A stretch of DNA of 22,571 bases from a virus. Position 1 is the stretch's first letter; the number at the start of each line of letters is the position of its first letter. The DNA lies in the IMG/VR virus record IMGVR_UViG_3300021061_000050, positions 1 through 22,571 of that record. One strand, written 5' to 3'. Below, piece after piece: positions 1-22,571 of this stretch. Under the pieces are notes generated by a model. It did not search any database. It was not told the DNA's origin and saw nothing but the letters and a program-made list of their open reading frames with translations. The position numbers and the translations under genes were made by a program.

Positions 1-1
1 C

Positions 2-199
2 GAAGTTTTAGATGAAAGCAACGATGCGCCAGCCATAGAGCTTAAAACTCGCAACGTAGAAGGACGAGATTACTACTACTGCAAACCAACTAAGATAGGA
101 CGTAAGCATTCAATGATGGGAGGGAATTTCTGCTGGTCTTCCGATAGCCGCTTCCCGATACACTATCCCCTCCCAATACATGACAGAGTAGAAGACTAA
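2..199 (+). CDS. Hypothetical protein, 5'-truncated by the window edge
   Basis: An open frame runs in from the left edge and stops at the TAA at 197-199, giving at least 65 codons. The visible tail is polar, with a run of tyrosines followed by cysteine (DYYYCKPTK) and a C-terminal part rich in Ser, Pro and His (WSSDSRFPIHYPL). It is on the same strand as the next gene and is followed within 15 bases by the intercistronic element at 214, so it probably belongs to the same operon. I do not recognise a family. The frame is supported by the absence of stops and by the position of the following element and gene; the start lies outside the window. Confidence 0.6.
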   Translation, partial: EVLDESNDAPAIELKTRNVEGRDYYYCKPTKIGRKHSMMGGNFCWSSDSRFPIHYPLPIHDRVED

Positions 200-213
200 T
201 CCAACATATTAAA

Positions 214-238
214 AGACCTGAGCAAGTCCAGAAACTAC
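214..238 (+). repeat. Intercistronic AGACCTGAGCAAGTC element, copy 1
   Basis: First of three copies of a sequence with consensus AGACCTgAGcAAGTCy followed by AAACTrCT. It lies about 33 bases upstream of the ATG at 271. The other copies are at 4976-5000 and 5271-5296, each also just upstream of a small gene. The ends can pair weakly (GAC with GTC). Function unknown; an RNA element acting on translation or processing is an inference from its fixed position before ribosome-binding sites. Confidence 0.6.
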
Positions 239-270
239 TCAACAAGTCAAAAAAAAGAGGAAATAAAGCA

Positions 271-633
271 ATGCAATACCTACTATCCGATCTACGATTG
301 ACAACTACCACAGGAAAAGGATTTAGAAAAAATAAAGAAAACTTAGCGGCGATCGCTCATGTCTATCCAAACATACACTGGGGTGAAAACCTAACGCCCG
401 ATGAGGTATTGAAAGAATGGAATATACTCAACGGTTTTTACATTGTATATATTGAAGAATCTCTCTTGGCTTTTCAAAACCCACCAATTAAACTAGGCAA
501 AGATGATAGGGTGTGGATAGCCACAAATGGTGACAGATACAAAGCTTTTATAACCACTGGTCAATATGGGTCGGAAACAATGCTAGTTAAAGTTCCTCAA
601 TACAACACGCCAACTAGGAAATATGAAGTCTAA
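271..633 (+). CDS. Hypothetical 120-residue protein
   Basis: Starts at an ATG preceded by a good Shine-Dalgarno (AGAGGAAAT, ending about 6 bases upstream). The product is soluble, mixed alpha/beta, with no signal peptide or membrane segment. The middle contains a hydrophobic aromatic stretch (NGFYIVYIEE), and the C-terminal half (DDRVWIATNGDRYKAFI) looks like alternating beta strands. It follows the partial gene 2-199 after the conserved intercistronic element and is closed by a strong terminator at 665-691. A HIP1 octamer lies inside it (349-356). I do not recognise a family. Confidence 0.7.
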   Translation: MQYLLSDLRLTTTTGKGFRKNKENLAAIAHVYPNIHWGENLTPDEVLKEWNILNGFYIVYIEESLLAFQNPPIKLGKDDRVWIATNGDRYKAFITTGQYGSETMLVKVPQYNTPTRKYEV

Positions 634-664
634 AATCTAACCAAATAAAAAACAAAACAAGTTA

Positions 665-691
665 AGCGGGGGATCGATCCTCTGCTTTTTT
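665..691 (+). terminator. Rho-independent terminator after 271-633
   Basis: AGCGGGGGAT can pair with ATCCTCTGCT through a stem containing two G-T pairs, followed directly by TTTTTT. It lies about 30 bases after the stop of the preceding gene. Confidence 0.8.
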
Positions 692-733
692 ATTGAGAAT
701 GATTGCAATATTATTGACGTTATTCTCAATAAA
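689..733. repeat. Perfect 12-bp inverted repeat
   Basis: TTTATTGAGAAT (689-700) is the exact reverse complement of ATTCTCAATAAA (722-733), with a 21-base spacer. The left arm overlaps the T-tract of the preceding terminator. The left arm and the start of the spacer (TTATTGAC) recur near 11761-11789 after another terminator, but the right arm does not. It could be a protein-binding site or the stem of an RNA. Confidence 0.6.
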
Positions 734-824
734 TTTCAGAGCTTTAGAGGTCAAAATCATAGCTTTTGTACATCAAATCGCAGTACAGATTACCTGTAAA
801 AATAGTGAAAAATTTAAAAAAGAC

Positions 825-899
825 GAAAACGCTAGAACCATTGGCGTGTATGGGTTTAAGGTGTTCGATAGTCCTTATAGTATTATAATGGCTGTGCAA
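825..899 (+). repeat. Dispersed two-copy element, copy 1 (intergenic)
   Basis: Between 825 and 899 the sequence matches 11809-11883: GAAAACG, a variable stretch of about 10 bases, GTAT, then 33 identical bases (853-885), then GTGCAA. Inside the identical block TAAGG and CCTTA can pair around an 11-base loop. Translated, both copies share FKVFDSPYSI and then VQ.LF, but neither copy lies in a convincing gene. This accounts for most of the 335-base gap 634-968 together with the terminator and inverted repeat. It may be a small structured RNA or a relic of a coding segment. Confidence 0.55.
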
Positions 900-968
900 A
901 AGCTCTTTCCCTGGTTTTATCGTCCTTAATTTGTTAAACTGAAGGAGTAATAAAAATATAAAAATAAA

Positions 969-1646
969 ATGGGTTGGCTCAAAAAAGACTTGGCGAATAA
1001 GCTCAATATTCCTGCGGTGGGTTTTGCAACACATAGTAGATTCGACGGCAAGCGTTATCACAATACCCCCATCGGTAATCTTCCAGGCGTTACAACCATA
1101 TTGAATGAGACTAAGCATCCCTCAGCTAAGGCTGCTCTAGATCGATGGAGAGATAACAACCAAGATGAGAGCGATCGCTGTCTAGCAAGGGGAAACGAAC
1201 TGCACAGCGAGATTGAGAATTACTTCAATGGTGTATTTGAAGGCGAACAAAAAACTATATATTCTTATAAGGGGCTAGGAGGCTTTTTGAGAGGCTTAAA
1301 GCCTTTAGCGATAGAATACCCATTTTACAGTTTAAAGGGCTATGCTGGCTCTCCTGACTGCCTTGCAGAGGATGATAGGGGGTTAGTGCTTACAGATTGG
1401 AAAACTAGCACCAAGAAAAAAACACCTTCTCAGGTTGCAGACTATTTTCTCCAACTCTCAGCCTATGACCAACTAATTATAGAAAACCTAGATTTGATGG
1501 TGGATAGGGCTATTGTGGCGCTGGCGATTGAGGAAACTAAGGAAATGAGATTCTTTGAACTTGACCGAGCAGAGCTAAATGTTTGTTATCAAAGCTTCTT
1601 AGATCGGCTGGAAACCTACGCCAGTATGAATTGCGTACTATTTTAG
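969..1646 (+). CDS. PD-(D/E)XK exonuclease (RecB/Cas4-like phage nuclease)
   Basis: The 225-residue product carries the core of a PD-(D/E)XK nuclease: an early helix with His (GNELHSEIENYF, about 76-86), the metal-binding Asp in GSPD (D130), then DWKTSTKK (D143, K145), and the following QLSAY (Q162-Y166) typical of the RecB/Cas4/MGME1 branch. Such proteins degrade or resect DNA with Mg2+ and in phages usually serve recombination or replication. The order D, (D/E)xK, QxxxY is intact, so activity is plausible. An AAGGAG sequence lies about 22 bases before the ATG, an unusually long spacing; no earlier in-frame start exists because a TAA sits at 951-953. A HIP1 site is inside. Confidence 0.75.
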   Translation: MGWLKKDLANKLNIPAVGFATHSRFDGKRYHNTPIGNLPGVTTILNETKHPSAKAALDRWRDNNQDESDRCLARGNELHSEIENYFNGVFEGEQKTIYSYKGLGGFLRGLKPLAIEYPFYSLKGYAGSPDCLAEDDRGLVLTDWKTSTKKKTPSQVADYFLQLSAYDQLIIENLDLMVDRAIVALAIEETKEMRFFELDRAELNVCYQSFLDRLETYASMNCVLF

Positions 1647-1666
1647 AAATTATTTTCTAATTTAGC

Positions 1667-1698
1667 TTGACAAATTATAATCTAGTAGGTGATAATGA
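1667..1698 (+). promoter_or_regulatory. Repeated sigma70-type promoter, copy 1
   Basis: TTGACA (1667-1672), an 18-base spacer and GATAAT (1691-1696). The 24 bases from 1675 to 1698 are identical to 4526-4549, where TTGACA and the spacing are the same. The duplicate lies upstream of a second small gene, so these are probably a phage promoter class read by the host RNA polymerase. It drives 1725-2093 and perhaps 2123-2293. Confidence 0.75.
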
Positions 1699-1724
1699 AA
1701 TTGCAGACAAGAGAGGAAAGACAG

Positions 1725-2093
1725 ATGACCGCAACAGCAACAGCAGCAGTAGCACAGCACTTAAACGTAGTAGAATCGGCAATCATTAAAATTGAAGAAT
1801 GGAACAATGTTCTTTTCGTTGTGGTGAAGAGTTTAGGCGCGAGATTTGTTAGCAAGAAAATCACAGAAAAGAAAGTCACAGTTAAGAAATTGATTGACAC
1901 TAAAACGGGTACAGTAAGCTATGGAATCATCACAGCTAAAGGTGGCTGCTATAACACATATAAGACTGAAAGAGCAGCTAAAAACGCACTGGCTAAAATG
2001 TCTGAATGGTATGTGGAATATCATGCTAACAGCGCTTTAGGGTCATATATGATGAGTATTGCTAGCGGTCGTTATCAAGTTGTTAATCTTTAA
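1725..2093 (+). CDS. Hypothetical 122-residue protein
   Basis: The start chosen is the ATG at 1725 with Shine-Dalgarno GAGAGGAAAG just upstream; the frame is open back to a GTG at 1689, but that lies inside the promoter. The N-terminus is Ala/Thr-rich (MTATATAAVA), followed by a beta-rich, Lys-rich centre (SKKITEKKVTVKKLIDTKTG) and a helical stretch (TERAAKNALAKMSEW). There is no signal peptide or membrane segment. It is driven by the repeated promoter at 1667 and followed at 30 bases by 2123-2293. No family recognised. Confidence 0.7.
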   Translation: MTATATAAVAQHLNVVESAIIKIEEWNNVLFVVVKSLGARFVSKKITEKKVTVKKLIDTKTGTVSYGIITAKGGCYNTYKTERAAKNALAKMSEWYVEYHANSALGSYMMSIASGRYQVVNL

Positions 2094-2122
2094 TTCAGAT
2101 AATAATAGTAGAGGATAAACCA

Positions 2123-2293
2123 ATGCTGAAAGATTTACCACTCAATGTTATTCTGGCAATGCTGGGATATACAACCGAGCCATCCAACACCATATACAAG
2201 AGAAACGTTCTTAAATCTGGCGTGGTGGTGTTTAAAGGTGACTGTTTTGAGGTTTTTGCATGGTTGAGGAGTCATTATGAAATGTTGAGATAA
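2123..2293 (+). CDS. Small 56-residue hypothetical protein
   Basis: ATG at 2123 with Shine-Dalgarno GTAGAGGAT about 7 bases upstream; TAA at 2291-2293. The sequence begins MLKDLPLNVILAMLGY and ends WLRSHYEMLR. It looks like a compact soluble protein with an N-terminal helix and a short beta hairpin (LKSGVVVFKGDCFEVF). It sits in the same operon as 1725-2093 and is closed by the terminator at 2318. The clean ribosome-binding site, the terminator and the stop-free frame support it as a real gene. Confidence 0.65.
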   Translation: MLKDLPLNVILAMLGYTTEPSNTIYKRNVLKSGVVVFKGDCFEVFAWLRSHYEMLR

Positions 2294-2317
2294 ACTAATC
2301 AAAGTTGACAACACATT

Positions 2318-2345
2318 GCTCTCAATCTAGAGAGCTTTTCTATTT
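2318..2345 (+). terminator. Rho-independent terminator after 2123-2293
   Basis: GCTCTC (2318-2323), loop AATCTA, GAGAGC (2330-2335), then TTTTCTATTTT. A perfect 6-bp stem followed by a T-rich run. It separates the preceding small genes from the methyltransferase. Confidence 0.7.
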
Positions 2346-2358
2346 TAAGGATTCAATC

Positions 2359-2976
2359 ATGCTTGTGCGTCATTTCAGGAAAGTAATTATGCTTGCTCAA
2401 CACCAGTCAAAATCTCAGGAACACTACACGCCAGATTTCATCCTCTCTGCCACGCGATCACTATTAGGTGGGATAGACTTAGATCCTGCTAGTTCTGAAA
2501 TTGCCAACCAACGAGTAAAAGCCCATACCTATTACACCAAGGAAGATAACTCATTACACTTACCCTGGTGCGGTAAAGTTTTTCTAAACCCACCTGGGGG
2601 TAAGCTAAAAGGAACCAGAAGCCTAACAAAAGCATTCTGGCAAAAGCTAGTCACGGAATACCTACTTGATGAACATTTAATTGGTCATGTTACTGAAGCC
2701 ATCTTTCTAGCCTTCAGTATCGAATTATTGCAAACGAGTCAGAACGGGGCAGACAATCCGAAATACTGGGCTACCTCCTATCCCATCTGCATCCCCAAGC
2801 AACGAATAAGCTTTATTGATGCTGATGGTAACGCACAAACCTCACCACCTCACGCTAGCGCCATTATATATTTACCACCCAAGTGGTATGGTATTTCTGA
2901 AAAACCTTGGGATATGAATAGGGCTGAAGAGTTTAAGGAAAAGTTTATTCATATTGGTGCTGTTGTAGGGATTTAA
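2359..2976 (+). CDS. Phage-type DNA N6-adenine methyltransferase (Dam family)
   Basis: The 205-residue product matches the phage Dam family (PF05869): EHYTPDFIL near 21-29, GGIDLDPASSEIAN at about 37-50, and the catalytic-loop region FLNPPGG at 75-81. This family transfers a methyl group from S-adenosylmethionine to adenine N6, and phages use it against host restriction or for packaging and gene control. The usual aromatic residue after NPP is replaced by Gly (NPPG), so activity should be tested rather than assumed. The ATG at 2359 (AAGGA 8 bases upstream) is chosen; the ATG at 2389, also with an AGGAAAG upstream, is an equally good alternative. It follows a terminator, so it needs its own promoter or read-through. 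Confidence 0.8.
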   Translation: MLVRHFRKVIMLAQHQSKSQEHYTPDFILSATRSLLGGIDLDPASSEIANQRVKAHTYYTKEDNSLHLPWCGKVFLNPPGGKLKGTRSLTKAFWQKLVTEYLLDEHLIGHVTEAIFLAFSIELLQTSQNGADNPKYWATSYPICIPKQRISFIDADGNAQTSPPHASAIIYLPPKWYGISEKPWDMNRAEEFKEKFIHIGAVVGI

Positions 2977-2998
2977 AAATAAATTAAAGGATTATATA

Positions 2999-3448
2999 AT
3001 GAACACTAAACAACTAGAAATTGGGCAAAAAGTTGGGATGGCTACTCGTTCTAGATATCCCGAAGCTAAAATCGCAACCATTGACCGTAAAACGCCATCG
3101 GGTCAAGTATTAGTTAATGGCATACGTTTCAGCAACAGGGGCTATCAAATAGGTGATGATACTTACTATCTTGTTAGTATTGAAGAAGCGGAAGAAATAA
3201 TAGAAAAGAATTCTTTACTGAAAAAAAAGATTCAAGATAAAAAAGAAGCTTTTGACCTATCACCGGAAGGGATAAGCAAAAAAGCCACAGCCGCAGCCAT
3301 AGAGATTTTAAACCAACATGGGTATTACCCAGACGTTGATGGAGACTGGTGGGGAATGATGGGCAATGTTGAAGCGATGATCGCTGAATACCTAAAACTG
3401 GAACAAAGCAAACAAGATAAAACTCAGGTAATAGAGGATGTAAAATAA
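2999..3448 (+). CDS. Hypothetical 149-residue protein
   Basis: ATG at 2999 with AAAGGA about 8 bases upstream, 22 bases after the methyltransferase stop, so co-transcribed with it. The N-terminal half (IGQKVGMATRSRYPEAKIATIDRKTPSGQVLV) looks like a small beta-barrel fold; residues about 60-90 form a charged helix (EEAEEIIEKNSLLKKK). The C-terminal half contains ATAAAIEILNQHGYYPD and a Trp-Trp-Gly motif. There is no catalytic motif that I can name. It ends at a strong bidirectional terminator. Its pairing with a methyltransferase might suggest a DNA-modification role, but nothing in the sequence proves it. Confidence 0.7.
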   Translation: MNTKQLEIGQKVGMATRSRYPEAKIATIDRKTPSGQVLVNGIRFSNRGYQIGDDTYYLVSIEEAEEIIEKNSLLKKKIQDKKEAFDLSPEGISKKATAAAIEILNQHGYYPDVDGDWWGMMGNVEAMIAEYLKLEQSKQDKTQVIEDVK

Positions 3449-3470
3449 ACAACATTTTAGTTAAATTATA

Positions 3471-3506
3471 AAAACCCGACAAACATTAAATCTGTCGGGT
3501 TTTTTA
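3471..3506. terminator. Bidirectional rho-independent terminator
   Basis: AAAACCCGACA (3471-3481) pairs with TGTCGGGTTTTTT (3493-3505) around an 11-base loop. It lies between the convergent genes 2999-3448 (+) and 3527-4291 (-), with A-rich sequence before and T-rich sequence after, so it can serve both. Confidence 0.88.
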
Positions 3507-3526
3507 GTTTATCTGTTATCGCGTGT

Positions 3527-4291
3527 TTAGCCTTGTTGTAAGCTTCTATCCTGTTTGGGGATTAGCAGCCGCCAGAAGGCTTCCTTAATTGCTTCTACGG
3601 GATTAGTATCAAAAAGGAGAATCATTCGTGCTGCTGTGTCCTCTACCTGCTGGATATAGAGTAATTCCTTTCGCTCTAGTGCATCCCTTAACGCTTTCGG
3701 ATCTACTCCTAAATCTTCAGCCAGCGCTTTAGCTTTGCGGTTAAAGATGGTGAGATTTACTGCTTGAGCCGTGTTGGTGTAAATCCATTTTTGAGCGTTT
3801 GCCGATAGTTCTGGGTGGCGTTCGATATAAACGGCGATCGCGCCTGTTAACTCAGAATGAGTGATTTTACCATCCACTCGTGTGTTTTCCCATTCTTTGA
3901 GTTGCTTTTGATGCGGTGGTTGCCACCCTGTGATTTGTTGAATCCAGGTTTCTATACCTAACTCGTTGAATTTGTCAAGGCTGTACTCTGCTGTCTCATT
4001 GTCTGAGAACGCATAATGCTTGATTATTTTGGCACAAGCGAAAGAACGAATAATCTTAGTCTTGCCGCCTTTTTTCACATAACTCTCGCGCAGGTATAAA
4101 TCTATATTCTCTAAGGCTTTCAGTCGTTTTGGTGCTTTACTTTCGCGCAGGTTAGTTAACAGTCCTCGGAGGCTCGATTCGTTGATACCGGACAGAATAG
4201 CCAGTCCCCTTTGACTCATTCCAGATTCTCCCGTACTGTCTACGGTAAAGAACTCAACCCCGTTTTCTACAACCCTGATAATTTGAGACAT
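3527..4291 (-). CDS. Putative phage regulator, shared C-terminal domain (paralogue 1)
   Basis: The 254-residue product has an N-terminal helical part with a helix-turn-helix look (SQRGLAILSGINESSLRGLL, about 26-45), a Lys-rich middle, and a C-terminal domain from about residue 140. That domain is clearly related to the C-termini of 10892-11701 and 17518-18249: LT.AIA.Y, NA.KWIY.NT, K.LA.DL..DP, R.....EL, NP.EAI..A...L. The shared residues include LRESK and NAQKWIYTNT. It probably acts as a DNA-binding regulator or antirepressor-like protein; this is inferred from the KilA-N domain of paralogue 2. Its leader contains a hairpin (4330-4363) with a loop identical to that of paralogue 2. A HIP1 octamer is at 3834. 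Confidence 0.65.
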   Translation of the reverse strand: MSQIIRVVENGVEFFTVDSTGESGMSQRGLAILSGINESSLRGLLTNLRESKAPKRLKALENIDLYLRESYVKKGGKTKIIRSFACAKIIKHYAFSDNETAEYSLDKFNELGIETWIQQITGWQPPHQKQLKEWENTRVDGKITHSELTGAIAVYIERHPELSANAQKWIYTNTAQAVNLTIFNRKAKALAEDLGVDPKALRDALERKELLYIQQVEDTAARMILLFDTNPVEAIKEAFWRLLIPKQDRSLQQG

Positions 4292-4329
4292 AATAGAGAT
4301 TGCACCTTATTTTTCGGTTTGGTGTAAAA

Positions 4330-4363
4330 GCGATCGCCGAGTTTTCGAGACAGAGGCGGTCGT
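4330..4363 (-). promoter_or_regulatory. 5' leader hairpin of the 3527-4291 regulator
   Basis: On + coordinates GCGATCGCC (4330-4338) can pair with GGCGGTCGT (4355-4363) in a 9-bp stem including G-T pairs. The 16-base loop contains, on the coding strand, TGTCTCGAAAAC (4352 down to 4341), found identically in the leader hairpin loop of the 10892 gene. In both, GCGATCGC follows the loop motif by 2-3 bases. It probably acts in RNA, for example in autoregulation or as a binding site. Confidence 0.6.
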
Positions 4364-4372
4364 TTTTGCGTA

Positions 4373-4412
4373 TCTACACCTAGTATATTATATTTTCTAT
4401 TTAATGTGTAGA
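4373..4412 (-). promoter_or_regulatory. Promoter with flanking dyad for 3527-4291
   Basis: A minus-strand TATAAT (4392-4387) is flanked by the inverted pair TCTACAC (4373-4379) and GTGTAGA (4406-4412). The -35 region is poor (no TTGACA-like hexamer at the right spacing), as expected for a regulated promoter. The dyad may be an operator for the gene product itself or another repressor. Confidence 0.45.
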
Positions 4413-4421
4413 GTGTTAAGT

Positions 4422-4460
4422 AGCCTGAAACCTATATATTATGAGCGTTTCAGGCTTTTA
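4422..4460. terminator. Perfect 10-bp stem-loop, possible terminator
   Basis: AGCCTGAAAC (4422-4431) and GTTTCAGGCT (4447-4456) form a perfect stem with a 15-base loop, followed on the + strand by TTTA. It lies upstream of the divergent promoters for 3527-4291 and 4579-4968. No + strand gene ends here, so it may block antisense transcription or insulate the two promoters. Confidence 0.5.
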
Positions 4461-4517
4461 AGTGTCGTATTTTTGTAAGATTAAAAAGAAATTCTGAAAT
4501 TAAACTATAAAAAAGGG

Positions 4518-4549
4518 TTGACATTTTATAATCTAGTAGGTGATAATGA
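4518..4549 (+). promoter_or_regulatory. Repeated sigma70-type promoter, copy 2
   Basis: TTGACA (4518-4523), an 18-base spacer, GATAAT (4542-4547). Bases 4526-4549 are identical to 1675-1698. It drives the operon 4579-5769, which ends at the terminator at 5778. Confidence 0.75.
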
Positions 4550-4578
4550 TTTCAGAGAGGAAATGGAGGAAACACGAG

Positions 4579-4968
4579 ATGGCTACCACAATTACACGTA
4601 GGCGCGCCAAGAAAGGAGGAGAAGTTTCACCAGTTAACGGGAAATTCTACAAAGGCGGTTGGTTTATGCCTGATAAAATCGACGGTGGAGGGGCTGATAA
4701 ACCCAAAAAGAAAACAGGTAAAATAGAAGTTGCACCTTATGTGTGGGAAGTGCCACCAACCCCAGAGCATAGAAGTATTTTCCGATGCTTCCATGATTAT
4801 TTTGATCCTGACGGTAACTATATTGCAGAAGCTATCCGATTTGCTGCACAAATGGCTGGTATTACTTACGGTAAAATGTTAATGCAAGCACACATTGCTA
4901 AAGCTAAATATGAAAAAGGTTTTAAATTCTTCCGAGAAGACGAGAACGGCAAACTACATTTTGTTTAA
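4579..4968 (+). CDS. Hypothetical 129-residue protein
   Basis: The ATG at 4579 is chosen because GAGAGGAAATGGAGGA precedes it; the frame extends to a GTG at 4540, which lies in the promoter. The product starts with a basic tail (MATTITRRRAKKGGE), has a Gly/Lys-rich stretch (DGGGADKPKKKTGK), and from about residue 60 a helical region (HRSIFRCFHDYFDPDGNYIAEAIRFAAQMAG). The basic N-terminus may bind nucleic acid. It is the first gene of a four-gene operon and also contains VNGKFYKGGWFMP, which resembles short conserved segments in other cyanobacterial hypothetical proteins. Function unknown. Confidence 0.7.
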   Translation: MATTITRRRAKKGGEVSPVNGKFYKGGWFMPDKIDGGGADKPKKKTGKIEVAPYVWEVPPTPEHRSIFRCFHDYFDPDGNYIAEAIRFAAQMAGITYGKMLMQAHIAKAKYEKGFKFFREDENGKLHFV

Positions 4969-4975
4969 TTTGAAT

Positions 4976-5000
4976 AGACCTGAGTAAGTCTTAAAACTGC
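4976..5000 (+). repeat. Intercistronic AGACCTGAGCAAGTC element, copy 2
   Basis: AGACCTGAGTAAGTCT followed by AAACTGCT. It lies between 4579-4968 and the ATG at 5029. AGAC and GTCT can pair perfectly. See copy 1 at 214 and copy 3 at 5271. Confidence 0.65.
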
Positions 5001-5028
5001 TGTTCAACCAACAAGAGAGGAAAGAGAG

Positions 5029-5259
5029 ATGACTAAGTATACAGTTCGAGTTAAAGCTACTTTACTGGTTTATACATCAGTAGAAGTTGAAGCTAATTCA
5101 CCAGAAGCCGCCGAAATACAAGTTAAAGAGAAGACTACAGATAACTTTTTTTCTCTGTTGCTTTCCTCTAGTAAGACTGGCGATAAGTTTAGAAAAACTT
5201 TAGAGTTTGAGATCGATCGTCTTTATGTTGAGGAATTGCCAAATAAAAGAGAGCAATAA
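5029..5259 (+). CDS. Hypothetical 76-residue protein
   Basis: ATG at 5029 with Shine-Dalgarno GAGAGGAAAG upstream. The sequence begins with alternating hydrophobic beta strands (YTVRVKATLLVYTSVEVEA), then SPEAAEIQVKEK, and ends in an acidic strand (LEFEIDRLYVEEL). This strand-helix-strand pattern is common in small phage and plasmid proteins of unknown role. Second gene of the operon driven from 4518. Confidence 0.65.
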   Translation: MTKYTVRVKATLLVYTSVEVEANSPEAAEIQVKEKTTDNFFSLLLSSSKTGDKFRKTLEFEIDRLYVEELPNKREQ

Positions 5260-5270
5260 TAGTGCCAAAT

Positions 5271-5296
5271 AGACCTAAGCAAGTCTCTAAACTGCT
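5271..5296 (+). repeat. Intercistronic AGACCTGAGCAAGTC element, copy 3
   Basis: AGACCTAAGCAAGTCT, then AAACTGCT, 22 bases before the ATG at 5318. It is the third copy of the element; each copy precedes a different small gene. Confidence 0.65.
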
Positions 5297-5317
5297 AAAA
5301 GACTTTGAGGAAAATCA

Positions 5318-5527
5318 ATGATCAACAGAACATTACAAGGCACAGCAGATGAGGTTGTAGCAACAGCCAAACATCTGCGAGAACTACTAAAGAGTTTTGA
5401 CAAGCTAGACAAGGTTAACGCCCAAGTGGAAGGTTCAGACGCGATAGTTAATTGGAATTTAGATTCTGAGTTAGAAGATGCTTTAAAGGGTTTTACAAGC
5501 GGTTTAAATTGGGAGGAAGAACAATGA
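5318..5527 (+). CDS. Hypothetical 69-residue protein
   Basis: ATG at 5318 with TTGAGGAAA upstream. The acidic, mainly helical product (DEVVATAKHLRELLKSFDKL, then VNWNLDSELEDALKGF) has no membrane segment. The stop overlaps the next start (ATGA at 5524-5527), so the two are translationally coupled. Third gene of the operon from 4518. No family recognised. Confidence 0.65.
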   Translation: MINRTLQGTADEVVATAKHLRELLKSFDKLDKVNAQVEGSDAIVNWNLDSELEDALKGFTSGLNWEEEQ

Positions 5528-5769
5528 CAATTGCAGAACAAGTGCTAGAAGACCATCCAGAGCTAGACAACTATGAAAACCCTTGGGAAGAAGCGTTTCG
5601 GGATTATAGTGTGCATGACTTACAACCACAATTAGATGGTAGCAATATTGCGGTATTCAAAGATGAAAGTGCATTAATCTGGAGTAATGAATACAAATGT
5701 TGGAATCTTATCAAGAAGGTTAAAAGCCAAGGATTGATTGACAGAATTAAGCTTTTAGACAAAGAGTAA
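5524..5769 (+). CDS. Hypothetical 81-residue protein
   Basis: ATG at 5524 overlapping the previous TGA, with GGGAGGAAG 4-5 bases upstream inside the preceding gene. The frame is open further upstream, but this start has the ribosome-binding site and the ATGA overlap. The product is acidic (EDHPELDNYENPWEEAFRDY) with a beta-like middle (NIAVFKDESALIWSNEYKCW) and a basic end. The operon ends at the terminator at 5778. Function unknown. Confidence 0.65.
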   Translation: MTIAEQVLEDHPELDNYENPWEEAFRDYSVHDLQPQLDGSNIAVFKDESALIWSNEYKCWNLIKKVKSQGLIDRIKLLDKE

Positions 5770-5777
5770 CAAAAATT

Positions 5778-5807
5778 AAACCCTCTAGATGAGGGTTTCT
5801 CGGTTTT
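5778..5807 (+). terminator. Rho-independent terminator of the 4579-5769 operon
   Basis: AAACCCTC (5778-5785), loop TAGAT, GAGGGTTT (5791-5798), then TCTCGGTTTTT. An 8-bp perfect stem nine bases after the operon's last stop. Confidence 0.85.
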
Positions 5808-5830
5808 TAATGTTGTTTATATTTACATAT

Positions 5831-6046
5831 ATGTGGGAAAAAGATCCGATTAAATCGAAAGAAATTACAGGTATTGTAATTAGCACAATTAGAGAACATG
5901 GAAAACCGATGTCATTATATGAAATTGTGATCGGTACAGCCAAAAGAGGGCTTAAATCCAGACTCACTACCAAAGAAACAATATGGAAGCTGGTTGAGGA
6001 GAAGCAGTTAAGATTTACTAGGAATTGGATGGTAGAGATGAATTGA
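5831..6046 (+). CDS. Small winged-helix-like protein
   Basis: The 71-residue product begins MWEKDPIKSKEITG and continues with EITGIVISTIREHGKPMSL, then LTTKETIWKLVEEKQL, ending in RFTRNWMVEM. This is the helix, helix, beta-wing order of small winged-helix DNA-binding proteins. No Shine-Dalgarno is visible, so start choice is uncertain: ATGs at 5789 and 5810 are also in frame, but the first lies in the terminator hairpin. It sits just before the head gene cluster and could be its late regulator, which is an inference only. Confidence 0.55.
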   Translation: MWEKDPIKSKEITGIVISTIREHGKPMSLYEIVIGTAKRGLKSRLTTKETIWKLVEEKQLRFTRNWMVEMN

Positions 6047-6071
6047 AACCAATTCCACAATTAAAAATAGA

Positions 6072-6100
6072 CCAAACTAGAGTATATTATTCTAGTTTGG
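6072..6100 (+). promoter_or_regulatory. Perfect 10-bp hairpin right before the portal start
   Basis: CCAAACTAGA (6072-6081), loop GTATATTAT, TCTAGTTTGG (6091-6100), then CTT and the ATG at 6104. There is no Shine-Dalgarno between the stem and the start. The loop contains a -10-like TATATT, so this could instead be an operator over the late promoter with a nearly leaderless transcript. Confidence 0.6.
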
Positions 6101-6103
6101 CTT

Positions 6104-7621
6104 ATGTTATTTGAAGACGGCGCTTTATTATCAGCTTTTGGGGCAGTGAGTAACAAACTGCTGGGGTTTGGCGGCGATCGCGATCCTTTAGCAGCCACAG
6201 AGATTAATCCCACCCCTTATATTGATTTTGTTGCCCTAGAGCAGCTATACCGTAACAACCGCATTATTGAAAAAGCTATATCAGCCCTTCCCCATGATTC
6301 AGCATCTAAATGGGGCAATCTTCAGATAGGGAGTGAGCTAGAAGGAAGTCTCGACCCTAAATCTGCCAAACAAGTTGAACAACTATTGTTAAATCTAAAC
6401 ATTCCCAGCTTATTTGCTGAAGCTGGTACAGCAGGAAGACTCTACGGGGATGGCTTTCTCATCCTTGGTATTAATGATGGTGGTCAATATAAAGATCCAG
6501 TGCAGGAAAACAAGATTCGTTCAATTGACTGGGTGAAGCTGAGTGACCCAAACCAGATTAAACCTTATCTTCCCACTCAGCGAGGTGAGTTTGAGCATTA
6601 CCAGATAGTTGCTAGGGAATATGGAGAGCATAACCAAAGTGATTTAGATAGAACAGACTTGATTCATAAGTCTAGGGTGTTGAGGTTCCCAGGTAAGAGG
6701 CTGTTTGGTCAGATGTATGCAACCACTTTCGGGCTAAACGATTCTATTATCCAGGCTATGTATAGCGAGTTTGTGGCATGGAGTAGCTCAGTATCATCGT
6801 CTGGTGCAATGCTCAACTCACACTCACTCTTTATCTACAAATTTAAAGGCTTGGCTGAAGCTGCTAAAACTAATAACCGTTCAGCACTCTATAACCGCTT
6901 TAGCTCAATGTTGATGGGACTTAGTAGCCTTAAATCCCTGGTAATTGATAGCAGTGGTGAGGATGCCAGCTTCATTAACCGCAATTATGGGGGAGTGCAA
7001 TCTATTTTAGCTGAGTTAAAGGAAAACTTAGCAAGTGCGGCTGATATGCCCTACACAAAGATATGGGGAACTCCTACGGGGGGAGCATTTAGTGAGTCTG
7101 GAGCAAGCGATCGATATGAATGGGCTAATGCTGTGGATCGTTACCAGCGCTCAATCTTTATTCCAGAATTGAATAGATTAACCCGATATATGCTGCTGGC
7201 TTTAAATCGTAGAGTGCCAAATAGCTGGCAATGGATGTTCCCATCAGTGTTGCAGTTAAGCTTAAAAGAGCAGTCAGAGTTACAGAAGAACTTTGCCGCG
7301 TCAGACCAGATAAACGTAGCTATTGGCTCTCTCCACCCACTAGAGGTAAGGCATTCAAGATTTGGGGAAAGTCAGTTTGGCAACGATATAGAATTAAACC
7401 AAGATTTAGAAAAGGAACTGTATACCATGTCCACGACACCCCCCACACCAACAGCAGATAGCTTTAATGACTCGGTAGAGGGGGAACCACTATCTGATGA
7501 GGAATTAGACGCGATCGCTGAGATAACGGAGGAAGATAAGAAAAATGCCATTAATCATTGGAGGGTTAGTGCGGGTGAGACTTGGCGTAATTTGTTAGAG
7601 GCTGAGGTGGAGGGAAAATGA
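6104..7621 (+). CDS. Phage portal protein (DUF1073-like)
   Basis: The 505-residue product matches the DUF1073 portal family: RNNRIIEKAISALPHDSASKW near 50-70, ASAADMPYTKIWGTPTGGAF with SESGASDRYEW at about 312-340, and the following long helix YQRSIFIPELNRLTRYML. Portals form the 12-subunit ring at one capsid vertex through which DNA enters and leaves and to which terminase and tail bind. The length is normal. The acidic C-terminal tail (DEELDAIAEITEED) is low complexity. It is the first gene of the head cluster. There is a hairpin directly before the start and no Shine-Dalgarno. HIP1 sites lie at 6174 and 7511. Confidence 0.85.
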   Translation: MLFEDGALLSAFGAVSNKLLGFGGDRDPLAATEINPTPYIDFVALEQLYRNNRIIEKAISALPHDSASKWGNLQIGSELEGSLDPKSAKQVEQLLLNLNIPSLFAEAGTAGRLYGDGFLILGINDGGQYKDPVQENKIRSIDWVKLSDPNQIKPYLPTQRGEFEHYQIVAREYGEHNQSDLDRTDLIHKSRVLRFPGKRLFGQMYATTFGLNDSIIQAMYSEFVAWSSSVSSSGAMLNSHSLFIYKFKGLAEAAKTNNRSALYNRFSSMLMGLSSLKSLVIDSSGEDASFINRNYGGVQSILAELKENLASAADMPYTKIWGTPTGGAFSESGASDRYEWANAVDRYQRSIFIPELNRLTRYMLLALNRRVPNSWQWMFPSVLQLSLKEQSELQKNFAASDQINVAIGSLHPLEVRHSRFGESQFGNDIELNQDLEKELYTMSTTPPTPTADSFNDSVEGEPLSDEELDAIAEITEEDKKNAINHWRVSAGETWRNLLEAEVEGK

Positions 7622-7780
7622 TTATTTATCATTAGATTCTATATATGTGTTAAACAGTTTGAACCACTTTTCCTTTGTTGCTTTTACCACTAATCCAGCC
7701 AGTAAAGAACACTCAAAATCATCAACCTCATTCTGTAGATGTTCCATAAATTCAGGTAGTGTCATTTGTTGTGTTGGCAT
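7622..7780 (-). CDS. Small 52-residue hypothetical protein
   Basis: Read on the minus strand from an ATG at 7780 with a strong Shine-Dalgarno (GAGGAGAAG) to a TAA at 7624-7622, immediately adjacent to the portal stop. The product starts MPTQQMTLPEFMEHLQNE and ends FNTYIESNDK; it is acidic and helical. The start lies 19 bases inside the end of the minus gene 7762-7962, so the two are translationally coupled. Good ribosome-binding site and coupling support a real gene. Function unknown. Confidence 0.65.
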   Translation of the reverse strand: MPTQQMTLPEFMEHLQNEVDDFECSLLAGLVVKATKEKWFKLFNTYIESNDK

Positions 7781-7962
7781 TTCTTCTCCTCATCAATATC
7801 CCTATAATATTGAAATGCACTAAACCAGTTATTGAAGGTTGTACGTTGTATTAATTTATCAAAGAAAAAACTCTGAAAGCTAGAGACATCATTCTCTGAA
7901 TAACCGTTAGTTCTTAAATAGAACGTAAACTCAAATAAATCTAGTAGTTCATAATTAACCAT
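7762..7962 (-). CDS. Small 66-residue hypothetical protein
   Basis: Minus-strand ATG at 7962; a TTG at 7977 is in frame but less likely. The product is rich in Phe, Tyr and Asp (YELLDLFEFTFYLRTNGY, then DVSSFQSFFFDKL). A minus-strand TATAAT at 8002-7997 lies upstream. With 7622-7780 it forms a two-gene minus-strand insertion between two + strand head genes, typical of phage 'moron' cassettes. No family recognised. Confidence 0.55.
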   Translation of the reverse strand: MVNYELLDLFEFTFYLRTNGYSENDVSSFQSFFFDKLIQRTTFNNWFSAFQYYRDIDEEKKCQHNK

Positions 7963-7975
7963 ATTTTTTAAATTC

Positions 7976-8008
7976 AAACTAAATTAAACCACCTATATTA
8001 TATCAAAT
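7976..8008. promoter_or_regulatory. Divergent promoter/start module, copy at 8009
   Basis: AAACTAAATTAAA at 7976, then CTATATTATATCAAAT directly before the ATG at 8009. TATATT/TATTAT can serve as -10 for the + gene, giving an almost leaderless mRNA, and ATTATA (7997-8002) is TATAAT on the minus strand for the divergent small genes. Closely related copies are at 10765, 13091 and 22455. Confidence 0.5.
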
Positions 8009-8677
8009 ATGCAACGCGAGTTTGTTTATGACATTAGAACTGGCAGATACAGATACCGCGATACTGGCAAATTTGCGCCGCAATCAGCGATCCTCAGTCT
8101 TACCAGACGCAATATTGGCTTAACCTCAAAAGAAATGGAGACGATAACCAATCTTATGATGAGCGGTAGAATGCCATTAGGAGATTGGCAACGAACCACA
8201 GCTAAAATGCTCAAAACTCTCCATATTGAAAACTTGTTACTTGGTAGAGGCGGTTTGAATAGTGTTGAGGATGAGGACTATCTAGCAACTGGTAGACAGC
8301 TTAAGAAAGAGTACAAATATTTAAAACAATTTGCCCAAGATATTAAAAGCGGGAAGGTTAGTAAGGCTCAGGCAATGGAGAGGATTAAGCTTTATGCGAG
8401 AAAAGCTCGTTACTCTTTCTGGTATGGGCGCGATCGCTCTCTAATTAATAATAAATTTATGAGAAGGCATCTAGGTGGCAGCAACCATTGTGCTGAGTGC
8501 TTGGCTTATGCTGCTATGGGATACCAACCTAGAAATGTGTTGCCACTCCCTACAGAAGCCTGTACTTGCCGTTCTAACTGCCTCTGCACTGTTGAATGGG
8601 TGAATCGTCTACCAGGACAAGACACCTTGCTAGACAGCCTTAAAAGGTTTGGCAGAACTGTAGGGATGATTGGTTAA
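8009..8677 (+). CDS. Phage minor head protein (SPP1 gp7 / Mu F-like)
   Basis: The 222-residue product ends with the cysteine pattern of phage minor head proteins: NHCAECLAYAAMGY, then LPLPTEACTCRSNCLCTVEW (about 158-196). This C-terminal box is typical of Mu gpF/SPP1 gp7 proteins, which help capsid assembly or DNA ejection and bind the portal. The N-terminal part (RYRDTGKFA) and a long basic helical middle (YKYLKQFAQDIKSGKVSKA) also fit. It follows the portal as usual, but is shorter than many homologues. There is no Shine-Dalgarno; -10-like sequence lies within 10-15 bases of the ATG, suggesting a leaderless mRNA. The stop overlaps the stop of the convergent gene 8674-9450. Confidence 0.78.
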   Translation: MQREFVYDIRTGRYRYRDTGKFAPQSAILSLTRRNIGLTSKEMETITNLMMSGRMPLGDWQRTTAKMLKTLHIENLLLGRGGLNSVEDEDYLATGRQLKKEYKYLKQFAQDIKSGKVSKAQAMERIKLYARKARYSFWYGRDRSLINNKFMRRHLGGSNHCAECLAYAAMGYQPRNVLPLPTEACTCRSNCLCTVEWVNRLPGQDTLLDSLKRFGRTVGMIG

Positions 8678-9450
8678 CATAGAACTTCTGGATGCTGAGA
8701 ATCTTTATATTGTAAATGATTGGCAATTATTGTTTTAAAAATGATTTTCAAGTCTTCTAGTGTATCAGCATGGAATCCGACTTCTTGAAAAGGATGTTCT
8801 AGGATTTTACCATAATAAACACAGTCGGGACAGGCGTAACTAAGTGTGAAACCGTTATAAATAAAGTGCTTTGTACCGCGAAGAGTTTTCTCTCCAGTAA
8901 TTTCTTTTGCCGTCTTGACCTCAGATTTAGCAATAATTTCTTTAGCTTTTTCCTTAGCGATCGCTAGAAAATCCAGATAATTATCAACAATATCTTTGAA
9001 GCGTTGGTTTGCTTCTTTTATTGTTTCAACATTGAAGGCATAATCTAAATTGTCGTTTTCTTCAAGAACACAGTAGATATTCATTCTAACTAAGTCTATC
9101 TTTAATTGTGCATAATAACCCTTGTAATACAACCTACCACTACTGACGATGGGATTATTGTTTGATGAGTCTTCTCTGAGTTCAGCTATTGCTGATTGTA
9201 CTTCTGGATTAGAGAATATTTGTACTAATCCATCTAAAATCTCTTTGTAATCTCTCGGTAGTTTACTCATGATTTTGTTATTTTTATTAATATTTTTGTA
9301 ATCTAAAATTTCTATTCCCACAATATTATCTTCAGCGTCGTAATCGTAGACTACGCCAGGTTTAACTTCATCAGAATCAATAATCTTAGACTCTAACAGC
9401 TTAATGTAAATTGCGTAATCATCAGCAGTTATTTCAGGAGTTCTTTTCAT
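8674..9450 (-). CDS. Protein with N-terminal DUF2283-like segment
   Basis: The N-terminal 50 residues resemble DUF2283: an ADDYAIYIKLLESKI segment, then DEVKPGVVYDYDAEDNIVGIEIL. DUF2283 is usually a small stand-alone protein. Here it is followed by about 200 further residues, with a Lys/Glu-rich helix (AIAKEKAKEIIAKSEVKTAK, about 163-182) and a C-terminal region with CPDC (about 208-211) and HADTLEDLKIIFKTI. The fusion partner is unknown to me. It is convergent to and overlaps by 3 bases (TTAA) the minor head gene. The minus gene 9471-9845 lies 20 bases upstream, so they may be an operon. A HIP1 octamer is inside. Confidence 0.6.
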   Translation of the reverse strand: MKRTPEITADDYAIYIKLLESKIIDSDEVKPGVVYDYDAEDNIVGIEILDYKNINKNNKIMSKLPRDYKEILDGLVQIFSNPEVQSAIAELREDSSNNNPIVSSGRLYYKGYYAQLKIDLVRMNIYCVLEENDNLDYAFNVETIKEANQRFKDIVDNYLDFLAIAKEKAKEIIAKSEVKTAKEITGEKTLRGTKHFIYNGFTLSYACPDCVYYGKILEHPFQEVGFHADTLEDLKIIFKTIIANHLQYKDSQHPEVLC

Positions 9451-9470
9451 GTTTGATCGATTAACTAGGG

Positions 9471-9845
9471 TTAGATATTCTTAAAATTAGGCAAATTAAC
9501 AAAGTTGGAAATTATCTTCGTTCTGATGGTCTCTCTCATTGCATTTTCAAAATCAACCGTTGTTTGAAATTTGGCAAACAATGTTCGTGATATTTCATTT
9601 CTTCTACTACTACTGGTTGAATCTCCGAATTGACGCTCCATAACCTCAGCAACAATAGTCGCTACCACGTTTTTAGACTTACGTGCACCAAATATGTAGC
9701 TCCTTGTTTTTATTATTTCATATACTTCAGTATTCATACCAATCTCTATATGATTCCTATAAACTCTTGATGGTGATATTTGCACCATCTCATCGGAAGT
9801 AACTTCTGTAATTGTTGACGGGGCTATACAAAGTTTGATACCCAT
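9471..9845 (-). CDS. Hypothetical 124-residue protein
   Basis: Minus-strand ATG at 9845, with TATAAT (minus strand) about 30 bases upstream and the sequence AAACTACATATTAATTATAT, a weak match to the divergent module. The product has a beta-like N-terminus (IAPSTITEVTSDEMVQISPS), a helical core (NTEVYEIIKTRSYIF, then NVVATIVAEVMERQF) and a Ser-rich linker. No domain recognised. Its context, between a DUF2283-like gene and a GIY-YIG gene on the same strand, marks it as part of an accessory insertion. Confidence 0.55.
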   Translation of the reverse strand: MGIKLCIAPSTITEVTSDEMVQISPSRVYRNHIEIGMNTEVYEIIKTRSYIFGARKSKNVVATIVAEVMERQFGDSTSSSRRNEISRTLFAKFQTTVDFENAMRETIRTKIISNFVNLPNFKNI

Positions 9846-9880
9846 AACTTTTAAAATTTAAACTACATATTAATTATATC

Positions 9881-9903
9881 AAAAAGCCGAGTATACTAAT
9901 CGG
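9881..9903 (-). terminator. Weak minus-strand terminator after 9919-10746
   Basis: On the minus strand CCGA, a 9-base loop and TCGG are followed by CTTTTT. The stem is only 4 bp, so this is a weak call; it lies 16 bases past the stop of the GIY-YIG gene. Confidence 0.35.
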
Positions 9904-9918
9904 TTAAAAAATGATTGT

Positions 9919-10746
9919 TTAAACACATATTCTTTTCATTACAAGATCGTGTAGTTGTTTACTTGCTAAATCAATCACATAATCATCTATAGATTTTATA
10001 CCGTAGTAAACAAAATTCATTTGATCAGCTAAAACCTTTAATTCTGTTAGAGCATCATCTACCATCAATCTGAGACTACATATTCTATTATTGTTTCTTA
10101 TTGATTCGGATTCATAAGATATTAGATATTCAGCATCTGCCCAGCCATTTGTAAAAATATCCAAACACATTCCCCAATCATTTACGATCGATTCATTTTG
10201 TTTTCTCAATATGGCATCTATCTTACATTCTATAGCAGCATCCTCTGAATATAGTATTTCTTCATCGTCATAATAATCTGCTAGTTTGTAAGCAGATTCT
10301 AGTTTCTTCTCGTTTTCTTTTCGTCTATTCTCCTGGACAATTTTAACTATGTTTTTTAAATATTCTGGCACATCTCCCCATAGTGGTTTATATGTTGTCG
10401 CCCCGTTTAGTATCGGATTAACTTCTTTAATTAATAAATCCTCCATTTTGTATAATTGGTCATCGGTAAACTTTACTAAATCGTCACCAACCATTTGTCG
10501 ATAGCAAAACTGTACCCCGTTGTTTAGCAGATATTGTAAATCTGGTGTTTTGTGGTGATATCCATTATTCCATCTATCGTATATGTCTTTACCTTTACCT
10601 ATGTATATAACTTTTATGAAGTTTTTACCATCTTCTGATATTTCTCCAGTGAGATAGAAAACTGCATATATCCCAGGTCTTTTTTCAAATTTGCTTGGAG
10701 AATCTACCTCATAAGATCTTTGCCAAAAACACTTCCAATAGCTCAT
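9919..10746 (-). CDS. GIY-YIG nuclease-domain protein (first)
   Basis: The 275-residue product has a GIY-YIG domain near its N-terminus: PGIYAVFY (GIY 25-27), KVIYIGKGKDIYDRW (YIG 48-50, Arg 58), and KMEDLLIKEVNPILN (Glu 102, Asn 110). These residues form the metal-dependent active site. The domain shares FTDDQL and NPILN with the second GIY-YIG protein at 12277-13074, where it is C-terminal. It may be a free-standing homing endonuclease or another phage nuclease. The C-terminal 150 residues are helical and acidic, with no known match. The ATG at 10746 with TTGAGGGG upstream is chosen; the frame also runs through a G9 tract to a GTG at 10767. A copy of the AAACTAAATTAGAA module is upstream. 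Confidence 0.72.
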   Translation of the reverse strand: MSYWKCFWQRSYEVDSPSKFEKRPGIYAVFYLTGEISEDGKNFIKVIYIGKGKDIYDRWNNGYHHKTPDLQYLLNNGVQFCYRQMVGDDLVKFTDDQLYKMEDLLIKEVNPILNGATTYKPLWGDVPEYLKNIVKIVQENRRKENEKKLESAYKLADYYDDEEILYSEDAAIECKIDAILRKQNESIVNDWGMCLDIFTNGWADAEYLISYESESIRNNNRICSLRLMVDDALTELKVLADQMNFVYYGIKSIDDYVIDLASKQLHDLVMKRICV

Positions 10747-10754
10747 CCCCTCAA

Positions 10755-10763
10755 CCCCCCCCC
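10755..10763. repeat. Nine-base C homopolymer (G9 on the minus strand)
   Basis: CCCCCCCCC at 10755-10763, in the leader of the minus-strand GIY-YIG gene, just before its ribosome-binding site. Such tracts slip readily during replication. Confidence 0.9.
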
Positions 10764-10764
10764 A

Positions 10765-10797
10765 CAACTAAATTAGAACAATAATTATATTATAGCA
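10765..10797. promoter_or_regulatory. Divergent promoter module, copy at 10765
   Basis: CAACTAAATTAGAACAATAA then TTATATTATAGCAA. ATTATA at 10789-10794 is TATAAT on the minus strand and probably drives the 9919-10746 gene. Unlike the copies at 7976, 13091 and 22455, no + strand ATG follows directly. Confidence 0.5.
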
Positions 10798-10808
10798 ATT
10801 TTCTAGTT

Positions 10809-10866
10809 TATAATGTAGGTAGAAATCAAAAGGCGATCACCGTGTCTCGAAAACAAGCGATCGCCT
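10809..10866 (+). promoter_or_regulatory. Promoter and leader hairpin of the KilA-N gene
   Basis: TATAAT at 10809-10814, then a leader with AGGCGATC (10831-10838) pairing perfectly with GATCGCCT (10859-10866). The 20-base loop contains TGTCTCGAAAAC (10843-10854), identical on the coding strand to the loop of the leader hairpin of 3527-4291. The GCGATCGC after the loop is a HIP1 site. Shine-Dalgarno ACGGAGAT follows the stem. Confidence 0.65.
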
Positions 10867-10891
10867 AAAACCCCTAAACGGAGATACTTTC

Positions 10892-11701
10892 ATGGTAATA
10901 CAGAAACATAGAAACGGAATAGAGCTTTTCAACCATCAATCTAATGGGGTTGGTATCGAACAGCGAGCAGACGATGGATTTATCAACGGAACCGCCATGT
11001 GTGTTGCTCATGCTAAACGAATTAATGATTGGTTGGATACTGTACCAACCTTAGAGTTATTTATCGCACTAGCTGAAGATATTGGCGTATCGGTCAATTA
11101 CGCTTCTGTCGGTAATTTAAACGGTGTAAGGCTTTCGGCTACGTGGTATGTTAAACAGTTCCCAGAATTAATAACCGCGAAACGTGGATCGCCTGAGAAT
11201 GGTGGCGGTACTTGGCTGCATCCAGACTTGGCAATTCAACTGGCTCAATGGTGTAACAAACCGTTTGCTATTCAGGTTTCTCGCTGGGTTCGTGGTTGGA
11301 TGGTATATCTTACGGAAAAACCCCGCAAACAATGGGAGAAGAACCGACTCATTGGTAAAGTAACCCGCTGCAAGCTAACAGATGCAATTGCAGACTACCT
11401 CACACGTTACCCAGAGCTATCTGATAACGCTAAACGGTGGATTTATAAAAACACGAGCGATCATGCCTTACTCTGCCTCTTTGGTCGTCAAGCTAAAAAA
11501 CTAGCAACTGACCTAAACGCAGATCCTACTAACTTGCGGGATTCTTTCACCGATGAGGAATTAAAGTTTCTTGAGGCTCTAGAAGACCTGACATCACGTC
11601 TAATCGATGGTTATGATGTTCATCCGCTAGAGGCAATTAAACAGGCTTCAGAACGGATGTTACTACCAGTGCAAGAACGAGCCTTAATTAACCAAGGTTA
11701 G
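10892..11701 (+). CDS. KilA-N domain regulator, shared C-terminal domain (paralogue 2)
   Basis: Residues about 10-135 are a KilA-N DNA-binding domain: QRADDGFINGTAMC, HAKRINDWLD, and the typical GGGTWLHPDLAIQLAQWCNK with FAIQVSRWV. KilA-N proteins are found in phages and large DNA viruses and act as DNA-binding regulators or antirepressors. From about residue 150 a second domain is shared with 3527-4291 and 17518-18249 (CKLTDAIADYLTRYPELS, NAKRWIYKNT, LFGRQAKKLATDL, HPLEAIKQA). ATG at 10892, Shine-Dalgarno CGGAGA. It has its own promoter and leader hairpin, and is followed by the terminator at 11731, so it forms a self-contained + strand cassette within the head cluster. Confidence 0.8.
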   Translation: MVIQKHRNGIELFNHQSNGVGIEQRADDGFINGTAMCVAHAKRINDWLDTVPTLELFIALAEDIGVSVNYASVGNLNGVRLSATWYVKQFPELITAKRGSPENGGGTWLHPDLAIQLAQWCNKPFAIQVSRWVRGWMVYLTEKPRKQWEKNRLIGKVTRCKLTDAIADYLTRYPELSDNAKRWIYKNTSDHALLCLFGRQAKKLATDLNADPTNLRDSFTDEELKFLEALEDLTSRLIDGYDVHPLEAIKQASERMLLPVQERALINQG

Positions 11702-11730
11702 GATTTACTCTTAGCACTCAATATTCCCTC

Positions 11731-11763
11731 CACCCCATTACAGCCTTGTGTGGGGTATTTTTT
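11731..11763 (+). terminator. Rho-independent terminator after the KilA-N gene
   Basis: ACCCCA (11732-11737) pairs with TGGGGT (11751-11756), with partial inner pairing (ACA and TGT), followed by ATTTTTT. About 30 bases past the gene's stop. Confidence 0.7.
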
Positions 11764-11808
11764 ATTGAGAATATAGCAGTCTTATTGACACAACATTTAT
11801 GAAAAGCT

Positions 11809-11883
11809 GAAAACGACCAAACAAATACGCAGTATAGGTTTAAGGTGTTCGATAGTCCTTATAGTATTAAGAGTGGTGTGCAA
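11809..11883 (+). repeat. Dispersed two-copy element, copy 2 (intergenic)
   Basis: Matches 825-899, with 33 identical bases at 11837-11869. As in copy 1, the sequence TTTTTTATTGAGAAT and TTATTGAC lie upstream, just after a terminator, but the distance to the repeat is about 88 bases shorter. Part of the 575-base stretch 11702-12276, which otherwise holds a terminator, a decayed gene and a minus-strand terminator. Confidence 0.55.
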
Positions 11884-11944
11884 TACTTATTTTTACTTTC
11901 GGTTAAGCTTTCAAGCTGTGGGGAGAACAACCAGAATTAAGATT

Positions 11945-12170
11945 ATGCGAATTGAGACGACAGATAAGGAGGTGGGTTTGCAAACGAAGGCGACACCATC
12001 AGAGTCGGTGATAAGTGAGTAAACATTCTGCGCTCTGAGAATGCCCCTAGAGACTCAGCAACAAGCTAAGATGGCTACCAGTCACTCTGAACCATCATGA
12101 CGACTTCCTGGACGGTATAGGCGCAGATGAGAAGATTAAAGGAAGTGGTACAGGTGTCGGGATGAGTTGA
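11945..12170 (+). pseudogene. Decayed DUF2213 gene fragment 1
   Basis: Three reading frames together reproduce the first part of the intact DUF2213 protein at 13485. From 11945 one frame gives TDKEVGLQTKAT and then a stop, like TDLINKDGLLKTRAT. A second frame from 12028 gives LRSENAPRDSATS and a stop, like LRTEDAVKASAPT. A third from 12075 gives LPVTLNHHDDFLDG and KIKG, like LPVTLNHPESFLDG and NIKG. At least two frameshifts and several stops mean it is broken. Divergence is mostly at third positions and at surface residues, so it derives from a different phage or an old duplication. Confidence 0.75.
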
Positions 12171-12228
12171 TAGGCTTCGTGTAAGAACGATCGGTGATAC
12201 TTGAGCAAAAACACCACTAAGAACACAA

Positions 12229-12260
12229 CAAAAAACCGCCCAACATAAGCTAGGTGGCTA
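12229..12260 (-). terminator. Minus-strand terminator after 12277-13074
   Basis: On the minus strand AGCCACC, an 11-base loop and GGGCGGTT form a stem with one mismatch and one G-T pair, followed by TTTTTT. It lies about 20 bases past the gene's stop. Confidence 0.55.
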
Positions 12261-12276
12261 AATAAAATAATTGATT

Positions 12277-13074
12277 TTAGGCTGTTATTGGCACTACCTT
12301 GTTGTTGTAGACTGGTGTGTTGTTAAGCTTGGGGTTGGTGGCAGCGATTAATGTTCTTTCGATTTGGTCTAGTTGTTCGTCTGTGAATTGGATTAAACCG
12401 CTTTCGGAATACATTACACGATAAAAAACATTAATCCCTAACTTTTTCATTAGTTCAACTTCAGGTATTTGATGATAATTTACGCATCGTTGCTCCACGT
12501 TTTTACTTTTACCAACGTGTATGAATTCTATTTTGTTCTCTATTCTTGCTAACACCGCATATATACCCGCGACAGGTGGTAAATCTTTAGCGTTAATAAA
12601 TAGTTTTGAATGCTTATAAAAGCTTAATATTTTACAAGCATTAACGTATTCATTACTGTTACAATCATGAATTGGTAGGGAAATGCCGAAATCACAACAT
12701 AGTTTTAATGTTAGAAAATCGCTCAAATGGTTGCACATACCATGTTCATTACTGCCAAATTTAGCAGATATTATGTCCCATTGATATTTAGCTATCATGT
12801 GGTTTGGGAACGATGGATAATAACTATCAATCCGTATTCTACCAATTTTATATTGGCGGGTGTATTTGCAAAATAAGTCTTCAAAAAAGGAATCTACAGA
12901 AATGTTATACATTCCTGATATTTCTCGTAAAAAATTATAGCCGTGTGTAGTTAAACCTATAAATAATGTGTTATCTGTGTTTAAATGTATTTTCCTAACA
13001 GTGTTTTTGCTACAACCAAATCCCACACCCGACCAGGAATCAACAACTATTTCTAACAGTTTTTTTTCTTCCAC
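12277..13074 (-). CDS. GIY-YIG nuclease-domain protein (second)
   Basis: The 265-residue product carries a GIY-YIG domain at its C-terminus: VAGIYAVLARI (GIY at about 170), FIHVGKSKNVEQRC (HVG replaces YIG, Arg about 196), and LDQIERTLIAATNPKLN (Glu about 239, Asn about 247). It shares FTDEQL and NPKLN with the first GIY-YIG protein, but the order is reversed: here about 165 unrelated residues come first, containing a cysteine/histidine cluster (HGMCNHLSDF). GTG at 13074 is chosen because AGAGG precedes it; a TTG at 13092 is in frame. It sits between two decayed DUF2213 fragments and upstream of the intact DUF2213 gene, suggesting a free-standing homing endonuclease. Confidence 0.7.
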   Translation of the reverse strand: MEEKKLLEIVVDSWSGVGFGCSKNTVRKIHLNTDNTLFIGLTTHGYNFLREISGMYNISVDSFFEDLFCKYTRQYKIGRIRIDSYYPSFPNHMIAKYQWDIISAKFGSNEHGMCNHLSDFLTLKLCCDFGISLPIHDCNSNEYVNACKILSFYKHSKLFINAKDLPPVAGIYAVLARIENKIEFIHVGKSKNVEQRCVNYHQIPEVELMKKLGINVFYRVMYSESGLIQFTDEQLDQIERTLIAATNPKLNNTPVYNNKVVPITA

Positions 13075-13090
13075 AACTCCAACCTCTTTC

Positions 13091-13122
13091 AAACTAAATT
13101 AGAATACTATTTATACTATACC
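13091..13122. promoter_or_regulatory. Divergent promoter/start module, copy at 13123
   Basis: AAACTAAATTAGAATACTAT then TTATACTATACC immediately before the ATG at 13123. TATACT gives a near-leaderless + transcript, and TATAGT on the minus strand gives a -10 for the GIY-YIG gene. Almost the same sequence lies at 7976, 10765 and 22455. Confidence 0.5.
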
Positions 13123-13236
13123 ATGCAAACTATAATAACGGATAAAGTAAAAGAGAAACCCACCTCAAGCCTTATCGATAACTACGGCATCCTTAGAACT
13201 AAGGCAGTTCTAGGCAGGGTGGGGTCATCTAGTTAG
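13123..13236 (+). pseudogene. DUF2213 gene fragment 2 (N-terminus only)
   Basis: A 37-codon frame starts MQTIITDKVK and continues DNYGILRTKAVLGRVG before a TAG. It parallels the intact protein's MQVLITDLIN, KDGLLKTRATLSRVG, with an insertion of about 12 residues. After the stop no further similarity is visible. It is therefore a second, different DUF2213 5' end, placed on the opposite side of the GIY-YIG gene from fragment 1. It might still be expressed as a short peptide. Confidence 0.72.
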
Positions 13237-13445
13237 TGAAATATTACACAACCAAATTGCCAAATTATGTAAATTTATGTTAAAGTATAAAGAAGAAGGG
13301 TAAAATCTTTTTTATGGTTAGGTTCGGTTAGGCGGTTTTAGGTGAGGCTCTGTCCGGCGTATTTGTGTCCGGTTGGGTATGTTCCGGTAAGGTGCGGTGA
13401 GAAGTAAGGGCGGGTTAATTCCCGCTCCACACCCTAAAAGCATAG
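13237..13445 (+). other. Non-coding G-rich stretch with quadruplex-like motif
   Basis: No convincing gene. From 13316 the + strand has GG tracts separated by three bases (GGTTAGGTTCGGTTAGG, 13316-13332), which fits a two-layer G-quadruplex. It then has TCCGG repeated three times (about 13350-13386), and a 5-bp stem GCGGG/CCCGC (13410-13425) with no T-tract. The preceding part (13237-13310) is AT-rich. It separates DUF2213 fragment 2 from the intact gene. Confidence 0.45.
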
Positions 13446-13474
13446 TTCACGCAAACTATAATAGCAAGCGTGAA
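13446..13474 (+). promoter_or_regulatory. Dyad over a -10 box before the DUF2213 gene
   Basis: TTCACGC (13446-13452) and GCGTGAA (13468-13474) are perfect inverted repeats around TATAAT (13457-13462). The 13 bases GCAAACTATAATA in the middle also occur at 13126-13138 at the start of fragment 2. Possible promoter with operator, or leader hairpin. Confidence 0.45.
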
Positions 13475-13484
13475 TGGCACTAAT

Positions 13485-14708
13485 ATGCAAGTTCTTATTA
13501 CAGATTTAATTAATAAAGATGGTCTATTGAAGACTAGGGCAACCTTATCGCGGGTGGGCATTCAAAAATATCTGATGGGTGGTGAGTGGGTAAGGATACT
13601 CAGAACAGAGGATGCCGTTAAAGCCTCTGCCCCCACCTTTGAAGGTTTACCCGTTACGCTCAATCATCCAGAAAGCTTTTTAGACGGTGCTACAGAAGAC
13701 GAAAATATTAAAGGACATGGTAAATCCATCAAATACCGAGACGGTGTGGTGAAGGGTGAATTGACTATCACTGACAAGGATGCAGTCAAGCAAGCATTAG
13801 ACACTCACCGCTATATCTCGCTCGGTTATCGTGCAACTTTAGTTAAAGATGCTGGGGTGTGGACTGACGTATACGGCGTACATGGCACTATTAATGAAAG
13901 TTACCCCTACGACTACCGACAGGAAAATATCAAAGGGGATCATATCGCCTTGGTTGAACAACCTAGAGCAGGTGCGATCGCATCTCTACAAATAGATGAA
14001 ATCGAAACCGCACAAACTGAAGAAGAAATGTGCTTCACGGACTCTATAGATGAGATCCCACAAACTATTAATGTAACAAATAATAAAAAAGTTATGCCTA
14101 AAAGTTTTATTTGGAATGACAGCATTCTTACCTTAGATAGTGATAATGCTGATGATATCCTAAAAGTCCTAAATTCTCAGAAAGAGAACATCAAGTCTCT
14201 CAATGATTCTCTTTCCACAACAACCACGCAACTATCTGACGCAACGGCTTCACTATCTGCCAAAACCGATGAAGTATCTAACCTCGCTGGGCAACTAGAA
14301 GCTTTGAAGGTGCAACTGGCTGATGCACAGACCGCCAAGACTGAAATTGAAACTAAGCTAGCAGACGCGCAATCTTCCACGCTCAATGATTCTGAGATTA
14401 GCGAACGCATTGCCACTTGGAATCAAGTATTGCCTGTGATGCAGCGTGACAAGGCTGATTATAAGCCCAATTATTCTTACTCGGTTTCTCAAATCCGTGC
14501 TGAGTACCTGAAATCTAAGGCTCCACATCTGGAACAGCAACTCAAAGATGGGAATGATGCTTTTATTGCTGGTTTGTGGGAAGGACTGAAGCCTGGTGAA
14601 GAAACTGCAACAACTAGCGAAGATTTACGAATGACTTTAGATGCTGCTGATGTAACGCTGAAGCCAACCAAGCAAATTAGCCGCAATCGTCCCATTACCA
14701 ATAAATAA
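13485..14708 (+). CDS. DUF2213 phage head protein (likely protease/scaffold)
   Basis: The 407-residue product has a DUF2213 domain in residues 1-190: VTLNHPESFLDGATEDENIKG, then VKGELTITD, HRYISLGYRATL and GDHIALVEQPRAGA. These proteins lie upstream of capsid genes and probably mature or scaffold the procapsid. Residues about 230-300 form a coiled coil (LSAKTDEVSNLAGQLEALKV), typical of scaffolding. The C-terminal part resembles capsid-associated sequences. The ATG at 13485 matches the start of the decayed copies (MQ..ITD); a GTG at 13470 is in frame. There is no Shine-Dalgarno. It is followed at 11 bases by the cement gene. Confidence 0.78.
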   Translation: MQVLITDLINKDGLLKTRATLSRVGIQKYLMGGEWVRILRTEDAVKASAPTFEGLPVTLNHPESFLDGATEDENIKGHGKSIKYRDGVVKGELTITDKDAVKQALDTHRYISLGYRATLVKDAGVWTDVYGVHGTINESYPYDYRQENIKGDHIALVEQPRAGAIASLQIDEIETAQTEEEMCFTDSIDEIPQTINVTNNKKVMPKSFIWNDSILTLDSDNADDILKVLNSQKENIKSLNDSLSTTTTQLSDATASLSAKTDEVSNLAGQLEALKVQLADAQTAKTEIETKLADAQSSTLNDSEISERIATWNQVLPVMQRDKADYKPNYSYSVSQIRAEYLKSKAPHLEQQLKDGNDAFIAGLWEGLKPGEETATTSEDLRMTLDAADVTLKPTKQISRNRPITNK

Positions 14709-14719
14709 GAGGAAAAATT

Positions 14720-15244
14720 ATGCCTATCCAAACAGGTTTTAGTTACAGTTACGATAAAGCTTTTGCGGGAATGCTATGGGGCATTGGCTTGCGAGAGCTT
14801 ATCACTGGCGTAAGTACCACAGCAATTCCTTTCGGTCGTGCTGTTGTTTTCGATTCTGCACAAACCCAACCCCATGAAGGACGTAAGCCCGTCAAACTTC
14901 CTTCTGCTTCTGGCGATCGCATTGTTGGGATTGCTCGCCACGTTCATACTGAGCCAGCAGGTGTAAGAACTCCCATTGCCCAAACAAACCAGAACGAGAC
15001 TTCTGAATACTTACCTAAGTCTGCAATCAGCATTGTAGAGCAAGGGAAGATTTATGTTGAAGTGGAAGAGGCTGTTGTACCTGGCGATCCCGTTTTTGTT
15101 CGCTTTGCTGCTGGCACTGGTGGGACTAAGTTAGGTGTATTCAGGAATGACGCTGACACTTCCACGGCTGTTGCAGTGCCTAAAGCTGAATTTGTTACGG
15201 GTACATCAGCATCCGGTCTTGCAGTTATCCATATTTATAAATAA
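14720..15244 (+). CDS. Capsid cement/decoration protein (DUF2190-like)
   Basis: The 174-residue product is beta-rich: RAVVFDSAQTQPHEGRKPVK, then GDRIVGIARHVHTEP, IYVEVEEAVVPGDPVFVRF, ending ASGLAVIHIY. The 'value plus GDPV' pattern is seen in phage structural cement proteins that decorate capsids and lie between protease/scaffold and major capsid genes. Shine-Dalgarno AAGAGGAAA precedes the ATG at 14720. A HIP1 octamer is at 14913. Family assignment rests on context and pattern. Confidence 0.7.
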   Translation: MPIQTGFSYSYDKAFAGMLWGIGLRELITGVSTTAIPFGRAVVFDSAQTQPHEGRKPVKLPSASGDRIVGIARHVHTEPAGVRTPIAQTNQNETSEYLPKSAISIVEQGKIYVEVEEAVVPGDPVFVRFAAGTGGTKLGVFRNDADTSTAVAVPKAEFVTGTSASGLAVIHIYK

Positions 15245-15255
15245 GGTTATAAGAA

Positions 15256-16185
15256 ATGCCTAATTCTCTTTTTATTCGTGAACAATTAAACCGAGTTTCT
15301 AATACAGTAATTGAAACGGAGTTTCCTGAGTTTCAACTAGCATCTGGTCAGATGATTGACATTGAATCACCTGTCGGTGCTGGCTATGAAACTTACAGTT
15401 ATGATTTGATGACGAAAGTGGGTTCAGCAGCAATCATTGCTAATGGTGCTGAAGACCTACCCCTAGTTAACGCTTACGTTGAACGTCGATATGGTCGTTA
15501 CTACACTTTAGCCAACGCCTACCAGTACACGATTGATGACTTAGAACACGCTCAAGTTGCTAATACTCCCCTAACAGCTACGATGGCGGTTACGGCTCGT
15601 GAAGTAATGGAAGGCAAGTGGGACAGTTTAGCCTATGAAGGAGATCCAAATTATGACATTTTGGGCTTACTTAACTACCCTGGCATTCCTGAAGATACTG
15701 CAACCAACGACGGCAACTCTAACGGCGGCACTAACTCAACTAAGTGGCAACATAAAACACCTGTTCAAATCTACCGTGACCTTAGAAAACCTGCGTCAGA
15801 TATGCGGATTGCCACCAAAGGGAAGTATTTTCCTGCGGTTTATGGACTCCCGCAAAAGCAATATGATCTTATTGCGGAAACACCGTATCCTGATAATGCA
15901 GGATCAGAAACGATTCTGAGCTTTTTCTTAAAGACTCAACGTCAATCTCCCACGGGTGTTCAGGATGTATTGCCTGTGCCTCGTTTGTTTGAAGCGTTTA
16001 ATGGTGTTGATGGGTTGATTGCTTATACTAAACGACGCGATCGCCAAGAACTTAAACTTGGAATGGATTTCACTCAGCTAGGGGTGCAGATTGAAAACTT
16101 ATCTTATAAGGTTCCTTGCCGGATGCGGGTGGGTGGGATCGTAGTATACCGTCCCTATGCTATGCGCCGTCTTGTTGGAATTTAG
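15256..16185 (+). CDS. Major capsid protein (DUF2184 family)
   Basis: The 309-residue product matches DUF2184 capsid proteins: IDIESPVGAGYETYSYD, then ERRYGRYYTLANAYQYTIDD, EGKWDSLAYEGDP, ILGLLNYPG, and the C-terminal VPCRMRVGGIVVYRPYAM. They adopt an HK97-type fold and build the icosahedral shell. The length is normal. Shine-Dalgarno AAGG is upstream of the ATG. It is the last head gene in the window and ends at the strong terminator at 16211, where the + strand late block stops. Confidence 0.85.
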   Translation: MPNSLFIREQLNRVSNTVIETEFPEFQLASGQMIDIESPVGAGYETYSYDLMTKVGSAAIIANGAEDLPLVNAYVERRYGRYYTLANAYQYTIDDLEHAQVANTPLTATMAVTAREVMEGKWDSLAYEGDPNYDILGLLNYPGIPEDTATNDGNSNGGTNSTKWQHKTPVQIYRDLRKPASDMRIATKGKYFPAVYGLPQKQYDLIAETPYPDNAGSETILSFFLKTQRQSPTGVQDVLPVPRLFEAFNGVDGLIAYTKRRDRQELKLGMDFTQLGVQIENLSYKVPCRMRVGGIVVYRPYAMRRLVGI

Positions 16186-16210
16186 CCTTGTTTTCTTTCT
16201 CTCTCTCATT

Positions 16211-16235
16211 AAGCCTCCACAACGGAGGCTTTTTT
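16211..16235 (+). terminator. Terminator after the major capsid gene
   Basis: AAGCCTCC (16211-16218), loop ACAAC, GGAGGCTT (16224-16231), then TTTT. A perfect 8-bp stem in the 55-base gap between the convergent genes. Confidence 0.9.
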
Positions 16236-16240
16236 ATTGG

Positions 16241-16534
16241 TTATTTTTTAGCAGGTTTCCAGAACACTAGCTCTACTTCTTCTTTAGTTTTTAGGTCGAA
16301 AATTTCAAACCAAGAAAACCTAACGTGGTCTTTAAAAACTAAATATTGATTATAGATTTTTAAGCAATCTTTAACCAAGAAAATATAGCTATCACCATAT
16401 ACACCACTAACCACTGTAACAAAATTTAAAAAATCTGATTGATAGTCGTTGGTTATCATTAAGAGATCGTTTGTTCCACCTCTAGCTTCGTATTTTTCAC
16501 CAACAAATATTAAGTATCTTGCTGTTTCAATCAT
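16241..16534 (-). CDS. Hypothetical 97-residue protein
   Basis: Start at minus-strand ATG 16534, overlapping the end of 16527-17111 by 8 bases, so translationally coupled; GAGGAAG lies just upstream. The longer frame to 16714 overlaps the well-supported gene and is not used. The product is rich in Phe, Val and Tyr (YGDSYIFLVKDCLKIYNQYL, then VRFSWFEIFD), and looks beta-rich. No family recognised. Confidence 0.62.
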   Translation of the reverse strand: MIETARYLIFVGEKYEARGGTNDLLMITNDYQSDFLNFVTVVSGVYGDSYIFLVKDCLKIYNQYLVFKDHVRFSWFEIFDLKTKEEVELVFWKPAKK

Positions 16535-17111
16535 CTTCCTCATTATCCATACAACCACACTCCACAGCGTTGACATACCCACCAGCTTCGTAAGCTCTAG
16601 CAACATCAACCGACCAACCTGTATCTTGATCGACAAAACCTGTTCCTTTACATTCTGGACAGACGAGCTTAGTTTGTTGGTTTTTCTTACTATCTTCTGC
16701 TGAGTAATCACCATACCAAGTCAATAGCACAGCTTTAGAGTAATCTGGAGTGTAGGATACAATATGTTTGTTTGCCTCATAGAAGCTGTTTAGCGCTTGT
16801 TGTAATTTCTCCTTGCTATTCTCGCTAACAGCATAGATTGCATCCTCATACATATCTTCCACAGAATCTTCAATTATTTCTTCTGCACTAACCTCTCTCA
16901 TTCCTTCAGAAGAACACGCCCAACAATAAGTTGGAATATCTTCTTTTGCAATTTCACCATCATCGATCTCTTCTAAAATAGCTTCCTGTAGACTATCAAC
17001 CGTGTGGAAGAATCCTTGATTGCCGCAACTCTCCAATAACGCAAGGTATACATAACCATCCCATGTGGTTAATTTCTCAGCTTTGTCAAATAGACTTTGT
17101 TCCCTGCTCAT
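16527..17111 (-). CDS. Hypothetical protein with possible zinc-binding cysteines
   Basis: The 194-residue acidic product has a CWAC motif at about 63-66 and a CPECKGTGFVD segment near 150-160 with a later CGCMD (about 186-190). CPECKGTG is the half-site of DnaJ-type zinc repeats, so a zinc-bound fold is likely. The middle is acidic and helical (EEIIEDSVEDMYEDAIYAV). Shine-Dalgarno AAGGAG is 9-10 bases upstream of the ATG at 17111, and a minus-strand TATAAT (17156-17151) overlaps that of the divergent gene 17175-17408. Function unknown. Confidence 0.65.
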   Translation of the reverse strand: MSREQSLFDKAEKLTTWDGYVYLALLESCGNQGFFHTVDSLQEAILEEIDDGEIAKEDIPTYCWACSSEGMREVSAEEIIEDSVEDMYEDAIYAVSENSKEKLQQALNSFYEANKHIVSYTPDYSKAVLLTWYGDYSAEDSKKNQQTKLVCPECKGTGFVDQDTGWSVDVARAYEAGGYVNAVECGCMDNEEDD

Positions 17112-17150
17112 TCTTCATTAACTCCTTCTTTTAGCTTAACTATTTCCTAA

Positions 17151-17158
17151 TTATAATA
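17151..17158. promoter_or_regulatory. Overlapping divergent -10 boxes
   Basis: ATTATAAT contains TATAAT on both strands (+ 17153-17158, minus 17156-17151). It lies between the divergent genes 16527-17111 and 17175-17408. The + ATG is only 16 bases after the -10, so its mRNA has almost no leader. Confidence 0.5.
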
Positions 17159-17174
17159 AATTTTATACTCTAAA

Positions 17175-17408
17175 ATGGTAAATGATAACACTTTGGTTAC
17201 TAAATTGAAACAATCCCGCAGAGAATATCTACAAGAACTAGCCAACAGCCTGAGAACTGATGACCAGTATGAGTTCTACATCGAGTTCAGAGGACGTGGT
17301 GGCTGGTATGGTGTTTCAGAATATCCTAGATGGTTTGGTGACACTGGGCTGCTTTTAGGCTACAACTGGCAGAGTGCTGAGTATTCTTTAAAGCAAATAC
17401 TAGGATAA
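17175..17408 (+). CDS. Small 77-residue hypothetical protein
   Basis: ATG at 17175 with a near-leaderless promoter and no Shine-Dalgarno. The sequence begins MVNDNTLVTKLKQSRREYLQ (first half helical), then YEFYIEFRGRGGWYGVSEYP and a Trp/Gly-rich end. Second half probably beta. It is the only + gene between two groups of minus genes and precedes the third regulator cassette. No family recognised. Confidence 0.55.
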   Translation: MVNDNTLVTKLKQSRREYLQELANSLRTDDQYEFYIEFRGRGGWYGVSEYPRWFGDTGLLLGYNWQSAEYSLKQILG

Positions 17409-17444
17409 AATAGAATAATTTTATAGTCTTTTTATAATTTCTGT

Positions 17445-17493
17445 GATAATATAAAGCTAAAAGCCCTTCGCGGTGCTACTCACACCCAAGGGC
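17445..17493 (+). promoter_or_regulatory. Promoter and leader hairpin of the third regulator
   Basis: GATAAT at 17445-17450 preceded by TTATAATTTCTGT, loosely like the repeated promoters. The leader then has GCCCTT (17463-17468) pairing with AAGGGC (17488-17493), with an inner GGTG/CACC stem. The loop motif of the other two leaders is absent. The hairpin ends 24 bases before the ATG. Confidence 0.55.
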
Positions 17494-17517
17494 AAAAAAC
17501 ACTAATATTTAACTCAG

Positions 17518-18249
17518 ATGTCTAATAATAACACAAATCGAGCAAAAGTAGCACCCATTTACTTTGGTGAAGATGTGGTATTCGATGGATTGCTACTTCC
17601 TAACGATGATTATGCGGTGGGTGTTTCACAGGTTTCTGAATTATTCCAGTTCCCCAATAAACACGCCTCAAGGGATATTAAAGCTTTACTGGGTAAGGAT
17701 TTCCAGTTCCCCAAAAGCGCGTCAGAACTGAACCCTAAGGAAGTAAATATACTCACCCTAAATCAGTTTGAGACTGTAATGGTAGAGCTTGCTTTTACAG
17801 GTAATGAGAAAGCTAAAACACTTGTTCGGGCAATGACAGGGTTGTCTCTGCGTCAAATCTTCGCTGATAGCTTTAACCGGAAGCTTGAGAAAGACGAACG
17901 TCAAGCAATCTTAACCCAGCAATTACGCAACAAGGTAGCACGACGACTTTTGACAGACGCTATACGCGACTATATGACCCGTAACGGTGTTGAGGGTAAT
18001 GCAAAGGCATGGATGTACCGGAACGTTACCGATAAGACCTACAAGCTTCTATTCGGTCGGAGTTGTAAACGATTAAAGGAGGATTGGAGTTCAGATGATG
18101 TTAGGGAGTCACTAACAATAGACGAACTGAGCGATTTAGAAAACCTAGAGAAAACAGCAATGCGAAAGATCGATAAGGAGAATATGCACCCATTAGATGC
18201 GGTGGAGAGTGCGTTTAATATTTTACTGCTTGATGCCTGTCTGCGGTAG
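17518..18249 (+). CDS. Putative phage regulator, shared C-terminal domain (paralogue 3)
   Basis: The 243-residue product has an N-terminal module distinct from the other two: ANDDYAVGVSQVSELF-like sequence (LPNDDYAVGVSQVSELFQF), HASRDIKALLGKDFQFPK, then PKEVNILTLNQFETVMVELA. From about 138 it shares the C-terminal domain with 3527-4291 and 10892-11701: LLTDAIRDYMTR, NAKAWMYRNVTDK, LFGRSCKRLKEDW, ELSDLENLEKTAMR, HPLDAVESA. ATG at 17518. It has its own promoter, leader hairpin and terminator. It is probably a DNA-binding phage regulator. Confidence 0.65.
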   Translation: MSNNNTNRAKVAPIYFGEDVVFDGLLLPNDDYAVGVSQVSELFQFPNKHASRDIKALLGKDFQFPKSASELNPKEVNILTLNQFETVMVELAFTGNEKAKTLVRAMTGLSLRQIFADSFNRKLEKDERQAILTQQLRNKVARRLLTDAIRDYMTRNGVEGNAKAWMYRNVTDKTYKLLFGRSCKRLKEDWSSDDVRESLTIDELSDLENLEKTAMRKIDKENMHPLDAVESAFNILLLDACLR

Positions 18250-18266
18250 ATTATAGTTTAGATCTC

Positions 18267-18303
18267 AAAAATGATCGGGAAGTAATCAACCCGATCATTT
18301 TTT
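18267..18303. terminator. Bidirectional terminator
   Basis: AAAATGATCGGG and CCCGATCATTTTTT form a perfect stem around a 10-base loop (about 18268-18303). It serves 17518-18249 on + and the convergent 18295-18537 on minus, whose stop lies inside it. Confidence 0.88.
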
Positions 18304-18537
18304 ATGCTTTGAATAAGTTCTACTCTTAACAAACTCGTATCGCTCTTGATACGTCATTCCTTGAGCGGAACCAGCCTGTATTTCATCATTAAAGCTTTCC
18401 ATCCAGTCTTCTTGCTCAACCCAATGGTGGTGCTTCCGCATAGTCTCTAAGAGCTTCGGGCTCGGCTCAGGTGGCTTCTCTAACAATGCTATGAAAGCTT
18501 TCCACATCTCAAGATTCAAAACTATTTCATTATCCAT
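18295..18537 (-). CDS. Protein resembling the toxin-binding tail of DUF1778/TacA antitoxins
   Basis: The 80-residue product starts MDNEIVLNLEMWKAFIALLE, then KPPEPSPKLLETM and W. This closely resembles the C-terminal toxin-binding tail of TacA/DUF1778 antitoxins (compare TacA EAYQEFLVRLDQTPSPNAAL, then RKTM and PW). The N-terminal ribbon-helix-helix DNA-binding part of those antitoxins is absent, and a further 40 residues (MESFNDEIQAGSAQGMTYQE) follow. It might neutralise a host GNAT toxin without repressing its operon, which is an inference. ATG at 18537 overlaps the upstream gene by 8 bases. No GNAT toxin gene is seen nearby. Confidence 0.5.
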   Translation of the reverse strand: MDNEIVLNLEMWKAFIALLEKPPEPSPKLLETMRKHHHWVEQEDWMESFNDEIQAGSAQGMTYQERYEFVKSRTYSKHKK

Positions 18538-18721
18538 ATTGATCTTTGTTATTCTGTCCCATACTTTGCATAACTCTTAGAGCATTCTGGTTATAAATCA
18601 CAATATCCCCTAGTAAAATCACTTCCAACACTTCTTTAAGTTCTCTTCTTATTGGTGTTTCTTGGAGCTTAATAGCTGCTTCTACAAAGTCAATCGCATC
18701 TCGTGATTTTTGATAATTCAT
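18530..18721 (-). CDS. Small 63-residue hypothetical protein
   Basis: Minus-strand ATG at 18721, two bases after the stop of 18724-19008, with AAGGTT upstream; its end overlaps the start of 18295-18537 by 8 bases. The product is helical (RDAIDFVEAAIKLQETPIRR, then LKEVLEVILLGDIV) with a polar tail. Tight packing indicates an operon of three or four genes. No family recognised; it is not a ribbon-helix-helix protein by eye. Confidence 0.6.
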   Translation of the reverse strand: MNYQKSRDAIDFVEAAIKLQETPIRRELKEVLEVILLGDIVIYNQNALRVMQSMGQNNKDQYG

Positions 18722-18723
18722 GA

Positions 18724-19008
18724 TTAACCTTCCACTAAAACATTATTAACAAAATCTTTAGCATCATTAAAAGTATAAATCTCTTTTGTCTTTAAATTTA
18801 ACCCGTCTTTAGACAGTAAATTTATAAAAAGGGAAAACTTATTTTCTGCAAATGGGCTTACAGAAATACCAATTACTTTATCATTCTTTATATTAGGATG
18901 GTGAAAAAAGCCTTTACAACGGCTTGTAAAGGCGCAAAATAGCAAATATTCCCTTATTTGTATCATAAGATTGATTTGTGTAGGGGAAATACCACCTATA
19001 TTGGTCAT
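18724..19008 (-). CDS. Hypothetical 94-residue protein
   Basis: Minus-strand ATG at 19008. Upstream lies a perfect 9-bp inverted repeat, with a -10 box on its far side. The sequence has an N-terminal helical/hydrophobic part (MIQIREYLLFCAFTSR), then KVIGISVSPFAENKFSLFIN with beta character and a Gly/Asn-rich end. It resembles small phage proteins without known function. First gene of the operon 18295-19008. Confidence 0.6.
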   Translation of the reverse strand: MTNIGGISPTQINLMIQIREYLLFCAFTSRCKGFFHHPNIKNDKVIGISVSPFAENKFSLFINLLSKDGLNLKTKEIYTFNDAKDFVNNVLVEG

Positions 19009-19012
19009 AATA

Positions 19013-19041
19013 AATAGAGGATTAATTACTCCTCTATTATA
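19013..19041 (-). promoter_or_regulatory. Inverted repeat at the -10 of the 18295-19008 operon
   Basis: AATAGAGGA (19013-19021) and TCCTCTATT (19030-19038) form a perfect 9-bp dyad around TTAATTAC. A minus-strand TATAAT lies at 19041-19036, partly inside the right arm. It could be an operator or the terminator of 19042-19824. Confidence 0.5.
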
Positions 19042-19824
19042 TCATTCTTTAGTTGGTAAGTGCGCCCATGTGGCATCTCTCCCACCATAACTTAAACGCC
19101 TCAACAAGTCATAGGAATAATGTAGATTCTCTCCTGATTTGTTTCGGTATCCGCTAGCAAAATATTCTCCCCAAGGGTCATTTACCCACCATCCTTTTTC
19201 GTCATATCCTCTTAGTACGATAATATGTCCAAACTTCGTAAACTTGCCACTATAAATAACAGGATCACCATTAGCTAAATGCCTCTTAACTTCCTCCCAA
19301 GGGGCAGCCATTTTGAAGTTGCCCTTCATTCCATAAGCGTTAAATAACTGACGTAGATGGTCATGTGAATGTCTAGACCAACCTCGTTTTGTTACTTCTT
19401 CAAATAGCTCATCCTCTAGCTGATGGCTCTGGCGTTTAGGTCTTACACCATAGTAGTAAAGACACATTGCCACACTTGTTACATTACAAGTTCCTGACGG
19501 TCTATAGGCGTTATCTCGTTGAGAAAAATAGGGGATTGGTAGCCTAACTTCGGTAGGTAGCTTGTCACCAGCCTTGAAATTCCCTACCACTTTTAAACCA
19601 TCATCTTGAAGTATCTCCACATGAGGTTTATAAGCAACCCAGGTATTTCTACCTTTTAGAAATTCTCCATCAAGAGCAATCCTAATATGTTCGCCTAAAG
19701 GTTTATAGGAATGTAGGTTAAACTCTGTACCTGCCACCACCCCTACTTTTTCATTGTCTGGTAGTAGGTTAGATTGCTCAATCGTTTGTTTTAATACTGT
19801 ATCTGCAACTATCTTCAGTTTCAC
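19042..19824 (-). CDS. C39-like peptidase, likely endolysin
   Basis: The 260-residue product has an N-terminal SH3-like part (about 5-75) and a C-terminal C39-like papain-fold peptidase domain: LPIPYFSQRDN (Gln 102), GTCNVTSVAMCLYYYG (catalytic Cys 113), FGHIIVLRGYD (His 200), WWVNDPWGEY (Asp 216). The Cys-His-Asp triad is complete. In cyanobacterial genomes and phages this layout is used for cell-wall peptide cleavage or amidase activity, so it is likely the phage lysin. No signal peptide or membrane segment is visible, so export would need a holin or other route. GTG at 19824 is used. There is no obvious holin neighbour. Confidence 0.72.
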   Translation of the reverse strand: MKLKIVADTVLKQTIEQSNLLPDNEKVGVVAGTEFNLHSYKPLGEHIRIALDGEFLKGRNTWVAYKPHVEILQDDGLKVVGNFKAGDKLPTEVRLPIPYFSQRDNAYRPSGTCNVTSVAMCLYYYGVRPKRQSHQLEDELFEEVTKRGWSRHSHDHLRQLFNAYGMKGNFKMAAPWEEVKRHLANGDPVIYSGKFTKFGHIIVLRGYDEKGWWVNDPWGEYFASGYRNKSGENLHYSYDLLRRLSYGGRDATWAHLPTKE

Positions 19825-19886
19825 AATTCTTCATCTATATCACTTACTTAGTTTGATATGATGGAGATTGTTTACTAATTTCCACT

Positions 19887-20099
19887 ATGTACGCTTTAGG
19901 TTGTTATTTTGAGGGTTCGTTTGTTGGTTACTTCTACACATATCTAGAGTCGGGTTATGAGCGATACACATGGAGTAAGCAAACAACGTTTACAAAAACC
20001 TGGAAAACAGAAAAAGGTGCTGAGAAAAATCTCAAATACTATCAAGAGCGTTTAGATGACAGTAAGCGGGGTATAACTCTGAAGATAGAAAAGATTTAA
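19887..20099 (+). CDS. Small 70-residue hypothetical protein
   Basis: ATG at 19887, divergent from the peptidase gene, with a TGATATGATGGAG stretch upstream. The product is beta-rich and aromatic (YFEGSFVGYFYTYLESGYER), followed by a basic helix (TEKGAEKNLKYYQERLDD). The stop abuts the stop of the convergent gene 20100-20435. A similar 'strand then KGAEKNLK helix' arrangement occurs in 1725-2093 (TYKTERAAKNALAK). No function known. Confidence 0.55.
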   Translation: MYALGCYFEGSFVGYFYTYLESGYERYTWSKQTTFTKTWKTEKGAEKNLKYYQERLDDSKRGITLKIEKI

Positions 20100-20435
20100 T
20101 CAAAAATCAGCAAGGTGACGATAAACTTCTTCCCGTTCTGTAACCGAATCTAAGGAAGCTTCAAAACCTGTTTGCTCATTCTTTGGTTCTTTGTTATCTT
20201 TCACCCAATTCCTAAAATCATCCCATTCCGCATACCAAGGATTAGCACCCATTTCTGGATCGTAATCTAATTTATCCCAAGGTAAATTGTTATAAATTCT
20301 TTCTCTATGTGAGATTGGAATATCTTTCCAATATTCTTTAACTATGGAAATTATTTCTAAGCCTTCTTCTTTCCCCATAGTATGTTCTAAAGCATTGACT
20401 GCAAATCCTAATATCCCAATATCTTTATCATTCAT
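20100..20435 (-). CDS. Hypothetical 111-residue protein
   Basis: Minus-strand ATG at 20435 directly after the TGA of 20436-21572, with GGTGGAG upstream, so the genes are coupled. The sequence begins MNDKDIGILGFAVNALEHTM, a helical region, then an aromatic, acidic middle (PWDKLDYDPEMGANPWYAEW). No domain recognised. Its stop abuts the stop of the + gene 19887-20099. It may be a partner of the large three-domain protein with which it is co-transcribed. Confidence 0.6.
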   Translation of the reverse strand: MNDKDIGILGFAVNALEHTMGKEEGLEIISIVKEYWKDIPISHRERIYNNLPWDKLDYDPEMGANPWYAEWDDFRNWVKDNKEPKNEQTGFEASLDSVTEREEVYRHLADF

Positions 20436-21572
20436 TCACTCCACCTCAAACAATATTAGATTCAATCCGTCAGTTAATGTACCTAATACATCGTCGAGCG
20501 ATCTCAATTGTTTGCCAACACCCTCACCCTTAGGTTCACGACGGGTCTGAGCTTCCTTATCGGCTATTGCCTTGATAGTAGCTAAAGCTTCTACAGGGTC
20601 TTCATCTGTTCTGAGTATATCCAGCAAGGAACGCCCGTTTAAAATTGGACGATGTACCAGCTTATCTAGACGGATGATGTTTGCTTGATTAAATTTATCG
20701 GCAGCGCGGGACAATTGCTGAATACATATTACTGCTTCTCCCTTTGGCTCTTGTCCTGCTAACCAAGCATAGACCGTAGGACGAGTGACTCCTAGAACAG
20801 AAGCTAAATCAGACATACTTATAGCAAATACATCACGGATGTTAGCAACATGCTCAGCAGGGGATCGTATATCAGTCTGCTTTGCCCTAGAAGGTTCGAC
20901 ATGTATACATCCAAACCAAATAGTTTCGTCTGAGTCTTGGACATTTTTTATGGCACGAGGTTTGTATTCCAAACTTTCGTGTTCAATTAACCCAAATTGT
21001 TTTAAATCTGGATTTTCTCCGTCGCTCCCATCTGGATTGCAAATACGATAACCTTTTGGGGCTGTACCTCCAGTAGGTATACCACAATTTTTAGCTGCCA
21101 TTAACCCTGCAAAATCGGCTCCTGTTTGTCCACCACTGATTACCTTTTTCGGATATCTTTTTTCTTCAATAATATTAGATTCAATCCGCCAGTTAATGTA
21201 CCTAACCAATACATCAGCATGACAGTCTTTAGGTTTACACCAGCACAACAACTTAATAGAATCGCCAGCTTGTATTTTTTCAATAATTCGTTGAATTTCT
21301 TCCTCAACTTGAATTGGTGTAGATTTAACTCTGCGGTTTGAAATTTTTACGCCAAACTTCTCAGCGATGGGATTAAGATCAATCGGTTTATCAGAATCCC
21401 TATTCCTAAAGCACTCCCACAAATAACTTCTAAAAGCTTTGATAACTGGCGTTCTTAGTGATTCATCTCTCCCCATATCAAATGGGTTTCCCAATATGGT
21501 AGAACGATCAACACGAATATTAGTCCATCCTATTTTCATATCTGATATCAATGATCCTGATTGGATAACCAT
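20436..21572 (-). CDS. Three-domain protein: DUF4326, MoCo-carrier/SLOG-like, HTH
   Basis: The 378-residue product has a DUF4326 segment (about 14-135) with ILGNPFD, a helix, then LLCWCKPKDCHADVL. Next comes a MoCo-carrier (PF12694-type, SLOG superfamily) segment (143-220): KKVISGGQTGADFAGLMAAK, GIPTGGTAPKGYR, DSDETIWF. Usual sequences after TLIF are missing, so this domain looks cut short. From about 240 a helix-turn-helix (SMSDLASVLGVTRPTVYAWL) and a tail with HRPILNGRSLLDIL follow. SLOG proteins bind nucleotides or NAD-like ligands, so a ligand-sensing regulator is plausible. A direct repeat (20452-20492, 21171-21215) marks where the last two parts join. ATG at 21572 with AAAAGGGG upstream. 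Confidence 0.72.
   Translation of the reverse strand: MVIQSGSLISDMKIGWTNIRVDRSTILGNPFDMGRDESLRTPVIKAFRSYLWECFRNRDSDKPIDLNPIAEKFGVKISNRRVKSTPIQVEEEIQRIIEKIQAGDSIKLLCWCKPKDCHADVLVRYINWRIESNIIEEKRYPKKVISGGQTGADFAGLMAAKNCGIPTGGTAPKGYRICNPDGSDGENPDLKQFGLIEHESLEYKPRAIKNVQDSDETIWFGCIHVEPSRAKQTDIRSPAEHVANIRDVFAISMSDLASVLGVTRPTVYAWLAGQEPKGEAVICIQQLSRAADKFNQANIIRLDKLVHRPILNGRSLLDILRTDEDPVEALATIKAIADKEAQTRREPKGEGVGKQLRSLDDVLGTLTDGLNLILFEVE
20452..20492. repeat. Direct repeat R1 in the 20436-21572 gene
   Basis: Matches 21171-21215 at 40 of 41 aligned bases apart from a 4-base gap. On the minus strand it encodes DVLGTLTDGLNLIL at the end of the protein, in a different frame from copy R2. Confidence 0.9.
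21171..21215. repeat. Direct repeat R2 in the 20436-21572 gene
   Basis: Partner of R1, carrying an extra CCAA (21206-21209). On the minus strand it encodes DVLVRYINWRIESNI at the end of the DUF4326 segment. Confidence 0.9.
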
Positions 21573-21595
21573 TTTATTCCCCTTTTAGTTAAAAA

Positions 21596-21799
21596 TTAAT
21601 CAGTATATCCAATTCCTACTTGTCCCAAAATCAAATTATCCCATTCCTGGTAAAGAACAGCCCGCCTTAATTCCAATCTCCCAAGCTGTCTAAATTTCCT
21701 GTTACCCCATCTAATCATAATCTGCTTGTACCTCGAATAATGATTACATTGTCGGCATCCACATTTCTTACACGGTTTATATTTGTCTGAAATTTGCAT
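21596..21799 (-). CDS. Small Cys-rich (zinc-binding-like) protein
   Basis: The 67-residue product begins MQISDKYKPCKKCGCRQCNH, with cysteines at 10, 13, 15 and 18 followed by His 20, a likely metal-binding knuckle, then a basic helix (IRWGNRKFRQLGRLELRRAV). It may bind nucleic acid. Start at 21799, one base after the stop of 21801-22421, so translationally linked; 23 bases separate its end from 21572. No family named. Confidence 0.62.
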   Translation of the reverse strand: MQISDKYKPCKKCGCRQCNHYSRYKQIMIRWGNRKFRQLGRLELRRAVLYQEWDNLILGQVGIGYTD

Positions 21800-21800
21800 T

Positions 21801-22421
21801 CTAAAAAATTTTTAAGTATTCTTTAATAATGGAGTTAGAATCGTTTTTTAAAACATTCTGAGCATACTCCCACAATGTTCTAGCTATATCCACACTCCCC
21901 AATCCGTACTCTATCGCCTCTAGTGCTGCATATCTAACTTCCGCATCTGAATGATGTAGAGAAGATTGAATTATCCTAACTGCGCTTTTCTCAGATGTTG
22001 GTTTCTCCAATAGCACTTCAACAACGTTAAGCAGCGCTACCACATAAGAAGGACTAAGTTTGCTCATTATTGATTCCAGTCCACTTAAATCATCAGAATC
22101 AAAAGTTATTTGCCCTTCAATTAATTTTTCTCTAATGATGTATGTTATTTTTTCAAAATGCTCAATATACTGATTTTCTATTAGCTCATAAAGTAGTGTC
22201 ATTATTTTATCCTCATTAAAACGATAATTATCAATTACAACATTTGGCTTCCATTTAGGAAGTTCATCTAAATCAACTTCAACGTCACCTGAGCATACAA
22301 TTTTTGTACTATTTAGTAGTGGAAAAACTCCTCGGCAATCTATGTCTTCCTCCGCATCTTCTTCAATTACATATTCGTATTCATCACCATTTGGCGAAAC
22401 TGAGTTAATGCTAACTTTCAA
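21801..22421 (-). CDS. HEAT-repeat-like protein
   Basis: The 206-residue acidic product has an N-terminal beta-like part (SPNGDEYEYVIEEDAEEDID), a helical middle and a C-terminal part with helix pairs of HEAT-repeat type: SAVRIIQSSLHHSDAEVRYA, ALEAIEYGL, DIARTLWEYAQ. HEAT repeats bind other proteins. The start is a TTG at 22421 with AAGGAG directly abutting it, an unusual spacing; a seven-codon upstream frame (22418-22441) overlaps it and may feed ribosomes by reinitiation. First gene of a minus-strand operon that continues to 20100. Confidence 0.6.
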   Translation of the reverse strand: MKVSINSVSPNGDEYEYVIEEDAEEDIDCRGVFPLLNSTKIVCSGDVEVDLDELPKWKPNVVIDNYRFNEDKIMTLLYELIENQYIEHFEKITYIIREKLIEGQITFDSDDLSGLESIMSKLSPSYVVALLNVVEVLLEKPTSEKSAVRIIQSSLHHSDAEVRYAALEAIEYGLGSVDIARTLWEYAQNVLKNDSNSIIKEYLKIF

Positions 22422-22441
22422 CTCCTTATAGATATTTTCAT
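22418..22441 (-). CDS. Upstream leader peptide MKISIRS
   Basis: ATG at 22441, stop TGA at 22420-22418, overlapping the TTG start of 21801-22421. Its first codons (MKISI) resemble those of the gene (MKVSI), suggesting a small tandem duplication of the start region. It may couple translation or simply be a relic. Confidence 0.35.
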   Translation of the reverse strand: MKISIRS

Positions 22442-22454
22442 TATAATATCAATC

Positions 22455-22487
22455 AAACTATAAAAGAACTATTTATATTATAACAAA
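22455..22487. promoter_or_regulatory. Divergent promoter/start module, copy at 22488
   Basis: AAACTATAAAAGAACTAT then TTATATTATAACAAA directly before the ATG at 22488. Position and sequence match the copies at 7976 and 13091 (33 and 32 bases to the ATG). ATTATA (22477-22482) is a minus-strand TATAAT for the HEAT-like gene. Confidence 0.55.
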
Positions 22488-22571
22488 ATGACAACAGTTG
22501 TAAACAATCAAAACGGGCTAATTACTATTAATTATGTTGGAGGAAAAGAAAACTCCATTGCTCTCTATCCT
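22488..22571 (+). CDS. Hypothetical protein, 3'-truncated by the window edge
   Basis: ATG at 22488 opens a frame to the end of the window (28 codons): MTTVVNNQNGLITINYVGGK, then further polar residues. Positioned directly after a copy of the promoter/start module, so probably a near-leaderless gene. Too short to assign. Confidence 0.5.
   Translation, partial: MTTVVNNQNGLITINYVGGKENSIALYP

Follow-up and report, generated by a model that had tools for sequence, protein, structure and literature searches.

Proteins of the DUF4326 family belong to the rhodanese-phosphatase superfamily, are often fused to SLOG, Macro or NADAR domains, and have been proposed to act on the terminal phosphates of ADP-ribose derivatives (PMC9503650; PMC7824862). 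Phage DUF4326-SLOG fusions within an NAD+/ADP-ribose network have already been reported (PMC9503650, PMC7824862), as have phage proteins in which SLOG is sporadically fused to an HTH (PMC9503650, from the text on its Figure 5i). We analyzed a gene related to both, carried by a metagenomic fragment of 22,571 bases (IMG/VR virus record IMGVR_UViG_3300021061_000050), the whole of which is referred to here as the window. It shares with the DUF4326-SLOG fusions, represented here by a protein of the phage contig IMGVR_UViG_3300041964_000014 (L050), the order DUF4326 followed by cpYpsA SLOG and the same 5-residue SLOG insert; L050, which is without an HTH, has its SLOG in full, whereas in the window gene just half of the SLOG is left, accompanied by an HTH of host origin and a duplicated tail. 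With the sporadic fusions it shares a SLOG domain joined to an HTH DNA-binding domain, but, relative to the fusions as the text of PMC9503650 describes them, its SLOG is halved and its HTH has an identifiable source, one particular cyanobacterial operon.

Domain content of the chimeric gene and its phage setting

The window encodes a portal, a head-maturation protease, a major head protein and an endolysin, as identified by Pfam and a further family search. Matches of the major capsid protein in the phage collection are only about 27–32% identical, and the cyanobacterial relatives of the portal are about 30% identical. The phage collection contained no megablast match to the window as a whole, and the major capsid protein used as bait recovered no relatives from the viral contigs. 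The gene downstream of the chimera (20100..20435, minus strand) encodes 111 aa and matches phrog_11947, a family of unknown function, with E 5.6e-6; because a scan of the viral contigs with this gene was empty, no syntenic relative of the window was identified.

Elsewhere in the window, three genes (3527-4291, 10892-11701 and 17518-18249) have a common C-terminal domain of about 105–125 aa at 33–48% identity; one of them carries an N-terminal KilA-N domain, and the three therefore appear to form a phage family with swapped N-termini. Two other genes (9919-10767 and 12277-13092), neither of which has a Pfam match, share a ~114-aa domain (31% identity, E 4e-12) located at opposite protein ends. 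A 32-bp repeat (1667-1698 and 4518-4549; 94%) includes TTGACA followed about 18 bases on by GATAAT, and is possibly a repeated phage promoter. There is also a 91-nt direct repeat (818-908 and 11802-11892) that is 75% identical and has a perfect core of ~35 nt.

The chimeric gene occupies positions 20436..21572 on the minus strand and is an intact ORF of 378 codons containing both copies, R1 and R2, of a direct repeat. ORF, Pfam and DNA homology analyses resolve it into DUF4326, a truncated SLOG, a cyanobacterial HTH and an out-of-frame DUF4326 tail. The DUF4326 domain (21204..21530, minus strand; residues 15-123) matches PF14216 with E 1.6e-14 and a score of 54.8 bits against a Pfam gathering cut-off of 25. 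Its CWCxPxxCHxD motif is intact, with C110, C112, C117 and H118 of the CxC...CHxD pattern invariant in the alignment. The SLOG part (20910..21143, minus strand; residues 144-225) matches the cpYpsA SLOG family PF12694 with E 3.4e-13 and 50 bits against a cut-off of 26.2, but over profile positions 1-75 of 145 only. It retains GGQTGAD and GGTAPKG in the alignment and is without the C-terminal half that bears NVAGNR; a six-frame search of the window for the C-terminal NVAGxR motif of complete SLOG domains found no NVAG. Its match to the SLOG profile ends at position 87, the sole such case among 102 SLOG ORFs, as against 131–156 in the 101 others. Pfam matches to HTH families fell near residues 250-290 and were all below threshold. 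AlphaFold gave the chimera low overall confidence (pTM 0.33) and was fairly confident in the HTH region only (pLDDT about 74–87, residues 240-340), with the SLOG remnant ranging between 37 and 78 and low at both edges. No homologue of the three-domain DUF4326-SLOG-HTH layout, including any that lacks the repeats, was found in the viral contigs or in sets of 386 and 391 cyanobacterial genomes.

A viral scan by SLOG alignment yielded 80 loci; the DUF4326 alignment was too weakly conserved to serve as bait. Among 153 loci in all, DUF4326 and SLOG occur in one ORF just in the window (locus L003) and in L050, nearly all the DUF4326 ORFs found being without SLOG. The L050 protein, 286 aa long with a complete SLOG, is collinear with the window protein over residues 19-221 at 45% identity, and the homology ends at residue 221, immediately ahead of the HTH. 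The two form a sister pair (96/82) in a tree built on the N-terminal half of SLOG, and a stand-alone SLOG (L051) joins them at 90/87. The DUF4326 tree was uninformative, with support of 25/0 for the window plus L050 and the window plus L036 not rejected (p-AU 0.47). AlphaFold confidence for L050 was low overall, with the segment absent from the window among its most confident regions. Since the sister of the window's SLOG is already fused to DUF4326, the DUF4326-SLOG fusion likely predates the HTH; in these comparisons the fusion is probably the older event, and the captured HTH probably replaced the C-terminal half of SLOG. The preliminary description of this DNA had SLOG and HTH arriving together, a proposal that the full-length, collinear and sister DUF4326-SLOG protein of L050 disfavors.

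As separate observations, DUF4326 lies N-terminally in longer open frames of 435–526 codons at three loci of cyanobacterial genomes (L135, L136 and L146), and a Rhizonema MAG contig (L033:6480-14768) holds a 2762-codon stop-free frame that resembles a phage polyvalent protein and has a complete SLOG near its C-terminal end.

Cyanobacterial HTH segment and its junctions

The HTH segment (20487..20908, minus strand) comes from a cyanobacterial operon, TIGR04255-HTH-268 aa, to which it is 92.8–93.7% DNA-identical (segment aligned to L009, L039 and L040; operon represented by L004, L039 and L040). With FACHB-502 the DNA identity is 92.8% across 428 bp (window positions 20481 to 20908), and two further genomes from the order holding Fischerella match at 93.7% and 93.0%; across these three close hosts the alignments span 426–428 bp and end sharply at 20481 and 20908. 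DNA identity of the HTH part to its closest cyanobacterial relatives overall is 82–94%. A genome scan found four cyanobacterial loci, one of them partial, that encode this part (residues 218-364) at 75–93% protein identity, and the DNA-binding region is 93% identical over 142 aa to the operon regulator.

In the complete host copies examined, the HTH gene (~217 aa) is the middle one of three, between genes for a 263-aa TIGR04255 protein (E 3.2e-44) and a 268-aa protein without family. The operon is patchy: of 386 genomes spanning the phylum 2 have a protein match of at least 60%, as do 5 of 391 genomes from one order, and all three genes also occur, in diverged form, on a Robbsia plasmid. The operon resembles a mobile conflict cassette. 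PADLOC run on it returned a single weak HTH-like match (mad1), the HTH searched against PDB sequences matched TetR-like and other regulators only weakly, and a literature search on TIGR04255 found no paper naming it. The operon was seen at L004:5031-7259 and also at L005, L006, L038, L039, L040, L042 and L048, its HTH protein having a hydrophobic N-terminus. Compared with the host gene, the phage copy keeps ~140 of 217 codons and is without the hydrophobic N-terminus, the last ~11 residues and the partner genes; tblastn located neither the TIGR04255 nor the 268-aa gene in the window, where the operon context is thus not kept.

Because complete host copies of the HTH gene form the middle of a three-gene operon and no relative was found in the viral contigs, including in a scan with an HTH profile, we infer that the transfer ran from host to phage. 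The GC content of the segment is 45% against 38.8% for the window, a value that about 5% of window stretches reach.

Both ends of the segment can be placed closely. The SLOG|HTH junction lies within 20905..20912 (minus strand): phage SLOG homology, followed through L050, stops at residue 221 (TGGTTTGG) and that to the hosts sets in at 20908, so that no more than a few bases are ambiguous. The preliminary description had read the truncated look of the SLOG as fitting a recombinant origin, a reading borne out by host DNA that begins where SLOG homology ends and by a profile match confined to the first 75 positions. The HTH|R1 junction lies within 20481..20492 (minus strand), inside GATGTATTAGGT, as located from the aligned hosts, R1 and R2; the sequence is GATGTATTAGGT|ACATTAAC in the window, GATGTGTTAGGT|GAATCTT in the closest hosts and GATGTATTGGTTAGGTACATTAAC in R2. 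Here the switch from host to phage falls within 6–7 nt common to both parents. Host homology that stops inside R1 at this microhomology, and at 20908 on the other side, marks the HTH as a recent illegitimate capture from a cyanobacterium, as far as the alignments tell. We found nothing on point in the literature on microhomology-driven phage capture. Where the three close hosts agree, the window differs by four synonymous and two non-synonymous changes (R to C near residue 283 and H to Q near residue 355), and it has a window-specific 6-bp in-frame insertion near codon 347; six substitutions are too few to show selection on the chimera.

Repeats and the origin of the chimera

R2 (21168..21215, minus strand) carries, in the native reading frame, the C-terminal helix of DUF4326, DVLVRYINWRIESNI; the majority of stand-alone DUF4326 proteins stop a little beyond this helix. 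R1 (20449..20492, minus strand) is a duplicate of the DUF4326 tail that is read out of frame as DVLGTLTDGLNLIL. The preliminary description reported that the two direct repeats match at 40/41 bases with a 4-base gap, which is exact (GATGTA----TTAGGT...). Their ungapped core (20449-20486 against 21168-21205, spacing 719) is identical at 36 of 38 positions, the longest exact run is 18 nt, and a simple independent-base estimate puts the chance expectation for such a pair in the window at about 1e-10 to 1e-9. The possibility, raised at the same time, of a generic dispersed repeat is rejected, as the window has just these two copies; the exact core pattern was found in none of the viral contigs. 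It had also been predicted that deletion between the repeats would leave a DUF4326 protein ending ..RIESNIV. This is one of two outcomes: a W codon is TGG in R2 and TGA in R1 in the DUF4326 frame, and therefore the excised gene would end ...RIESNIV* (135 aa) or ...RYIN* (127 aa), depending on the position of the crossover. Relatives ending near RIESNI were not encountered, no gene with an R1-type tail sequence being found in the viral contigs.

The best explanation, which we consider rather likely, is a phage DUF4326-SLOG fusion gene that later captured a host HTH. The ancestral gene would have resembled that of L050. During replication in a cyanobacterial cell, recent illegitimate recombination, in the simplest case by template switching or by the joining of ends at short microhomologies, would have exchanged the C-terminal half of SLOG, in frame, for ~425 bp of a chromosomal regulator, the HTH of the TIGR04255-HTH-268 aa operon. 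The strand would then have returned to phage DNA at TTAGGT within a copy of the DUF4326 tail, leaving R1 as a 38–44 bp duplication. The product would have kept its DUF4326 domain, lost SLOG nucleotide sensing and gained a DNA-binding domain. Against this, the DUF4326 tree does not resolve a pairing of the window with L050, and R1, with its stop and the start of the next gene, resembles a natural DUF4326 gene end, a likeness that this history must put down to coincidence or to a second allele. The search for relatives turned up no phage lacking the HTH, so that the order of the steps is deduced rather than seen.

That likeness is what recommends another origin, possible but doubtful, in which a stand-alone DUF4326 gene (135 aa, RIESNIV* end) gained SLOG remnant and HTH in one event and R1 plus stop is the original gene end. 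The copying strand would have left its template at AATATT, run through a SLOG gene and the host HTH in turn, and re-entered 38 bp upstream of its exit, producing R2 and R1. R1 indeed leads directly into the stop (TGA, 20448-20446), and the next gene begins close by, its start codon lying 10 bases past this stop; the implied C-terminus ..INWRIESNIV* resembles a real stand-alone DUF4326 end, ..CVEWMIGEEIV. The rarity of SLOG among DUF4326 ORFs and the presence of the stand-alone L051 in the same SLOG clade fit as well. However, the nearest relative of the window's SLOG already has DUF4326 fused to it, with an identical domain order, and no stand-alone gene with such a tail was found in the viral contigs. 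Because most stand-alone proteins end near the same helix, R1 and its stop may yet derive from the end of a stand-alone allele; R1 may be either this or templated filler, and in the former case two new joints, SLOG|HTH and HTH|R1, could suffice. Of the SLOG+HTH cassette in a DUF4326 gene that was first proposed, a recombinant gene with foreign DNA between the repeats and one junction inside R1 is supported; a joint arrival of SLOG and HTH is not clearly supported, and the evidence does not amount to a mobile cassette of the two that inserts into DUF4326 genes.

It is very unlikely that assembly or amplification artificially joined phage and host DNA. The window is a metagenomic fragment known from assembled sequence alone, and such samples contain host DNA. 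Yet common assembly k-mers are longer than 18 nt, and the exact runs common to both sides at the junctions are 6–18 nt; misassembly is unlikely because even the longest R1/R2 run falls short of such k-mers. The differences between R1 and R2 at 2 of 38 sites speak against a fresh amplification artefact, and the two in-frame joints yield an ORF of 378 codons. A transposon-like or site-specific mobile cassette with target-site duplication is scarcely credible, and a transposon duplication is rejected, because, although direct repeats flank the insert, the DNA between them is SLOG and host regulator coding sequence in which no transposase ORF or family or terminal inverted repeats were reported, host homology runs on into R1 and ends inside the repeat, and a second copy of the layout was not found.

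Predicted product and implications for phage fusions

Under the favored history of fusion followed by HTH capture, the product is likeliest a DUF4326 enzyme that carries a DNA-binding domain and a SLOG no longer functional; the enzyme part is predicted to process ADP-ribose phosphates. The chimera may equally be a young non-functional accident. We regard as unlikely a counter-defence role, in which the captured HTH of a host conflict operon would bring DUF4326 to the TIGR04255-HTH-268 aa operon of the cyanobacterial host, or repress it; in that case the operon would be a mobile system of anti-phage or toxin-antitoxin type that has yet to be described.

What emerges is a recent capture of a host domain by a phage, with a source that can be traced, giving a variant of known phage fusions. 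In sporadic phage fusions of SLOG or DUF4326 to DNA-binding domains the origin of the added domain is rarely traceable; here the donor and recipient gene families and both HTH junctions are identifiable, in a capture that is young. The finding likewise points to the patchy operon of three genes as a candidate conflict system. The origin of such fusions by microhomology-assisted capture of host DNA thereby becomes directly testable.
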